Source of the DNA: Pelagibius sp. CAU 1746
GTDB taxonomy: Bacteria; Pseudomonadota; Alphaproteobacteria; Kiloniellales; Kiloniellaceae
Direction: 5' to 3'
DNA length: 64,000 nucleotides
Assembly: GCF_039839785.1 (NCBI RefSeq)
Contig: NZ_JBDOQT010000001.1
Span: 930,001-994,000 of the forward strand
Part shown: positions 1-64,000 of the stretch, one piece after another
Layout of the letters: each line of letters opens with the position of its first letter
Position numbering within the stretch: position 1 is the stretch's first letter
Program-made: the position numbers and the translations under genes
Notes under the pieces: generated by a model
Databases searched by the model: none
Told to the model about the DNA's origin: nothing
What the model saw: the letters and a program-made list of their open reading frames with translations, nothing else

Positions 1-497
1 TGGAAGACGACGAGGCTCTGGATGCCGATGGCGGCGATGACCACGGCCAGGGTGGCGGGCGAAGATCCCGCCGGCACGCCGACCGCGTAGAGCGAACCGA
101 AGAAGAGGATCGCCTTCGGGTTGGTCAGATGCAGCAGCAGGCCGCGCCGGTAGGCCGCGGTCAGCGTCGGGGCGAGGATCTTCGTCGCCGCCGGGGCGTC
201 GGGCTTGAGGGCCGAGCGCGCCGACTTCACGGCCAGGAAGATCAGGTAGGCGGCGCCGAGGTAGCGCATCGCCTCGAAGGCCCAGGCGTTGGCCAGCATG
301 ACGACGCTGAGGCCCGCCGCCGCGGCGATGGACCAGGTGAGCGAGCCGGTGGTGACGCCGGCGGCAAGGGCCAGGCCATAGCGCCGGCCGGAGGCCATGG
401 AGGTGCCCGCGATGGCCAGGGTCGCCGGGCCGGGGCTTCCGGTCGCGATCAGCGCGGCCAGCAGGATGAGAGGCAGGTTCACGTCACCGGTGATCAC
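1..497 (-). CDS. LysE/RhtB family amino-acid exporter, 3' part cut off by the window edge
   Basis: Reading the minus strand from about 497 gives an open frame that runs off the left edge. It has the LysE/RhtB signature: a hydrophobic start, the family SPGPA motif near residue 20, a YLGAAYLIFLAVKSAR-type third helix and the LTNPKAILFF motif. These inner-membrane exporters expel amino acids such as lysine, threonine or homoserine lactone. The substrate cannot be told from sequence. The GTG at 497 is preferred because an AGGAAAGG-like ribosome site lies just upstream; the GTG at 482 is the alternative. A second LysE-family gene lies at 36800, so the genome carries several paralogues. Confidence 0.85.
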   Translation of the reverse strand, partial: MITGDVNLPLILLAALIATGSPGPATLAIAGTSMASGRRYGLALAAGVTTGSLTWSIAAAAGLSVVMLANAWAFEAMRYLGAAYLIFLAVKSARSALKPDAPAATKILAPTLTAAYRRGLLLHLTNPKAILFFGSLYAVGVPAGSSPATLAVVIAAIGIQSLVVF

Positions 498-680
498 TTC
501 TTCCTTTCCTCTCCCCTCTCGGGCGAGGGGTGCGTGGGCTTGGCGAGCGAGGCGAGTTTAGCCGAAGCCGGGCGAGGAGGCAGCAGTCTTGCCGGGCCTT
601 TGACGATAGAGTTGCCTCGTTCCCTCTCATCCCCCCGCTTTTGCTTGGGCCCCTCCCTCGCCGAGGGCGGGGAAGAGATA
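498..680. repeat. intergenic spacer with imperfect GC-rich inverted repeats
   Basis: The spacer between the LysE gene and the JmjC gene has no convincing reading frame. It contains CTCTCCCCTCTCGGGCGAGG and, further on, CCCTCCCTCGCCGAGGG, both self-complementary, separated by a GGCGAGCGAGGCGAG run. The layout resembles dispersed palindromic intergenic elements common in high-GC alphaproteobacteria. Family membership is inferred by eye only. Confidence 0.4.
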
Positions 681-1904
681 CTAGCCGATGGCGCGCATGG
701 CCTTCATGTTCTGGATCAGCTCGGCGACGGCGGCCTCGGTCATCTCGGGAAACTGAGACTTCAGCGCCGCGGCGCTCACCGTGTCGCGGCTCATGATGAA
801 GCTGACCTGGCTGGCGATGTCGCCCGGCACCTCGACGTGCTGCTTGCCGTCGGTGAGGACCGGGCGGCCGTTCTGCTGCACCACGCGCACGGTCTTGCTG
901 ACGCGGTAGCTCTCGCCCGCGCCGGCGGCCTGACTTGTCTGTCGCGCGAGGGCCGGGGCGCAGGGAATCTTCACCTGGTTCACCAGGTCGTAGCTCTTGA
1001 ATTCGTAGGGCCAGTCTTCGACCGCTTTCACGGCGGCCTGCCGCGCGGCCTTGCCGGCGAGGATCTGCTCGGCCTTCTTGCCGATCTTCTTCAAGAGTTT
1101 GCCCAGCGCCTCGTCGTCGGCCTTGTGCGGCAGGTCGGCGCGCAGCTCCGGGTCCAGCACCGCCGCTTCCCAGATGATGCCCAGCAGGTCCAGCGGCTTG
1201 GGCAGGGTGACGCCGAAGGCGATGTGCAGGGCGCCGTTCTCCGAGGCCAGGGCGTCGTGATAGAGGCCGCGCGGAATGTAGAGCAGGTCGCCCGGCTGCA
1301 TCAGCACTTTCTCCGCCACTTCGCCGGCGCGGCGCTCCCTTTCGCTGTCGCCGAACTGGAAGCTGGGGTGGTTGATCGGCGTATCTTCGCGGTTCTCGTA
1401 GATGTTCCAGACCTTTTCGCCGTTGCAGTGCACGGCGAAGACCTCGTGTACGTCGCAGTGCGGTCCGAAGGCCTGGTGCTGCGACATCGAGAAGTAGACG
1501 TTGGCCTGGCTCCTGCCGCCGGTCGCCTCCTGCAGTTCGTTGGCGAACTGGCGCACACCCGGCGCCAGGGCGTCGATGTCGTTCAATACCACCGAGGCGC
1601 CCTTGCCGATCCAGTCCTGCACCAGGTCCGGGTCGGGGCGCAGCGCGCTGCCGTCGCCGCCCAGCGCCAGGGTGCGCGTGCAGTAATCGGGCACCGGCAC
1701 CGGATTGCGGTCCATGACCAGCTTCAGGGTCTGCGGCGACCAGACGGAGGTCATCGACATGAGCGAGTTGAGCCCCGCCAGGGTCATGATCGCGGCGCTG
1801 CGCTCCGGCGTGCCCTTCACGTGCAGGTGCTTCTTGCCGAAGTAGTCCCGGAAGAAGGTTTCGCTACCGACCGGTGCGAGCAAGCTGTCGAGAAGAGAGG
1901 TCAT
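681..1904 (-). CDS. JmjC/cupin domain 2-oxoglutarate oxygenase (COG2850-like)
   Basis: A 407-residue protein with the JmjC double-stranded beta-helix. The iron-binding facial triad is visible as H149-x-D151 (in FGPHCDVHEVF) and H216 (in YIPRGLYHDAL). This family includes 2-oxoglutarate-dependent hydroxylases that act on ribosomal proteins in bacteria (RoxA/YcfD type); the substrate here is unknown. The start is set at the ATG at 1904 because MTSLLDSLLAPVGSETFF matches the usual family N-terminus; an in-frame start at 1940 would add a poor 12-residue extension. It stands alone, with AzlCD upstream on the same strand. Confidence 0.85.
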   Translation of the reverse strand: MTSLLDSLLAPVGSETFFRDYFGKKHLHVKGTPERSAAIMTLAGLNSLMSMTSVWSPQTLKLVMDRNPVPVPDYCTRTLALGGDGSALRPDPDLVQDWIGKGASVVLNDIDALAPGVRQFANELQEATGGRSQANVYFSMSQHQAFGPHCDVHEVFAVHCNGEKVWNIYENREDTPINHPSFQFGDSERERRAGEVAEKVLMQPGDLLYIPRGLYHDALASENGALHIAFGVTLPKPLDLLGIIWEAAVLDPELRADLPHKADDEALGKLLKKIGKKAEQILAGKAARQAAVKAVEDWPYEFKSYDLVNQVKIPCAPALARQTSQAAGAGESYRVSKTVRVVQQNGRPVLTDGKQHVEVPGDIASQVSFIMSRDTVSAAALKSQFPEMTEAAVAELIQNMKAMRAIG

Positions 1905-2022
1905 ACGCCTGGGCCGCTTAGCTCCGCTGTGTGCCTCCAAGGGGGCGACGTGCTCCCTTGGGTATAGGGCGCACCCCGGCCGGGCGCAAGGGCGCCAGGC
2001 GCCGGCGGCCCGGGCGGAAGCG

Positions 2023-2361
2023 CTAGAAGAGGCCGCGGCCCCAGCTCATCAGCACCAGCGCGCCAGCCCCGGCGGCCACGCCCAGGCCGATGTTGCGGCG
2101 GGTGAGGAAGAAGATGGCCAGGGCGACGACCGCCGCGGCGATGCGGTCCGGCGAGGCGGCTTCGGCCAGGGGGCCGTTGGGCAGCAGGATCATGCGGGCG
2201 ATGAGGCCGGCCAGCAGGGCATAGGCGACGCAGGTGACCCATTCGAAGAGGCGGCTGGCGGTGTCGATGCGCCCGGAGAGCGCGACGCCGAAGGCGCGCC
2301 AGAAATAGGTCGCCAGCGCGCCGACGATCATCAGGGTCAGGGCCCAAAGCGGGGCGTTCAT
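2023..2361 (-). CDS. azlD: AzlD family branched-chain amino-acid transport subunit
   Basis: A 112-residue, very hydrophobic protein with about four membrane segments, matching the AzlD family. AzlD is the small partner of AzlC; together they export branched-chain amino acids or toxic analogues across the inner membrane. The TYFWRAFGVALSGRI segment near the N-terminus is typical of AzlD. The gene follows azlC on the same strand. The ATG at 2361 (MNAPLWALTL) is chosen; an in-frame start at 2379 would overlap the azlC end by a few bases and is possible. Confidence 0.85.
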   Translation of the reverse strand: MNAPLWALTLMIVGALATYFWRAFGVALSGRIDTASRLFEWVTCVAYALLAGLIARMILLPNGPLAEAASPDRIAAAVVALAIFFLTRRNIGLGVAAGAGALVLMSWGRGLF

Positions 2362-2371
2362 AGCTGCGTTC

Positions 2372-3157
2372 TCAGGCACGGCCGCCGCCTCTCGTCTTGG
2401 ACGGCAGCAGCAGGTCGGCCCCGAAGGCGAGACTGCCGGCCACCACGCCGGTGACGGGCAGGCCCCAGTCGGCGGAAAGCAGGTGCAGCGGCGGGCCGAG
2501 CAGGGCGCCCAGGACCAGCGCCAGCATACGCGCGCGGTGGCGGGCGTCGGCGACGAAGACCAGCATGAAGTAGATGGGGTTGAGGAACACCAGGCCCAGG
2601 GTGACGAAGCCCGGCAGCCCGCCGGCCAGGTAATAGCCGGCGGCGGTGGTCACCAGGCACATGGACCAGAGGGCGACGCCGAAGCCGGCGAAGTACGGCA
2701 GGCGCTGGTTCTCCGGCAGGCGCGGGCAGAGTCGCATGGCCGCCGCCCAGGCGGTCACGGCGACGAAGTGGGAGACGAGATAGTAGCGCCAGCGCGGCGT
2801 GCCCGGCGCGCGCAGATAGGGCATGAGGGTGACGGTCATGGGAAGCAGGCGGGCATTGGTCATGGCCACCGCCGCCGCCACCACCAGAAGGGAACTGCCG
2901 AGACTGTAGAGCTCGATCACCACGATCTGACCGGGCAGCGCCCAGCCGGTGAAGGTGGAGAAGATCCCCAGCCAGACGCTGAGGCCGGCCCCCTCCACCA
3001 GAGAGCCGAACCCCAGGTAGGAGGAGCCCAGCACCAGCATCGGCACGCCGACGCTGTCGCGCATTCCGGCCAGCGCGGCCGCGCGTGGAGAACCGAAGGC
3101 CTGGGAATGCTGAGTATTTGAGTCGGTCTTTTTGAACCAATCGTCGCGGGCGCTCAT
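2372..3157 (-). CDS. azlC: AzlC family branched-chain amino-acid transport permease
   Basis: A 261-residue membrane protein of the AzlC family, the main permease of the AzlCD exporter. It shows the early GMRDSVGVPMLVLGSSYLGFG segment, the central MTNARLLPMTVTLMPYLR motif and the NPIYFML segment typical of the family. The first 30 residues are polar and the rest is nearly all hydrophobic. It is the first gene of a two-gene operon with azlD. Function is inferred from family and neighbour; the exported substrate is not visible from sequence. Confidence 0.88.
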   Translation of the reverse strand: MSARDDWFKKTDSNTQHSQAFGSPRAAALAGMRDSVGVPMLVLGSSYLGFGSLVEGAGLSVWLGIFSTFTGWALPGQIVVIELYSLGSSLLVVAAAVAMTNARLLPMTVTLMPYLRAPGTPRWRYYLVSHFVAVTAWAAAMRLCPRLPENQRLPYFAGFGVALWSMCLVTTAAGYYLAGGLPGFVTLGLVFLNPIYFMLVFVADARHRARMLALVLGALLGPPLHLLSADWGLPVTGVVAGSLAFGADLLLPSKTRGGGRA

Positions 3158-3546
3158 CGGTGGTAAAGCTAACTATTTCGGTGGTTTTCGACCACAGCTA
3201 TCCGCGCAATGCCGCTATGCGGACAAAATTCTCTAGAAAACGACTCGGATGCTGGGTCAGAATACCCGCCTGGCTGGCGGGAGGCATCGGGCCTGCGCGC
3301 CGGGGGTGAGTCCGATGCGGCAGGCAGGGATGTGCGGCGATGGTGAATCTGTTCCCTCCGCCAGAAGAGCCCGGAGAGTTTGCAGAGTGTATTTTTTGAG
3401 GTGTTTGTGTTCGAAGGACGAAGGGCGCAAGGCACATCGTTAGGTCACTTCGTGCCGGCGCAGGTTGATGGCGCATCCACCGATCCCGGTGCCCGCCGCC
3501 GCGCGAGCCGTTCCGCCTGGGCGCCCCGCCGCCGGGAAGGTGGACT
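3158..3546. other. 389-bp divergent intergenic region, no gene seen
   Basis: This stretch separates azlC (minus) from the sensor kinase (plus), so it should hold promoters for both. It contains AT-rich patches near 3165-3240 and 3385-3410. Short open frames here have no family features and compositions that look like shadows. No clear terminator or paired operator was found. Confidence 0.5.
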
Positions 3547-4680
3547 GTGAAACCGCGCAGCGTCGCGCGCGAGAACCATTTCCGGGCGCTGCTGGAAGCG
3601 GCCCCAGATGCCGTGGTCATCGCCGATGCCGAGGGACGCATCGTTTTGGTCAATGCGCAGACGGAGCGGCTGTTCGGCTATTCCCGTGACGACTTGGTGG
3701 GGCAGCCGGTCGAGGCCCTGGTCCCCGAACGCTTCCGCAGCGGCCATGTCAGCCGCCGCAGGGCTTTTGCGGCGGAGCCGCGCACGCGCCCCATGGGTGA
3801 AGGGCAGGAACTCTTCGGACAGAGGGCCGACGGCAGCGAGTTTCCGGTGGAGATCAGTCTGTCGCCGGTGGACATGGAAGAAGGCGCGCTGATCATCGCC
3901 GCCGTGCGCGACGTTACCGAGCAACGGCGGATCCATCACGAGATCGAGGAACTGAACCAGCGGCTGGTCCGCGACAACAACGAATTGACCGCGGTGAACC
4001 AGGAACTCGAGGCTTTCAGCTACTCGGTCTCCCATGACCTGCGCGCGCCGCTGCGCGCCATCGACGGCTTCAGCCAGGCGTTGGTGGAAGACTACGCCGA
4101 GCAACTGGGTGAGGAAGGGCGGGACTATCTCAACCGCGTGCGCCGGGCGGCCCAGCGCATGGGCCTGCTGATCGACGACCTCATCATGTTGTCGCGCGTT
4201 ACCCGCAGCGAGATGAATCCGCAGGATGTCGATCTCGGCGCCATCGCGCAGGCCGTGGTGCAGGATCTCAGCGCGCGCGAGCCCGATCGCCTGGCCGATT
4301 TCGTCATCGACGGGTCTGTGGCGGCCAGGGGCGACGTCCGCTTGCTGCGGATCGCCATCGAGAACCTTCTGGGCAACGCCTGGAAGTTCACGGCGCGGAA
4401 GACGCCGGCGCGCATCGAGTTCGGCTGCGGCGTGCATGACGGCGTGACCCACTATTTCGTCCGCGACAACGGCGCCGGCTTCGATATGGCCTATGCCGAG
4501 AAGCTGTTTCAGCCGTTTCAGCGCTTGCATGACGACCAGAGCTTCGCCGGTACGGGCATCGGACTGGCCACCGTGCTGCGTATTCTGCGCCGCCATGGCG
4601 GCGACATTTGGGCTGAAAGCGAGGTCGGCGAGGGTGCGACCTTCTATTTCACTTTGGACCAAAGATTTGGCAGAGGTTAA
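3547..4680 (+). CDS. PAS-domain sensor histidine kinase
   Basis: A 377-residue soluble kinase without membrane segments. A PAS domain occupies about residues 10-125 (ALLEAAPDAVVIADAEGRI then DGSEFPVEISLSPV). A phosphoacceptor helix follows with H163 in SYSVSHDLRAPLRAIDGFSQ, then a HATPase domain with N box (ENLLGNAWKFTA), G1 (DNGAGFDM) and G2 (GTGIGLATV). The SYSVSHDLRAPLRAI type is common in phytochrome-like and Rcp1-linked kinases, which fits the Rcp1-like receiver starting 4 bp downstream. The GTG start at 3547 is preceded by GGGAAGGTGG. The signal sensed is unknown. Confidence 0.88.
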   Translation: MKPRSVARENHFRALLEAAPDAVVIADAEGRIVLVNAQTERLFGYSRDDLVGQPVEALVPERFRSGHVSRRRAFAAEPRTRPMGEGQELFGQRADGSEFPVEISLSPVDMEEGALIIAAVRDVTEQRRIHHEIEELNQRLVRDNNELTAVNQELEAFSYSVSHDLRAPLRAIDGFSQALVEDYAEQLGEEGRDYLNRVRRAAQRMGLLIDDLIMLSRVTRSEMNPQDVDLGAIAQAVVQDLSAREPDRLADFVIDGSVAARGDVRLLRIAIENLLGNAWKFTARKTPARIEFGCGVHDGVTHYFVRDNGAGFDMAYAEKLFQPFQRLHDDQSFAGTGIGLATVLRILRRHGGDIWAESEVGEGATFYFTLDQRFGRG

Positions 4681-4683
4681 GCG

Positions 4684-5130
4684 ATGTCCCCGAAAGTCAT
4701 CCTGTTGGTGGAAGACAATCCCGACGACGAGGCTTTAGCCCTTCGCGCATTTGCCAAGAACAACATCCGCAACGAAGTGGTGGTGGCGCGCGACGGATCG
4801 GAGGCGCTCGATTATCTCTTCGCCCGGAAGGCCTACCAGGGCCGCGACCCCGCCGGTTTGCCGCAGGTGGTTCTGCTGGACCTCAATCTGCCCAAGGTGA
4901 GCGGCCTGGAGGTCCTGCGGCAAATACGTGCCGACGAGCGCACGCGGCTGCTGCCGGTGGTGATCCTGACGTCGTCGAAGGAGGAACAGGATATCGTGGA
5001 GGGCTACAGCCTGGGCGCCAACAGCTATGTGCGCAAGCCGGTCAACTTCGACGAATTCCTGGCGGCCGCCCGTCAACTCGGGCTCTATTGGCTGCTGCTC
5101 AACGAGACTCCGCAACGCCAGCCGGGCTGA
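4684..5130 (+). CDS. Rcp1-like single-domain response regulator
   Basis: A 148-residue stand-alone receiver. Acidic pocket residues EDNPDDE lie at 10-16, the phosphoacceptor is D66 in VVLLDLNLPK, and the conserved lysine is K118 in SYVRKPV. The long insertion before the aspartate (RKAYQGRDPAGLPQ) and the SLGANSYVRKPV end are typical of the Rcp1/CheY-like group that pairs with phytochrome-type kinases. No output domain is present, so it probably passes phosphate on or acts by protein contact. It begins 3 bp after the kinase stop, which indicates translational coupling and a cognate pair. Confidence 0.9.
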   Translation: MSPKVILLVEDNPDDEALALRAFAKNNIRNEVVVARDGSEALDYLFARKAYQGRDPAGLPQVVLLDLNLPKVSGLEVLRQIRADERTRLLPVVILTSSKEEQDIVEGYSLGANSYVRKPVNFDEFLAAARQLGLYWLLLNETPQRQPG

Positions 5131-5148
5131 CGGTCGGAGGATACCTGA

Positions 5149-7464
5149 ATGGGCAAGCCGATACGCGTGCTTCTCGTCGAAGATTCGGCGGACGACGCGG
5201 ACCTGCAGATCTGGGAACTCAAGCGCGGCGGGTACGACCCCCAGTGCCGCCGCGTTTCCTCTGCGGAGGCTTTCGCCGAGGCCCTGGACAGCCAGCCCTG
5301 GGAGGTGATCCTCTGCGACTACACCATGCCCACTTTCAACGGCCTGGTGGCCTTGGCCATGCTGCGCGAACGCGGCCTCGACATACCTTTCATCTTCGTC
5401 TCGGGGACCCTCACGGAGGAGATGGCGGTCGAAGGCATGAGGGCGGGTGCGCAGGACTATATCGTCAAGGATCGCCTGAAGCGCCTGGTGCCGGCCATCG
5501 AGCGGGAGCTTCGCGAGGCTGAGGCCCGCCGCGAGCAGGCACGCGACCGCGCCGAGCGGGCCATGGCCGAAAGGCGGTTCCAGGAAATTCTCGCGATGGC
5601 GCCGGACGCCATCATCGCGACGGACGGGCAGTGGCGGATCACCGTCTACAACCGCGCGGCCGAGGCGCTCTTCGGCCACGGCCCTCAGGAGATGCTGGGC
5701 AAGTCGCTGGACCTCCTGCTGCCGGCGCCCTACGTGATCGCGCGCCATTGCCGCCCGAAGCACCCCGAAGGGAAATCCAGTCCGCCGCCGAAGGTTGGCG
5801 ACCACATCGAGATATCCGCGCGCCGCAAGAACGGAGAGGAATTTCCCGTCGAGGCTGCGGTCAGCAGGCTGGAAGAAGACGGCAAGACCACCTTCATGGT
5901 GGTGATCCGCGATATCAGCGAGCGCAAGCGCAGCGAGGAGACGCTGCGCAAGCTCTCCCATGCGGTGGACCACAGCGCGAACCTGATCGTCATGACCGAT
6001 GCGGAAGGAGTCATAGAGTACGCCAACACCAGCCTGCTGCAGCGCATGGGCTTCAGCGCGGGGGAAGTGATCGGCCAACGTCCCTCGCTATGGAAGTCCG
6101 GCAAGTTGAGTGACGAGGCCGCCGCGCGCCTTTGGCAGACGATCCGCGCCGGTCGGGACTGGCATGGCGAGTTCCAGAACCGCTGCAAGGACGGCAGCCT
6201 GATTTCGGTGTCGACCACTATCGCGCCAATCCGCAACGACGAAGGGCGCATCACGCACTTCATCAGTATCCAAGAGGACATTACCCAGAGGAAGGCGCTG
6301 GAGGCCCAGTTGCATCACGCCCAGCGGATCGAGGCGGTGGGGCAGTTGACCGGTGGGCTGGCGCACGATTTCAACAACCTGCTGACGGTCGCGATCGGCA
6401 ATCTCGATCTCTTGATCGAGAGCCTCGGCGAAGAGGGGCGGGAGGCGGAACTGGCACAGCAGGCGCTCGACGCCAGCCTGCGGGGCGCCGGCTTGACGCG
6501 CCAGCTTCTTGCCTTCTCGCGCCGCCAGCCGTTGGAGCCCAAGGCCTTTGACGTGAACCTACGGCTGCGCGACACCATAGGGCTGTTGCGCCGGACGCTG
6601 GGTGAGGGGCTGACCATCGAAACGAGGTTCGCGGAGGATCTCCGCGCGGCCTACGCCGACCCGGCACAATTCGAATCGGCCTTTGCCAACCTGGCGATCA
6701 ACGCACGGGACGCCATGCCTGATGGCGGAACCTTGACCATCGAGACGGCGAACAAATCGCTGGACGCCGATTACGCCGCCCGGAACGTTGAGGTCGCGCC
6801 CGGAGACTACGTCATGCTGGCGGTCTCCGACAACGGCAGCGGCATCGCGGAAAGCAATCTGGACAAGGTCTTCGAACCCTTCTTCACCACCAAAGAGCAG
6901 GGGAAGGGAACCGGGCTGGGCCTCAGCATGATCTACGGCTATGCCAAGCAGTCGGGCGGGCACGTGAAGATCTATAGCGAGCTTGGGCACGGCACGACGG
7001 TGAGGCTCTATCTGCCCTCCGCCGGCCGGAAGGAAGTGGGTGCGGCGGCGCCGCGCGCGCCGGATGTCGAAAGTGTGCGCTTCGACGCCAAGGTCCTGGT
7101 CGTCGAGGACAGTGCGCAGGTCCGCAAGGTGGCAGTCGACAACCTGCGCAGTTTCGGTTTCGAGGTGGTCGAGGCCGGCGACGGTCCGGCGGCGCTGAAG
7201 CTTCTGGCCGGCGATGACGGTATCGATCTGCTGTTCACCGACGTCGTCATGCCGGGCGGTATGTCCGGGCCGGTGCTGGCCGAGAAGGCACGGCTGTTGC
7301 GTCCCGGTCTGAAAGTTCTCTTCACCTCCGGCTACGCGGAGGCGGCTCTGGAAAACGGGCATGGCTCCGCCCTGGCCGGCATTCTGCTCAGCAAGCCCTA
7401 TAGAAAGAAAGATCTGGCGCGCAAGCTGCGCGAGGTTTTCCGGTTCGAGGAAGATGGTTCATGA
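5149..7464 (+). CDS. hybrid histidine kinase, REC-PAS-PAS-HisKA-HATPase-REC
   Basis: A 771-residue cytoplasmic hybrid kinase. Domains in order: receiver (1-125, phosphoacceptor D57 in VILCDYTMP), PAS (about 140-260), PAS (about 265-385), a HisKA helix with H406 in GGLAHDFNNLLTV, HATPase (about 455-620, with DNGSGIAE and GKGTGLGLSM), and a C-terminal receiver (about 645-765, D698 in LLFTDVVMP). The AHDFNNLLT form marks the HWE-distinct FixL/NtrB-like hybrid group. Receivers at both ends suggest control by the upstream Rcp1-like protein's partners and onward phosphotransfer. It lies in an apparent operon with the genes on both sides. Confidence 0.9.
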   Translation: MGKPIRVLLVEDSADDADLQIWELKRGGYDPQCRRVSSAEAFAEALDSQPWEVILCDYTMPTFNGLVALAMLRERGLDIPFIFVSGTLTEEMAVEGMRAGAQDYIVKDRLKRLVPAIERELREAEARREQARDRAERAMAERRFQEILAMAPDAIIATDGQWRITVYNRAAEALFGHGPQEMLGKSLDLLLPAPYVIARHCRPKHPEGKSSPPPKVGDHIEISARRKNGEEFPVEAAVSRLEEDGKTTFMVVIRDISERKRSEETLRKLSHAVDHSANLIVMTDAEGVIEYANTSLLQRMGFSAGEVIGQRPSLWKSGKLSDEAAARLWQTIRAGRDWHGEFQNRCKDGSLISVSTTIAPIRNDEGRITHFISIQEDITQRKALEAQLHHAQRIEAVGQLTGGLAHDFNNLLTVAIGNLDLLIESLGEEGREAELAQQALDASLRGAGLTRQLLAFSRRQPLEPKAFDVNLRLRDTIGLLRRTLGEGLTIETRFAEDLRAAYADPAQFESAFANLAINARDAMPDGGTLTIETANKSLDADYAARNVEVAPGDYVMLAVSDNGSGIAESNLDKVFEPFFTTKEQGKGTGLGLSMIYGYAKQSGGHVKIYSELGHGTTVRLYLPSAGRKEVGAAAPRAPDVESVRFDAKVLVVEDSAQVRKVAVDNLRSFGFEVVEAGDGPAALKLLAGDDGIDLLFTDVVMPGGMSGPVLAEKARLLRPGLKVLFTSGYAEAALENGHGSALAGILLSKPYRKKDLARKLREVFRFEEDGS

Positions 7465-7877
7465 TCGCACCGCGACTGCTCATGTGTGACGACGAGGCGG
7501 CTATCGGCGCCTTCGTCCGGCATATTGCCGAGGAGCTCGGTTACTCGATGCATTTCACCACCGATGCGGAAGACTTCGGTTCGCTCTACCGGCAAGTCGA
7601 CCCGCAGGTCGTGATCCTCGATCTGGTGATGCCCGGGACGGACGGGATTGAGCTTCTGCGCTTCCTGGCCAAGCAGCGCAGCCGCGCCCGGATCTTGCTG
7701 ATGAGCGGTTTCGATCCGCGCATCCGCGACGCGGCGCGGCTCTTGGGGGAGGCCCATTCCCTGGATATGGCGGGCGTCGTCGCCAAGCCCGTGCGCGCCG
7801 CCGAGTTGCGACGGCTGCTCGCCGGGCTCGGCAGCGGGCTGGGTGGCGGCCTGGACGGCGGGCCGGACGGCGGCTAG
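7461..7877 (+). CDS. single-domain response regulator
   Basis: A 138-residue receiver with acidic pocket CDDE (9-12), phosphoacceptor D54 in VVILDLVMPGTDG and conserved K109 in VVAKPVRA. No DNA-binding or enzymatic output domain follows. The last 17 residues are a Gly/Asp-rich tail (GLGGGLDGGPDGG) outside the receiver fold. Its ATG overlaps the hybrid kinase stop codon by 4 bp (ATGA), so the two are translationally coupled and the receiver is the likely phosphate sink or relay of that kinase. Confidence 0.87.
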   Translation: MIAPRLLMCDDEAAIGAFVRHIAEELGYSMHFTTDAEDFGSLYRQVDPQVVILDLVMPGTDGIELLRFLAKQRSRARILLMSGFDPRIRDAARLLGEAHSLDMAGVVAKPVRAAELRRLLAGLGSGLGGGLDGGPDGG

Positions 7878-7949
7878 AGCAGATCAGGGTGGGCCGGACT
7901 CGCCGAAGGCGATCCGCCGTCTCCGTGACTCCAATGTAGGACGCGGCGT

Positions 7950-9527
7950 TCAGATAACCCGGTTGGGGGGCAGGCGGACGATGGCCTTGGTGCCGACGCC
8001 GGGCTGGCTTTCCAGCTTCAGGCTGCCGCCGTGCAGCTTCACGAAGCCGTCGGAAAGCGGCAGGCCCAGGCCGGTGCCTTCGAACTGACGGCTGAGGCGG
8101 CTGTCGACCTGCTCGAAGGGGGCGAAGGCGCGGGGAATGTCCTCCGCCGCGATGCCGATGCCGGTGTCGCTCACCTCGAAGATGAAGCTGCCGTCGACGC
8201 CCCGGTGCGCGGCCAGGTCGACGTGGCCTTGCTCGGGCGTGAACTTGATGGCGTTGGACATGAGGTTCAGCAGCACCTGCTTCAGCTTGCGCTCGTCGGC
8301 CCTGAGGCGCGGCAGGCCCTCCGGCAGGTTCGTCGAAAGTCTCAGCGCCGCGCGCTTGGCGCGTTCGGCGACCAGGCGTTCGACGGCGCTGACGATGTCG
8401 TAGGGGCAGACCTCCTCGTCGCGCAATTCGTGGGCGCCGGCTTCGATCTTGGCGACGTCGAGTATGTCGTTGATCAGGGTCAGCAGGTGTTGCGCGCTCT
8501 CGTGGATGTCGGCGGCATAGCTCTTGTACTGGGCGCTGCCCAGCGGCCCCAGAAGTTCGCTCTCCATGATCTCGGAGAAGCCGATGACGGCGTTCAGCGG
8601 GGTGCGCAGTTCGTGGCTCATGTTGGCCAGGAACTCGGTCTTGGCGCGGTTGGCCAGTTCGGCGCTCTCCTTGGCGCTGATCAGCGCGTCCTCGCGCTGG
8701 CGCAGGGCGGTGATGTTCTCCGCCGTGCCGCGGTAGCCGAGGAAGTTGCCGCTGTCCGGGCAGTAGACCGGCAGGCCGTTGAGCCGGAACAGCAGCGCCT
8801 CGCCGTTGCGGTGCTTGACCTCGATCTCGACGTCGCGGAAGGGGGTGTGGCGTTCGCTGGTGGTCAGGGACAGCAGCTTGGGCGTGCGCTCGAGCGGCAG
8901 GTCGTTCAGCGAGCGGCCGATGATTTCCCGCGGGTGATAGCCCAGCGCGTCGTGAACGCGCGGCGAGACGAAGGTAAGGGTCAGGTCCCGGTCGGTTTCC
9001 CACACCCAGTCGGAGACCAGCCGCGTGGTGTCGTCCAGCCGCGTGGTGGCCTGCACCAGGGCGGTGGCCGTGGCCTTCAGTTTGGTGGTCGGCTCATAGA
9101 CCACGGCGGTGGCCCGCAGGCCGCCGTCGGTGCCGCGGATCGGCCGGCGCTTGGCGCGGTAGTATTCGGTGCGGCCGTCGATGATCAGTTTGTGTTCCTG
9201 GCTGACGGCGAGAGGCGTGGCGTCGCCGCCCTGCGGCAGCAGGCCGAGTGTGGTTGGGGTCGGCGCCGCGTCGGCCGCGGCCAGGGCCTCGGCGATCTTG
9301 TGGTAGCCCCTGTTGGCGTAGATCACCGAGCCGTCGCCGTCCAGGATACAGGTCGGCGGCCCTTCCTCCAGCAGTTCGTTCTGCAGGATACCCAGAAGCT
9401 CCTCGAGGTTCTGGCTGTGGCTGGCGGGCTCCATCGCCGGAGCCTTGGGCAGAGACACCGCTTTCGGCGCCCCGCCGGACTCGGCGTTGCGTGCCACCAT
9501 CTTGGGTTTGCCTACATCCGTCGTCAC
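7950..9527 (-). CDS. PAS sensor histidine kinase, cell-cycle kinase-like
   Basis: A 525-residue soluble kinase pointing toward the plus-strand cluster. An N-terminal PAS-like region (about 50-150) is followed by a clear PAS domain (about 170-285, VSDWVWETDRDLTLTFVSPR). The HisKA helix has H305 in LANMSHELRTPLNAVIGFSE, followed by HATPase motifs NLMSNAIKFTPE, DTGIGIA and GTGLGLPLS. The MSHELRTPLNAVIGFSEIM string is characteristic of alphaproteobacterial kinases of the PleC/DivJ-like group. There is no receiver of its own. It shares a 70-bp convergent gap with the receiver at 7461. Confidence 0.88.
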   Translation of the reverse strand: MTTDVGKPKMVARNAESGGAPKAVSLPKAPAMEPASHSQNLEELLGILQNELLEEGPPTCILDGDGSVIYANRGYHKIAEALAAADAAPTPTTLGLLPQGGDATPLAVSQEHKLIIDGRTEYYRAKRRPIRGTDGGLRATAVVYEPTTKLKATATALVQATTRLDDTTRLVSDWVWETDRDLTLTFVSPRVHDALGYHPREIIGRSLNDLPLERTPKLLSLTTSERHTPFRDVEIEVKHRNGEALLFRLNGLPVYCPDSGNFLGYRGTAENITALRQREDALISAKESAELANRAKTEFLANMSHELRTPLNAVIGFSEIMESELLGPLGSAQYKSYAADIHESAQHLLTLINDILDVAKIEAGAHELRDEEVCPYDIVSAVERLVAERAKRAALRLSTNLPEGLPRLRADERKLKQVLLNLMSNAIKFTPEQGHVDLAAHRGVDGSFIFEVSDTGIGIAAEDIPRAFAPFEQVDSRLSRQFEGTGLGLPLSDGFVKLHGGSLKLESQPGVGTKAIVRLPPNRVI

Positions 9528-9536
9528 CGGCCCCGT

Positions 9537-10706
9537 TTAACCCCTGCCTTCTTTGATGCCCGTACGTCGTGTCTTGTTCATTTCCAGATCCTGTACCGCG
9601 GCCTGGAATCCGGGATCGCGCTGCCAACTGCGCAGCACGTGCTGGGCGTCCTCGCGCTTGGTTCTGTCGAACAGCCGCGTCGCCCGCGCCAGGTCGCCGG
9701 GCGAGGTTTTCTGCCCGCCGGAGCCGGCGCTGCGGCTCAACAGGAACAGCGTGGCGAAGTCCTGCTTCGAAACCCCCATGGCCAGGCTGGCGATCGCCAG
9801 GCCCTCGCCGCCCGGGCCGTAGAGCACCTCGGCGCGCCGTGGCATTGCAATCCCGGTCCACTCCTCGAACAGCGCCTCGAAGAGCGGCACCTGCCCCTGG
9901 CGCAGCGTCTTGATCAGCAGCGCGGCGTTGACGGGGCGCTCGGCCGCCATGGACCGCGCCAGCTCGCCGGCGGTCTTCTCCAAGTTATCGCTCGGACCGT
10001 TGCCGTTGCGATAGTCCTCCACGCTGTCCAGGACGCTGCCTTCCAGGGCGTCGTCCAGGGCGGTGGGGTGAATGTCGTAGTTCTGCAGGATCTCGCCGCG
10101 CAGGCTGGCGGCGACGACCCAGTAGAGGCGGGCCGCCAACTCGGCGGTCAGGTCCTGGCGGCGCACCAGCGGTTCCTGGTAGCTGTCGATATGCTCGGCC
10201 TGCTCTGCCAGATAGGCCAGGGTGGCCTTGGAGATGCGCGCGCTTTGATTCTCCAGCAGGGCGGTGATCACGTCGCTGTCCTGGGTGTTGACCAGTTCGT
10301 CGGACACGGCCTCGCTGAGGTCGCGGCGGCGGGCGATGGCGATCTGATGCTGGCGGCTGCGGTGCTGAATGATGCGGATCAGCTCCTCGTCCGACAGCAG
10401 GGTGGAGCGCAGCAGCACCGGCTGGGCGACGGCGAATTCGTCGTTGGCCAGGGCGACGATCAGGGCGTGGGGGGCCGCCGCGTTGCGGGACAGGCGCTCG
10501 GCCAGCCGCTGGCGGATCGGAACCTCGAATTCGTGGATCAGCTTGTCGAGGATGTCGAACATCAGGTCGCGTTCCTGATCGCTCAGCATGTGCTCGCGCT
10601 CGAGGGACAACTGAGCGATGCGCGTCGTCAGCTGTTCGCGACCCTCAATCGACTTGTCCAGCGCAAGCTGTAACAGAGAATGAAGATCCTGATCCTGATC
10701 GTTCAT
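9537..10706 (-). CDS. DUF2336 domain protein
   Basis: A 389-residue, mostly helical protein matching the DUF2336 family, common in Rhodospirillales and Rhizobiales. Visible family features are the LVNTQDSDVITALLENQSARIS-type repeat (about 135-165) and the AVAQPVLLRSTLLSDEELI segment (about 90-115), where HEAT-like helices carry paired Asp/Glu and Asn residues. The function is unknown. It lies 9 bp upstream of the PAS kinase on the same strand and is probably co-transcribed, which hints at a signalling role. Confidence 0.82.
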   Translation of the reverse strand: MNDQDQDLHSLLQLALDKSIEGREQLTTRIAQLSLEREHMLSDQERDLMFDILDKLIHEFEVPIRQRLAERLSRNAAAPHALIVALANDEFAVAQPVLLRSTLLSDEELIRIIQHRSRQHQIAIARRRDLSEAVSDELVNTQDSDVITALLENQSARISKATLAYLAEQAEHIDSYQEPLVRRQDLTAELAARLYWVVAASLRGEILQNYDIHPTALDDALEGSVLDSVEDYRNGNGPSDNLEKTAGELARSMAAERPVNAALLIKTLRQGQVPLFEALFEEWTGIAMPRRAEVLYGPGGEGLAIASLAMGVSKQDFATLFLLSRSAGSGGQKTSPGDLARATRLFDRTKREDAQHVLRSWQRDPGFQAAVQDLEMNKTRRTGIKEGRG

Positions 10707-11232
10707 TCAGCTCTTCCCGATTTCCCCGGCCGCCCGGTCCGATCCGTGCCGGAGCCTCACCATGAGAACCCCAACCACAGGCCCGGCGACGTGTTGTCTT
10801 CCCCGGGTCCCCTTTAGCGATTCGGACAAGACGACCGCTCCCCCGCAAGAAATAGTAAATTAAGGTAAAAACAATGTGAAGTTTGATCTTTATTTCTTCT
10901 AGGGGTTTGCCTTGGACCCGGTAAAGTAATCATCGTCCTGCAAGGAATTAGGCCTCGGCGAATGCTGTGGCTGGGCGGCAGCCGCCATTTCGGGCGCCGC
11001 CTGCGATCTCGATCGATGTCAAAATAATCTTTTCTTGTCAAAAGTTTAAGGCCGAATTTGGAGGTTCGCCGAATTGCGGGCGGGAAAACCGAGGTCCGTA
11101 GGTTTCGGAAATCTCTGCTTAGTAATTGTGATTAAGTTGAATGAAGGAATGATTATTGTTTCCACTTTAACGAGTATTTTTACGGTCGAGGGATTCACGC
11201 GGCATTAACCGGCGAGCGAAAATACTGGGCTC
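10707..11232. promoter_or_regulatory. 526-bp AT-rich divergent promoter region
   Basis: This spacer is strikingly AT-rich compared with its surroundings, especially 10840-10910 and 11025-11210. It contains several TTAA tetramers (near 10857, 11045, 11131, 11166 and 11203), the half-sites used by the alphaproteobacterial regulator CtrA, but no clean TTAA-N7-TTAA pair was found. It separates the minus-strand DUF2336 gene from the plus-strand small protein at 11233. The AT-rich strip could also mark bound nucleoid proteins. Confidence 0.45.
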
Positions 11233-11496
11233 ATGCAAACCGGATCCGCCACTTTCTCCACGCTTTCCCTGGCCATGATGAAGGCCCTGGGCGTCGAGTC
11301 GCCGGGCGCTCCTGCGGGGCCGAAGGCCGGAGCCGTGGCCGCCGCGCCCGTGGCGGCGGGGCCGGTGCCGGCAGCCGAGGGAGCCGGCTCCGATCCGGCG
11401 GCCAGCCTGGGGACTGACCCGGGGATTGACCCGGGGATTGACCTGGGGGTCGCCAAGACCATTCCGCGCGGCAGCTTCGTCGACCTCAAGGTCTGA
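11233..11496 (+). CDS. small Ala/Gly/Pro-rich protein, possibly YjfB-like
   Basis: An 87-residue protein with a start region TFSTLSLAMMKALGVE, a low-complexity Ala/Gly/Pro middle, an internal repeat (GTDPGIDPGIDLGV) and the end IPRGSFVDLKV. The helix-linker-GxxVDxxV layout resembles the YjfB family of small motility-associated proteins (PF14070), though the middle is much longer. This match is weak and made by eye. The AT-rich promoter region directly upstream, the ATG at the AT/GC boundary and the lack of a competing frame support a real gene. Confidence 0.5.
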   Translation: MQTGSATFSTLSLAMMKALGVESPGAPAGPKAGAVAAAPVAAGPVPAAEGAGSDPAASLGTDPGIDPGIDLGVAKTIPRGSFVDLKV

Positions 11497-11574
11497 CCGC
11501 TTCCCCGCGTCCGGGCTGCGTCTTTTTTCCCGCGCTTTCTTGTCGTGCCGCCCGCCCTGGGCCACCATGACGCC

Positions 11575-12156
11575 ATGGGCGCTTCCGACGATTTCGCGAC
11601 AACTCCCGCCGCCGGCGGCGCGACGGGCGCGCGTTTCGAGCAACGGGTGCCGGAGGGCGACGACCGCCCGCGGCTGGTCTGCGCCGACTGCGGCTTCATC
11701 AACTACGAGAATCCCAAGATCGTCGTCGGCTCGGTCGCCGCCTGGGAGGGCCGGATATTGCTGTGCCGGCGCGCCATCGAGCCGCGGCGGGGGTTCTGGA
11801 CCCTGCCGGCCGGCTACATGGAGTTGAACGAGCGGGCGGAAGAGGGCGCGCGCCGCGAAGCCTGGGAGGAGGCGCGGGCCCGCCTGGAGATCGACCAGTT
11901 GCTGGCGGTCTATTCGATCCCGCGAATCTCGCAGGTTCAACTGATCTTCCGGGCGCGCCTGACCTCGCCGCAGGTGGCGGCGGGGCCGGAGACGCTGGAG
12001 CTGGACCTTTTCGACTGGCGGGACATTCCCTGGGACCAACTCGCCTTTCCCTCGGTACACTGGGCACTCAAGGACTACCGCGCCGTAAGGGACCAGCGGG
12101 TCTTCGCGCCGCGCGGCAATCCTCCAGGGGAGGATGGCGGGTTCAGCCATCCCTAG
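11575..12156 (+). CDS. Nudix hydrolase with N-terminal zinc-ribbon-like motif
   Basis: A 193-residue enzyme. Residues near 40-60 carry [20 protein letters not shown], the half zinc ribbon typical of one Nudix subgroup. The Nudix box follows at about 80-105 ([20 protein letters not shown]), with the catalytic REAWEE glutamates intact. Family members hydrolyse nucleoside diphosphates linked to other moieties, such as ADP-ribose or NADH-like compounds. The exact substrate is unknown. The ATG at 11575 is chosen; a GTG at 11545 would add ten residues without family support. Confidence 0.85.
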
Positions 12157-12199
12157 CGGCCTGTGCTGCCGGAAACGGAAAGCCGAAGGAGACCGCGCC

Positions 12200-12640
12200 A
12201 TGACAGACTGCAGAAACCGGTTCGCGCCCTTCGTCCTCGGGCTGTTGCTGTGCGCAGGCCTCAGCGCGCCGGCGCGGTCAGCCGACCCTCTCTTCGCCCA
12301 CGAACAGCCGCGCTACCGCAGCGGCGCCGAGCTGCTGGAGGACTGCAAGTCGGCCGAGCCCGCGGATCGGGCGCGCTGCGCCGGCTATGTCATGGCGGTG
12401 GCCGATATGCTGGGCGGCGCCTCGGCGCGCATCGACGGGCTGCAGGCCTGCCTAAAGGGCGACGAGACCGTGGAGGAATTGCTGGATGTGGTGCGCCGGC
12501 ACCTGGAGGTCAATCCGGCGCGGGCCGTCCTGAAGGGAGACGGCGCGGTCGCCTATGCCCTGTCGATCTACCGGCCTTGCGCGGACTCCGAGGCCACCTT
12601 CGAGGAACGGCTGCGCGAAGGCGTCTCGCCGGAGCGCTGA
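12200..12640 (+). CDS. Rap1a/Tai-like secreted protein
   Basis: A 146-residue protein with a signal peptide (basic start, hydrophobic FVLGLLLCAGL, cleavage near ARSAD). The mature part has the Rap1a/Tai layout: SGAELLEDCKS, a central CAGYVMAVADML, then CLKGDETVEELLDVVRRHLEVNP and YRPC, with four cysteines that can form two disulfides. In Serratia, Rap1a proteins neutralise type VI amidase effectors; orphan homologues in alphaproteobacteria have unknown roles, and no T6SS or amidase gene is nearby. The ATG at 12200 follows AAGGAGA. Its 3' end overlaps the convergent channel gene by 73 bp. Confidence 0.75.
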   Translation: MTDCRNRFAPFVLGLLLCAGLSAPARSADPLFAHEQPRYRSGAELLEDCKSAEPADRARCAGYVMAVADMLGGASARIDGLQACLKGDETVEELLDVVRRHLEVNPARAVLKGDGAVAYALSIYRPCADSEATFEERLREGVSPER

Positions 12641-13482
12641 TCCTCCAGCAGCCGGCGGACCGTCCGCAGCTCTGCGCGAAGCTCTTTCAGGTCGTCTTCC
12701 AGGCGCTGCGCGTCGCCGTGCGATTGCCGGCTGAACTCGGCCAGCGCCTGCTGGTTCTCGGCGTCATGCTGGCTCTGCATGGCGTTGACGATGATGGCGA
12801 TGAAGAGGTTCAGCACGGCGAAGCTGGTAATGAGGATGAAGGGCACGAAGAAGGCCCAGGCCAGGGGATAGACCTCCATGACCGGGCGCACGATGCCCAT
12901 GGACCAACTCTCCAGCGTCATGATCTGGAACAGCGAGTAGGCCGCGGCGCCGATGCTGCCGAACCACTCCGGAAAGGCGCTGCCGAACAGCTTGGTCGCC
13001 ATCACCGAGAAGACGTAATAGAGCAGCGCCAGCAGCGCGACGATGGAGGCCATGCCGGGGATCGCCCCCAGCAGCGCCTGCACCACCTTGCGCATCGAAG
13101 GCACGACGGAGACCAGGCGCAGCACCCGCAGCACGCGCAGCGCCCTCAGCACCGAGAAGGCGGCGGAGGCGGGCACCAGGCTGATGGCCACGACGGCGAA
13201 GTCGAAGAGGTTCCAGGGGTCGGCGAAGAAGCGGCGGCGGTAGGTCCAGAGCTTCAGCAGGATCTCGGCGGCGAAGACGGCGATGATGAGGCGGTCGAGC
13301 GCAACCAGCAGGCCGCCGGCCGCCGCCATGGCGCGGGGTGACGTCTCCAGGCCCAGGATGGCCGCGTTGAGCAGGATCAGGATGGTGATGCTGCGCTGGA
13401 AGGCCACCGACTCGATGAAGCCCTGAAGGCGGGAAGGCGCCGCCTGTTGCGGCTGCGCCGCCGCCGTCGGATTTTCCGTCAC
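12568..13482 (-). CDS. NaChBac-type voltage-gated sodium channel
   Basis: A 304-residue single-domain ion channel with six membrane segments. S4 has arginines every third residue (R113, R116, R119, R122 in VLRALRVLRVLRLV). The pore loop carries TLESWS at 189-194, the signature selectivity filter of bacterial sodium channels; four subunits assemble into the pore. After S6 (FAVLNLFIAIIVNAM) a charged helical tail (about 240-285) fits the C-terminal coiled coil that stabilises the tetramer. In bacteria these channels are linked to motility, chemotaxis and pH homeostasis. The stop lies inside the convergent secreted-protein gene. Confidence 0.9.
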   Translation of the reverse strand: MTENPTAAAQPQQAAPSRLQGFIESVAFQRSITILILLNAAILGLETSPRAMAAAGGLLVALDRLIIAVFAAEILLKLWTYRRRFFADPWNLFDFAVVAISLVPASAAFSVLRALRVLRVLRLVSVVPSMRKVVQALLGAIPGMASIVALLALLYYVFSVMATKLFGSAFPEWFGSIGAAAYSLFQIMTLESWSMGIVRPVMEVYPLAWAFFVPFILITSFAVLNLFIAIIVNAMQSQHDAENQQALAEFSRQSHGDAQRLEDDLKELRAELRTVRRLLEDQRSGETPSRSRSSKVASESAQGR

Positions 13483-13545
13483 GCCGTTGCTCCCCTTCCC
13501 GGTCCTGGCTGCTGCGGCTTTAGATGAGGCGCGGGGGCGCCTGCT

Positions 13546-14472
13546 TCAAGAAGCCGGTGCCCCCGCGCGCTCGCCTTCCAGGAGTGCGCGCTGCCGGCGC
13601 AGCGACTCGTAGAGCAGGTCCAAGAGGACGCGGATGCGCGCGGTGCGCTGCAGGTCGGGATGGGTCAGCAGCCAGAGCTCGGTATCGAGGGCGGGAATCG
13701 GCGCGCCGAGCCGCCGCAGTGCAGGATTGCCGTCGCCGAGGAAGCAAGGCAGCAGCGCCAGGCCGAGCCCGGCGCGCGCCGCGCCGGCCTGGTTGAGCAG
13801 GGAGTTGGAGCGGAAGCCGATGTCGTGGCGGTCGGTGTTCTCGGCGATCCAGCGCGCCGCGGCCGGCGGGCCGGCGCCTTCCTCCCAGGCGATCCAGCGC
13901 TGCCCGGCCCAGTGCTCTCGGTCTCGCGTTTCCGCGTCCGGCGGCACAAGTGCGGCGGCGGCGTAGACCGCGCTGGCGACCCCCGCGACGCGGCGCCCGG
14001 CCAGGGTCTCCGGCGGGCGGCGCGTGGGGCGCAGCGCGACATCGGCTTCGCGGCGGGTCAGGTTCAGCATGCGGTTGTCGACGATTAGTTCAACCGTGAT
14101 GTCGGGATAGCGCGCGGTGAAGTCGCCGAGCGCCGGCATGATCATGACTTCGGCGAGGTCGTCCGGCGCGGTGAGACGCAGGCTGCCGGTCAGTCTCAGG
14201 TCCTGGCCGCTGAGCCGGCGCTCCAGCGCCTCCACCTCGGCCTCGACCCGCTCGGCGGTGCGCAGCAGATCCTCGCCGGCCGCGGTGGTGACGTAGCTGC
14301 CGCCCTGGCGCTCGAAGAGGCGGGCGCCGAGCCGGCCCTCGATGGCGGCCAGGCGGCGGAACACCGTGGAGTGGTTGACCCGCAGGCGCCGCGCCGCGCC
14401 GGCCAGGGTCCCCTCGCGGGCGATGGCCAGGAGAGTGCGCAGGTCGCCGGTGATGTCGGGCGTGGGGGTCAT
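13546..14472 (-). CDS. LysR family transcriptional regulator
   Basis: A 308-residue regulator with an N-terminal winged helix (about 8-65; AGAARRLRVNHSTVFRRLAAIEGRLG) and a C-terminal two-lobed effector domain (from about 93, LTGSLRLTAPDDLAE). It belongs to the LysR group whose members often lack an identified ligand. It is divergent from the doxX gene, with a 156-bp shared spacer that holds a perfect 14-bp palindrome, so it probably controls the doxX-hydroquinone reductase unit and itself. Confidence 0.9.
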   Translation of the reverse strand: MTPTPDITGDLRTLLAIAREGTLAGAARRLRVNHSTVFRRLAAIEGRLGARLFERQGGSYVTTAAGEDLLRTAERVEAEVEALERRLSGQDLRLTGSLRLTAPDDLAEVMIMPALGDFTARYPDITVELIVDNRMLNLTRREADVALRPTRRPPETLAGRRVAGVASAVYAAAALVPPDAETRDREHWAGQRWIAWEEGAGPPAAARWIAENTDRHDIGFRSNSLLNQAGAARAGLGLALLPCFLGDGNPALRRLGAPIPALDTELWLLTHPDLQRTARIRVLLDLLYESLRRQRALLEGERAGAPAS

Positions 14473-14498
14473 GGGCGGCGGCCGCGGGTTTTGGTTGT

Positions 14499-14512
14499 TT
14501 GCATTAATGCAA
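14499..14512. promoter_or_regulatory. palindrome TTGCATTAATGCAA, candidate LysR operator
   Basis: This is a perfect 14-bp inverted repeat of the T-N11-A type bound by LysR regulators. It lies 27 bp upstream of the LysR start codon and about 117 bp upstream of doxX, in the AT-rich part of their shared promoter. The next bases (GGTTTGTTTATTTTGGTT) are unusually T-rich. The role is inferred from position and symmetry. Confidence 0.6.
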
Positions 14513-14628
14513 TGAAGGTTTGTTTATTTTGGTTATCGACGTGCGCAAAGGCAAATCATATCTCTCTTCGCACGACCAGCCGACGCGATCTTCCGCCAGC
14601 GGAGGCGCGCGCGAAGAGGAGAAATCTC

Positions 14629-15063
14629 ATGATCGATAGCAAAACCGCCCCTTACGCCGCCCTCGTCCTGCGGGTCGCCCTGGGGCTCATGTTTCTGGCC
14701 CACAGCCTGGTGCTGAAGGTCATCGTCTTCACCGTTCCCGGCACCGTGGGCTTCTACGAATCCATCGGCCTGCCCGGCAGCTTCGCCTACCTGACCATCC
14801 TGGCGGAGGTCGTCGGCGGCATCGCCCTCATCCTCGGCATCCAGGTGCGCCTCGTCGCCCTGGGCGTTCTGCCGGTGCTGATCGGCGCCGTCTGGTTCCA
14901 TTCCGGCAACGGCTGGGTCTTCTCCAACGAGGGCGGCGGCTGGGAGTACCCGGTCTTTCTCATCGTCGCCCTCGGCGTGCAGGCCCTGCTGGGCGCCGGC
15001 GCCCATGCGGTGAATCTGCCGCTGACCGCGTCGCAGCGGGCGGCCCAGAAGGCGTCGGCCTGA
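14629..15063 (+). CDS. DoxX family membrane protein
   Basis: A 144-residue protein with four membrane segments matching the DoxX family (ALVLRVALGLMFLAHSLVLK at the start, EVVGGIALILGIQVRLVAL in the second half). DoxX proteins are quinone-linked membrane proteins whose exact activity is often unknown; the E. coli homologue YqjF lies next to the glutathionyl-hydroquinone reductase YqjG, exactly as here. The ATG at 14629 follows GAAGAGGAGAAA; the open frame extends upstream without family support. It is divergent from the LysR gene. Confidence 0.85.
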   Translation: MIDSKTAPYAALVLRVALGLMFLAHSLVLKVIVFTVPGTVGFYESIGLPGSFAYLTILAEVVGGIALILGIQVRLVALGVLPVLIGAVWFHSGNGWVFSNEGGGWEYPVFLIVALGVQALLGAGAHAVNLPLTASQRAAQKASA

Positions 15064-15205
15064 AGCGCCCTTCCAAGGCAGGCCTTGCCCGTCACACGCG
15101 GGAACACCTCAAGCGGACCAAACGGGGCCGCGTGCTGCCGGTCCCCCTGCTTTCCCCCAAAGCATCGGCGGCGCGCGGCCCTTCTTTTTCGGAAGGAACA
15201 AGAAC

Positions 15206-16165
15206 ATGAAAGCCCTGATCAACGGCGTCTGGCATTCGCCCGTCGAAGACCGCGCCGCCTATGACGCCGCCCGCGCGGCCCAGCCCGAGGGTCTCTTCCT
15301 CCGCTGGGTCAACGCCGATCCGGCCGCGGCCTTTCCCGCCAGGGCCGGGCGCTATCACCTCTACGTTTCCTACGCCTGCCCCTTCGCCCATCGCGCCATC
15401 CTCTACCGCGCATTGCTGGGCCTGGAGGAGGTTCTCCCCATGTGGGTGGCGCATCCGCGCTGGAGCGGCCCCGGCGGCTGGACCTTCACACCCGATCCCT
15501 GCTTTCCCGAAGTGACGGAAGACGGCGCGAACGGCCTCGACGCGCTGTGGCAGCTTTACGTGAAGGCGGCGCCGGATTTCACCGGCAAGGTGACGGTGCC
15601 GGTGCTCTGGGACAGCGAGACCAAGACCATCGTCAGCACCGAATCCGCCGACATCATGCGCATGCTGGACCTTGGTTTCGCCGGCCTGCGCGATAGCGAC
15701 CTGACGTTTTACCCGGCGCGCCTGCGCGACGACATCGACGCCCTGGGCGGCTTCATCCGCCGCAAGGTGAACGGCGGCGTCTACAAGGCGGGCTTCGCCG
15801 CCGACCAGGAGTCCTTCGATGCCGCGGTCGCGGAGTTCTTCGCCGCCCTCGACCATCTGGAAGGCCTGCTCGGCGACGACCGGCCCTACCTGCTGGGCAA
15901 CTGGGCCACCGAGGCGGATTGGCTGCTGTTCCCGACGCTGGTGCGCCTTGACGCGGTCTATGCCGGCGCCTTGAAGGTGAACCTGAAACGCCTGTCGGAC
16001 TACCCGAAGCTGGCGGCGCATACGCAGCGCCTCTACGCCGGGCCCGGTGTCGCCGCGACGGTGAAGCTGAACCACGTGAAGCGCCACTACTACGACGACC
16101 TGGGCGTCACCAACCCCGCGCTGATCCCGCCGGGTCCGAGAACGCCGTTTGAGGCGGCGGCCTAA
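15206..16165 (+). CDS. glutathionyl-hydroquinone reductase (YqjG/ECM4 type)
   Basis: A 319-residue Xi-class glutathione transferase. The catalytic cysteine is C58 in VSYACPFAHRAI, followed by the WVAHPRW and long FTPDP loop typical of the family, and a C-terminal all-helical GST domain (about 175-300). These enzymes reduce glutathionylated hydroquinones with a second glutathione, releasing oxidised glutathione. Many relatives have CPWAHR, so Phe60 for Trp is a small deviation. It follows doxX in the E. coli yqjF-yqjG order. Confidence 0.88.
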   Translation: MKALINGVWHSPVEDRAAYDAARAAQPEGLFLRWVNADPAAAFPARAGRYHLYVSYACPFAHRAILYRALLGLEEVLPMWVAHPRWSGPGGWTFTPDPCFPEVTEDGANGLDALWQLYVKAAPDFTGKVTVPVLWDSETKTIVSTESADIMRMLDLGFAGLRDSDLTFYPARLRDDIDALGGFIRRKVNGGVYKAGFAADQESFDAAVAEFFAALDHLEGLLGDDRPYLLGNWATEADWLLFPTLVRLDAVYAGALKVNLKRLSDYPKLAAHTQRLYAGPGVAATVKLNHVKRHYYDDLGVTNPALIPPGPRTPFEAAA

Positions 16166-16200
16166 GCAGCCTTCGCGGGATCGTGCGCCTTCCCTCATTT

Positions 16201-16284
16201 CGTCATGCTCGGGCTTGACCCGAGCATCCAGGGCGGCGTCTGCGCGGATGGCCCTGGACCCTCGGGTCAAGCCCGAGGGTGACG
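16201..16284. repeat. dispersed palindromic element with nested hairpins
   Basis: Two 34-nt arms (16201-16234 and 16251-16284) are inverted copies differing at four paired positions. Each arm holds its own hairpin: CTCGGGCTTGACCCGAG and CTCGGGTCAAGCCCGAG. The changes in the two arms (TGC/GCA against CCC/GGG) keep each inner hairpin extended, which points to selection for structure or to copying as a unit. The element lies between two convergent genes. Similar GACCCGAG-type elements are widespread in alphaproteobacterial intergenic DNA. Confidence 0.75.
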
Positions 16285-16302
16285 ACGGGGGAGTAACGCG
16301 CG

Positions 16303-16325
16303 GCAGCGCGCGTCTCGAAGCACGA
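16303..16325. repeat. partial copy of the GCGTCTCGAAG repeat
   Basis: GCAGCGCGCGTCTCGAAG, followed by CACGAGG, closely matches the right arm of the larger inverted repeat at 42395-42483 (GCAGCGCGTCTCGAAGG). Here only one arm is present, next to the palindromic element at 16201. It looks like a truncated copy of a second dispersed family. Confidence 0.55.
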
Positions 16326-16347
16326 GGTCAATCGCTCGTTCGAGCAG

Positions 16348-17298
16348 CTACTTGTTCTGATCCAGGCCGACCAGGGCGCGGGCGAAGTCGCGGGCGGTGA
16401 AGGGGCGGAAGTCCTCGGCGCCTTCGCCGACGCCGATCACGTGGACCGGCAGGCCGAACTTCTCGGCCAGGGCGACCAGCACGCCGCCGCGCGCCGAGCC
16501 GTCCAGCTTGGTGACGACCAGGCCGGTGACCTCGACCAACTCCTTGAAGGTGCCGACCTGGGTCAGCGCGTTCTGGCCGGTGGTGGCGTCGAGCACCAGC
16601 ACCACGTGGTGCGGCGCCTCGGGCTCGACCTTCTTGATGACGCGGGCGACCTTCTGCAGCTCGGCCATGAGCTCGGCCCTGTTGTGCAGGCGCCCGGCAG
16701 TGTCGATCAGCAGCAGGTCGTCGCCGGCGGCCTTGGCCTGCTCCACCGCCTCGAAGGCGAGGCCCGCCGCATCGGCGCCCTGCTTGCCGGCGACCACGGC
16801 GCAGCCGCTGCGCTCGCCCCAGATCTTCAACTGCTCGATGGCGGCGGCGCGGAAGGTGTCGCCGGCGGCGAGACGCACGGACAATCCTTCGCGGCGGTAG
16901 TGGGTCGCCAGCTTGCCGATGGTCGTGGTCTTGCCGGAGCCGTTGACGCCGACCACCAGCACCACGTTGGGCTTCTTCGCCGGGTCGAGCGCCAGGGGCC
17001 GGGCCACCGGCTCCAGGATACCGGCGATGTCGGCGGCCAGGGCCTCGCGCACCTCCTGCGGGTCGACCTGCTTGTCGAAGCGGGTCTTGGCCAGGTCGGC
17101 GGTTAGCTTCGCCGCCGTGGTCACGCCCAGGTCGGCGGTGATCAGCAGCTCTTCCAGTTCCTCCAGCGCCTGGTCGTCCAGCTTGCGCTTGGTGAAGATG
17201 CCGGAGATGCCGTCGCCCAGCTTGGAGGACGAGCGGGTCAGGCCCGTCTTCAGGCGCTGGAACCAGCCGCCTTTTTTCTCTTGGGTCGTATCGCTCAC
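16348..17298 (-). CDS. ftsY: signal recognition particle receptor FtsY
   Basis: A 316-residue GTPase that docks SRP-ribosome complexes at the inner membrane. It has an N domain (about 20-95), the P-loop GVNGSGKT at 117-124, the AGDTFRAAA motif, [15 protein letters not shown] and a closing [12 protein letters not shown]. The acidic N-terminal A domain of E. coli FtsY is missing, as in most alphaproteobacteria; only a short basic stretch with WFQRLKTGL, which could be a membrane-binding helix, precedes the N domain. The GTG start at 17298 overlaps the mtaB stop (GTGA). Its partner ffh starts at 21487. Confidence 0.95.
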
Positions 17299-18590
17299 GC
17301 TGCGGGGGATAGCTTGTGTTGCAGGGGTGCCGCAAGCAGGTTGTCGCCCTCGCGCCCGGTGACGGTCACCTCGACGACGGCGCCGATCTCGGCGCTGTCG
17401 AGCAGCACCGGCGCGAAGGTCTCGCTGCGGCCGAGGAAGCGTCCGTCGGTCTCCTGCTTTTCGATGAGGACGGAGGCCGTCCGCCCGACCTGTGACTCGA
17501 GGAAGCGGTCCAGGGCCGCGTCGCCGGCGCTGCGCAGCCGCCCCGCGCGTTCCTTGCGCACCGCCATGGGCAGCTGCGGCATCTTCGCCGCCGGGGTGCC
17601 CTTGCGCGCCGAATAGGGGAAGACGTGCAGGTAGGTGAGCCCGCAGTCCTCGACCAGTTTCAGGGAGTTCTCGAACATCGCCTCGGTCTCGGTCGGGAAG
17701 CCGGCGATGAGGTCGGCGCCGAAGACGACGTCGGGGCGCAGCGCCCGCAGCTCTTCGCAAAGCGCCACGGCCTCGGCGCGCGAATGGCGGCGCTTCATGC
17801 GCTTCAGGATCATGTCGTCGCCGGCCTGCAGCGAGAGGTGCAGGTGCGGCATGAGGCGCGGCTCCTCGGCGACCAGGCGCTTCAGGTCCGGGTCCAGTTC
17901 GATGGCGTCGATGGAGGAGAGGCGCAAGCGCTGCAAGTCCGGCACCTGGGCCAGCAGGCGGCGGACCATCTGGCCCAGCTTCGGCTGGCCCGGCAGGTCG
18001 CCGCCATAAGAAGTGACGTCGACGCCGGTGAGCACCACTTCGGCGGTGCCCTGGTCGACGAGATTGCGCACCTGGCGCACCACCTCGCCCAGCGGCACCG
18101 AGCGGCTGTTGCCGCGGCCGTAGGGGATGATGCAGAAGGTGCAGCGGTGATCGCAGCCCTGCTGCACCTGCACGAAGGCGCGGGTGCGCTCGGCGAAACC
18201 GTCGATGAGCTGCGGCGCCGTCTCGGTGACGGCCATGATGTCGTTCACCGAAACGCGCGGCGCGTCTTCATCGAGAAAGGACTCTGCCTTCAGCTTTTCC
18301 TCGTTGCCGAGAACGCGGTCGACCTCGGTCATGGCGGCGAAGCCCGCGGGGTCGATCTGCGCGGCGCAGCCGGTGACGATGATGCGCGCCTCGGGGTTCT
18401 CGCGCCGTGCCTTGCGGATCGCCTGGCGCGCCTGGCGCTCGGCCTCGCCGGTGACGGCGCAGGTATTGACGATGATCGCGTCTTCTAGCCCCGCCGCCTC
18501 GGCGTGGCCGCGCATGACCTCCGACTCATAGGCGTTGAGGCGGCAGCCGAAGGTGAGGATGCGCGGTCCGTTGTTCTGGGGAGACGTCAC
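17295..18590 (-). CDS. mtaB: tRNA t6A37 methylthiotransferase MtaB
   Basis: A 431-residue radical-SAM methylthiotransferase that converts t6A37 to ms2t6A37 in tRNAs reading ANN codons. The N-terminal cluster ligands are C16, C44 and C75; the radical-SAM cluster is C146-x3-C150-x2-C153 (CDHRCTFC). A C-terminal TRAM-like domain follows (about 370-425). The GTG start at 18590 overlaps the dapF stop by 4 bp, and its own stop overlaps ftsY in the same way. The dapF-mtaB-ftsY order is common in alphaproteobacteria. Confidence 0.93.
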
Positions 18591-19420
18591 GCCAGGAACT
18601 CCCCGTTCAGCACGCCGTGGAAGGAGGTCGCGACCGGGCCGGTCATCTCCACGTGGCCGTTCTCCAGCCACTCGATGGTCAGCGGCCCGCCGGTCAGCAC
18701 GACTTCCACCTTGCGGCCGGTCAGGCCGCGGCGCGCGGCGGCCACGGCGGCGGCGCAGGCGCCGGTGCCGCAGGCGCGGGTCTCGCCGACGCCACGCTCC
18801 CAGACGCGCAGGCGCAGCTTGTCCTCGCCGATGACTTCGGCGGCGCCGATGTTGGCGCGCTCGGGGAAGAGGGGATGGTGCTCCAGGGCCGGGCCCAGTT
18901 CCGCCAGCGGCAGCTTCTCCACGCCCTCGACGAAGAAGACCGCGTGGGGGTTGCCCATGCTGACGCCCACCGGGTCGGCCAGGGGGCCGTTGTCGATGCC
19001 GAGATGCAGGGTGTCGCGCTCTTCCGCGAGCGGGATGTCCTGCCAGCCGAGCCGCGCCTCGCCCATGTCCACGGTCACGAGTCCGGGTCCGGCGGCCTTG
19101 GCCCGCAGCAGGCCCGCGTTGGTCTCGATGGTGATCGCCTCGCGCCCCAGCTCGCCCATGACCAGGGCGGCGACGCAGCGCGTGCCGTTGCCGCAGGCCC
19201 CGACTTCGCCGCCGTCGTGGTTGCGGATGCGCAGGAAGACGTCGGCGCTGCCGTTCGCCGGCGGCTCCAGGATCAGCAGCTGGTCGCAGCCCACGCCCTC
19301 GCGGCGGTCGGCGATGGCCTTGGCCAGGGCGTCCGTCAGCGCGAAGGGCTCGGTCCGGGCGTCCACGACCACGAAGTCGTTGCCCAGCCCGTGCATCTTG
19401 ATGAAGGGGCGGCTGCTCAT
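18587..19420 (-). CDS. dapF: diaminopimelate epimerase
   Basis: A 277-residue enzyme that interconverts LL- and meso-diaminopimelate for lysine and peptidoglycan synthesis. The two catalytic cysteines of the racemase fold are C76 ([12 protein letters not shown]) and C217 ([12 protein letters not shown]), and the N-terminus [20 protein letters not shown] is canonical. The ATG at 19420 is chosen for that reason; the open frame extends 40 residues further upstream without similarity. It is the first gene of the dapF-mtaB-ftsY overlap operon. Confidence 0.95.
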
Positions 19421-19593
19421 AGCGGGGTTATATGGCCGCGGGGGCCGATAAGTCCAGGGAGACCGGCGCTGGGCTGTCCTGCGCGTTCTGCCCCAAAACC
19501 GCCACGCTCCCGCCCTCTTACCGCGCGTTTGTGGCGTCACGATGACGTATCGCGCGCGGGCAGGGGGCCGCGCGCCGATCCAAGGGGGAGTAG

Positions 19594-20472
19594 ATGACTA
19601 TGAAACGTTTGATTTCGCTGGCAGCAAGGGGGGCCGTGACGGCCGGCCTCGTCGCCCTGCTCGCCGGCTGCGCCAACCAGATCCAGACCACCTCCGGCAC
19701 GCGCTATCTGGACGGCTACGGCACCCCGGCGGCGGCTTCCGGCCCCGAGGCGGCGCCTGCGGGCGCCTACGCAGGGCCCGCCGGGTCCGTCGACGCCGAG
19801 ATCGCCGCGGCGGCCAATGTCGAGCCGCAACTGCGCTTCCCGGCCCGCCTGGGCCTGGCGCGCATCGACCGGGGCGGGCTGGTGCCGGTGCCGGCGGCAG
19901 AAGCGGCGGCCTGGCGCGGTCTTGCCGAGCGCCTGGGCAGCGGCTACGGCGAGTTCGTGCCGATTTCGCCGCTGATCAGCGCCCTGGCCACGCCGGCCGA
20001 GCGGGCGGTCGACCAGCGGGATGGGGGCCGGACCTACCGCAGCGGCCTCGCGGAGACGGTCCGCCGCATCCGCCTGGGCGCGGCGCGCCAGCACGTCGAC
20101 GCGGTGCTGATCTACGAAACCTTCGGCAGCTCCGAGGGCACCGACAACGTGCTCGCCATCACCAAGGTCGCCCTGATCGGCTTCTTCCTGCCCACCGAGG
20201 ACGTGAAAGCCGAGGGGGCCGCCCAGGCGGTGCTGGTCGACGTGCGCAATGGCTATACCTACGGCACCGCCTCGGCGACCTCGGCCCAGCCCAGCTACCG
20301 CCTCACCACCTCCGGCAACAGCTCGGCGGTGCAGGCGCAGGCCCGCGGCGAGGCCGAAGTCCGCGCGGTGGAGAACCTGACCGGCGAAGTTGAGGCTATG
20401 GTCCGCGACCTGCGCCTGGCCCTGGCCGAGCGCCGGGCGGCGCCCCGGAACGGGCAGCAGAACACGCAATAG
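19594..20472 (+). CDS. lipoprotein of unknown function
   Basis: A 292-residue lipoprotein: basic start MKRLIS, hydrophobic helix and lipobox LLAGC with acylated C26. A low-complexity Ala/Gly/Pro linker runs to about residue 70. The folded part ([20 protein letters not shown], then [15 protein letters not shown] and a long C-terminal helix) resembles in layout the rhombotarget-type lipoproteins, but no GlyGly-CTERM sorting tail is present. It is probably envelope-anchored. There is an alternative start at 19600. No operon partner is evident. Confidence 0.75.
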
Positions 20473-20882
20473 CATGCAGCGGGCAGGGGCCGGGGCGGCG
20501 TCGTCCCGGCCTCTTCGCGCGCTCGGCAGGGTGTTCTAGCGGAAAGGTTGTTCCCGGTGTGCGATGCTCTACGGACGCGATTCGTGGGGGAATCCGGGGC
20601 TTCTGCTTCGCCATGGGGCAAAAAAGTGGCTTTATCCGCTTGGATTAGCGGATAAAAATAGCGTGATTCATGTTGATTTCCGTCGCGTCTCACTCTAGGT
20701 GTTAACGCGGTGACGGACACGGAAGGTCAGAAGCCGCAGGCTCGGTACATCGCTCCAGGCTCTTGGCCTACATCGATGAACGTCCGTCCCTGAGTCTTCC
20801 CCGACATTTTTGTGTCTTCACCCGGCCCGGGCGGCAATGTTCCGGGACGCACTACGTTGAAGTTCGAAGGAAGACCCAGACC
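20473..20882. promoter_or_regulatory. 410-bp upstream/leader region of the cold-shock gene
   Basis: No gene is seen. The region is AT-rich from about 20620 to 20700 and holds the stem-loop at 20632. A long untranslated leader is known for cspA-type genes, where it works as a temperature-responsive RNA element; the distance here would allow one. This is an inference, since no conserved cold box was identified. Confidence 0.4.
20632..20655. promoter_or_regulatory. inverted repeat TTATCCGCT-N6-AGCGGATAA
   Basis: Perfect 9-bp arms with a 6-base spacer (TGGATT), followed by AAATA. It lies 160 bp after the lipoprotein stop and 228 bp before the cold-shock start. It could be an operator or a weak terminator; there is no T-tract on the plus strand, while the minus strand would read TTTT before it. 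Confidence 0.5.
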
Positions 20883-21089
20883 ATGATCACGGGAACCGTG
20901 AAATTTTTTAACACCACCAAGGGCTTTGGTTTCATCGCGCCCGAGGACGGCTCCAAGGACGTTTTCGTCCACATCTCCGCCGTCGAGCGTTCGGGCATGG
21001 GCCCGCTGGTCGAAGGCCAGAAGGTGAGCTTCGAAGTCCAGGCCGACCCGCGCGGCCCCAAGGCGGTGAACATTCAGGCCGCTGACTAA
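20883..21089 (+). CDS. cold-shock protein, CspA family
   Basis: A 68-residue single cold-shock domain. The RNA-binding motifs are intact: RNP1 as KGFGFIAP and RNP2 as DVFVHISAV. These proteins bind single-stranded RNA and DNA and melt RNA structure. The ATG at 20883 follows GAAGGAAG at a good distance; an earlier in-frame start at 20763 lies in the leader. The gene is monocistronic, ending in the strong hairpin at 21134. Confidence 0.95.
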
Positions 21090-21133
21090 GCTCCAAAGCC
21101 GACAGTCCTGAAAAGACCGAAAAGCTTTTCGAT

Positions 21134-21168
21134 CCGGCCGCCCAGGTAAGGGCGGCCGTTTTCGTTTG
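21134..21168 (+). terminator. rho-independent terminator of the cold-shock gene
   Basis: CGGCCGCC, loop CAGGTAAG, then GGCGGCCG and TTTTCGTTT. This is an 8-bp GC stem followed by a T-rich tail, 45 bp after the stop codon. Confidence 0.8.
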
Positions 21169-21287
21169 GCGGCGGTCCGCCGCCTTATCTTTTGTCTGGG
21201 GAGCCAGGCAAGGGCGGCCGCTTTCGTTTCCGGGGCTTTCGCCGCCCGTCATTCGTCCGGGGGCCAGGTAAGGGCGGCCGTTTTCGT
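21142..21287 (+). repeat. three spaced copies of a 24-nt terminator-derived repeat
   Basis: The 24-nt string beginning CCAGGTAAGGGCGGCCG and ending TTTTCGT occurs at 21142-21165, again at 21204-21227 (two changes) and again at 21264-21287 (exact). Spacing is 62 and 60 nt. Only the first copy keeps the left stem arm; the later copies keep the right arm and T-tail. The sequence between copies is also similar, so this is an imperfect tandem duplication of about 61 bp starting from the terminator. Confidence 0.8.
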
Positions 21288-21486
21288 CTCGGGATCCGGG
21301 TTTTGGCCGGATTCCCGGGCTTGACCTTGGGCTCCCGGCCCCTTAAGTTCCGCGCCATTCAGGCCAAGGTGACTTGACCGGCTCAAAGCCCCATCCGCTT
21401 GGGGCGGCCCCGCCAGTCCGCGAGTTTCGCGCACTGGCGCGAAGTGCGTTGGCGATTTGATGTAATTCAGGACTGACTGACACCCG
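21288..21486. other. rest of the spacer between the repeat array and ffh
   Basis: No gene is seen. Short frames here lack ribosome sites and family features. The final 80 bp before ffh are less GC-rich (TTGGCGATTTGATGTAATTC) and probably contain the ffh operon promoter. Confidence 0.4.
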
Positions 21487-22854
21487 ATGTTCGATAGCCT
21501 TCAAGAACGGCTTTCAGGCGTTTTCGACAAGCTGACGCGCCGCGGCGCGCTCAGCGAGGCGGACGTCACGGCCGCCCTGCGCGAGGTGCGCGTGGCCCTC
21601 TTGGAGGCCGACGTCGCCCTGCCGGTGGTGAAGGACTTCGTCGAGGGTGTGCGCGAGAAGGCGGTCGGCCAGGAGGTCCTGCGCTCCGTCACCCCGGGCC
21701 AGATGGTCGTCAAGATCGTCCACGACCACCTGATCGAGACCCTGGGCAGCGAGAGCGTCGGCATCGACCTGCGCGCCACGGCGCCGGTCGGCATCATGCT
21801 GGTCGGCCTGCAGGGCTCCGGCAAGACCACCAGCTGCGCCAAGATCGCCAAGCGCCTGCAGGAGCGCGAGAAGAAGAAGGTCCTCATGGCCTCCCTCGAT
21901 GTGCGCCGCCCGGCTGCGCAGGAGCAGTTGAAGGTCCTGGGCGAGCAGGCCTTCGTCGCCACCCTGCCCATCGTCCCCGGCGAGCCGCCGGTGGCCATCG
22001 CCAAGCGCGCCATGCAGACCGGCGCCCTGGAAGGCTACGACGTGGTCATGCTCGACACTGCCGGGCGCCTGGCCATCGACGAGGAGCTGATGGCCGAGGT
22101 GGCGGCGGTGCGCGACGCCGCCAAGCCGCACGAGAGCCTGCTGGTCGCCGACGCCATGACCGGCCAGGACGCGGTCACCGTGGCCAGCGCCTTCAAGGAG
22201 CGGGTCGACCTCACCGGCATCGTGCTGACCCGCGTCGACGGCGATGCGCGCGGCGGCGCGGCCTTGTCCATGCGCGCGGTCACCGGCTGCCCCATCAAGC
22301 TGATCGGCGTCGGCGAGAAGCTCGACGCCCTGGAGGGCTTCCACCCGGACCGCGTGGCCTCGCGCATCCTCGGCATGGGCGACGTGGTCTCCCTGGTCGA
22401 GAAGGCGGCCGAGACCATCGAGGCCGAAGAGGCCGAGAAGCTGGCCAAGAAGCTGCAGAAGGGCACCTTCGACCTGGACGACTTCGCCAAGCAGCTTCAG
22501 CAGATGCAGAAGATGGGCGGCCTCTCCAGCATGATGGGCATGCTGCCGGGCATGAACTCGGCGCAGATGCAGCAGATCAAGAACGCCAAGGTCGACGACG
22601 GCATGGTCAAGCGCCAGTTGGCGGTGCTGTCCTCCATGACACCCAAGGAACGCCAGAAGCCGGAGATCATCAAGGCCTCGCGCAAGCAGCGCATCGCCGC
22701 CGGCTCGGGCACCACGGTGCAGGAAGTGAACAAGCTGCTGAAGCAGCACAAGGACGCGACCCGCGTGATGAAGCGGGTCCAGAAGATGGGCAAGAAGGGC
22801 ATGATGCGCGGCGGGCTTGGCGGCCTGCTGGGCGGCGGAAATCCCTTCGGTTGA
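21487..22854 (+). CDS. ffh: signal recognition particle protein Ffh
   Basis: A 455-residue SRP54 GTPase that binds signal peptides and 4.5S RNA. N domain 1-85, G domain with P-loop GLQGSGKT (107-114), DVRRPAAQEQL, DTAGR and TRVDGDARGG, and a methionine-rich M domain (from about 330; QQMQKMGGLSSMMGMLPGM) ending in a basic, glycine-rich tail. Length is normal. It leads the ribosomal/tRNA-modification block rpsP-rimM-trmD-rplS, the standard alphaproteobacterial arrangement. Confidence 0.96.
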   Translation: MFDSLQERLSGVFDKLTRRGALSEADVTAALREVRVALLEADVALPVVKDFVEGVREKAVGQEVLRSVTPGQMVVKIVHDHLIETLGSESVGIDLRATAPVGIMLVGLQGSGKTTSCAKIAKRLQEREKKKVLMASLDVRRPAAQEQLKVLGEQAFVATLPIVPGEPPVAIAKRAMQTGALEGYDVVMLDTAGRLAIDEELMAEVAAVRDAAKPHESLLVADAMTGQDAVTVASAFKERVDLTGIVLTRVDGDARGGAALSMRAVTGCPIKLIGVGEKLDALEGFHPDRVASRILGMGDVVSLVEKAAETIEAEEAEKLAKKLQKGTFDLDDFAKQLQQMQKMGGLSSMMGMLPGMNSAQMQQIKNAKVDDGMVKRQLAVLSSMTPKERQKPEIIKASRKQRIAAGSGTTVQEVNKLLKQHKDATRVMKRVQKMGKKGMMRGGLGGLLGGGNPFG

Positions 22855-22913
22855 TGCCATAGAGAAACCTCACGAGACACAGAAGACCATCCGATCAGAA
22901 AGCGAGTAACAGA

Positions 22914-23378
22914 ATGTCCCTGAAGATCCGTTTGTCCCGCGGCGGCGCCAAGAAGCGCCCCTACTACCGCATCGTCGTCGCCGACTCGCGCAGCCCGCGC
23001 GACGGCCGCTTCATCGAGCGCATCGGCTCCTACAACCCGATGCTGGCCAAGGACCATCCGGAGCGCGTGGTGCTGAACACCGAGCGCGCCAAGCATTGGC
23101 TGTCGGTCGGCGCCACGCCGAGCGACCGTGTGACCCGCTTCCTGGCCGCCGTCGACCTGGGTCCGGCGCGCCACATCCCGAAGCAGACCAAGAAGCACCT
23201 GCCGGGCCAGAAGGCGCAGGAGCGCGCGGCCGAGGCCGAAGAGGCCAAGAAGGCGGCCGAGGAAGCAGCGGCGGCCGAGGCCGCGGCGCCCGCCGAGGAA
23301 GCCCCTGCGGAAGAGGCCCCTGCGGAAGAGGCCCCTGCGGAAGAGGCTGCGGCCGAAGAGGAAGCCAAGGCCGAGTAG
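22914..23378 (+). CDS. rpsP: ribosomal protein S16 with Ala/Glu-rich extension
   Basis: A 154-residue S16. The first 80 residues are canonical ([33 protein letters not shown]). The remaining 70 or so form an acidic, alanine-rich, probably helical or disordered tail ending in APAEE repeats, encoded by three exact 15-nt DNA repeats. S16 is usually 80-90 residues, and tails are known in alphaproteobacteria. S16 helps assemble the 30S body. It is the second gene of the ffh operon. Confidence 0.95.
23301..23345 (+). repeat. three exact 15-nt tandem repeats inside rpsP
   Basis: GCCCCTGCGGAAGAG is repeated three times without change, encoding APAEE each time. A degenerate copy precedes the array and another follows it. 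Exact repetition at DNA level implies recent expansion by slippage, so the number of units may differ between strains. Confidence 0.9.
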
Positions 23379-23414
23379 CGGCCGGCGTGCCCGTTCGGGG
23401 AGAGGCCCGGGCCG

Positions 23415-24008
23415 ATGGCTGAGGACCGCGCAGGCCCCGATCTCGTCTGCTTGGGGGTCATGGTCGGCGCGCACGGCGTGCGCGGCCTGGTGAAGGTCAA
23501 GACCTTCACCGAAGCCCCCGAGGACGTGGCGGCCTACGGCCCGGTCAGCGACAAGGCCGGCAGGCGCCGCTGGACGCTGCAGGTGACCGGTCCGGCCCCC
23601 GGCAAGCGGGACGTGGTGCTGGCGAAGGTCGAGGGGGTCGGCGACCGCGACGCGGCCCAGGCCCTGCACGGCACCGAGCTCTACGTCGAACGCTCGGCCC
23701 TGCCGGCGCTGGCGGAGGAGGAGACCTTCTACCACGCCGACCTGATCGGCCTCAGCGTCGAGGACCCGGAAGGCCGGGAACTGGGCAAGGTGGCGGCGGT
23801 GGAGAACTACGGCGCCGGCGACTTCCTGGAGGTCGTGCGCAAGGGAGACGGCAAGGGCGGCGGGAAGACCCTGCTGCTGGCCTTCACCCGGGCCGTGGTG
23901 CCGGAGGTGGATATCGCCGGCGGGCGCCTGGTGGCGCTGCCGCCGGCGGAGATCGAGGTGCCGCCGGAAGGCGCGCGGCCGGGAGCGGAGGAAGAGCCTG
24001 AAACTTAA
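23415..24008 (+). CDS. rimM: 16S rRNA processing protein RimM
   Basis: A 197-residue RimM, needed for maturation of the 30S head; it binds S19. The N-terminal domain starts with VCLGVMVGAHGVRGLVKVKTF and the PRC-barrel-like C-terminal domain has YHADLIGLSVED and VPEVDIAGGRLV. Residues 170-197 are a Pro/Glu-rich tail. The position between rpsP and trmD is universal in this operon. Confidence 0.94.
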   Translation: MAEDRAGPDLVCLGVMVGAHGVRGLVKVKTFTEAPEDVAAYGPVSDKAGRRRWTLQVTGPAPGKRDVVLAKVEGVGDRDAAQALHGTELYVERSALPALAEEETFYHADLIGLSVEDPEGRELGKVAAVENYGAGDFLEVVRKGDGKGGGKTLLLAFTRAVVPEVDIAGGRLVALPPAEIEVPPEGARPGAEEEPET

Positions 24009-24026
24009 CTTCTCCGGGGTTAAGTT
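24002..24026. promoter_or_regulatory. stem-loop AACTTAAC / GTTAAGTT at the rimM stop
   Basis: Perfect 8-bp arms with a 9-base spacer (TTCTCCGGG). The left arm includes the rimM stop codon. It is followed by a GC-rich stretch, not a T-tract, so it is unlikely to be a simple terminator; it may protect or process the mRNA between rimM and trmD. Confidence 0.5.
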
Positions 24027-24164
24027 CCGGGGCTCGGAAAGTGCCGCGCCGGACCTTGGAAAGGCTGGACAAAACCGGTCCCGGAGGTCATAAAGCGCCG
24101 CTTCGGCGGTTGTGTGCGCCCGCCGGGGAGTTTTGTCGGGCCGGAAGAGTGGTTGCGAGGTCCC

Positions 24165-24917
24165 ATGGCTGCATGGCGCTCGGTGGTCCTGACGATCTTC
24201 CCGGAGATGTTTCCGGGGCCCCTGGGGCAGAGCCTCGCGGGCAAGGCCCTGGAGGGCGGGATCTGGTCGCTCGACGTCCTGGACATCCGGGATTTCGCGC
24301 GCGATAAACACCGCAGCGTCGACGATGCCCCCTTTGGGGGCGGCGCCGGCATGGTGATGCGCCCCGACGTGGTGGATACGGCCCTGGCCGCCGCCGCGCA
24401 GAAGTGGGCGCCGGAAGACAGTTCGGATGACCGGGCGACGGTCGGGAAGGCGCCGGTCATCTACCTCTCGCCCCGGGGGCGCCTGCTGACGCAGGACCTG
24501 GTGCGGGATTTGGCGGCGGGGCCGGGTGTCACCTTGCTCTGCGGCCGCTACGAGGGGGTCGATCAACGGGTCCTGGAGGCCCGCGACGTCCTGGAGGTTT
24601 CCGTCGGCGACTACATCCTGTCCGGCGGCGAACCGGCGGCCCTGGTGTTGATGGACGCGGTCGTCCGTCTGCTGCCGGGCGTCATGGGGAACGTGACCAG
24701 CCCGGACGAGGAGTCGTTCGGGGCGGAAGGTTTCGAGGGGCTGCTGGAGTATCCCCTCTACACGCGGCCCGCCGAGTGGCAGGGCCGCAAGGTGCCCGAG
24801 GTCTTGACCTCCGGGCATCACGAGAAAGTCCGCCAGTGGCGCCGGGCCCGGGCGGAGGAGATTACGAAACTGCGCCGCCCGGATCTCTGGGCGCGCTACA
24901 CGAAGGGCCGGGGCTGA
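24165..24917 (+). CDS. trmD: tRNA (guanine-N1)-methyltransferase TrmD
   Basis: A 250-residue SPOUT enzyme that makes m1G37 in tRNA and prevents frameshifting. The trefoil-knot motifs are intact: [24 protein letters not shown] and [20 protein letters not shown], and the C-terminal domain carries [19 protein letters not shown]. The ATG at 24165 ([18 protein letters not shown]) is chosen on family similarity; the frame extends 17 residues upstream. Confidence 0.95.
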
Positions 24918-24946
24918 CGCGCCGGCGACAGTAAGGATAGAGAGTC

Positions 24947-25393
24947 ATGAACCTCATCGAACAGATCGAGAGCGAGCAGATTGGCAAGCTGACCGCCGAG
25001 GGCGAGCCGCCGGTCTTCGCTCCGGGCGACACCCTGCGCGTCAACGTGAAGGTTGTCGAGGGCACGCGCGAGCGCATCCAGGCTTTCGAGGGCGTCTGCA
25101 TCGCGCGCCGCAACCGCGGCCTGAACTCGGCCTTCACCGTGCGCAAGCTGTCCTACGGCGAAGGCGTCGAGCGCGTCTTCCCGCTCTACAGCCCGCGGAT
25201 CGACTCCATCGAGGTGGTGCGCCGCGGCGACGTGCGCCGCGCCAAGCTCTACTACCTGCGGGGCCGCACCGGTAAGGCCGCGCGCATCCGCGAGCAGACC
25301 ACCGGCCACAGCGGCAAGCTGGAGGCCGCGGCGCGCGAGGAAGCCGCCCAGGCCAAGGCCGAGAGAAGCAAGGCGGCGAAGGCCGAGGGCTAA
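24947..25393 (+). CDS. rplS: ribosomal protein L19
   Basis: A 148-residue L19 located at the 30S-50S interface. Core motifs: [22 protein letters not shown]-type start, [21 protein letters not shown] and [12 protein letters not shown], followed by [11 protein letters not shown]. The last 25 residues are a Lys/Ala/Glu tail, frequent in alphaproteobacteria. Last gene of the ffh-to-rplS block, followed by a hairpin with a T-rich tail. Confidence 0.95.
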
Positions 25394-25452
25394 CGCCTTT
25401 CCGGCCGGGCGCCCTCGCCGGGCGCGGGTCCGAGACGTCTTTCGGGGGGCCT

Positions 25453-25494
25453 GCCCGCCTGCTTTTCATCAGCAGGCCGGCGGGCTCCTTTCGT
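25453..25494 (+). terminator. probable terminator after rplS
   Basis: GCCCGCCTGCT, loop TTTCATC, then AGCA and GGCGGGC separated by a 4-base bulge (GGCC), followed by TCCTTTCGTTTC. The stem is strong and the tail moderately T-rich, 60 bp after the rplS stop. Confidence 0.65.
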
Positions 25495-25659
25495 TTCGGA
25501 GGGCCGCATCGCCGCGCTTTTCGACCGGGCGGGCTCTTTTCTGTCTGCCGGTGGGGCGCTATGCTCCCGCCCCGCTCGCGCCCGGTCGTTCGGGCGAAGG
25601 CCGAAAGGGATAATCAGGCTGGCACCGAGGCCAGGCAGGCAACGTAAGGAACGAGAGAG

Positions 25660-27063
25660 ATGTCCGCGCCGCGTACGCTATTTGACAAGATCTGGGACAG
25701 CCATGTGGTGGAGCGCCAGGATGACGGGACCTGCCTGATCTACATCGACCGCCACCTGGTTCACGAGGTGACCTCGCCCCAGGCCTTCGAGGGATTGCGC
25801 CTGGCCGGGCGCAAGGTGCGCCACCCCGAGGCGACGCTGGCGGTGCCGGACCATAACGTGCCGACCACCGACCGCTCCAAGGGCATCGAAGACGAGGAAA
25901 GCCGTATCCAGGTCGAGACGCTGGAGAAGAACTGCGCCGACTTCGGCGTGCCGATCTTCGACATGAACGACCACCGCCAGGGCATCGTCCACATCATCGG
26001 CCCGGAGCAGGGCTTCACCCTGCCGGGCATGACCATCGTCTGCGGCGACAGCCACACCGCCACCCACGGCGCCTTCGGTGCGCTGGCCTTCGGCATCGGC
26101 ACCTCCGAGGTGGAGCATGTGCTGGCCACCCAGACGCTGATCCAGTCGCCGGCCAAGAACATGCGCATCACGGTCGAGGGCGCCCTGCCGCTCGGCATCA
26201 CCGCCAAGGATCTGATCCTCGCGATCATCGGCAAGATCGGCACCGCCGGCGGCACCGGCCACGTCATCGAGTACGCCGGCCAGGCGGTCCGCGACCTCTC
26301 CATGGAAGGCCGCATGACGGTCTGTAACATGTCGATCGAGGGCGGCGCCCGGGCCGGGCTCATCGCGCCGGACGAAACCACCTTCGACTACGTCAAGGGC
26401 CGCGCCATGGCTCCCAAGGCCGGCGCCTTCGAACAGGCGCTGACCTATTGGCGCTCGCTGCCTTCCGACGAGGGTGCGCGCTACGACAAGGAAATCGCCC
26501 TCGCGGTCTCCGAGATCGATCCGCAGGTCACCTGGGGCACCAGCCCCGAGGACGTGGTGGCGGTCACCGGGCGCGTGCCCAACCCTGAATCGGCGCGCGA
26601 CGAGAACAAGCGCCAGGCCATGATCCGCGCTCTGGAATACATGGGCCTGCAAGCCGACATGCCGGTCACCGACATCAGGATCGACAAGGTCTTCGTCGGC
26701 TCCTGCACCAACGGGCGCATCGAGGATCTGCGCGAGGCGGCGGCGGTGGCCGAGGGCCGCAAGGTGGCCGAGGGCGTGCAGGCCCTGGTCGTGCCGGGCT
26801 CCGGCCTGGTGAAGGAGCAGGCCGAGCAGGAGGGCTTGGACAAGGTCTTCCTGGAGGCCGGCTTCGAATGGCGCGAGCCGGGCTGTTCCATGTGCCTGGC
26901 GATGAACGCCGACCGGCTGCAGCCGGGCGAGCGCTGCGCCTCCACCTCCAACCGCAACTTCGAAGGACGCCAGGGCCGCGGCGGGCGCACCCACCTGGTG
27001 AGCCCCGGCATGGCGGCGGCGGCGGCGGTGAAGGGCCACCTCACCGACGTGCGGGACCTGTAG
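25660..27063 (+). CDS. leuC: 3-isopropylmalate dehydratase large subunit
   Basis: A 467-residue aconitase-family subunit that, with LeuD, isomerises 2- to 3-isopropylmalate in leucine synthesis. The 4Fe-4S ligands are C349 ([12 protein letters not shown]), C409 and C412 (GCSMCLAMN). Further motifs are [14 protein letters not shown] and [11 protein letters not shown]. Length is normal. Its partner leuD lies at 32992, separated by an unrelated membrane gene, a low-GC island and two cell-wall genes. Confidence 0.96.
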
Positions 27064-27097
27064 CGGGAGCTCCGGCGCTGCGCCGGCAAGGACGGCC

Positions 27098-27934
27098 ATG
27101 ACCGACTTCCTGCTGGCCAACGAAGCCATACTGCGAATCGCCTTGTTCCTGGGCGTACTGGGAATCCTGGCGCTGGCCGAAGCGGCGCTGCCGCGCCGCC
27201 GGCGCGAGATCCCGCGCCTCCTCCGCTGGACCGGCAACCTCGGCATCGTCGTGCTCGATACCGTGATCCTGCGCCTCGTCTTTCCGGTGGTCGCCGTGGG
27301 TTTGGCCCTGACGGCCGAGGCGCGCGGCTGGGGCTTCTTCAACGTCTTCGAGGTTCCGGGCTGGCTCGCCTTCATCGCCTCGGTGGTGCTGCTGGACCTC
27401 GCCATCTATCTGCAGCACGTGATGTTCCACGCCGTGCCGGCGCTGTGGCGGCTGCACCGCATGCACCATGCCGACCTGGAATTCGACGTCACCACCGGCC
27501 TGCGCTTTCATCCGCTCGAGATCCTGCTGTCGATGGGTATCAAGCTCGCCGTGGTCGCTGCGTTGGGGCCGCCGGCCGTGGCCGTGCTGGTCTTCGAGGT
27601 GCTGCTGAACGCCACGGCCATGTTCAATCATTCGAACCTCAAGCTGCCGCCGGCGCTGGACCGCGTGCTGCGCCGGGTCGTCGTGACCCCCGACATGCAC
27701 CGGGTCCACCACTCCATCCACCCGGACGAGACCAACAGCAACTTCGGCTTCAATCTGCCCTGGTGGGACCGGCTGCTCGGCACCTACCGGGACCAGCCGC
27801 GCGATGGCCACGAGGCCATGACCATCGGCATCGAGCAGTTCCGCACGCGCCGCGATCTCTGGCTCGACCGCATGCTGATCCAGCCGTGGCGGGGGCCCGC
27901 AAGCGGCTATCCCATCAACCGGCGAGGCGGCTAG
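27098..27934 (+). CDS. sterol desaturase/fatty-acid hydroxylase family membrane protein
   Basis: A 278-residue membrane protein with four hydrophobic helices and the eight-histidine di-iron motif set: HVMFH, HRMHH, an NHSN element and HRVHHS (in TPDMHRVHHSIHPDETNSNFG). The family oxidises lipids with molecular oxygen; bacterial members act on sterols, hopanoids, carotenoids or fatty acids, and the substrate here is unknown. It begins 34 bp after leuC, which may be coincidental. Confidence 0.87.
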   Translation: MTDFLLANEAILRIALFLGVLGILALAEAALPRRRREIPRLLRWTGNLGIVVLDTVILRLVFPVVAVGLALTAEARGWGFFNVFEVPGWLAFIASVVLLDLAIYLQHVMFHAVPALWRLHRMHHADLEFDVTTGLRFHPLEILLSMGIKLAVVAALGPPAVAVLVFEVLLNATAMFNHSNLKLPPALDRVLRRVVVTPDMHRVHHSIHPDETNSNFGFNLPWWDRLLGTYRDQPRDGHEAMTIGIEQFRTRRDLWLDRMLIQPWRGPASGYPINRRGG

Positions 27935-27959
27935 GGCCCGTGCCGCCCGACGGCGCCGG

Positions 27960-27975
27960 ATGGCGCTACTCCCAA
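27960..27975 (+). repeat. left copy of a 16-bp direct repeat flanking the low-GC island
   Basis: ATGGCGCTACTCCCAA occurs here and again, exactly and in the same orientation, at 30138-30153. The 2.2 kb between them has clearly lower GC content than both sides. The arrangement fits an insertion with duplicated or recombining ends. Confidence 0.75.
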
Positions 27976-28093
27976 GATGCCATGGAAATAGGGCCTCCGA
28001 GCGATGTAGGAACTTCCCGGTGGCAGTCCATCAAGGACGCTGGCCGTCCACGCAATAGTCACGCTTTCCGATCCATCGACTGACCCCAATGAG

Positions 28094-28750
28094 CTAAGCC
28101 TCCCAGTGAGAACAGCGGATGACGGAGCAGAAATTTCCGTAATGGAAATCTGGGCTTTTGTCTGCGATCACGTCGGCCTTAACGTTTCCAAACGTTGTGT
28201 GGGGCTTGTGTTTGATCCCGTCGTAGAATGCTTGAATGATGTCTTCCTTGAAGTGCGGCGCTCTCGGAAATGCAGCAACGACTGCATCGCGAATACTATC
28301 GGAGTACTGATCGTAGGTCAGGCCGAGCACATCCATCTCCACGCCCGCCGTGGTCAGCGCCACCACCGGATGCATAAACTCGGGTACACCGGGAGTGGTG
28401 TGCAGCGCGATGCCGGTCCAGACTTTTTCAATATCTGATGGATCAACATTGTAGCTTTGAAGAAAGGCGCGCGCAGCATTGGCGCCATCGACTTCGAAGC
28501 GGAGGTTCTCGCTGCTGTGCGAAGGCATAAGCCCGATATCATGAAACATCGTCGCCGCATAAAGCAGTTCGAGGTTGCAGGTGAGGTTCCGCTGCTGTCC
28601 GGCAAGCGCGCCAAAAAAGAAGACGCGGCTGGAATGATTGAACAGGAGCTCGCTTTCAGTATCTCGAACAAACTCGGTAATGGCGCGGCCAAGGTAGCTA
28701 TCGGGGACCGCTATTCCGTTGACGCTCGCAGAGCGAAAAGTGTCAGCCAT
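28094..28750 (-). CDS. HD domain protein, cyanamide hydratase-like
   Basis: A 218-residue HD-family protein. Metal ligands are H39 (LLFNHSSRVFFFGAL), H70-D71 (MFHDIGL) and a later aspartate. The RFEVDGANAARAFL and IALHTTPGV segments match the subgroup related to fungal cyanamide hydratase (Ddi2/Ddi3). The true reaction in bacteria is unknown. The ATG at 28750 is chosen because AGGAGAGG lies just upstream; the frame continues to 28870 without similarity. Codon use and GC content are lower than in neighbours, consistent with transfer. It is divergent from the GlxA-type regulator. Confidence 0.82.
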   Translation of the reverse strand: MADTFRSASVNGIAVPDSYLGRAITEFVRDTESELLFNHSSRVFFFGALAGQQRNLTCNLELLYAATMFHDIGLMPSHSSENLRFEVDGANAARAFLQSYNVDPSDIEKVWTGIALHTTPGVPEFMHPVVALTTAGVEMDVLGLTYDQYSDSIRDAVVAAFPRAPHFKEDIIQAFYDGIKHKPHTTFGNVKADVIADKSPDFHYGNFCSVIRCSHWEA

Positions 28751-28896
28751 CATTCCTCTCCTATCAAGAAGGGCGTCCGACAGTCCACGGACCGTGCCGT
28801 GGCGCATGCGAGGGATCGCCCTTGTGTGGCTTAGGTCGTTATCGAGAGGAGTCTTGTTGGCTGCAATCATGGCGACCGTGGATTTTCTGCCATGTT

Positions 28897-28908
28897 GGAT
28901 ATATATCC
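28897..28908. promoter_or_regulatory. palindrome GGATATATATCC in the HD/GlxA divergent promoter
   Basis: A perfect 12-bp palindrome about 50 bp before the regulator start. Its TATATA core could also act as a -10 element for the regulator. It is a candidate autoregulatory site, by position only. Confidence 0.45.
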
Positions 28909-28954
28909 TGCCCAGCCCCTATTCGGGGATGGTTGCGACGGCAGGAGGGTGGTT

Positions 28955-29938
28955 ATGCCGACAAAAGACGTTGCACTGATCATCCATGAGGGGGTGCAGT
29001 GCCTCGATGTTGCAGGACCACTTGATGTCTTCGCGGAAGCAAATCGCTTTTTGAACGAAGACGATGGCTATCGTTGTCTGGTTCTTGCCGAAACAACTGC
29101 GCTCATCCAAGGCTCCAACGGGATGTCTTTAGCTGCGCACTGCAGTTTCGAAGAGGCGGCCCGTGTTTTTCATACTGTTCTTGTTGCCGGTGGGCCGACC
29201 TTGGCGGAGCGCCACCGTGATGAAAGCATGGTGGCTTGGCTTCAAGAGTGGGGCGTACGGGCAGAACGATACGGTTCAATATGTACGGGCGCGTTCATCC
29301 TTGGCCATGCCGGATTGCTCGACGGCCGACTTGTTACAACGCACTGGCAGAATGCCGACAGTCTCCAGAATAAGTTTCCTGCGGCTCGCGTCGAGCATGA
29401 TCGTATATTTGCTCGCGATGGTCGTCTTGTGACTTCGGCCGGTGTAACAGCGGGCATCGACCTTGCGTTAGCGCTTGTTAGAGAAGATCACGGCGAACAG
29501 GTCGCTCTTGCTTGCGCAAAACGCTTGGTGGTCGTAGCTCAGCGCCAAGGCGGTCAATCCCAATTCAGCCCGCTACTGCTGCCATCAAGTGATCCAATGA
29601 CACCTTTGGGTAAAGTTCAAGCCTATGTCATTGAGCATTTGAGCGAGCCATTTCCGGTGGAACGCCTTGCCTCCATTGCCGGAACGAGCACGCGCACCAT
29701 GGCCAGGCTTTTTGTAAAAGAGCTTGGCATCACTCCACACGATTTCATCGAAAGCATTCGTCTGGATCATGCCCGGAATCTACTTGAAGCAACCGACTTC
29801 GCGCTTAAAGCGATAGCATTTGACTGCGGTTTCGGCACTCCAGAGCAGATGCGCAGTGTTTTCCAGCGCAGGTTGGGGTTAAGCCCGTTGCGGTATCGTG
29901 AAAATTTCCAAACGACGCAGTCTCTGGGGATGCGCTAG
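28955..29938 (+). CDS. GlxA family (DJ-1/PfpI plus AraC) transcriptional regulator
   Basis: A 327-residue regulator. The N-terminal DJ-1/PfpI-like domain (about 5-180) keeps the nucleophile-elbow cysteine C110 in GSICTGAFILG. The C-terminal AraC domain (about 220-320) has two helix-turn-helix units (VERLASIAGTSTRTMARLF, then LKAIAFDCGFGTPEQMRSVF). Relatives control amine, nitrile or betaine catabolism. The ATG at 28955 follows GCAGGAGGGTGG. Low GC and the divergent HD gene suggest a two-gene acquired cassette in which this regulator controls the HD enzyme. Confidence 0.88.
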   Translation: MPTKDVALIIHEGVQCLDVAGPLDVFAEANRFLNEDDGYRCLVLAETTALIQGSNGMSLAAHCSFEEAARVFHTVLVAGGPTLAERHRDESMVAWLQEWGVRAERYGSICTGAFILGHAGLLDGRLVTTHWQNADSLQNKFPAARVEHDRIFARDGRLVTSAGVTAGIDLALALVREDHGEQVALACAKRLVVVAQRQGGQSQFSPLLLPSSDPMTPLGKVQAYVIEHLSEPFPVERLASIAGTSTRTMARLFVKELGITPHDFIESIRLDHARNLLEATDFALKAIAFDCGFGTPEQMRSVFQRRLGLSPLRYRENFQTTQSLGMR

Positions 29939-30278
29939 CTTTGGCGACGCGTCGGGCCAATAAAATCGTCAGCGCCACTCTGTCATATAACCATTCCTCT
30001 CTGCCGCCCCAAGTGCCCCGATATCGACCCGCCCTGCACGACGCCCATGACCTCGCGGCCGAGTTGACGGTCGGTGAGGAGCTGCGCCGGTAGAGGGTGC
30101 GACCGTCCTTGCTGCCGGTGGTGTCGCCCTGTTCGATATGGCGCTACTCCCAATGAGCCGGCGGTTTCCGGCCGTTTGCGCCTTTAGGTTGCCGGAGCCG
30201 GGGTGGCATGGAAGCGGCCGCTGTGATCCTATAGGGCGGAGTTGTTCCGCCGCGTGGAAATGAAGGGAACGAGCGATC
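29939..30278. other. 340-bp spacer, right end of the island, possible decayed gene
   Basis: GC content rises again from about 29995. On the minus strand, fragments such as IEQGDTTGSKDGRTLYR and, in another frame, LLTDRQLGREVMGVVQGG look protein-like but are interrupted by a frame change and have no start. This may be the relic of a coding sequence brought in or broken by the insertion. No family could be named. Confidence 0.35.
30138..30153 (+). repeat. right copy of the 16-bp direct repeat flanking the island
   Basis: An exact second copy of ATGGCGCTACTCCCAA, 2.2 kb from the first and in the same orientation. Deleting one repeat plus the intervening DNA would join the sterol-desaturase gene directly to the leader of the L,D-transpeptidase gene. 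Confidence 0.75.
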
Positions 30279-31940
30279 ATGCTGCGCAAGGCCGCGTGGG
30301 TTTTCTCTTTGGTGGTGATGGTTCTGGCCGCCGGTGCCGTGACGCTGGGGCCGCGTCCCGCGGCTGCCGAGGCCTTGCCGCTGGCGTTGTCCCGGGAATT
30401 GAGCAGCGGCATCGCCGCCGCCGGCACCGACGATGAGGTTCAGACCCTCACGGTGCTGGAGCGGTTCTACCGGGCGCGGGCGCATCGTCCGCTGTGGATA
30501 CTGGATGACGCCGCCGGGCCGCGCGCGGAAAAGCTCTCCGACCTGCTGATCGCCGCCGACCTGGACGGCCTCGACCCCGCCGACTACCGCGCCGGGCAGG
30601 TGAAGGCGCTGCTGGGCGCCACGGCGACGGAAGACCTCGCCCGCCTCGAGGTGCTGCTGAGCCTCGGGCTGGTGCGCTACGCCGCCGATCTGGGCCAGGG
30701 CCGTACCACGCCGCACGTCGCCGACCCGGAGCTCTTCGTCTTCCGTGAGGAGGTGCAGAAAGCCGACGTTCTGACCGCGGCCTCCGAGGCCGGCGATCTC
30801 GACAGCTTCATCGATGCCTACCGGCCGCAGACGGTACGCTACGACCGTCAGAAGGTGGCGCTGGCCGAATACCGGGCCCTGGCCCTGCAGGGCGGCTGGC
30901 AGCCGATCCCCGAGGGCGACACCCTGAAGCCGGGCATGAGCGACCCGCGCGTCGGGCTGCTGCGCCAGCGTCTGCGCCTGGTCGGCGACCTGAAGCCGCA
31001 GAACGACCTGGCGGCCAACGGCGGCGATGCGAACTTCTACGACGCCCAGATGGAGACGGCGGTCAAGTGGATGCAGTACCGCCACGGCCTGGCCCAGGAC
31101 GGCGCGGTGGGGCCGAAGACCCTGGCCGAGCTCAACGTGCCCATCGAAAGGCGCATCGAGCAGATGATCCTGAACCTGGAGCGGCGGCGCTGGATGCCCG
31201 ACGACCTGGGGCAGCGCTACATCTTCGTCAACCTCGCCGACTTCCTGCTGAAGCTGGTCGACGAACCCAGGACCCTGCTGGATATGCCGGTGGTCGTCGG
31301 CAAGCCCTTCCACCGCACGCCGATCTTCAGCCACGTCATGACCTATGTGGAGATCAATCCCTACTGGAACGTGCCGCCCTCGATCGCGCGCAACGAACTG
31401 CTGCCGAAGATCCAGCAGGACGTCTCCTATCTGTCGCAGAACAACTACGTGCTGTTCAGCGACTGGAGCAGCGGGGCCACGGTGATCGACCCGCGGTCCA
31501 TCGACTGGTCGCAGGTCAGCAAGGCGAGCTTTCCCTACAAGATCCGCCAGGACTCCGGCGAGGGCAATGCGCTGGGACGGGTGAAGTTCATGTTCCCCAA
31601 CCGCTTCAACATCTATCTGCACGACACCCCGGCCAAGTCGCTGTTCAGCCGCGCCGAGCGCGCCTTCAGCCACGGCTGCATCCGGGTGCAGAACCCGCCG
31701 CTGCTGGCCGAACACGTGCTGTCCGCCACCCAGGGCTGGGACCGGGCGCGCATCGAGGAGGCCATCGCCTCGGGCGAACGCACCATCGTCACCTTGAGCG
31801 AGCCGCTGCCGGTGCACATCACCTACCTGACCTCCTGGGTCAACAAGGACGGCAGCGTGCACTTCCGCAGCGACATCTACGAACGCGACGCGGCCCTGGT
31901 CCGGGCGCTCTCGGGCTCGCGCGCGGGCCGGCTGCGCTGA
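30279..31940 (+). CDS. L,D-transpeptidase, YcbB/LdtD type
   Basis: A 553-residue exported enzyme: signal peptide (cleavage near AAAEA), an N-terminal YcbB-like scaffold, a peptidoglycan-binding domain (about 225-290; MSDPRVGLLRQRL and YDAQMETAVKWMQYRHGL) and a C-terminal YkuD domain with H465-G-C467 in RAFSHGCIRVQNP. These enzymes make 3-3 crosslinks in peptidoglycan or attach lipoproteins. Domain order and length match E. coli LdtD. The next gene resembles MepK, which cleaves such 3-3 crosslinks, mirroring the E. coli ycbB-ycbK pair. Confidence 0.9.
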   Translation: MLRKAAWVFSLVVMVLAAGAVTLGPRPAAAEALPLALSRELSSGIAAAGTDDEVQTLTVLERFYRARAHRPLWILDDAAGPRAEKLSDLLIAADLDGLDPADYRAGQVKALLGATATEDLARLEVLLSLGLVRYAADLGQGRTTPHVADPELFVFREEVQKADVLTAASEAGDLDSFIDAYRPQTVRYDRQKVALAEYRALALQGGWQPIPEGDTLKPGMSDPRVGLLRQRLRLVGDLKPQNDLAANGGDANFYDAQMETAVKWMQYRHGLAQDGAVGPKTLAELNVPIERRIEQMILNLERRRWMPDDLGQRYIFVNLADFLLKLVDEPRTLLDMPVVVGKPFHRTPIFSHVMTYVEINPYWNVPPSIARNELLPKIQQDVSYLSQNNYVLFSDWSSGATVIDPRSIDWSQVSKASFPYKIRQDSGEGNALGRVKFMFPNRFNIYLHDTPAKSLFSRAERAFSHGCIRVQNPPLLAEHVLSATQGWDRARIEEAIASGERTIVTLSEPLPVHITYLTSWVNKDGSVHFRSDIYERDAALVRALSGSRAGRLR

Positions 31941-32188
31941 CCGCGGGCGGCGCGGAGCCTTCCTCCGGCGTTAACCATTTCCCGGCTTTTTCGCCTTATT
32001 GCTGCCGGAAAGCTCAGGTCTACTGCCTGCGCACGATGATGGCGGAGGCCAGGATTTCAGCGGATTTTCCCTGCCGCGTTGCCTCGACTCGGCAAATTGT
32101 GTAATTCGTTAACGCTCCGTTCGTGATTGTGGGCGCAATCTGGGGGCGGAACAAAACCGGACCCGCTGAAAAGAGGACCTGAGGCGGC
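31941..32188. other. 248-bp spacer between the transpeptidase and endopeptidase genes
   Basis: No gene is seen. The stretch from about 32085 to 32150 (TCGGCAAATTGTGTAATTCGTTAACG onward) is less GC-rich and probably carries a separate promoter for the DUF882 gene, so the two cell-wall genes need not be one transcript. Confidence 0.4.
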
Positions 32189-32779
32189 ATGGACCTGAAG
32201 GCTTCCCCTTCCTTGCTGACGGGCGCGCTGACGCGCCGCCGTTTTCTCACCGGCACTGCCGCGGGGGCCGCGGCCCTCTCCACCGTGACCCTGCTTCCCG
32301 ATCTGGCTTTCGCGGCCAAGGAACTGCCGGGCACGCGCAGCCTCGATTTCCACAACCTGCACACCGGGGAAGAAGTCGGCGCGACCTATCTGCGCGACGG
32401 CATCCTCCAGCCCGAGGGGCTGCAGCGGCTGAACCACGCGCTGCGCGACTGGCGCACAGGGGAGGTCTGGGAGATGGACCCCAAGCTGCTGGACCTGCTC
32501 TACGCCCTGCGCCGGCGGATGGACAGCAAGGCCCCCTTCGAGCTGATTTCCGGCTACCGTTCGCCCAAGACCAACGCCACGCTGGCCTCCAACAGCAACG
32601 GCGTGGCCAAGCGCTCCCTGCACATGCGCGGCATGGCCACGGACATCCGCCTGCCCGAGCGCGACCTCAAGGCCCTGCACAAGACGGCGCGCGCCCTGCA
32701 GGTCGGCGGCGTCGGCCTGTACAGCAAGTCGGGCTTCGTCCACGTCGACACCGGCCGGGTGCGCTACTGGGGCTCCTGA
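32189..32779 (+). CDS. DUF882/peptidase M15 family, MepK-like endopeptidase
   Basis: A 196-residue protein with a twin-arginine signal (LTRRRFLTGTAAG), then a compact M15 metallopeptidase domain. Zinc-site residues appear in SLHMRGMATDIRL (H-x6-D) and SGFVHVDTG (H), with the SGYRSPKTN motif before them. E. coli MepK (YcbK), the closest known relative, is a Tat-exported murein endopeptidase that cuts meso-DAP to meso-DAP 3-3 crosslinks. The neighbouring L,D-transpeptidase makes those bonds, so the pair probably balances synthesis and cleavage. Confidence 0.88.
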   Translation: MDLKASPSLLTGALTRRRFLTGTAAGAAALSTVTLLPDLAFAAKELPGTRSLDFHNLHTGEEVGATYLRDGILQPEGLQRLNHALRDWRTGEVWEMDPKLLDLLYALRRRMDSKAPFELISGYRSPKTNATLASNSNGVAKRSLHMRGMATDIRLPERDLKALHKTARALQVGGVGLYSKSGFVHVDTGRVRYWGS

Positions 32780-32991
32780 GTCCTTAGGACCCAGGGCCTA
32801 AAGGTCGGCCTTCCGGTCTCTCCGAAATACCATTCTTTGCTGGCCCCTTCAGCTTGCGGCGGTCCTGCGCAGCAAGGTTTTGACCTTTGCGCGGGATTTT
32901 CTATGATCCGCCTCCGGCACCCGACGCCGCCGCCGCTCCAGCCGAGGGCGGCCGGCGTGCGGCGGGCCGCCGCCCAAGGAGATGCGGATCG

Positions 32992-33597
32992 ATGGAAAAG
33001 TTCACTACCCTCACCGGGGTCGCTGCCCCCATGCCTCTGGTCAATATCGACACCGATATGATCATCCCGAAGCAGTTCCTGAAGACGGTGCAGCGCACCG
33101 GGCTTTCCAAGGGATTGTTCTACGAGATGCGCTTCGACGAGAACGGCGAGGCGAAGGATGGCTTCGTGCTCGACCAGCCGGCCTACCGGAACACCCAGAT
33201 CCTGGTGACCGGGGAGAACTTCGGCTGCGGCTCCAGCCGCGAGCACGCGCCCTGGGCGCTGCTCGACGCCGGCATCCGCTGCGTCATCGCGCCCAGCTTC
33301 GCCGACATCTTCTACAACAACTGCTTCAAGAACGGCATCCTGCCCATCGCCCTGCCGCAGGAGCAGGTGGACCTGCTGATGGACGACGCCTCGCGCGGCG
33401 CCAACGCCATCGTCACGGTGGACCTGGAGAAGCAGGAGATCACCGGCCCCGACGGCGGCACCATCAAGTTCGACATCGATCCCTTCCGCAAGCACTGCCT
33501 GCTGAACGGCCTGGACGACATCGGCCTGACCTTGCAGAAGGAAGACAAGATCGCCGCCTTCGAGGAGAAGCGGAAGACGGCCCAGCCCTGGGCCTGA
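32992..33597 (+). CDS. leuD: 3-isopropylmalate dehydratase small subunit
   Basis: A 201-residue swivelling-domain partner of LeuC. It shows the canonical [19 protein letters not shown] start, [19 protein letters not shown] and [13 protein letters not shown]. The ATG at 32992 follows AAGGAG; the frame extends 35 Pro/Arg-rich residues upstream without family similarity. The next gene on the strand is leuB, 138 bp away. Confidence 0.95.
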
Positions 33598-33618
33598 GGG
33601 GTTCCACCACGAAGGGCG

Positions 33619-33638
33619 GGCGGCCGTGTCCGGCCGCC
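33619..33638 (+). promoter_or_regulatory. GC hairpin between leuD and leuB
   Basis: GGCGGCCG, loop TGTC, CGGCCGCC: a perfect 8-bp stem 21 bp after the leuD stop, followed by GCTTCCCC with no T-tract. The rest of the spacer has two similar segments ending CATTCGGTA and CATTCGTTA. It may lower read-through or stabilise the mRNA. Confidence 0.5.
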
Positions 33639-33735
33639 GCTTCCCCGTCATTGCATTCGCACGGCCCGCCTCGGGCCGGCATTCGGTATCCACGGGCCGC
33701 GAGGGCCGACATTCGTTAGGGAGGAGACGCGAAAG

Positions 33736-34848
33736 ATGGCGTCCAACAAGAAGCTTTTGATCCTGGCCGGCGACGGCATCGGCCCGGAGGCCATGACCCA
33801 GGTGCGCCGGGTCGTCGACTGGATGGACAAGCGCCGCTCGGTCGGTTTCGACATCGACGAGGGCCTGGTCGGCGGCGCCGCCATCGACGCCGAGGGCGCG
33901 CCGGTCAGCGACGCCACGGTGGAAAAGGCGATGAACTCCGACGCGGTGCTGCTGGGCGCCGTCGGCGGGCCGAAATGGGACGACCTGCCCTTCGCCCAAA
34001 AGCCGGAGCGCGGCCTGCTGCGGCTGCGCAAGGACATGGTGCTCTTCGCCAACCTGCGCCCCGCGCTCTGCTTCGATGCCCTGGTCGACGCCTCGGCGCT
34101 GAAGCCGGAACTGGTCTCCGGCCTCGACATCATGATCGTGCGTGAGCTGACCGGCGGCATCTACTTCGGCGAGCCGCGCGGCATCGAGGACTTGCCCGAC
34201 GGCACCCGCCGCGGCATCAACACCCAGGTCTACACCACGCCGGAGATCCAGCGCGTCGCCCGCGTCGCCTTCGACCTGGCCAAGAAGCGCGGCAACCGCC
34301 TCTGCTCGGTGGAGAAGGCCAACGTCATGGAGTCCGGCGTGCTGTGGCGCGAGGAGGTGACCAAGCTGGGCGCCGCCGAGTTCCCGGAGGTCGAGCTCAG
34401 CCACATGTACGCCGACAACTGCGCCATGCAGCTGGTCCGCAACCCCAAGCAGTTCGACGTCATCGTCACCGACAACCTTTTCGGCGACATCCTGTCGGAC
34501 GCCGCGGCCATGCTGACCGGCTCGCTGGGCATGCTGCCTTCGGCCTCCCTGGGCGCGGCGGACGCCGCGGGCCGCCGCATGGCGCTCTACGAGCCGGTAC
34601 ACGGTTCGGCCCCGGACATCGCCGGCCAGAACAAGGCCAATCCGCTGGCCACCCTGCTCAGCTTCGCCATGATGCTGCGCTACTCCTTCGACCTGGGCGA
34701 CGACGCCGATCTCATCGAGCAGGCGGTGCAGGACGTGCTGGCCGCGGGCAAGCGCACCGGCGATATCGCCAAGCCGGGCCAGCCGGTGGTTTCCACCAGC
34801 GAGATGGGCGACGCCATCCTGGCCGCTCTCGATCAACGCGCGGCCTGA
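33736..34848 (+). CDS. leuB: 3-isopropylmalate dehydrogenase
   Basis: A 370-residue NAD-dependent decarboxylating dehydrogenase, the third leucine-pathway step. Characteristic strings: [14 protein letters not shown] at the start, [14 protein letters not shown] for substrate binding, and [15 protein letters not shown] plus [10 protein letters not shown] for metal and cofactor contacts, then [14 protein letters not shown]. Length is normal. It follows leuD with GGGAGGAG before the start. Confidence 0.96.
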
Positions 34849-34910
34849 GAGTCGCGGAATCCCAGGGCTGAAGGCCGCTCGGGGGGCGCTGGGGGCGGCG
34901 GCGTCACGAA

Positions 34911-34926
34911 TCCGTCAATTGACGGA
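34911..34926. promoter_or_regulatory. perfect palindrome TCCGTCAATTGACGGA
   Basis: A 16-bp perfect inverted repeat 59 bp upstream of the small secreted protein, in the only AT-containing part of an otherwise GC-rich spacer. The symmetry and position fit a dimeric repressor or activator site. No matching regulator gene is recognised in the window. Confidence 0.55.
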
Positions 34927-34984
34927 GCGGGGCAGGCCGACTAAAGTCCGCAGCTAACCGAAAGCTCCGGTGGGAGATTGTGCA

Positions 34985-35167
34985 ATGAAGAAGACCCTTA
35001 CCGCCCTTATGGCCGCGGCTGGTGTCGTCGGCTTCGCGGGGATTGCCGCCGCGGAGTGTGCTGGCCATGTCCAGTCCGTTCAGAGCACCTCCAAACCGAT
35101 CGTTACCGCAGACGCCGAGCAGTCCACTCCGGTGACCACCACCACTACGACGACTGCTCCGAACTAG
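34985..35167 (+). CDS. small secreted protein with Thr-rich tail
   Basis: A 60-residue precursor: MKKTLTALMAAAGVVGFAGIAAAE signal peptide region, then a mature peptide of about 35 residues with a single cysteine (AECAGHVQS) and a poly-threonine end (TPVTTTTTTTAPN). The function is unknown. Its own palindrome upstream and strong terminator downstream argue for a real, separately regulated gene. The ATG at 34985 is chosen so that the signal peptide is complete. Confidence 0.7.
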   Translation: MKKTLTALMAAAGVVGFAGIAAAECAGHVQSVQSTSKPIVTADAEQSTPVTTTTTTTAPN

Positions 35168-35191
35168 GCGCGAGACCCCATGGACGTTACG

Positions 35192-35222
35192 AAAGGCCGT
35201 CCCTCTGGGCGGCCTTTCTCCT
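35192..35222 (+). terminator. rho-independent terminator after the small secreted protein
   Basis: AAAGGCCG, loop TCCCTCTGGG, CGGCCTTT, then CTCCTT. Perfect 8-bp stem with A/T ends, 25 bp after the stop codon. It may also serve the convergent DUF962 gene. Confidence 0.8.
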
Positions 35223-35269
35223 TAGGGGGGCTCCCAGGCGGAAAACAATCAGGCGAAAGCGAAGGAAGC

Positions 35270-35623
35270 TTATTCGCGCTCCTGGCGGCGCGCTGGCTGG
35301 CTGCGGCTTGCGGGCCGGCCGCCGGCCAACCATGTGAAGAGCATCCGGAAGTCGCTGATGAAGGACCACCAGGGGTGGGTGAAGGTGGCCGGCCGGTTGC
35401 GCTCGACGAAGGCGTGGGCGGCCCAGGCGAAGGCGTAGCCGCAGATCAGCCCGGCCGCCGCCAGACGCCAGTCGCCGGCGGCGACGGCTCCGGCGAGCAG
35501 GAAGAGGCCGAGGCAGGTGCCGGCGTAGTGCAGGGCGCGGGTCGCCGCGCGGCGGTGTTCGCCCAGATAGCGCGGCCAAAACTCGCGGTAGCTGCCGGAG
35601 CGGACGGAGGAGCTTCGAGTCAT
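35270..35623 (-). CDS. DUF962/Mpo1-like membrane protein
   Basis: A 117-residue protein with two hydrophobic helices and the DUF962 pattern: FWPRYLGEHRRAATRALHYAGT, then AHAFVERNRPATFTHPWWSF. Conserved histidines in HYAGT, AHAFVE and THPWW correspond to the iron ligands of yeast Mpo1, a dioxygenase in sphingoid base breakdown; bacterial members have unproven activity. The start is the ATG at 35623; a longer frame upstream runs antisense to asd and is not coding. Confidence 0.85.
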   Translation of the reverse strand: MTRSSSVRSGSYREFWPRYLGEHRRAATRALHYAGTCLGLFLLAGAVAAGDWRLAAAGLICGYAFAWAAHAFVERNRPATFTHPWWSFISDFRMLFTWLAGGRPASRSQPARRQERE

Positions 35624-35707
35624 CTCGGGGCCAAGGGTTTCAGAGCCGGCTGACGCCGGAGAAGCATAACAGCTGAAAATGCGAAAGGCATGAATAGGTA
35701 AGAGGAC

Positions 35708-36733
35708 ATGGGATACAAAGTAGCAGTAGTGGGCGCGACGGGCGCCGTCGGCCGCGAGATGATGAAGACGCTGGCCGAACGCGATTTCCCCATCGACGAC
35801 ATCGTGGCCCTGGCCTCCGAGCGCTCGGTGGGCAGCGAGGTCTCCTTCGGCGAGGACGATACCGTCAAGGTGCAGAACCTGGCGACCTACGACTTCAAGG
35901 GCACCGACCTGGTGTTCTCCTCGCCCGGCGCCAAGATCTCCGCCGAGTATTCGCCCAAGGCCGGCAAGGCCGGGGCCGTGGTCATCGACAACACCTCGCA
36001 GTTCCGCATGGACCCGGACGTGCCGCTGGTGGTGCCGGAGGTGAATCCCCAGGCCCTGGCCGGCTATGCCAAGAAGAACATCATCGCCAACCCCAACTGC
36101 TCGACCATCCAGATGATGGTGGCGCTGAAGCCGCTGCATGACCTGGCCAAGATCAAGCGCGTCGTGGTTGCCACCTACCAGTCGGTCTCGGGCGCCGGCA
36201 AGGAAGGCATGGACGAGCTGTTCAACCAGACCCGCGGCATCTACGTGAACGAGCCGGTGAAGCCCGAGCAGTTCACCAAGCAGATCGCCTTCAACGTCAT
36301 CCCCCACATCGACGTCTTCATGGACGACGGCTCCACCAAGGAGGAGTGGAAGATGGTGGTGGAGACCAAGAAGATCCTCGACCCCGCGATCAAGGTGCAC
36401 GCCACCTGCGTGCGCGTGCCGGTCTTCGTCGGCCACGCCGAGGCGATCAACATCGAGTTCGAGAACCCCATCGACGAGGACGCGGCCCGCGCGGCGCTGA
36501 AGGCCCAGCCCGGCTGCATCGTCATCGACCACCGAGCGGACGAGGGCTATGTCACGCCGCAGGAGTCCGCTGGCGAGGACAGCATCTATGTCAGCCGCAT
36601 CCGCAGCGACCCCACGGTGGAGCACGGCCTGTCGATCTGGGTGGTCGCCGACAACCTGCGCAAGGGCGCGGCGCTCAACGCCGTGCAGATCGGCGAAACT
36701 CTGGTGAACGATTACCTGAAGGTTCCTGCCTAA
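35708..36733 (+). CDS. asd: aspartate-semialdehyde dehydrogenase
   Basis: A 341-residue NADP enzyme at the branch to lysine, threonine and methionine. The N-terminal GATGAVGREMMKTLAERDFP binds NADP, and the catalytic cysteine is C131 in NPNCSTIQMM. Substrate arginine and histidine appear in RVPVFVGHAEAINIEF. It lies downstream of leuB and upstream of a LysE-type exporter, 66 bp apart on the same strand. dapF, also needed for lysine, is at 18587. Confidence 0.95.
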   Translation: MGYKVAVVGATGAVGREMMKTLAERDFPIDDIVALASERSVGSEVSFGEDDTVKVQNLATYDFKGTDLVFSSPGAKISAEYSPKAGKAGAVVIDNTSQFRMDPDVPLVVPEVNPQALAGYAKKNIIANPNCSTIQMMVALKPLHDLAKIKRVVVATYQSVSGAGKEGMDELFNQTRGIYVNEPVKPEQFTKQIAFNVIPHIDVFMDDGSTKEEWKMVVETKKILDPAIKVHATCVRVPVFVGHAEAINIEFENPIDEDAARAALKAQPGCIVIDHRADEGYVTPQESAGEDSIYVSRIRSDPTVEHGLSIWVVADNLRKGAALNAVQIGETLVNDYLKVPA

Positions 36734-36799
36734 CCAGGCCGGACGTTGCGCCGGGCACGCCGCTGCGCGTGCCCGGCAGTCTTTTTCGGAACAGAGGCC

Positions 36800-37423
36800 A
36801 TGACTTTCGATGCCTGGTCGGTTTTCCTGGCGGCGGCGGTGCTGCTGTGCCTTTCGCCGGGCGCCAACAACCTCATGGCGCTGACCAACGGCCTGCGCTA
36901 CGGCGTCGCCGCTTCATTGGTTGCGGTCGGCGGGCGCATCGCCGCCTTCGCGGTGATGATCGCGATCGCCGCCGTCGGCCTGGGCGCGGTGCTGGCGGCC
37001 TCCGAGCTGGCCTTCCAGGTCATCAAGTGGGCGGGCGTCGCCTACCTGGTCTATCTGGGCGTCAAGGCGCTGCGCGCCGGCGGCGGCGTTTCCTTCGGCG
37101 GCGAGGCTCCGGAGAAGACGTCTTCGCTGGGCGAGCTGGCGCGCAAGGAGTTCCTGGTCGCCGCGGGCAATCCCAAGGCGATCCTCATCTTCACCGCCAT
37201 CTTCCCGCAGTTTCTGGTGCCGGGCGAGCCGGCCCTGCCGCAGTTCGCGGTCATGGGCGCGACCTTCCTGGTGGGCGAGGTCTTCGCGGCACTGGTTTAC
37301 GTCGTCTCCGGCAAGTGCTTCGCGCCGCTGCTGCGCGATCGCGCGAGCTGGATGAACCGCATCACCGGTGGCTTGCTGCTGGCCGCCGCCGGCCTGCTCG
37401 CCGGCGCCAGCCGCCGGGCGTGA
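36800..37423 (+). CDS. LysE/RhtB family exporter
   Basis: A 207-residue membrane protein with about six helices. The family marker SPGANNLMALTNGLRYG sits near residue 20, the third helix is AGVAYLVYLGVKALRAG, and the family AGNPKAILIFTAIFPQF motif is intact. It exports amino acids or related solutes; the substrate is unknown. Its place right after asd would suit an aspartate-family amino acid, but this is only context. The ATG at 36800 is preceded by AACAGAGG. Confidence 0.88.
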   Translation: MTFDAWSVFLAAAVLLCLSPGANNLMALTNGLRYGVAASLVAVGGRIAAFAVMIAIAAVGLGAVLAASELAFQVIKWAGVAYLVYLGVKALRAGGGVSFGGEAPEKTSSLGELARKEFLVAAGNPKAILIFTAIFPQFLVPGEPALPQFAVMGATFLVGEVFAALVYVVSGKCFAPLLRDRASWMNRITGGLLLAAAGLLAGASRRA

Positions 37424-37447
37424 AGCCGAAGAAGGAACCATTCGGAC

Positions 37448-37789
37448 ATGGCCAAGAAGAACCCGCTGAAGCTCAACACCCTGCAGCTCAAGACCTTGAC
37501 GCTGCTGCAGCAGATGGCGCGCAGCCCCAACCATGCCCAGCCCGGCGACGAGGAAGGCAGCGTCTTCGTCTCCAACTTTCCGGCGGCCCACGGCGACCAT
37601 TTCCATGTCGGCGACGCCGTGGTGCTGGGGCGCGACGCCAGCGGGCTCGCCAACCCCAACGTCTTCGCGGTGCTGGAGCGCAAGGGCCTGCTGCGTTCCA
37701 TGTTCCCCATGGGGGCCTTGCTCACCGCCGAAGCCCTGGCCTACGACACCGGCCTGGCTGACAAGGTTCTGCACCGTTCCGACCACTGA
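37448..37789 (+). CDS. conserved small protein with His-rich centre
   Basis: A 113-residue protein of unknown function. It begins with LKLNTLQLKTLTLLQQMAR, an amphipathic helix, and the middle has AAHGDHFHVGDAVVLGRDA, whose closely spaced histidines could bind metal. I recall similar hypothetical proteins in Rhodospirillales but cannot name a family. It lies between the exporter and the phosphatase, all on one strand with short gaps. Confidence 0.7.
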   Translation: MAKKNPLKLNTLQLKTLTLLQQMARSPNHAQPGDEEGSVFVSNFPAAHGDHFHVGDAVVLGRDASGLANPNVFAVLERKGLLRSMFPMGALLTAEALAYDTGLADKVLHRSDH

Positions 37790-37833
37790 AGCGGTTTCCG
37801 AAGAACCGCCGTTCCGCTGAAAGAAGGCCGCGT

Positions 37834-38415
37834 ATGAAACCCATCGCTCTTTCCGTCCTGACCGTCTGCGGCGTCGAAGAACTGCCGGAGCACGCCGCAA
37901 GCAACGTGACCCATGTGCTGACGCTGATCGATCCCGGCTGGCCCGACATCGAGGCCTTCGAGGCTTTCGACGACCATCACCGCAAGATCATGAGGTTCCA
38001 CGACATCATCGATCCGGCCGAGGGCAAGATCATGCCGACACCCGAGCATGTCGCCGAGATCCTGCATTTCGGCGAGGAGCTGGCGGCCTCGCGCGATGCG
38101 CGGGAAGACGGCCATCTGCTGGTCCATTGCTACATGGGGGTGTCGCGTTCGACCGCGGCGATGCTGTCGCTGCTGGCGCAGGTCCATGCCGAGGACGCGG
38201 AAGAACGGATATTCGAACGCTTGAGGGAAATCCGGCCGCGGGCCTGGCCGAACTCCGTCATGGTCGGCTATGCCGACGAGCAGTTGGGCCGCGGCGGCCG
38301 CCTGGTCGCGGCGTTGAAGCGCCACTACGGCTGGCAGCTGAAGCGCGACCCGCGCTTCCATGACTGGATGGGCCAGCTCGGCCGCCACCGCGAAGTGGAC
38401 ATGGCCATCGCCTGA
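37834..38415 (+). CDS. dual-specificity/tyrosine phosphatase-like protein
   Basis: A 193-residue phosphatase. The P-loop C-x5-R is C99 to R105 in LLVHCYMGVSRSTAAMLSLL, and an upstream aspartate in FHDIIDP can act as general acid. The layout matches small bacterial proteins annotated as protein tyrosine or dual-specificity phosphatases. The substrate is unknown. It is the last gene of the asd-to-phosphatase string. Confidence 0.83.
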   Translation: MKPIALSVLTVCGVEELPEHAASNVTHVLTLIDPGWPDIEAFEAFDDHHRKIMRFHDIIDPAEGKIMPTPEHVAEILHFGEELAASRDAREDGHLLVHCYMGVSRSTAAMLSLLAQVHAEDAEERIFERLREIRPRAWPNSVMVGYADEQLGRGGRLVAALKRHYGWQLKRDPRFHDWMGQLGRHREVDMAIA

Positions 38416-38438
38416 CGCGGCGGCTGCGGCCTTCTCTC

Positions 38439-38490
38439 GCCGCCCGCTTTCTGCCGCCCGCTTTCTGCCATCCGCTTTCTGCTGCCTGCC
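38439..38490 (+). repeat. 14-nt tandem repeat, 3.7 copies
   Basis: GCCGCCCGCTTTCT occurs twice exactly (38439-38466), then with two changes (38467-38480), then as a partial copy. It lies between the phosphatase stop and the small secreted-protein gene. Confidence 0.85.
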
Positions 38491-38566
38491 GGGCCGCCGT
38501 TTCGGGTTATACTCCTTGCCGGGTCACGGAAACGGTTGTCGGGTTCTCACGAAGCGGGAGGCGGCG

Positions 38567-38896
38567 ATGTCCGTTCAGTCTATCGTAAGAAGCGTCTTCC
38601 TCGCCGTCCTCTTCGCCGTGCCGGCCTCTCCGGCGCTGGCCGACGCCATCGACGGCGACTGGTGCTCCACCACCGAGGCGGCGCACTTCAGCATCGCCGG
38701 GTCCATCATCGTCACCCCGGCGGGCACGCAGACCACCGGCGACTATCGGCGCCATACCTTCTCCTACGTCGTGCCGCCCGGCGATCCCGGCGCCGGCCAG
38801 GCGATTGCCATGCGCCAGTTGAACGAGGAGGAGATCCTGGTGTCGACCGAAGGCGGCGAGCCGGTGCTGTGGCGCCGCTGCCAAGTCGTGAGTTAG
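38567..38896 (+). CDS. small secreted protein of unknown function
   Basis: A 109-residue precursor with a signal peptide (VRSVFLAVLFAVPASPALAD). The mature part starts IDGDWCSTTEAAHFSIAG and ends ILVSTEGGEPVLWRRC; the two cysteines could form a disulfide bridging the beta-rich fold. Similar short proteins with an IDGDWC start are found in alphaproteobacteria without a known role. The ATG at 38567 follows GCGGGAGG. The stop codon lies inside a tandem repeat, so the C-terminus may vary. Confidence 0.72.
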   Translation: MSVQSIVRSVFLAVLFAVPASPALADAIDGDWCSTTEAAHFSIAGSIIVTPAGTQTTGDYRRHTFSYVVPPGDPGAGQAIAMRQLNEEEILVSTEGGEPVLWRRCQVVS

Positions 38897-38940
38897 GGGT
38901 CGTGAGTTAGGGGTCGTGAGTTAGGGGTCGTGAGCTGGGG
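38885..38940 (+). repeat. 14-nt tandem repeat, four copies, covering a stop codon
   Basis: GTCGTGAGTTAGGG is repeated exactly at 38885, 38899 and 38913, and with changes at 38927. The first unit encodes the last residues and the TAG stop of the secreted-protein gene; every exact unit repeats the same stop. A G-run follows the array. Confidence 0.9.
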
Positions 38941-38948
38941 GGGGGCGA

Positions 38949-39410
38949 TCACCCGACACGGTCCGCTTTGCGCAGTTTGAGCACTTCGTCGCCGCGTTTT
39001 ATGACGCCCGTCCGGCGCCAGCCGTATTTCTTGTAGAAGCCGGAAGCACGGACCGCCGGGTCGGGATTCGCGCCCAGCCAGATTTCGCTGTAACCGTTGT
39101 CGAACAGCCACTCCGTGACACGCTCCAACAGGGCTTTGCCGATGCCCCGGCCCTCGTGGCTGGGCCGGACCGCCACGACCTGGATCTCGCCGTTCGAGCG
39201 GTCGGCCATGGCGAAGCCGACCGCCCGGCCGCCGTCCTCGCAGAGCCAGCCGCGGACGTCGGCTTCCAGGCTCGCCGCCAGGGAGGCCGGGGTGATGCCG
39301 TAGCCCCGGTCCAGTTCCTCCAGGGTGATGGCGTTCTCCACCGTCGAGAAGCGCACGTCCAGCGCCGCGGGGATGTCGCCGGGGATCATCTGCCGAAAGG
39401 TGAGCGTCAT
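38949..39410 (-). CDS. GNAT family N-acetyltransferase
   Basis: A 153-residue acetyltransferase. The acetyl-CoA binding motif A is IQVVAVRPSHEGRGIGKALLERV, and motif B has GANPDPAVRASGFYKKYGWRRTG. The N-terminal FRQMIPGDIPAALDVRF is typical. The substrate is unknown. It follows pdxY with a 3-bp gap on the same strand, indicating a two-gene operon. Confidence 0.88.
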   Translation of the reverse strand: MTLTFRQMIPGDIPAALDVRFSTVENAITLEELDRGYGITPASLAASLEADVRGWLCEDGGRAVGFAMADRSNGEIQVVAVRPSHEGRGIGKALLERVTEWLFDNGYSEIWLGANPDPAVRASGFYKKYGWRRTGVIKRGDEVLKLRKADRVG

Positions 39411-39413
39411 GGA

Positions 39414-40265
39414 CTAGCAAGTCTCCACTGTGAACGTCCGCCGCGGGGTTTCCAGGCAGTCCTGGGCGGCGACGAGCTGCAGTTCCTCCTCGCCGGTCTC
39501 CAAGGTGGTCTCGAGCACCTCGAAGATCGCCGAGGCGGCCCGGCCCAGGGCCTCGGGCAGCGATCCGCTTTTCAGATAGAAGCCCAGGAAGAGAGCGGCC
39601 ACCGCGTCGCCGGCGCCGTTGGGCGTGATCGGCAGGCGCGGGCAGGCGACGCGCCAGGAGCCTTCCGCGCTCGCCGCCAGCATCGCCACTTCGCCCTCGT
39701 CCGCGGCAAGGCTGGTGATCAGCATGGCCTGCGGGCCCCGGCCCTGCGCGGGGGCCAGCAATCCCTCGGCGGCGGCGCGGATCTCCGCCAGGTCGCGAAG
39801 CTTCCGCCCGGCCAGGATCTCCAACTCGAAGAGGTTGGGGGTGACGACGTCCGCGGCGGGCAGGGCCTTGCAGGTCATGAAATCGGGCACGCCCTCGCGC
39901 ACGAAGAGGCCCTTGCCGTGGTCGCCCATCACCGGGTCGCAGGTCCATAGCGCCTTGGGATTGGCGGCGCGGATGCGGGCCGCGGCGTCGAGGATCACTT
40001 CCCCCAGGGCCGGGTCGCCCACGTAGCCGGACAACAAGGCGTCGCAGCGCGCCAGCGCCCCGCGCGCCTCCAGGCCGTCGATCACCCGGGCGATCTCCTG
40101 GGCGGCGAAGACCTGGCCTTGGAAGTCCGGGTAGCCGGTGTGGTTGGAGAACTGCACCGTGTGGACCGGCCAGACCTCGATCCCGAGGCGCTGCAGCGCG
40201 AAGACCGCCGCCGAGTTGCCGACATGGCCGTAGGCGACGTGGGACTGGATGGAGATCACGTTCAT
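39414..40265 (-). CDS. pdxY: pyridoxal kinase PdxY
   Basis: A 283-residue ribokinase-fold enzyme that phosphorylates pyridoxal in vitamin B6 salvage. It has the canonical start MNVISIQSHVAYGHVGNSAA, the FSNHTGYPDFQGQV substrate segment, DPVMGDHGKGLFV and the catalytic TPNGAGDAVAALF anion hole with its aspartate. The start at 40265 is chosen by this N-terminus; an upstream extension to 40403 has no similarity. It is transcribed ahead of the GNAT gene. Confidence 0.92.
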   Translation of the reverse strand: MNVISIQSHVAYGHVGNSAAVFALQRLGIEVWPVHTVQFSNHTGYPDFQGQVFAAQEIARVIDGLEARGALARCDALLSGYVGDPALGEVILDAAARIRAANPKALWTCDPVMGDHGKGLFVREGVPDFMTCKALPAADVVTPNLFELEILAGRKLRDLAEIRAAAEGLLAPAQGRGPQAMLITSLAADEGEVAMLAASAEGSWRVACPRLPITPNGAGDAVAALFLGFYLKSGSLPEALGRAASAIFEVLETTLETGEEELQLVAAQDCLETPRRTFTVETC

Positions 40266-40420
40266 CGGGCGCCTTTGCCTGCTTTCCGCCGGTTTGCGGG
40301 CTCCCGGCGGGCGGCAGCTTGCCACAGGCCGGCCATCGTTTATAGTCGCCTGTCGCGTTCGCAGGTGCGGAAAACGCGCCCGTGGGCGGCCGAACAAGAC
40401 CACGCTGGGAGATACCGCAC

Positions 40421-41299
40421 ATGACCGCCGCCAGCCCGCGCCGTTCCGTCCTCTACATGCCCGGCTCCAACGCCCGCGCCCTGGAAAAGGGCCGCAGCCT
40501 GCCGGCCGACGGCCTGATCCTGGACCTGGAAGACGCCGTGGCGCCGGACGCCAAGGAGACCGCGCGCGCGCAGATCGCCGCCGCGCTGAAGGAGGGCGGC
40601 TACGGCAAGCGCGAGATCGCCGTGCGGGTGAACCCGCTGGACAGCCCCTGGGGCAAGGACGACGTGAAGGCCATGGCGGCCTCCGGCGCCGACGCCATCC
40701 TGCTGCCGAAGGTCGAGACCGCGGCCATGATCCACGAGCTGGAAGCCTTGATGGACGCGGCCGGCGCGCCGGCGACCATGGGCATCCAGTGCATGATGGA
40801 AACCCCGCTCGGCATGCTGAACGCCCAGGAAGTGGCCGGCGCCTCCAAGCGCATCACCTGCCTGGTCATGGGCACCTCCGACCTGGTGAAGGACCTGCAG
40901 GCCGCGCACACGCCTGAAAGGCTTCCGGTGCTGACCAGCCTCGGCCTCTGCATCCTGGCGGCGCGCGCCTACGGTATCGCCATCACCGACGGCGTGCACC
41001 TGGACCTTTCCGACGACGCCGGCTTCGCCGCCTCCTGCCGCCAGGGCAAGGAACTGGGCTTCGACGGCAAGACGCTGATCCACCCCAAGACCATCGCCAA
41101 GGCCAACGAGGTCTTCGCCCCCTCGCAGGAGGAGATCGACTGGTCGCACAAGATCATCGCTGCCCATGCCGAAGCCACGGCGCAAGGCAAGGGCGTGGTC
41201 GTGGTCGACGGCAAGCTGATCGAGAACCTGCACGTGGAAAACGCCCAGCGCCTGGTCGGGCTCTCCGAGGCCATCAAGGAACTCGAGGCGGCGGCGTAA
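40421..41299 (+). CDS. HpcH/HpaI-CitE family malyl-CoA lyase or thioesterase (Mcl-like)
   Basis: A 292-residue TIM-barrel enzyme of the CitE family. Visible motifs: SVLYMPGSNARALEKGRSL, LILDLEDAVAPDAKETAR (metal and CoA site), VRVNPLDSPWG, CMMETPLGML (metal Glu) and FDGKTLIHPKTI. The sequence is closer to the Mcl2-type (3S)-malyl-CoA thioesterase of Rhodobacter than to Mcl1, but lyase activity cannot be excluded. Both act in the ethylmalonyl-CoA pathway or glyoxylate metabolism. The mesaconyl-CoA hydratase gene starts one base after this stop. Confidence 0.85.
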   Translation: MTAASPRRSVLYMPGSNARALEKGRSLPADGLILDLEDAVAPDAKETARAQIAAALKEGGYGKREIAVRVNPLDSPWGKDDVKAMAASGADAILLPKVETAAMIHELEALMDAAGAPATMGIQCMMETPLGMLNAQEVAGASKRITCLVMGTSDLVKDLQAAHTPERLPVLTSLGLCILAARAYGIAITDGVHLDLSDDAGFAASCRQGKELGFDGKTLIHPKTIAKANEVFAPSQEEIDWSHKIIAAHAEATAQGKGVVVVDGKLIENLHVENAQRLVGLSEAIKELEAAA

Positions 41300-41300
41300 G

Positions 41301-42374
41301 ATGTCGAAGAGCGATCCCAAAAACAATCGGGGCAATTTCTTCGAGGATTTCCGCCTCGGCCAGGTGCTGAAGCACGCCACGCCGCGCACCGTGACGGCGG
41401 GCGACCAGGCGCTCTACACCGCGCTCTACGGCGGGCGCTTCGCGCTGCAGTCCTCCGACGCCTTCGCCCAGGCCTGCGGCCTGCTCCAGGCGCCGGTCGA
41501 CGACCTGCTGGCCTTCCACGTGGTCTTCGGCAAGACGGTGCCCGACGTGTCGCTGAACGCCGTCGCCAACCTGGGCTATGCCGGCGGCCGCTTCCTGGAG
41601 CCGGTCTATCCCGGCGACACCCTGTCGAGCGAGAGCGAGGTGGTGGGCCTGAAGGAGAACTCCAACGGTAAGACCGGCGTGGTCTACGTGCGCAGCCGCG
41701 GCGTGAACCAGCGCGGCGCGGCGGTGATGGAGTACACGCGCTGGGTCATGGTGCGAAAGCGCGACGAGAGCGCGCCGGCGCCGGAGCCGGTGCTGCCGGA
41801 CCTGCCCGAGGCCGTGGCGCCCGAAGACCTCGCGGTACCCGAGGGCCTCGACTTTTCCAAGTTCGACATGTCGGCGGCGGGCAGTCCGCACCGCTGGGGC
41901 GACTACGCAGTGGGCGAGAAGATCGACCACGGCGACGCCATGACCATCGAGGAGGCCGAGCATCAGCTTGCGACGCGCCTCTACCAGAACACCGCGCGCG
42001 TCCACTTCAACCAGCACGTCGAAAGCCGGGGCCGCTTCGGCCGGCGCATCGTCTATGGCGGCCACATTATTTCTCTGGCCCGGGCACTGAGCTTTAACGG
42101 CCTGGGCAACGCGGTGAAGGTCGCCGCGATCAACGCCGGCAGCCACGCCGCGCCCAGCTTCGCCGGCGACACCATCTACGCCTGGTCGGAAGTGCTCGAC
42201 AGGCTGGAACTGCCGGGGCGCAGCGACCTCGGCGCCTTGCGCCTGCGCACGGTGGCGACCAAGGACCGCGCCTGCGCCGACTTCCCCTATAAGGCGGCCG
42301 GCGAGGGCGGCAAGCTGCGCTACGACCCGGCGGTGGTGCTGGATCTCGACTACACGGTGCTGCTGCCGCGCTAG
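41301..42374 (+). CDS. mch: mesaconyl-CoA hydratase
   Basis: A 357-residue double hot-dog MaoC-type hydratase. The start (NRGNFFEDFRLGQVLKHATP) and FHVVFGKTVPDVSLNAVANL closely match the Rhodobacter mesaconyl-C1-CoA hydratase as I recall it. The enzyme adds water to mesaconyl-CoA to give beta-methylmalyl-CoA, which a malyl-CoA lyase splits to glyoxylate and propionyl-CoA. Coupled to the Mcl-like gene directly upstream. This is the clearest sign that the organism uses the ethylmalonyl-CoA pathway for C2 assimilation. Confidence 0.92.
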   Translation: MSKSDPKNNRGNFFEDFRLGQVLKHATPRTVTAGDQALYTALYGGRFALQSSDAFAQACGLLQAPVDDLLAFHVVFGKTVPDVSLNAVANLGYAGGRFLEPVYPGDTLSSESEVVGLKENSNGKTGVVYVRSRGVNQRGAAVMEYTRWVMVRKRDESAPAPEPVLPDLPEAVAPEDLAVPEGLDFSKFDMSAAGSPHRWGDYAVGEKIDHGDAMTIEEAEHQLATRLYQNTARVHFNQHVESRGRFGRRIVYGGHIISLARALSFNGLGNAVKVAAINAGSHAAPSFAGDTIYAWSEVLDRLELPGRSDLGALRLRTVATKDRACADFPYKAAGEGGKLRYDPAVVLDLDYTVLLPR

Positions 42375-42394
42375 ATTCGGCGCGGCGTCACATG

Positions 42395-42483
42395 CTTCGA
42401 GACGGCGCTGGCGCGCCTCCTCAGTATGAGAGTCATGTGCAGGCCTCACCCTGAGGAGCGCTGCGCAGCAGCGCGTCTCGAAG
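42395..42483. repeat. dispersed inverted-repeat element with CTTCGAGACG arms
   Basis: Perfect 10-bp outer arms (CTTCGAGACG at 42395, CGTCTCGAAG at 42474), with partly matching inner arms (CTCCTCAG and CTGAGGAG). It lies 20 bp after the mch stop and could end its transcript. One arm of the same family is present at 16303. Such elements are common in alphaproteobacterial spacers. Confidence 0.7.
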
Positions 42484-42653
42484 GGTGTGATCCCGAGTCG
42501 CCCACACCGACATCTGGTGCGGTTTCGCGGCACGGCCACAAAATTTAGTTGAAACGGCAGAATCGCTGCTGTAATGAGTGAGGCGCCGGGTGCAGCGGGG
42601 GAGACCCCCGTTGCGGCGTACCCCGGAAGAGAGGGCACTACCCGACGCCTCAA

Positions 42654-42669
42654 GAGCTGGATCCAGCTC
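42654..42669. repeat. perfect palindrome GAGCTGGATCCAGCTC
   Basis: A 16-bp perfect inverted repeat next to the 42580-42650 stem domain. It has no unpaired loop, so as RNA it would form a shorter hairpin; as DNA it could bind a dimer. Confidence 0.6.
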
Positions 42670-42895
42670 AGCGTGATCGCGGCGGCGAGTGACTTCTTGA
42701 TCAGCATTCGCGCGCGGATACCGGGCCTGGCGTGACCGATAAAGCGCAGCGAGATCGCTGACCTCCCCGAAGGGAGCGAACCCACCCGGGCGGGCCGTTC
42801 GGCGCCTCCAGTTCCGACTTCCAGCGAACACCCCGGACCTTCCTTAAGAGGCAAGCCTCCGCGGGCCGGTTCGGGCCTGTCCGGGGCGCGGTTGG

Positions 42896-42914
42896 GATCC
42901 CGGGGGATCTTTTT
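42896..42914 (+). terminator. possible plus-strand terminator inside the structured region
   Basis: GATCC, loop CGGG, GGATC, then TTTTT. It is the only T5 tract in the region and would stop plus-strand read-through from mch. The stem is only 5 bp. Confidence 0.4.
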
Positions 42915-43530
42915 CCGCACGGGGCGGCTGCGCGAAGCACGCCTCCCGTCATCGGGTCTCCGAAAAACCTCCGCTTGCGCGGCGGCCTTCCGGGCCTGGT
43001 CGGCGTCCTTGCGGATGCCTTCCTTGGCCGATGAGACCGTCCTGCAGCTTCGCGAGGAAGCTGCGTGGTCCCGGACTGGCGGGCGCCCCGACACGGGGAA
43101 GGGGCGCCGCCATCGCCGGAAAGTGCGGGGTCGAAGGACGACCGGCACCTCCCATCCGAAACCCGGGATCTGCAGGGCAACCCGGCTTCCGGTGCCGGAC
43201 GGACAACTCCCGAAGAAGCCTTCCGTCCCCGGATCGCGATCAGGGCGTCCCCAACCGGCTATCGGGATCCCCGAAGGGATCGCCGCAGCCGGTCGATCTC
43301 CGGCCCGAGGGCCGCTGCACCTTCGAAGGGGACCGATCCGAAAATCCGTCTTTCCGAAGGCCGGGAGGAACCGAAGCTCCCCCGAGACCGCTGCTTCCCG
43401 TCCGGACCGGGGACCCGAAAGTCCCTGGCCCTCCGAGTTGCATCTCCGTGGAGCCGAAGCTCTTGGAGAGGGCCGCACCCGCCGTGTTCCGGCGCTTTCA
43501 CGTGCAGGAAAATGCTCGCCCGAAACGCCG

Positions 43531-43660
43531 AGAGCGACAATAGAAAATTGCCGGCGAACGGGAAATTCTTGTGTATAGTTTCGTTTAAAGCACACATATC
43601 CTTCACATCTTGCCCACAACTCTATCCACAGGCGGCCGGCGGCGGGGTTATCTTTGGCGT
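43531..43660. promoter_or_regulatory. AT-rich strip with DnaA-box-like motifs
   Basis: 43535-43615 is markedly AT-rich against its surroundings. Next to it, the minus strand reads CTGTGGATAGAGTTGTGGGCAA (shown here as two motifs): TGTGGATAG has one mismatch and TGTGGGCAA two mismatches to the DnaA box TGTGGATAA. The strip lies upstream of the proposed minus-strand RNA and probably contains its promoter; TATACA near 43570 is a possible -10. An origin-like or DnaA-controlled role is speculative. Confidence 0.4.
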
Positions 43661-43794
43661 TGCGGCACGCTGGCGGGCCTTCGCCCGAAGGTTGGGGGCG
43701 GCGCGGCTGCGGCGCAGGAAACCGGGCAGGTGGAGGGGTCTGTCGGCGGCCTGGGACTTGAGGCCGGGACTTGGGGTGGGGGCGGGGCCTCGCG

Positions 43795-43822
43795 TTGACT
43801 TATGTTGCGCTGCGGTCTAAAT
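43795..43822 (+). promoter_or_regulatory. probable promoter of the sdh operon
   Basis: TTGACT (43795-43800), 16-bp spacer, CTAAAT (43817-43822). The -35 element is one base from consensus. It lies about 120 bp before sdhC, leaving room for an untranslated leader. Confidence 0.55.
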
Positions 43823-43941
43823 CACACGCCAGCGATAAGACTAAGTCCCTCTTGAGCGTTCCCCACTAGACTTGCGTCCGTTCGGCGCGGAACCTCAAGC
43901 AGTCCGGCAGAAGAAACAGGCATCGAGCCCGAAGGTAGCGC

Positions 43942-44337
43942 ATGATCTCGTCCAACCGGCCCCTTTCGCCGCATCTGCAGGTCTACCGTCCGCAGATCAC
44001 CTCGACACTTTCGATCCTGCACCGGCTGACCGGCGTGGCGCTGGCCCTCGGCACCCTGCTGCTGACCTATTGGCTGGTGGCCGCCGCGTCCGGGCCGGAG
44101 GCTTTCGCCACCGCCCAGGGCCTGATCGGTTCCTTCGTCGGACGGCTGCTGCTGTTCGGCTGGAGCTTCGCGCTCTTCTATCATCTCTGCAACGGCATCC
44201 GGCACCTGGTGTGGGACGCTGGCTACGGCTTCGAGATCGAGGCCGCGACGCGCAGCGGCTGGATGGCCGTCGGCGCCTCGGTGGTGCTGACCCTGGCGAC
44301 CTGGGCGCTGGGTTATGCCATGATGGGGGGAGCCTGA
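43942..44337 (+). CDS. sdhC: succinate dehydrogenase cytochrome b556 subunit
   Basis: A 131-residue membrane anchor of complex II with three helices. Signature strings are RPLSPHLQVYRPQITSTLSILHRLTG (quinone site and family start) and ALFYHLCNGIRHLVWDAGYG, whose histidine binds haem b. It anchors SdhAB to the inner membrane and passes electrons to ubiquinone. First gene of sdhCDAB, with 4 bp between it and sdhD. Confidence 0.95.
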   Translation: MISSNRPLSPHLQVYRPQITSTLSILHRLTGVALALGTLLLTYWLVAAASGPEAFATAQGLIGSFVGRLLLFGWSFALFYHLCNGIRHLVWDAGYGFEIEAATRSGWMAVGASVVLTLATWALGYAMMGGA

Positions 44338-44341
44338 GCCC

Positions 44342-44737
44342 ATGAACGATCAACCGAACCTGCGTTCTCCGCTCGGCCGCGTGCGCGGCCTCGGCTCCGC
44401 CAAGGACGGCACCGGCCACTGGTGGGCGCAGCGTCTCACCGCGCTGGCGCTCATTCCGCTGACCATCTGGTTCGTGGGCGCGGTGGTGAGCCTGATCGGC
44501 GCCGACTACGCGGCCGTCGCCGCCTGGATCGCCTCGCCGGTGGTTGCCGGCCTGCTGATCCTGCTGATCGTCGCGACTTTCTATCACGCGGCCCTGGGCC
44601 TGCAGGTCGTCATCGAGGACTACGTCCACGGCGAAGGCGCGAAGATCGCCCTGCTGCTCTTCGTCAAGGCGCTGACCGTCGTGCTCAGCCTCTCGGCCGT
44701 ACTTTCGGTCCTGACCCTGCTCTTCACCCGCGCGTAA
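44342..44737 (+). CDS. sdhD: succinate dehydrogenase hydrophobic anchor subunit
   Basis: A 131-residue three-helix subunit. It has the alphaproteobacterial SdhD start [24 protein letters not shown] (shown in part) and the haem/quinone helix [20 protein letters not shown]. With SdhC it forms the membrane domain of complex II. The short 4-bp gap from sdhC and 10-bp gap to sdhA indicate one transcript. Confidence 0.94.
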
Positions 44738-44747
44738 GGCTCCAGTT

Positions 44748-46535
44748 ATGACCAAGTCCTACGAAGTCATCGATCACACCTACGACGTGGTGGTGGTGGG
44801 CGCCGGCGGCGCCGGCCTGCGCGCGACCCTGGGCCTGGCCGAGGCCGGCCTGAAGACCGCCTGCATCTCCAAGGTCTTCCCGACGCGCAGCCATACCGTG
44901 GCGGCGCAGGGCGGCGTCTCCGCCTCGCTCGGCAACATGGGCGAGGACGACTGGCGCTGGCATATGTACGACACGGTGAAGGGCTCCGACTGGCTGGGCG
45001 ACCAGGACGCCATCGAATACATGGTGCGCGAGGCCGTGCCGGCGATCCTGGAGCTGGAACACTACGGCATGCCGTTCAGCCGCACCGAGGACGGCAAGAT
45101 CTACCAGCGCCCCTTCGGCGGCATGACCACCCACTTCGGCGAGGGCATCGCCCAGCGCACCTGCGCGGCGGCCGACCGCACCGGCCACGCCATGCTGCAC
45201 ACGCTCTACCAGCAGAGCCTGCGCCAGCACGCCGAGTTCTACATCGAATACTTCGCCCTCGACCTGATCATGGAGGACGGCGTCTGCCGCGGCCTCATGG
45301 CCTGGAATCTGGATGACGGCACCATCCACCGCTTCCGCTCGCAGATGGTGATCATCGCGACGGGCGGCTACGGGCGGGTTTATTTCTCCTGCACCGGCGC
45401 CCACACCCAGACCGGCGACGGCAACGCCATGGTGCTGCGCGCCGGCCTGCCGCTGCAGGACATGGAGTTCGTGCAGTTCCACCCGACGGGCATCTACGGC
45501 GCCGGCTGCCTCATCACCGAGGGCGCGCGCGGCGAGGGCGGTTACCTGACCAACTCCGAGGGCGAGCGCTTCATGGAACGCTACGCACCCTCGGCCAAGG
45601 ACCTGGCCAGCCGCGACGTCGTCTCGCGCGCCATGACCATGGAGATCCGCGACGGCCGCGGCGTCGGCGAGCACAAGGATCACATCCACCTGCACCTGGA
45701 GCACTTGGCGCCGGAACTGCTGCACCAGCGCCTGCCGGGCATTTCGGAGTCGGCGCGCATCTTCGCCGGCGTCGACGTGACCAAGGAACCGATCCCGGTC
45801 ATCCCGACCTGTCACTACAACATGGGCGGCATTCCGGCGCTCTACAGCGGCGAAGCGGTGACCCTGAAGGACGGCAACCCCGACACCGTGGTGCCGGGCC
45901 TCATGGCCATCGGCGAGGCGGCCTGCGTGTCGGTGCACGGCGCCAACCGCCTGGGCTCCAACTCGCTGCTCGATCTCGTGGTCTTCGGCCGTTCCGCCGC
46001 CAAGCGCTGCGCCGAGATCCTGACCCCCGGCGAGAAGCAGGCGCCGCTGCAGACCGGCGCCGGCGACGAAGCGCTGGACCGCTTCGACCGCCTGCGCCAC
46101 GCCGACGGCGAGGTGCCCACCGCGGCGCTGCGCGACGAGATGCAGCGCGCCATGCAGTCCCATGCCGCCGTGTTCCGCACCGGCGAATCGCTGGCCGAGG
46201 GCGCCGAGAAGCTGACGGCCGCCTGGGCCAAGCGCCCCGAAGTGAAGGTCAGCGACCGCACCCTGATCTGGAACTCCGACCTGGTCGAGACCCTGGAGCT
46301 CGACAACCTGATGTTCCAGGCCAAGGTGACCATGGAGTCGGCGGCCAACCGCACGGAGAGCCGCGGCGCCCACGCCCGCGAGGATTACCCGGACCGCGAC
46401 GACCAGAACTGGATGAAGCACACCTTGGTGTGGTGCGGCGAGGACGGCAACGTCAGCTTCGGCGACCGGCCGGTCCACCTCAACACCCTGACCAACGAAG
46501 TGCAGACCTTCCCGCCCAAGGCGCGGGTCTACTAA
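44748..46535 (+). CDS. sdhA: succinate dehydrogenase flavoprotein subunit
   Basis: A 595-residue catalytic subunit oxidising succinate to fumarate. FAD-binding GAGGAGLRA sits near residue 18; the covalent FAD histidine is H49 in [12 protein letters not shown]; further motifs are [37 protein letters not shown] and [16 protein letters not shown] (each a known active-site or FAD contact). Length is normal. Part of sdhCDAB. Confidence 0.97.
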
Positions 46536-46585
46536 GAGCGCTGTACTGAAGAGAGCCCGCGAGAGCCCGCAAGAGAAAGAATCCG

Positions 46586-47365
46586 ATGGTCGAGTTCGCC
46601 CTTCCCGCAAATTCCAAGATCGGCGCCGGCAAGTCCTGGCCCAAGCCGGAAGCCGCCAAGAACACCAAGACCTTCCGGGTCTACCGCTGGAACCCGGACG
46701 ACGGCGAGAATCCGAAGGTCGATACCTTCGAGGTCGATGTCGACAGTTGCGGGCCGATGGTCCTGGACGCGCTGATCAAGATCAAGAACGAGATCGATCC
46801 GACGCTGACCTTCCGGCGCTCCTGCCGCGAGGGCGTCTGCGGCTCCTGCGCCATGAACATCGACGGCACCAACACGCTGGCCTGCACCAAGTACCTGAGC
46901 GACGTCGACGGCGAGGTGAAGGTCTATCCCCTGCCGCACATGCCGGTGGTGAAGGACCTGGTGCCCGACCTGACCCACGTCTACGCGCAGTACGCCTCCA
47001 TCGAGCCCTGGCTGAAGGCCGAGACGCCGGCGCCGGAGCGCGAGCGCCTGCAGAGCCCGGAGGAGCGCGCCCGGCTGGACGGCCTCTGGGAGTGCATCCT
47101 CTGCTTCTCCTGCTCGACCTCCTGCCCCAGCTACTGGTGGAACGGCGACCGCTACCTGGGCCCGGCCATCCTGCTGCAGGCCTACCGCTGGATCGCCGAC
47201 AGCCGCGACGAGGCGACCGGCGAGCGGCTCGACCAGCTGGAAGATCCCTTCCGGCTGTACCGCTGCCACACCATCATGAACTGCACCAAGACCTGCCCGA
47301 AGAGCCTCAATCCGGCCAAAGCCATCGCCGAGATCAAGAAGCTCATGGTCGAGCGCAAGGGCTGA
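46586..47365 (+). CDS. sdhB: succinate dehydrogenase iron-sulfur subunit
   Basis: A 259-residue subunit carrying three clusters: 2Fe-2S ligands in [16 protein letters not shown] and the following LAC; 4Fe-4S ligands in [12 protein letters not shown]; and 3Fe-4S ligands in [12 protein letters not shown]. It links SdhA to the membrane anchors. The N-terminal 30 residues are a loose extension ([20 protein letters not shown]) common in alphaproteobacteria. Last gene of the operon. Confidence 0.97.
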
Positions 47366-47418
47366 GTCTTCGCTGCGGCGTGCTGGCCTTTGCCGCTCAA
47401 GCGCCGTATCACTAGAGC

Positions 47419-47772
47419 ATGACTCCCAGGACCGCTCTCGCCCTGCTGCTGGCCGGCGTCGCCGGCATGGCCGCCTACGCGCTGGCCGCCGCGCTCTTCG
47501 TCGATCCGGCGCAACTGGAGCTGCTGGCGAAGCCCGGGTTCTACCTGGTCGGCGTCTTCTTCGCCCTGCCGCTGCCGGTAATCTACCGCTTCCTGCCCGA
47601 TGCCCGGGGCGCCTTCCTGGCGCTGGTGGCGCTGACCGTGGCGCCGGCCGCCGCCTCCAAGCTCGGCGGCGAGACCCTGCTGGCCTGGCAGGTGCTGCTG
47701 GCGCTGACCTTCGTCTACGCGCTGACCGCGCTGATCGTTCATCGCCTGGTGGCGGGCGGCCGCGCCTCATGA
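47419..47772 (+). CDS. small membrane protein, tandem paralogue A
   Basis: A 117-residue protein with four predicted membrane helices and no recognised family. It aligns along its full length with the next gene: both share LLLAGVAGMAA/ILAGGCGALAT starts, a YRFLPDARGAFLAL/CRLLPGVRGLLLAL centre, and an FVYALTALIVHRLVAG/LIYAVTTVLLYRLVAG end. The pair looks like a tandem duplication. The function is unknown. Confidence 0.65.
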   Translation: MTPRTALALLLAGVAGMAAYALAAALFVDPAQLELLAKPGFYLVGVFFALPLPVIYRFLPDARGAFLALVALTVAPAAASKLGGETLLAWQVLLALTFVYALTALIVHRLVAGGRAS

Positions 47773-47816
47773 CAAGGCGGCTGGCGGCGCTGTCCGCTCT
47801 CGACTAACCTTTCGCG

Positions 47817-48206
47817 ATGAACATTCGAATCGTTGTCGCCGTCATTCTGGCGGGGGGCTGCGGCGCGCTGGCCACCGTCCTCGCCGCGGGCATCCTCTCG
47901 CACCCGGCGCTTCTGCTGATCCCCCTCGCGAACCCCGAACTGATGGTCTTCGCCGTCGCCTTGGCGGCGCTGATCCCGCTGGCCTGCCGCCTGCTGCCGG
48001 GTGTGCGGGGACTGCTCCTGGCCCTCGTTCCTCTGCTGCTCGGCGGGCAGATGGTGGGGGTGCTGCTGGAGGACCGCGACTTGGCCGACGGCAATCTGCT
48101 GCCCTTCAGCCTCATCTACGCCGTGACGACGGTGCTGCTTTACCGGCTGGTAGCCGGTCCGGCCAAGGCGGCAAGGGTGGCGAGTGGACCGCCCGAGCAA
48201 GGTTAG
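47817..48206 (+). CDS. small membrane protein, tandem paralogue B
   Basis: A 129-residue four-helix membrane protein of unknown function, homologous to the gene 45 bp upstream. It differs mainly by a short insertion (LLEDRDLADGNLL) before the last helix and a polar C-terminal tail. Neither protein has recognisable catalytic or binding motifs. Adjacent to sdhB but separated by its own spacer, so a link to complex II is not shown. Confidence 0.65.
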   Translation: MNIRIVVAVILAGGCGALATVLAAGILSHPALLLIPLANPELMVFAVALAALIPLACRLLPGVRGLLLALVPLLLGGQMVGVLLEDRDLADGNLLPFSLIYAVTTVLLYRLVAGPAKAARVASGPPEQG

Positions 48207-48275
48207 ACTGGCTCTTTCGCGGCGCCGCGCCGCCGCCTAAGCTTTGCCGCTCCTATCAGTGACGGATGACTTGCC

Positions 48276-48923
48276 ATGTACGTTCCCGAGGCTTTCCGCC
48301 TGAACGATCCGCAGCGCATCGCCGAGGTCATTCGGGACTATGACTTCGCCCTGCTGGTGACGGCGCCCGAGGGTGTGCCGCAGGCGACCCACCTGCCGTT
48401 CCTCTACGATCCCGGGCGCGGGGAGCAGGGCACCCTGCTGTCGCATATGGCGCGGCCCAATGCGCAGTGGCGCGACTTCGAGAAGCTGGCCGAAGCGGGA
48501 CAGGAGGCCTTGGTGATCTTCCAGGGGCCGCACGCCTACATCTCGCCGGCCTGGTACGGTGCGGGCCCGCCCAACGTGCCGACCTGGAACTACGTCGCCG
48601 TGCACGCCTACGGCCTGCCCAAGGTGATCGAGGAGCCGGCGCGGGTGCGCGCCCTGCTCGACCGCTTGGTGGCGACCCAGGAGGCCGGGCTCGATCCCGC
48701 CTGGTCCACCGCCGGGCTGACGGAGAAGTTCCTGGCCGGGATGCAGCGCGGCCTGGTCGCCTTTGAAATTCCCGTGAGCCGGCTGGAAGCCAAGGCCAAG
48801 CTCAGTCAAAATAAGACCGCGGGCCAGTTCGCCGCCGCCACGGCGGTGCTGGAAAAAGCCGAGGCGCCGCTCGTGCGCCAGACCGGCGCCTGGATGCGCC
48901 GGGCGCTGGAGGACAAGGGATAG
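48276..48923 (+). CDS. PaiB family FMN-binding negative transcriptional regulator
   Basis: A 215-residue protein with the PaiB split-barrel fold: MYVPEAFRLNDPQRIAEVIR at the start, ATHLPFLYDPGRGEQGTLLSHMARPN, and FQGPHAYISPAWYG with VPTWNYVAVHAYG. In Bacillus, PaiB with PaiA affects sporulation and protease genes; homologues elsewhere may be flavin or haem-binding enzymes. DNA binding is not evident from sequence. Followed 10 bp later by the GDPD gene. Confidence 0.88.
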   Translation: MYVPEAFRLNDPQRIAEVIRDYDFALLVTAPEGVPQATHLPFLYDPGRGEQGTLLSHMARPNAQWRDFEKLAEAGQEALVIFQGPHAYISPAWYGAGPPNVPTWNYVAVHAYGLPKVIEEPARVRALLDRLVATQEAGLDPAWSTAGLTEKFLAGMQRGLVAFEIPVSRLEAKAKLSQNKTAGQFAAATAVLEKAEAPLVRQTGAWMRRALEDKG

Positions 48924-48933
48924 CGGGAGCCCC

Positions 48934-50028
48934 ATGACGCGGAAGCTGGACAAGATCGCCAAATCGAGGCCCCCAAAACGCAAATCGGGCCTTTCCGGCG
49001 GCTCGCGCTTCTGGATCGCCTTTACCCTGCTGCTGTTGGCCGCCGGCCTCGCCACGGTGATCTTCCCCCGCGCGCCGCAGCCGCAAGGTTTCGATCGGCC
49101 CTCTTTCGATTTGCAGGGCCACCGCGGCGCGCGCGGCCTGATGCCGGAGAACAGCCTGCCGGCCTTCGAGAAGGCCTTGGCCCTGGGCGTCACCACCCTG
49201 GAGTTGGATACGGTGATGACCGCCGACGGCGTGGTCGTGGTGCATCACGACCGCCTTCTGTCGCCGCCGCGCACCCGCGACGCGGCGGGGGTGTGGATTG
49301 CGATGGAGGCGCCTCCGGCGATCCTCTCGCTCACCGCCGCCGAGCTCGCCGCCTACGACATCGGCAGCGCCAAGCCGGGCAGCCGCGTGGCCGAGCGCTA
49401 TCCCGAGCAGGCGCGTCTGGACGGGGTGCGCATTCCGGCCCTGGCCGAGGTGCTGGCCCGCGCCGAGGAGGTTTCCGGCGGGATCATCCGCTACAACATC
49501 GAAACCAAGATTTCGCCGCAGGCCCCGGAGGAGTCCCCGGACCCGCAAGCCTTCGCCGAGGCGTTGATCGCTGTGTTGAAGGATGCCGGCGTCACCGGGC
49601 GCGCGGCGGTGCAGTCTTTCGACTGGCGCACGCTGCAGGCGGTGCAGAAGCACGCCCCGGGGATTGCGACGGTTTACCTGACCGCCGAGCAGAAGTGGCT
49701 CGACAACCTGGGGCGCGGCGGCCCCGCACCCTCGCCCTGGCTGGCCGGTCTCGACATCGACTGGGCGGAGGTGACCCCGCCGCAGGCCGTCGCCCGCGCC
49801 GGCGGCGCCGTCTGGTCGCCCTATTACCGCGACCTCACCGCGGCGGACCTGAAGGAGGCGCAGAAGCTGGGCCTGCGCGTCGTGGTCTGGACGGTGAACG
49901 ACCCCGCCGACATGGCCTCGCTCATCGACCTGGGCGTCGACGGCATCATCACCGACTATCCCGACCGCGCCCGCCAGGTCATGGCGGAAAAGAACCTGCC
50001 CCTGCCGCCCGCCTTTGCCCTTGATTGA
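48934..50028 (+). CDS. glycerophosphodiester phosphodiesterase
   Basis: A 364-residue enzyme with a basic cytoplasmic start, one membrane helix (about 26-45) and an external GDPD barrel. Catalytic motifs: QGHRGARGLMPENS (general acid/base His and metal Glu), LELDTVMTADGVVVVHHD, and RYNIETKIS. It hydrolyses glycerophosphodiesters to glycerol-3-phosphate and an alcohol. It probably faces the periplasm, anchored by its N-terminal helix. Coupled to the PaiB gene. Confidence 0.9.
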   Translation: MTRKLDKIAKSRPPKRKSGLSGGSRFWIAFTLLLLAAGLATVIFPRAPQPQGFDRPSFDLQGHRGARGLMPENSLPAFEKALALGVTTLELDTVMTADGVVVVHHDRLLSPPRTRDAAGVWIAMEAPPAILSLTAAELAAYDIGSAKPGSRVAERYPEQARLDGVRIPALAEVLARAEEVSGGIIRYNIETKISPQAPEESPDPQAFAEALIAVLKDAGVTGRAAVQSFDWRTLQAVQKHAPGIATVYLTAEQKWLDNLGRGGPAPSPWLAGLDIDWAEVTPPQAVARAGGAVWSPYYRDLTAADLKEAQKLGLRVVVWTVNDPADMASLIDLGVDGIITDYPDRARQVMAEKNLPLPPAFALD

Positions 50029-50085
50029 GTTGGGGGGCGCGTAGTTTGGGGTTAGACTCCCTGGAAGTGGTTCCTGGGGGGCTCC

Positions 50086-51375
50086 ATGCGTGTTCTGCTG
50101 ACCGGCGCCAACGGGTTCATCGGCGCCCATCTGACCGCCGCGCTGATCGCGGCGGGGCATGAGGTCGTCGCCGCCGTGCGCGATCCGGCGGCACTGGCGG
50201 CGCGCTTTCCCGATATCGAAACCGTCGCCGCCGACTTGAACCGAGACGTCACGCCGGCGGACTGGCGGCCGCGCCTGGCCGGCGTGGACGCCGTCATCAA
50301 CTGCGCGGGGGTGCTGCAGGGCGGGCGCGGCCAGGACATGGCGGCGATCCACCACCTGGCCCCGGCGGCGCTCTACAATGCCTGTCTGGAAGCCGGGGTG
50401 AGGCGGGTCATCCAGATCTCCGCCATCAGCGCCGACGACGCGGCGGGCACCGACTACGCCCGCACCAAGAAGCAGGCCGACGACCACCTGCGCGGCCTCG
50501 ACCTCGACTGGGTGGTGCTGCGCCCCTCGCTGATCTACGGCGAGGGCGCCTACGGCGGCACCGCCATGCTGCGCGCCCTGGCGGTCTTCCCCTTCGTCAC
50601 GCCGCTGGTGGGCCGGGGCGGGCAGGCCTTCCGGCCGCTGCACGTCGAAGACCTCGCCAGGACCGTCTTGGAGTGCCTGACGCGCGCCGACCTGGCGCGG
50701 CGCACCTTGGAGCCGGTGGGGCCACAGGCCGAGACGGTGAAAGACATTGTTGCCCGCTACCGCGCCTGGCTGGGCCGTCCGCCGGCGCGCCCGCTGCACA
50801 TCCCCCTGGCGCTCGTCCGCTTGCTGTGCCGCCTGGGTGATCTTTTCGGGCGCGGCCCGCTCACCACCACCTCGCTGAAGCAGATCGAATACGGCAACGT
50901 CGGCCAGGAGACCGGCTTCATCGAGACCATCGGCTTCCGGCCCGCTACCCTGGCCGAAAGCCTGCGCCGCCGCCCGGCCCAGACCCAGGACCTCTGGCAC
51001 GCCCGCCTCTACCTGCTGCGCCCGCTGCTGCGGGCGGTGCTGGTGCTGCTGTGGCTGGTTTCGGGCCTGCTCGGTCTGTGGACGATGGGCACCTTCGCCG
51101 TGCCGCTGCTGGGCGCTGCAGGTTTTCCGCCGGTTCTCGCTACGGCCTTGGCCCTGGCCGCGGCGCTGCTGGATCTCGCCATCGCGGGGCTTCTCGCCGC
51201 GAACTGGCGGCCGCGTGCGACCCTTGCCGTACAACTCGCCGTGATCGTCGGCTACACATTCGTGCTCACCGTCATCGCGCCGCACCTCTGGGGCGATCCT
51301 TTCGGGCCGCTTGTGAAGAACCTGCCGATCCTCGTGCTGGTTCTGGTGCAGGGCATCTTGGCGGAGGAGCGCTGA
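50086..51375 (+). CDS. SDR epimerase-like protein fused to a DoxX-like membrane domain
   Basis: A 429-residue fusion. Residues 1-290 form an extended short-chain dehydrogenase of the atypical NDUFA9-like type (GANGFIGAHLTAALIAAGHEV for NAD(P), a YARTKKQADDHL catalytic Tyr-Lys region). Residues 300-429 carry four membrane helices resembling DoxX. Such SDR-DoxX fusions occur in proteobacteria, and a quinone- or lipid-linked redox role is plausible but unproven. The stop overlaps the next start (TGATG), pairing it with a DUF2269 membrane protein. Confidence 0.85.
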   Translation: MRVLLTGANGFIGAHLTAALIAAGHEVVAAVRDPAALAARFPDIETVAADLNRDVTPADWRPRLAGVDAVINCAGVLQGGRGQDMAAIHHLAPAALYNACLEAGVRRVIQISAISADDAAGTDYARTKKQADDHLRGLDLDWVVLRPSLIYGEGAYGGTAMLRALAVFPFVTPLVGRGGQAFRPLHVEDLARTVLECLTRADLARRTLEPVGPQAETVKDIVARYRAWLGRPPARPLHIPLALVRLLCRLGDLFGRGPLTTTSLKQIEYGNVGQETGFIETIGFRPATLAESLRRRPAQTQDLWHARLYLLRPLLRAVLVLLWLVSGLLGLWTMGTFAVPLLGAAGFPPVLATALALAAALLDLAIAGLLAANWRPRATLAVQLAVIVGYTFVLTVIAPHLWGDPFGPLVKNLPILVLVLVQGILAEER

Positions 51376-51878
51376 TGGACGTCTATCTGCCCGAAGCCTA
51401 TCTGCCCGATGCCTATCTGGTCGCCAGGGGCCTGCACATCGTCAGTGCCATCGTGCTGTACGGCGTCGGGCTGGGCACCGCTTTTCAGATGTACACGGCC
51501 TGCCGCAGCGCCGACGTCGCGGGCATCGCCCGCGTCGCCCGCCAGGTGGTGCTGGCCGACTGGCTGTTCACGACGCCGGCGGCGGTGCTGCAGCCGGCGA
51601 GCGGCCTGTGGTTGGTCCACCTCGCCGGCTACGGCTACGCCGAGCCTTGGCTCCTCGTCAGCTACCTGCTCTACGGCGTTGCCGGCGTCGCCTGGCTGGT
51701 GGTGGTGGCGCTGCAGATCGACATGGCGAAGCTGGCGGCGCTGGCCCTGCGCAGCAACAGCGGGCTGCCCGAGGCCTTCCTCAACCGCTTCCGGCTCTGG
51801 GTGCGGCTCGGCTGGGTCGGCTTCGGCTGCCTCGCCGTCGTCATCGTCCTGATGGTGGCCAAGCCGGCGCTGTGGTGA
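51375..51878 (+). CDS. DUF2269 family membrane protein
   Basis: A 167-residue protein with four membrane helices. Family features are RGLHIVSAIVLYGVGLGTAFQM near the start, ADWLFTTPAAVLQPASGLWL in the middle and FRLWVRLGWVGFG near the end; conserved histidine and tryptophans suggest a cofactor or quinone site. DUF2269 genes are often paired with SDR-DoxX genes, as here through a one-base stop-start overlap. The function is unknown. Confidence 0.85.
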   Translation: MDVYLPEAYLPDAYLVARGLHIVSAIVLYGVGLGTAFQMYTACRSADVAGIARVARQVVLADWLFTTPAAVLQPASGLWLVHLAGYGYAEPWLLVSYLLYGVAGVAWLVVVALQIDMAKLAALALRSNSGLPEAFLNRFRLWVRLGWVGFGCLAVVIVLMVAKPALW

Positions 51879-51896
51879 GCGCCGGACGGAAGGGCT

Positions 51897-52103
51897 TCAG
51901 CCGAGCTTGATCTCGCCGTCGATGTCGTGGCTGAGGTCCAGGCCCTCGATGGAGAGCACGGCCTTCACCTTCAGGGTCTCGGAACCTTTCAGCTTGCCGC
52001 CTTCCAGGGCCGCGCGCACGGCGTTCTCGATCTCGCGCTGGGAGGTCACGCCGACCTTCTTCAGGAACTTGCGCAGTTCCATGTTGAAGACTTCTTCGTC
52101 CAT
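51897..52103 (-). CDS. DUF6494 family protein
   Basis: A 68-residue protein matching DUF6494, a small family of alphaproteobacteria. It opens with MDEEVFNMELRKFLKKVGVT and has a predicted helix-strand layout with GSETLKVKAVLSIEGLDL. There is no signal peptide, membrane helix or cysteine. The function is unknown. It is convergent with the DUF2269 gene and divergent from the PhyH gene. Confidence 0.82.
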   Translation of the reverse strand: MDEEVFNMELRKFLKKVGVTSQREIENAVRAALEGGKLKGSETLKVKAVLSIEGLDLSHDIDGEIKLG

Positions 52104-52304
52104 TCTCCGCCTCTTTCATCCTGGGGTTTTGTTCACCTCTTTAGATAGCGGCCCCCATGCCGAATGGAAAGGTCTCGCATTCCCGAAACGCGGTTGCCAA
52201 GCGTGGGCGGCTGCGGAAAGCTAATCGGAGCCAGGGCCCGGAAGAGGCGACACGGCAGATCCCGGCGGATCAGACAGGCCGCCGGTCGATGGAGGAGCGC
52301 CGCC

Positions 52305-53114
52305 ATGAAACTCAGTCCCGCACAACTCGAGGAATTCGACCGCGAAGGCTATCTCTTCCTGCCCGGCGTCTTCTCGGAAGAGGAAACCGCCCTGCTGCGT
52401 CGGGAGGCGGCACGGGTCTACGGACTGGACCGCGAGGAGGTCTGGCGCGAAAGCTCCGGCGTGCCGCGCACCGCCTTCGCCGCGCAAAGCTACAGCGAGC
52501 CTTTCCGCTGCCTGGGGCTGCACCCGCGCCTGGTGGAGCCGGTGATGCAGATCCTCGACGGCCCGGTCTACCTGCACCAGTACAAGGTCAACGCCAAGGC
52601 GGCCTTCGACGGCGAGGTCTGGCAGTGGCATCAGGACTACGGCACCTGGGCGCGCGACGACGAGATGCCGGAGCCGCGGGCCATGAACATCTCGGTCTTC
52701 CTGGACGAGGTGACCGCCGCCAACGGGCCGCTGATCTTCATCCCGCGCAGCCACAAACAGGGCGTCCAGGCCGCCGGGCACGACCTGGAGACCACCTCCT
52801 ACCCGTTGTGGACGCTGGACCGCGAGACGGTGACGCGCCTGGCCGAGGCGGGGGGCGTCGTTGCGCCGACCGGCCCGGCCGGCTCGGTGCTGATGTTCCA
52901 CTGCAACCTGGTGCACGCCAGCCCGCCCAACATCAGCCCCTGGGGCCGCACCATCGTCTATCTGAGCCTCTGTCACGTGGACAACCACATCCGCCGTTTC
53001 CAACGCCCGGAGTGGGTGGCCCACCGTGACTTCACCCCCATCGAGCCCTTGGCCGACGACTGCCTCAGCGCGCTGGCCGCAGCTCAAGAGTCGCGCGGTA
53101 AGGAAGCCTCATGA
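52305..53114 (+). CDS. phytanoyl-CoA dioxygenase (PhyH) family protein
   Basis: A 269-residue Fe(II)/2-oxoglutarate oxygenase. The iron triad is visible as H-x-D in VWQWHQDYGTWARDDEMP and a distal histidine in CNLVHASPPNISPWGRT, with the following arginine binding 2-oxoglutarate. The EPRAMNISVFLDEVTAANGP loop distinguishes it from ectoine hydroxylase. The substrate is unknown. The ATG at 52305 follows GGAGGAGCG. The next gene, a SAF-domain oxidoreductase, overlaps by 4 bp, so the two probably act in one catabolic route. Confidence 0.87.
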   Translation: MKLSPAQLEEFDREGYLFLPGVFSEEETALLRREAARVYGLDREEVWRESSGVPRTAFAAQSYSEPFRCLGLHPRLVEPVMQILDGPVYLHQYKVNAKAAFDGEVWQWHQDYGTWARDDEMPEPRAMNISVFLDEVTAANGPLIFIPRSHKQGVQAAGHDLETTSYPLWTLDRETVTRLAEAGGVVAPTGPAGSVLMFHCNLVHASPPNISPWGRTIVYLSLCHVDNHIRRFQRPEWVAHRDFTPIEPLADDCLSALAAAQESRGKEAS

Positions 53115-54472
53115 ACCTGCACCACCTTCTCCAGGCGCGCGCCGCCGAGAACCGCCCGATCCGCGTCGCCCTCATCGGCGCCGGCAAGTTCGGCTCCATG
53201 TTCCTGGCTCAGGCGCGGCTCACCCCCGGGTTCCATGTCGCCATCGTCGCCGACCTGAACGTCGAAAAGGCGCGGCAATCGCTGCAGGCCACCGGCTGGC
53301 CGGCGGAACAGTATGGCGCCGGCGGCCTGGGCGACGCCCTGAAGGACGCCACCACCTGGGTGACCGACGACGCGGCGGCGGTTTTCGCGGCGCCGGAGAT
53401 CGAGGTCGTCATCGATGCCACCGGCCATCCGCCCGCCGGCATCCGCCACGCGCGCCTCGCCCGGAAGAGCGGCAAGCACATGGTCATGGTCAACGTGGAG
53501 GCCGACGCCCTGGCCGGACCGCTGCTGGCGGCCGAGGCGCGGGAGGCGGGCCTGGTCTACAGCCTCGCCTACGGCGACCAGCCGGCGCTGATCGCCGAGA
53601 TGGTGGACTGGGCGCGGACCTGCGGCTTTCAGGTCGTCGCCGCCGGCAAGGGCACCAAGTACCTGCCCAGCTACCACGATCTGACGCCCGACGACGTCTG
53701 GGATCACTACGGCATCACCGCCGAGGAGGCAGCCAAGGGCGGCATGAACGCGCAGATGTTCAACTCCTTCATGGACGGCACCAAGTCGGCCATCGAGATG
53801 GCCGCCGTGGCCAACGCCTGCGCCCTGGCGCCGGCGGCCGGCGGCCTGGAGTTCCCGCCGGTGTCCTGCGACGACCTGGCCGAGGTGCTGAAGCCGCTGA
53901 GCGAGGGCGGCGTGCTGGCCCACAAGGGGCAGGTCGAGGTGATCTCCAGCCTGGAGCGCGACGGCCGCGCCATCGAACGCGACCTGCGCTGGGGCGTCTA
54001 TGTGGTCTTCGAGGCGCCGACCGCCTATGCGCGGCGCTGTTTCCGGGAGTACGGCCTCGCGACCGACAGCAGCGGCCGCTATGCCGCGATGTACAAGCCC
54101 TATCACCTGATCGGGCTGGAACTCGGCATCTCGGTGGCGCAGGCCGCGCTGCACGGCCAGGCCACCGGCACGGCGCGCGACTGGCGCGGCGACGTGGTGG
54201 CCACGGCCAAGCGCGACCTCAAGGCCGGCGAGACGCTGGACGGCGAGGGCGGCTACACGGTCTGGGGCAAGCTCTGCCCGGCCGCGGAGTCCCTGGCCGC
54301 CGGCGGGCTGCCGCTGGGCCTCGCCCAGGGCGTGAAGCTGGCCCGCCCGGTGCCCCGCGGTCAGAGCCTCACCTGGAAGGACGTGATCGTCGATGCCGGC
54401 GACGCCACCGTCGCCTGCCGCCGCGAGATGGAGCGGCGCTTTGCCGCCTCGGTGGAAAACGCCGCCGAATGA
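53111..54472 (+). CDS. homoserine dehydrogenase-like oxidoreductase with C-terminal SAF domain
   Basis: A 453-residue protein. The N-terminal Rossmann domain has VALIGAGKFGSMFLAQARL and VVIDATGHPPAG; the middle resembles homoserine dehydrogenase-type catalytic folds; residues about 360-440 form an SAF domain (VVATAKRDLKAGETLDGEGG). Members are often annotated as Gfo/Idh or FlgA-like proteins and act on sugar acids or similar compounds. The substrate is unknown. The ATGA overlap with the PhyH gene suggests joint oxidation of one substrate. Confidence 0.82.
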   Translation: MNLHHLLQARAAENRPIRVALIGAGKFGSMFLAQARLTPGFHVAIVADLNVEKARQSLQATGWPAEQYGAGGLGDALKDATTWVTDDAAAVFAAPEIEVVIDATGHPPAGIRHARLARKSGKHMVMVNVEADALAGPLLAAEAREAGLVYSLAYGDQPALIAEMVDWARTCGFQVVAAGKGTKYLPSYHDLTPDDVWDHYGITAEEAAKGGMNAQMFNSFMDGTKSAIEMAAVANACALAPAAGGLEFPPVSCDDLAEVLKPLSEGGVLAHKGQVEVISSLERDGRAIERDLRWGVYVVFEAPTAYARRCFREYGLATDSSGRYAAMYKPYHLIGLELGISVAQAALHGQATGTARDWRGDVVATAKRDLKAGETLDGEGGYTVWGKLCPAAESLAAGGLPLGLAQGVKLARPVPRGQSLTWKDVIVDAGDATVACRREMERRFAASVENAAE

Positions 54473-54670
54473 GGCGGCCTTCCTCCGGCAACGGCGCGAA
54501 GTAGGTTTGTTTTCCTGAGAAGGAATTTTTTTTTGCCGTGTGGCAAAACCCACCGCGCCTTTTCCGCGACCAAGGGATAGTGACACCCGAAGCCCGGGCC
54601 ATCCGGGCGCTCCGCCGCCGGCTTTTGTCTCGAGATGCTGCGCCGGAGGTGAGGAAGAGGAGGCCAAGCC

Positions 54671-55039
54671 ATGTCCAAGACCCAGTCATCCCGCGACGTC
54701 CGCCGCCGTTTGGCGGCCGCTGCCGCTCCGGTTTCGGCGGTCTTTCTGGGTTTGGCCGCGATCCTGGCCCTCGTCGGCCAGCCGGCCCCGGCCGCTGCCG
54801 CCGAGCCCTCGACCTGCGGCGCGCGCGAGGCCGTGCTCGAGCGCCTGTCCAGCCGCTACGAGGAGCAGCCGGTCAGCCGGGGCGTCACCGCGACCGGCAG
54901 CCTGTTGGAAGTGCTGGCCAGTCCTTCGGGAAGCTGGACCATCATCGTGACCATCCCCAACGGCCCGACCTGCCTGGTGAGTTCCGGCGAAGGCTGGAGC
55001 ACGGTGCCGGTGCTGCTCGCCGAGGACCCGGTGGTCTGA
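54671..55039 (+). CDS. secreted protein of unknown function
   Basis: A 122-residue precursor with a long basic N-terminus (MSKTQSSRDVRRRL), a hydrophobic core and an Ala-rich cleavage region (PAAAAAEPSTCG). The mature domain of about 75 residues has two cysteines (STCGAREAVL and GPTCLVSS), SLLEVLASPSGSWTIIVTIPNG and a GWSTVPVL end. Similar short periplasmic proteins are known in Rhodospirillales but unassigned. The ATG at 54671 follows AAGAGGAGG. Confidence 0.68.
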   Translation: MSKTQSSRDVRRRLAAAAAPVSAVFLGLAAILALVGQPAPAAAAEPSTCGAREAVLERLSSRYEEQPVSRGVTATGSLLEVLASPSGSWTIIVTIPNGPTCLVSSGEGWSTVPVLLAEDPVV

Positions 55040-55062
55040 GCCGCCGCGGCGGCGCGGCGGAC

Positions 55063-55122
55063 CTCCAGGCCGTGAATCTCTAGGCCGGGAAGCTCTAGGC
55101 CGCGAACCTCTAGGCTGCGGTC
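55063..55122. repeat. 15-nt tandem repeat, four copies
   Basis: CTCTAGGCCGNGAAN occurs four times with drift: 55063, 55078, 55093 and 55108. The last unit includes the stop codon (CTA on the plus strand) of the minus-strand GST gene. In another minus-strand frame the units would encode repeating GLEVR-like pentapeptides, but that frame is not attached to a gene. Confidence 0.85.
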
Positions 55123-55811
55123 TCGAAGGCCGTGACCGAACGGGCCAGGCCGCCGTGGAGATCCAGCATGCAGCTCCGCCAGCCGCGCAGCGCCCCCTCG
55201 TCGGCGCCCAGGAGATCGACGTCGCAGACCGAGCGCGCGAGCTGGAATTCCCCAAAGACGAGATAGTCGGCATAGGCGGGACGTTCGCCGCAGAGGAAGG
55301 ACGTCTCGGCCAGCCTCTGGCGCAGCGGCTCCAGCACCGGGTGCAGGGCCTCCAGCAGTGCCGGACGGCGCACTGCGAGCTGCTCCATGGTCATCCCGAA
55401 CTGGGTCTCCCGGCTGCGGCGGTAGTAGGCGCGGTCTTCGGGCCGCACGCTCGCCAGCAGATAGGGGGAGAGGATCGGCGCCAGGGCGCGCTGCAGGCTG
55501 TGATCCACCCAGTGATTGACCAGGCGCGACAGGGCCCGGCCGCCGGGCCCGTCGAAGAGGCTGGGCGCCTCTGGATAGGCATCCTCCAGGTGGCAGGCGA
55601 TGGCCCAGCTGTCGTGGACCACCGCGTCGCCGTCGATCAGCACCGGCACTTCGGCCTGGCCGCTGAAGGCGACCTCCTCGCTTTCGGTGAACCCGATCGC
55701 GCGGAGCTCCGGCGTCAGGCCCTTGTGGGCCAAGGCCAGGCGCGCGCGCCAGCAGAAGGGGCTGGGCCGCCGGTCGTCGGCGCAAAGCCTTTCATAGAGA
55801 ACCAGGGACAT
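55110..55811 (-). CDS. glutathione S-transferase family protein
   Basis: A 233-residue GST. The thioredoxin-like N domain (about 2-80) has DDRRPSPFCWRARLALAHKGL, EVPVLIDGDAVVHDSWAIACHLE and the cis-proline VPVL; the helical C domain follows. The PSPFCWRARLALAHKG pattern recalls the LigE/etherase-like group, but substrate assignment is unsafe. It is convergent with the secreted-protein gene and divergent from the EamA gene, with a 15-nt repeat at its stop. Confidence 0.87.
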   Translation of the reverse strand: MSLVLYERLCADDRRPSPFCWRARLALAHKGLTPELRAIGFTESEEVAFSGQAEVPVLIDGDAVVHDSWAIACHLEDAYPEAPSLFDGPGGRALSRLVNHWVDHSLQRALAPILSPYLLASVRPEDRAYYRRSRETQFGMTMEQLAVRRPALLEALHPVLEPLRQRLAETSFLCGERPAYADYLVFGEFQLARSVCDVDLLGADEGALRGWRSCMLDLHGGLARSVTAFETAA

Positions 55812-55993
55812 GGTGCCGTCTTGCCGGTGACAGGAGGCGCAATGGTGGCGGGCGCATTGTCGGCGGACAATGCTTTTGTTGTCGGTCTTTCCGGGGCCGG
55901 GCTATGCTGCCGCCACCCGCCGCGGCCTTTTCTCTCCGCTGCGGGCTCCAAACCTGTCACGACCAGCCAAGCCCGCGGAAAAGCGCCCCGCCC

Positions 55994-56908
55994 ATGCGCA
56001 ACTCGCCTTTCTTCGACCTGGGACTCTACGGCGCCACGGTGCTGATCTGGGGCACGACCTGGATCGTCATGAAGTACCAGGTCGGGCCGGTGGCGCCGGA
56101 GGTCTCCGTCGCCTACCGCTTCACGCTGGCCGCCGCCGTCGTGTTCCTCTGGGCGCGCGCCGCGCGCCAGCGGCTCGGCTTCGGCCTGCGCGTCCATCTG
56201 CTGATGGCGGCCATGGGGATCTGCATGTTCTCCTTCAATTTCTATTTCTTCTACCGGGCGGCCGCCTTCGTGACCTCCGGCCTGCTGGCGGTGGTCTTCT
56301 CGATGACGGTGGTGATGAACATCATCAACGGGCGCATCCTCCTGGGCCGCCGCGCGGCGCCGCGCACCCTAGCCGCCGCGAGCCTGGGGGTCGCGGGCAT
56401 CGTCGTGCTGTTCTGGCCGGAGGTCAGCCGCTTCGACCTCGCCGACGACGGCAGCCTGGGGCTGCTGCTGGCGCTGGCCGGTACGCTGTGCTTCTCGCTC
56501 GGCAACATCGCCTCGGCGCGGGCCCAGATGCTCGGCCTGCCGGTGCTGTCCTGCAACGCCTGGGGCATGGCCTACGGCGCCGCCGGCATGTACCTGCTGG
56601 CGCTGCTCGGCGGCGCTCCCTTCATTCTCGACACCGCGCCGGCCTACCTGGGCGGCCTGCTCTATCTGGCGCTCTGCGGCTCGGTGCTCGCCTTCGGCGC
56701 CTACCTCACGCTGCTGGGGCGCATCGGCGCCGACCGCGCGGCCTACGCCACGGTGCTCTTCCCCCTGGTCGCCCTGGCCATCTCGACGGTGGTGGAAGAC
56801 TATGTCTGGACGCCCACGGCGCTGGCCGGGGTCGCCCTGGTGATGATGGGCAATCTGCTGGTGCTGTTGAGAGCGCGCGGGGCGCGGCCGCAAGCCGCCG
56901 CGGAATAG
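55994..56908 (+). CDS. EamA/DMT family transporter
   Basis: A 304-residue inner-membrane transporter with ten helices in two EamA repeats (about 10-140 and 155-295). Family strings: ATVLIWGTTWIVMKYQVG, VSVAYRFTLAAAVVF and the second-repeat SVLAFGAYLTLLGRIGADRAAYATVLFPL. It probably exports a metabolite; the substrate is unknown. The start at 55994 (MRNSPFFDLGLYG) is chosen by family fit. The next gene, an SDR, starts 17 bp later. Confidence 0.88.
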   Translation: MRNSPFFDLGLYGATVLIWGTTWIVMKYQVGPVAPEVSVAYRFTLAAAVVFLWARAARQRLGFGLRVHLLMAAMGICMFSFNFYFFYRAAAFVTSGLLAVVFSMTVVMNIINGRILLGRRAAPRTLAAASLGVAGIVVLFWPEVSRFDLADDGSLGLLLALAGTLCFSLGNIASARAQMLGLPVLSCNAWGMAYGAAGMYLLALLGGAPFILDTAPAYLGGLLYLALCGSVLAFGAYLTLLGRIGADRAAYATVLFPLVALAISTVVEDYVWTPTALAGVALVMMGNLLVLLRARGARPQAAAE

Positions 56909-56925
56909 CGAGGGGAGGCGCTGCG

Positions 56926-57672
56926 ATGGCGGAAACGCTCTTGGTGACCGGCGGCGGCCGGGGCATCGGCGCCGCCGTGGCGCGGCTGGGGGCGGCCGCC
57001 GGCTACGCGGTCTGCGTCAACTACCGCAGCGACGCCGCGGCCGCCGAGGCGGTGGTCGAGGAGATCGAAAGTGCCGGCGGCCGGGCCGTGGCGCTGCAGG
57101 CCGACGTCGCGCGCCAGGAGGAAGTGGAAAGGCTGTTCGCCGCTGTCGACGCGGCGCTGCCGCCGCTGGGGGCTCTGGTCAACAACGCCGGCATCACCGG
57201 GCGCGCCGGCAAGCTGGAAGAGGCGTCCGCGCAGACCCTGCGCGACGTCATCGAACTGAACGTGCTGGGTGTCATGTGGTGCTGCCAGGCGGCGGTTCGG
57301 CGCATGGCCCGGCGCCACGGCGGCCGGGGCGGGGCCATCGTCAACATCTCCTCCGGCGCCGCGACCCTGGGCAGCGCCGACACCTTCGTCTGGTATGCCG
57401 CCTCCAAGGCCGCGGTGGACACCCTGACCCTGGGCCTGGCGCAGGAGAACGCGCGCGACGGCCTGCGCGTCAATGCCGTGGCTCCCGGCCTCATCCGCAC
57501 CGAGCTGCACGCCGATTCCGGCCTGCCCGACCGCCTGGAGACCCTGCCGCCGCAGACACCCATGGGCCGCCCGGGCGAGCCCGAGGAGATCGCCGAGGCG
57601 GTGCTCTGGCTGCTGAGCGGGAAGGCCTCCTTCACCAACGGCGCCGTGCTGCGCGTGACGGGCGGGCGTTAG
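56926..57672 (+). CDS. short-chain dehydrogenase/reductase
   Basis: A 248-residue classical SDR. Cofactor motif TGGGRGIGAAVARLG, the NNAGI structural motif, catalytic serine in NISSGAATLGS and Y-x3-K in WYAASKAAVDTL are all intact, followed by the RVNAVAPGLIRTELH region. The NYRSDAAAA sequence after the second strand suggests preference for NADP(H). Substrate unknown; it resembles glucose-1-dehydrogenase-like or 3-oxoacyl reductase-like members. Probably co-transcribed with the EamA gene. Confidence 0.9.
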   Translation: MAETLLVTGGGRGIGAAVARLGAAAGYAVCVNYRSDAAAAEAVVEEIESAGGRAVALQADVARQEEVERLFAAVDAALPPLGALVNNAGITGRAGKLEEASAQTLRDVIELNVLGVMWCCQAAVRRMARRHGGRGGAIVNISSGAATLGSADTFVWYAASKAAVDTLTLGLAQENARDGLRVNAVAPGLIRTELHADSGLPDRLETLPPQTPMGRPGEPEEIAEAVLWLLSGKASFTNGAVLRVTGGR

Positions 57673-57757
57673 GGGACTGCGTCGGTCCCCGGCGCCGGGG
57701 CTGGCCTTGGGGGCTGGCTCTTCCCCTGCGGGCGGCTTTGGCTTAAACAACGGCGCC

Positions 57758-58909
57758 ATGGGGCAGGGTGCAAGACCGGAATCGGACACGCCTGACGGAC
57801 CGCTGGCGGCCTACCGCGCGCGGCGCCGCGAGGGCGATCTGCGCCACGACCCCGGCCAGGAACTGGCGGCGGAGAAGCTGCAGTCCCTGCACAACGCCCT
57901 GCGCGGCTACCGGCCGGCCGGCGGCGGTGGCGGCTGGAAGGCGCGTCTGGGCCTGGCGCGGCGCCGCGAGGAGCCGCCCCAGGGCCTCTACATCTTCGGC
58001 AGCGTCGGCACCGGCAAGTCCATGCTGATGGACATCTTCTTCGACACGGCGCCCTTGGAGAAGAAGCGCCGGGTGCACTTCCACGCCTTCATGCAGGAGG
58101 TCCAGGACCGCCTGCACGCCTGGCGCCAGGACCCGGCCAACAAGGACAAGGGCGACCCGCTGCCGGTGATCGCCGGGGCCTTGGCCGAGGAGGCCTGGCT
58201 GCTCTGCTTCGACGAGTTCCACGTCGTCAACATCGCCGACGCCATGATCCTGGGACGTCTCTTCGAGACTCTCTTCGACAAGGGCGTGGTGGTCGTCGCC
58301 ACCTCCAACTGGCCCCCGGGCCGTCTCTACGAGGGCGGCCTGCAGCGCGATCGCTTCGAGCCCTTCATCGCGCTGGTGAAGCGGCGCCTGGACGTTCTCG
58401 AACTCGACAGCGGCGTCGATTACCGCCTCAAGCGCCTGAAGGACATCACCGCCTACCACGCGCCCCTGGGGCCGCGCGCCGAGGCGGCCCTGGACAAGGC
58501 CTTCGCCGAGCTGACGGAAGGCGCGGCGGCGGCACCGGACCAGGTCATCTACAAGGGCCGCGAGATCCCGGTGCCGCTGGCCGCGCGCGGCGTGGCGCGT
58601 TTTTCCTTCGCCGGGCTGTGCGAACGGCCCCTGGGGCCGGGCGACTACCTGGCCATCGCCGGGCTGTTCCACACGGTGGTGCTGTCGGGCGTGCCGCAGC
58701 TCTCGGCGGCGAAGCGCAACGAGGCGCGGCGCTTCATGACCCTGATCGACGCCCTCTACGAGCACCGGGTGAAGCTGGTGGTCTCCGCCGAGGCGCCGCC
58801 GGAGCGCCTCTATTCCTCCGGCGACGGGGCGGTGGAATTCCAGCGCACGGTCAGCCGCCTGCAGGAAATGCGCTCGGCCGACTATATCGCCAAGGCGCAT
58901 ATGACCTGA
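57758..58909 (+). CDS. zapE: cell division protein ZapE (AFG1-like ATPase)
   Basis: A 383-residue AFG1-family ATPase. Walker A is FGSVGTGKSMLMD, Walker B LLCFDEFHVVNIADAMIL, sensor region VVVATSNWPPGRLY, and the C-terminal ERLYSSGDGAVEFQRTVSRLQEMRSADY is characteristic. In E. coli ZapE destabilises the Z ring at constriction; in mitochondria AFG1 aids turnover of respiratory-chain proteins. The start at the ATG 57758 is preferred to an upstream TTG at 57707. mdh follows 206 bp downstream, a frequent alphaproteobacterial order. Confidence 0.92.
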   Translation: MGQGARPESDTPDGPLAAYRARRREGDLRHDPGQELAAEKLQSLHNALRGYRPAGGGGGWKARLGLARRREEPPQGLYIFGSVGTGKSMLMDIFFDTAPLEKKRRVHFHAFMQEVQDRLHAWRQDPANKDKGDPLPVIAGALAEEAWLLCFDEFHVVNIADAMILGRLFETLFDKGVVVVATSNWPPGRLYEGGLQRDRFEPFIALVKRRLDVLELDSGVDYRLKRLKDITAYHAPLGPRAEAALDKAFAELTEGAAAAPDQVIYKGREIPVPLAARGVARFSFAGLCERPLGPGDYLAIAGLFHTVVLSGVPQLSAAKRNEARRFMTLIDALYEHRVKLVVSAEAPPERLYSSGDGAVEFQRTVSRLQEMRSADYIAKAHMT

Positions 58910-58992
58910 GGAAGGCCGATTTGCCGCCCTGGGGTTTCGCATCTGCAAATTCCTGGCCCTGTCGCCTTGCGACGGCTGCTGAATCGCGCTAG

Positions 58993-60138
<1,146 letters not shown>

Positions 60139-60452
60139 TTGGGAAACAAGAGGTCTGTCGCAACTGGATTGAAATAAAGCCCGGAACTGGGCCGAATTTC
60201 GGACCGAAAAACGGCACTTTTCAAGGCTTTCGCCTGGTTGCGCTGGGGGTGCGTGGTGGTAAGGTAACGCGGGTCCCGGACACTGCTCGAACACAGCGAT
60301 CCCGGCGCTTGCGCCGGCCTGAATGAGGATCCGGCGAAAGCGCCGGAGGATTGCGGGGGACGGCGCGGGTTTCACGCGATTACATGAACAACACTTGGGA
60401 ATGCCCTGTCCGGTATGCCTGATCTTCACCAACCAAACTGAAGCGACGGTCA
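60139..60452 (+). promoter_or_regulatory. 314-bp structured spacer before sucC
   Basis: No gene is seen. Two strong hairpins lie side by side: CCGGCGC-TT-GCGCCGG (60302-60317) and CCGGCG-AAAG-CGCCGG (60331-60346, extended by one T-A pair). The 3' arm of one can pair with the 5' arm of the other, so alternative folds are possible. No T-tract follows either. An mdh transcript end or a regulated leader of sucCD are both possible. Confidence 0.5.
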
Positions 60453-61648
<1,196 letters not shown>

Positions 61649-61649
<1 letters not shown>

Positions 61650-62521
61650 TGTCCGTGATGGTCGACAAGAACACCAAGGTCATCTGCCAGGGCTTCACCG
61701 GCGCCCAGGGCACCTTCCACTCCGAGCAGGCCATCGCCTACGGCACCAAGATGGTCGGCGGCGTGACCCCGGGCAAGGGCGGCTCCACCCATCTGGACCT
61801 TCCGGTCTACGACACGGTCGCCGAGGCGGTTGAAAAGACCGCCGCGAATGCCAGCGTCATCTATGTGCCGCCGCCCTTCGCGGGTGACGCCATCCTGGAG
61901 GCTATCGACGCGGAGGTCGAGCTCATCGTCTGCATCACCGAGGGCATTCCCGTGCTCGACATGGTGAAGGTGAAGCGCGCCCTCGCCGGGTCCTCCTCGC
62001 GGCTCATCGGCCCGAACTGCCCGGGCATCATCACCCCGGACGAGTGCAAGATCGGCATCATGCCGGGCCATATCCACTCGGCCGGCAAGATCGGGGTGGT
62101 ATCGCGCTCAGGAACGCTTACCTATGAAGCCGTGGCCCAGACCACGGCCGCCGGCCTGGGGCAGACCACCTGCGTGGGCATCGGCGGCGACCCGGTGAAC
62201 GGCACCAATTTCATCGATTGCCTGGAGGCCTTCCTTGCCGATCCCAAGACCGAAGGTATCATCATGATCGGTGAAATCGGCGGAACGGCAGAGGAAGAGG
62301 CCGCGGAATTCTACCGGGCGTCAAAGGTTAAGAAACCTATCTGTGGTTTCATCGCCGGCGTTACGGCGCCTCCGGGCCGCCGGATGGGCCATGCCGGGGC
62401 GATCATCGCCGGCGGCAAGGGCGGCGCCGGCGACAAGATCGAAGCGCTTAAGTCGGCCGGTTTCCTGGTGGCGGATTCACCGGCCAGTCTTGGTTCGACC
62501 ATGCTGCAGGCTATGGGCTAG
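61649..62521 (+). CDS. sucD: succinyl-CoA synthetase alpha subunit
   Basis: A 290-residue subunit with CoA-binding [37 protein letters not shown] and the phosphohistidine loop [37 protein letters not shown] is typical. Length is normal. Translationally coupled to sucC, and followed by sucA with 61 bp between. Confidence 0.97.
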
Positions 62522-62582
62522 CAGCACCACACGCGGAAGGCGGCCTGGGGTTGGGTTCGCCCGGCCCAGGCCGGGAAAGGCT

Positions 62583-64000
<1,418 letters not shown>

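Follow-up and report, generated by a model that had tools for sequence, protein, structure and literature searches.

Several large structured bacterial RNAs are still without a known function, and the OLE, GOLLD and ROOL families are represented in Rfam. Sponge RNAs of the CsrB/RsmZ type carry many repeated hairpins in one RNA, and DARS and datA are clusters of DnaA boxes, the consensus of which is TTATCCACA. In Caulobacter, the cell-cycle RNA CcnA is, in the part of its description cited here, a 182-nt RNA located within the replication origin and provided with a CtrA-box promoter (PMC8959179). The window analyzed in the present work, 64,000 nucleotides in length, corresponds to positions 930001-994000 of a contig in the 4.66-Mb Pelagibius genome. 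It includes a spacer (42375-43941) between the mesaconyl-CoA hydratase gene (mch), which ends at 42374, and sdhC, which starts at 43942. As judged from sequence comparison, this spacer most probably holds a stand-alone minus-strand gene for an undescribed large structured RNA under predicted DnaA control. Like OLE, GOLLD and ROOL in the passages of the cited sources that bear on them, this RNA is large, highly structured, non-coding and protein-free (PMC12286853, PMC9723947, PMC10898510). Within the range of those passages it differs from the three families in being alphaproteobacterial, in having a DnaA-box-like promoter and in often lying beside sdhC.

Coding potential and predicted RNA of the mch-sdhC spacer

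The original prediction had stated that no protein gene lies between mch and sdhC, and no plausible one was found, either by Pfam search or by analysis of the frame of alignment gaps. Pfam returned zero matches for the five overlapping long ORFs tested in the spacer. Between the RNA locus and five relatives, 17/18 to 22/23 of the gaps per alignment were not multiples of three, and the alignment with the sixth, closest relative contained a single gap, likewise not a multiple of three. A protein-coding gene at the RNA locus is rejected on account of these frame-breaking indels and the absent domain match. The features predicted for the RNA are the following, with the evidence for each in parentheses.

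42576..43505, minus strand: predicted large structured non-coding RNA, ~930 nt (promoter offset, fold energies, consensus fold, homologues)
5' near 43505 and 3' near 42576, minus strand: predicted ends of the RNA
43495..43502, minus strand: 5' strand of the closing helix (consensus pairs, alignment columns 4-13; permutation test)
42672..42680 (approximate), minus strand: 3' strand of the closing helix, directly before the 3' domain (consensus and permutation)
42576..42671, minus strand: 3' domain, a hairpin and three-way junction, terminator-like (models R1 and R2; pair changes)
42641..42651, minus strand: 5' arm of the junction helix, GAGGCGTCGGG (covariation)
42580..42590, minus strand: 3' arm of the junction helix, CCCGGCGCCTC (covariation)
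42727..42734, minus strand: loop with the CGCCAGG motif (RNA strand of 21/57 long members, other strand of 1/57; loop in the fold)

The RNA part of the spacer matches one place in its own genome, and conservation has sharp limits at ~42536 and ~43630, as seen by eye in the fetched relatives. The left end of the spacer (42380-42488), outside the RNA, is a dispersed palindromic repeat with ends like CTTCGAGACG...CGTCTCGAAGG; it accounts for all but one of the 45 own-genome matches of the spacer, on both strands, and has many matches in relatives too. Just beyond the 3' end of the RNA, a conserved stretch (42534-42575; plus strand, CACAAAATTTAGTTGAA) may serve as a tail, as another terminator or as a promoter for the plus strand. 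Upstream of sdhC, a block with TTGACT and CTAAAT-like hexamers (43784-43829) is kept across families and is probably the sdhCDAB promoter. Elsewhere in the window, positions 38885-38941 hold a short tandem repeat of GTCGTGAGTTAGGG in 3.6 copies.

The minus-strand fold of 42576-43505 reached -518.9 kcal/mol (z -9.4, 20 shuffles) and the plus-strand fold -468.8 kcal/mol (z -2.5, 20 shuffles), the minus fold being better by 50-104 kcal/mol in 7/7 Pelagibius sequences. Covariation was assessed by RNAalifold and by counting pairs against shuffled and slid controls. The RNAalifold consensus of the 7 Pelagibius sequences contained 279 pairs, 94 of them with two-sided changes. When the minimum-energy minus fold of the window was scored on five relatives, with the closest relative L038 left out, 78.8% of cells were paired and 89 pairs had two-sided changes, against 40-50% and 50-60 pairs in the slid controls. 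The plus fold of the window gave 67.1% and 76 pairs on the same relatives (slid controls, 38-44% and 45-55 pairs), a value that stands above zero because antisense strands have most stems in common.

The UUCG loops read from the letters of the minus strand reappeared in its minimum-energy fold, which has seven of them (five CUUCGG, two UUUCGG), including those near 43207, 43335, 43366 and 43410; the two GCAA loops were recovered there as well. For the proposed CUUG-loop hairpin, a local 4-bp stem exists, but the hairpin is absent from the minimum-energy fold. As for the frequency of TTCGG reported on the minus strand, the RNA region contains CUUCGG 6 times on that strand and 0 times on the other. 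This equals 6.45 per kb on the RNA minus strand, roughly tenfold the density of CTTCGG in the flanks: two 20-kb flanks have 0.40-0.75 per kb, whichever strand is counted. The strand bias of loops persists family-wide: in 66 non-redundant members, CTTCGG was counted 204 times on the RNA strand and 18 times on the complement (~11:1), and the loops of perfect 4-bp hairpins were distributed 72 vs 2 (UUCG), 56 vs 21 (GNRA) and 8 vs 1 (CUUG). Hairpins of 5 bp with G.U allowed numbered 822 on the RNA strand vs 401 on the complement; in the window alone the G.U-allowed hairpins were near even (14 vs 13), with a UUCG count of 5 on the RNA strand. A strand-bias count of 6- and 7-mers gave no clear repeated single-stranded motif and mostly returned pieces of UUCG hairpins, the leading TTCG-free 7-mers in the body of the long members (n=57) being CGCCAGG (21 vs 1) and CGGTCGG (23 vs 2).

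The 3' domain comprises the last 96 nt of the predicted RNA. In 12 sequences, 94.7% of its cells pair and 8/33 pairs changed on both sides; the same 12 sequences contain 21 minus-strand G.U cells, each of which is A.C on the plus strand. In 64 sequences (63 distinct), 94.9% of cells pair and two-sided changes are found at 32/33 pairs. The two-sided cells of these 64 sequences number 332, vs 101 +/- 10 when shuffled and 30-55 when slid, a count in which the junction helix is partly pre-selected, because the alignment was fitted to the model and many loci were picked by the junction-helix pattern or model; the remaining three helices of the domain lie outside the search pattern. The covarying stems with conserved loops that had been looked for were thus seen both in the 7-sequence RNAalifold consensus and in the 64-sequence 3' domain. 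After the junction, TTTT is present within 18 nt in 31/66 members and absent there in 35/66. Because a T-run comes after it in these 31 members, the 3' junction is read as a putative intrinsic terminator, and that is what the three-way junction looks like in relatives with a following T-run; in Pelagibius, the post-junction T-run is degenerate (ACTCATTACAG), with no TTTT there in the window.

The first 14 nt of the RNA pair with the segment immediately preceding the 3' domain, with 14 continuous pairs in L210. Over 66 members, the mean duplex energy of this closing helix was -13.6 kcal/mol vs -10.95 +/- 0.30 with the 3' segments permuted (0/2000). Ranked among swapped partners, the helix fell in the best tenth in 24/66 members; it was unexceptional in the window (rank 0.38), in L040 (0.37), in the 1.2-kb forms L178 (0.45) and L218 (0.42) and in the four short forms shown (0.31-0.40), and by these permutation ranks the long-range pairing is unsupported in the short paralogues and 1.2-kb forms shown. 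The Pelagibius closing helix is backed via the alignment, because column pair 6-849 covaries (C-G, U-A, U-G). A 5' GNRA hairpin (GCACGCGAAAGCGC) was given up in favor of the long-range helix: where the 5' side of the hairpin changes, the matching change lies near the 3' domain.

The Rfam scan brought no relevant match for the window or its relatives, also at relaxed thresholds, as the original prediction would have it for a new class of RNA. Rfam 15 at the gathering threshold gave 0 matches in the whole window and one tRNA only in 20 relatives, and relaxed thresholds applied to the locus and 11 relatives gave tRNAs and irrelevant weak matches. Membership in OLE, GOLLD or ROOL was rejected, with no covariance-model match in these scans. 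Fold z-score, covariation, family-wide strand bias and the lack of an Rfam match together support the large minus-strand structured RNA, and we consider this RNA gene almost certainly real. New with respect to the original prediction are the predicted promoter and its DnaA-box-like array, the closing helix between the 5' and 3' parts, the terminator-like character of the junction, the broad alphaproteobacterial distribution and the short paralogues.

Promoter and DnaA-box-like array

The region upstream of the RNA has a rigid layout, in which TGTGGATAA-like boxes recur every 11-12 bp and are arranged as TGTG-N19-CACA, N29, TTGnnn, N17, NANNNT. In the window, the predicted promoter reads TTGTCG-N17-GAGCAT, with a predicted start near 43505. 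Its elements are as follows.

43512..43517, minus strand: predicted -10, GAGCAT (NANNNT in 45/65 arrays at this offset; mean 5.0 at others)
43535..43540, minus strand: predicted -35, TTGTCG (TTG in 52/65 arrays at this offset; mean 1.5 at others)
43570..43630, minus strand: DnaA-box-like array (sequence; spacing conserved)
43593, 43604, 43615 and 43627, CACA on the plus strand: the four TGTG boxes of the array, 11-12 bp apart
43570-43578, plus strand: the one inverted box, TGTGTATAG

In total, 103 loci were array-scored, and 66 of them reach a score of at least 17; this set is distinct from the 66 loop-count members, which are the non-redundant part of 79 loci that pass 15.5 and have 200 nt or more upstream. 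The score selecting the 66 members used TTG and A/T positions, a circularity avoided by a boxes-only search, which was run on the 101/103 loci with at least 300 nt upstream and yielded 65 non-redundant arrays at a score of at least 12.5. Among these arrays, TTG was found at +29 in 52, NANNNT at +52 in 45 and both in 44. At a permissive threshold, the boxes-only score was passed by 65/66 real, 31/66 antisense and 3/66 shuffled sequences, the antisense ones passing, as expected, because the array is partly symmetrical.

DnaA control is the natural reading of the array, because its boxes resemble TTATCCACA. The exact TTATCCACA is absent from the window, the boxes of which are imperfect matches, and the whole genome contains 10 exact sites vs 6 for the reversed pattern. 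Clustered boxes near this consensus, at a fixed distance to the -35 and -10 elements, are what marks a DnaA-regulated promoter, and both were found here. On such sequence evidence, we are confident that the promoter of the RNA is placed correctly, and binding of the array by DnaA appears fairly probable. Activation of the RNA gene by DnaA, rather than repression, would be about an even call.

Distribution and gene order

A search with the spacer across 58 genomes, its own included, gave long same-place matches in the same genus and, in further genera and families, short ones that cover 42574-42657. The homologues proposed earlier as a check exist at the mch-sdhC position and align: the element was there in 13/16 fetched stretches, 3 of the 13 with spacers of 3-6 kb. 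Of the others, one had the element but no sdhC in the stretch, and two had no element match, one of these with a 294-bp mch-sdhC spacer and the other without mch. Model R1 matched 30/61 genomes of the order and 21/385 of the class, and model R2 matched 37/385 class genomes, leaving 348/385 without a match. In a phylum sample, R2 matched 3/299 genomes, i.e., its own and two of the same class, the class being not given for 276 unlisted genomes of the sample. The R1 and R2 counts may be lower bounds, because scans over 40 genomes filter more strictly.

A pattern scan of named genomes produced at least 119 stretches, and the model-matched ones among the 80 listed joined the 103 loci. Among the matches listed, array-less stretches (Actinobacteria, Flaviaesturariibacter and others) were regarded as chance inverted repeats. 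Named carriers include Inquilinus, Azospirillum, Magnetovibrio, Caenispirillum and Dinoroseobacter records and are mostly metagenome bins; a Telmatospirillum bin matched the model weakly but has the array and sdhC in place. Two same-class genomes with a Dinoroseobacter-like 3' domain show the same promoter spacing and GCAA-capped hairpins. In the Dinoroseobacter-type relatives L278, L279 and L181, GCAA-capped hairpins stand in place of many UUCG ones. One genome without a model match carries, beside sdhC, a locus (L287) that has UUCG hairpins and a good array but in which no 3' domain could be recognised and which by its sequence may be a diverged or decaying member; the other eight loci from genomes without a match had array scores at background.

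Where sdhC was seen (41/90 oriented loci), it was upstream and divergent in 41/41, and where mch was seen (18/90), it was downstream and convergent in 18/18; many of the 90 loci are too short to show either gene. In another genus of the same family, Kiloniellaceae, 3/3 tested genomes lack the RNA and the array and have mch ~435-450 bp from sdhC, and R1 had no match in any of the 9 searched genomes of that genus. One Pelagibius genome (G006) also gave no RNA match; its assembly is probably without the region, because the sdhC match is missing too.

Members measure 0.4-1.3 kb in 57/66 cases, and short forms of ~200-275 nt make up 8/66. The short paralogues L117-L120, L123-L126 and L173 have a similar box array and 3' junction (a GGACCCCGCGTCC-like variant) and no sdhC within the examined stretch, and some of their genomes also carry the long form beside sdhC. 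The gene adjoining L117 we take to be of the ParA family and MipZ-like. Further loci of ~1.2-1.3 kb (L143, L178, L218 and L224) have serial UUCG hairpins and no sdhC within the examined stretch.

Alternative readings, proposed role and known systems

The locus might be mainly a DNA element, i.e., a DnaA-box cluster serving as an origin or as a datA/DARS-like titration or reactivation site, with the hairpins as a by-product. Fixed-spacing DnaA-box-like repeats, an AT-rich stretch and conservation across families would suit such an element. The boxes also suggested the chromosomal oriC, which was rejected on the position of parS and the sampled GC skew: the element maps to 972.5 kb, the two exact parS sites to 703.7 and 705.8 kb and a further site, with a single mismatch, to 2988 kb, and the sampled skew turns from negative to positive between ~600 and 750 kb, although the samples are noisy and the 20 kb to the right of the element are slightly negative. 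The promoter lies at a fixed distance from the array, and loops and G.U pairs specific to one strand point to selection acting on the RNA product, which makes a mere DNA element very improbable. We give slightly less weight still to a functional transcript on the plus strand, or transcription of both strands. It would find a possible start in the conserved flank 42534-42582, which by eye reads TTGAAA-N17-TAATGA, and a structure in the stem near 42591, already named in the original prediction as fitting the plus strand better. The stem does so in the window and in L038 (A.C on the minus, G.U on the plus strand) but not across the set, and fold energies, loops, wobble pairs and the minus-strand T-runs after the junction in 31/66 members all favor the minus strand.

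That the RNA serves sdhCDAB or mch in cis, as a long leader or as an antisense RNA, is improbable too, if less so than a DNA element. The recurrent neighborhood, with sdhC upstream and divergent in 41/90 loci and mch downstream and convergent in 18, agrees with it, and read-through would enter mch antisense; the junction and T-run, however, would stop the RNA before mch in 31/66 members. The RNA is not a leader of sdhC, because it lies on the opposite strand, divergent from sdhC, and has a predicted promoter of its own; a separate conserved block resembles the promoter of sdhC itself, and the short paralogues have no sdhC within the examined stretch. The large closed fold and GC-rich hairpins could also be those of a known RNA that has diverged (tmRNA, RNase P, SRP, 6S) or of a mobile intron or repeat. 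This is scarcely credible given no relevant Rfam match in the window or relatives, a single matching place of the RNA part in its own genome, conserved gene order and no Pfam match.

Under the preferred reading, a stand-alone minus-strand RNA gene, RNA polymerase would start at a sigma-70-like promoter just downstream of the DnaA-box-like array. The RNA would fold as a single large multi-branched domain with numerous hairpins capped by UUCG or GCAA, and its 5' end would pair with the near-3' segment and close the domain. It would end at the conserved three-way junction, terminator-like where relatives have a T-run. DnaA may bind the array, at about -65 to -125, and set expression from there, probably by activation, and the RNA level would then track DnaA activity or replication state. 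We guess from this anatomy that the RNA might be a trans-acting, protein-binding scaffold or sponge that owes a long lifetime to its capped hairpins; the guess, a doubtful one, is drawn from the closed fold, the capped hairpins and the length-varied paralogues with the same promoter and 3' end. Somewhat less doubtful, though still tentative and short of an even chance, is a broader proposal made from sequence features: a widespread alphaproteobacterial RNA of 0.2-1.3 kb, under direct control of DnaA, may act as a sponge or as an RNA-protein particle and relay DnaA activity or replication state to the rest of the cell, with the long form beside sdhCDAB and short paralogues elsewhere.

If the DnaA link is true, a large non-coding RNA would be directly under the replication initiator, spread over the class to which the Caulobacter cell-cycle model belongs, and the passage of replication state to metabolism would become accessible to experiment. 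The locus also indicates that an RNA gene of ~1 kb can stay unlisted even in well-sampled bacteria. No description of this RNA was found in searches of the open-access PMC literature, and the family appears undescribed. Its kind is already known, since the one-strand covarying fold, the lack of an ORF, the promoter and the terminator-like end are those of large structured bacterial non-coding RNAs.

The locus shares with CsrB/RsmZ-type RNAs many repeated hairpins in a single RNA, but unlike in these, its repeated unit is mostly a structural UUCG cap. CcnA likewise is the product of an alphaproteobacterial gene for a non-coding RNA, and its locus too contains DnaA boxes (PMC8959179). Set against the cited part of the CcnA description, size and position differ and argue against identity: the present RNA is mostly 0.4-1.3 kb, lies ~270 kb from parS in this genome and has a fixed array upstream of its promoter (PMC8959179). 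As in E. coli DARS and datA, DnaA boxes occur away from the origin (PMC4585315); unlike those clusters, as far as the cited account describes them, the present one stands at a fixed distance from the promoter of a structured RNA.
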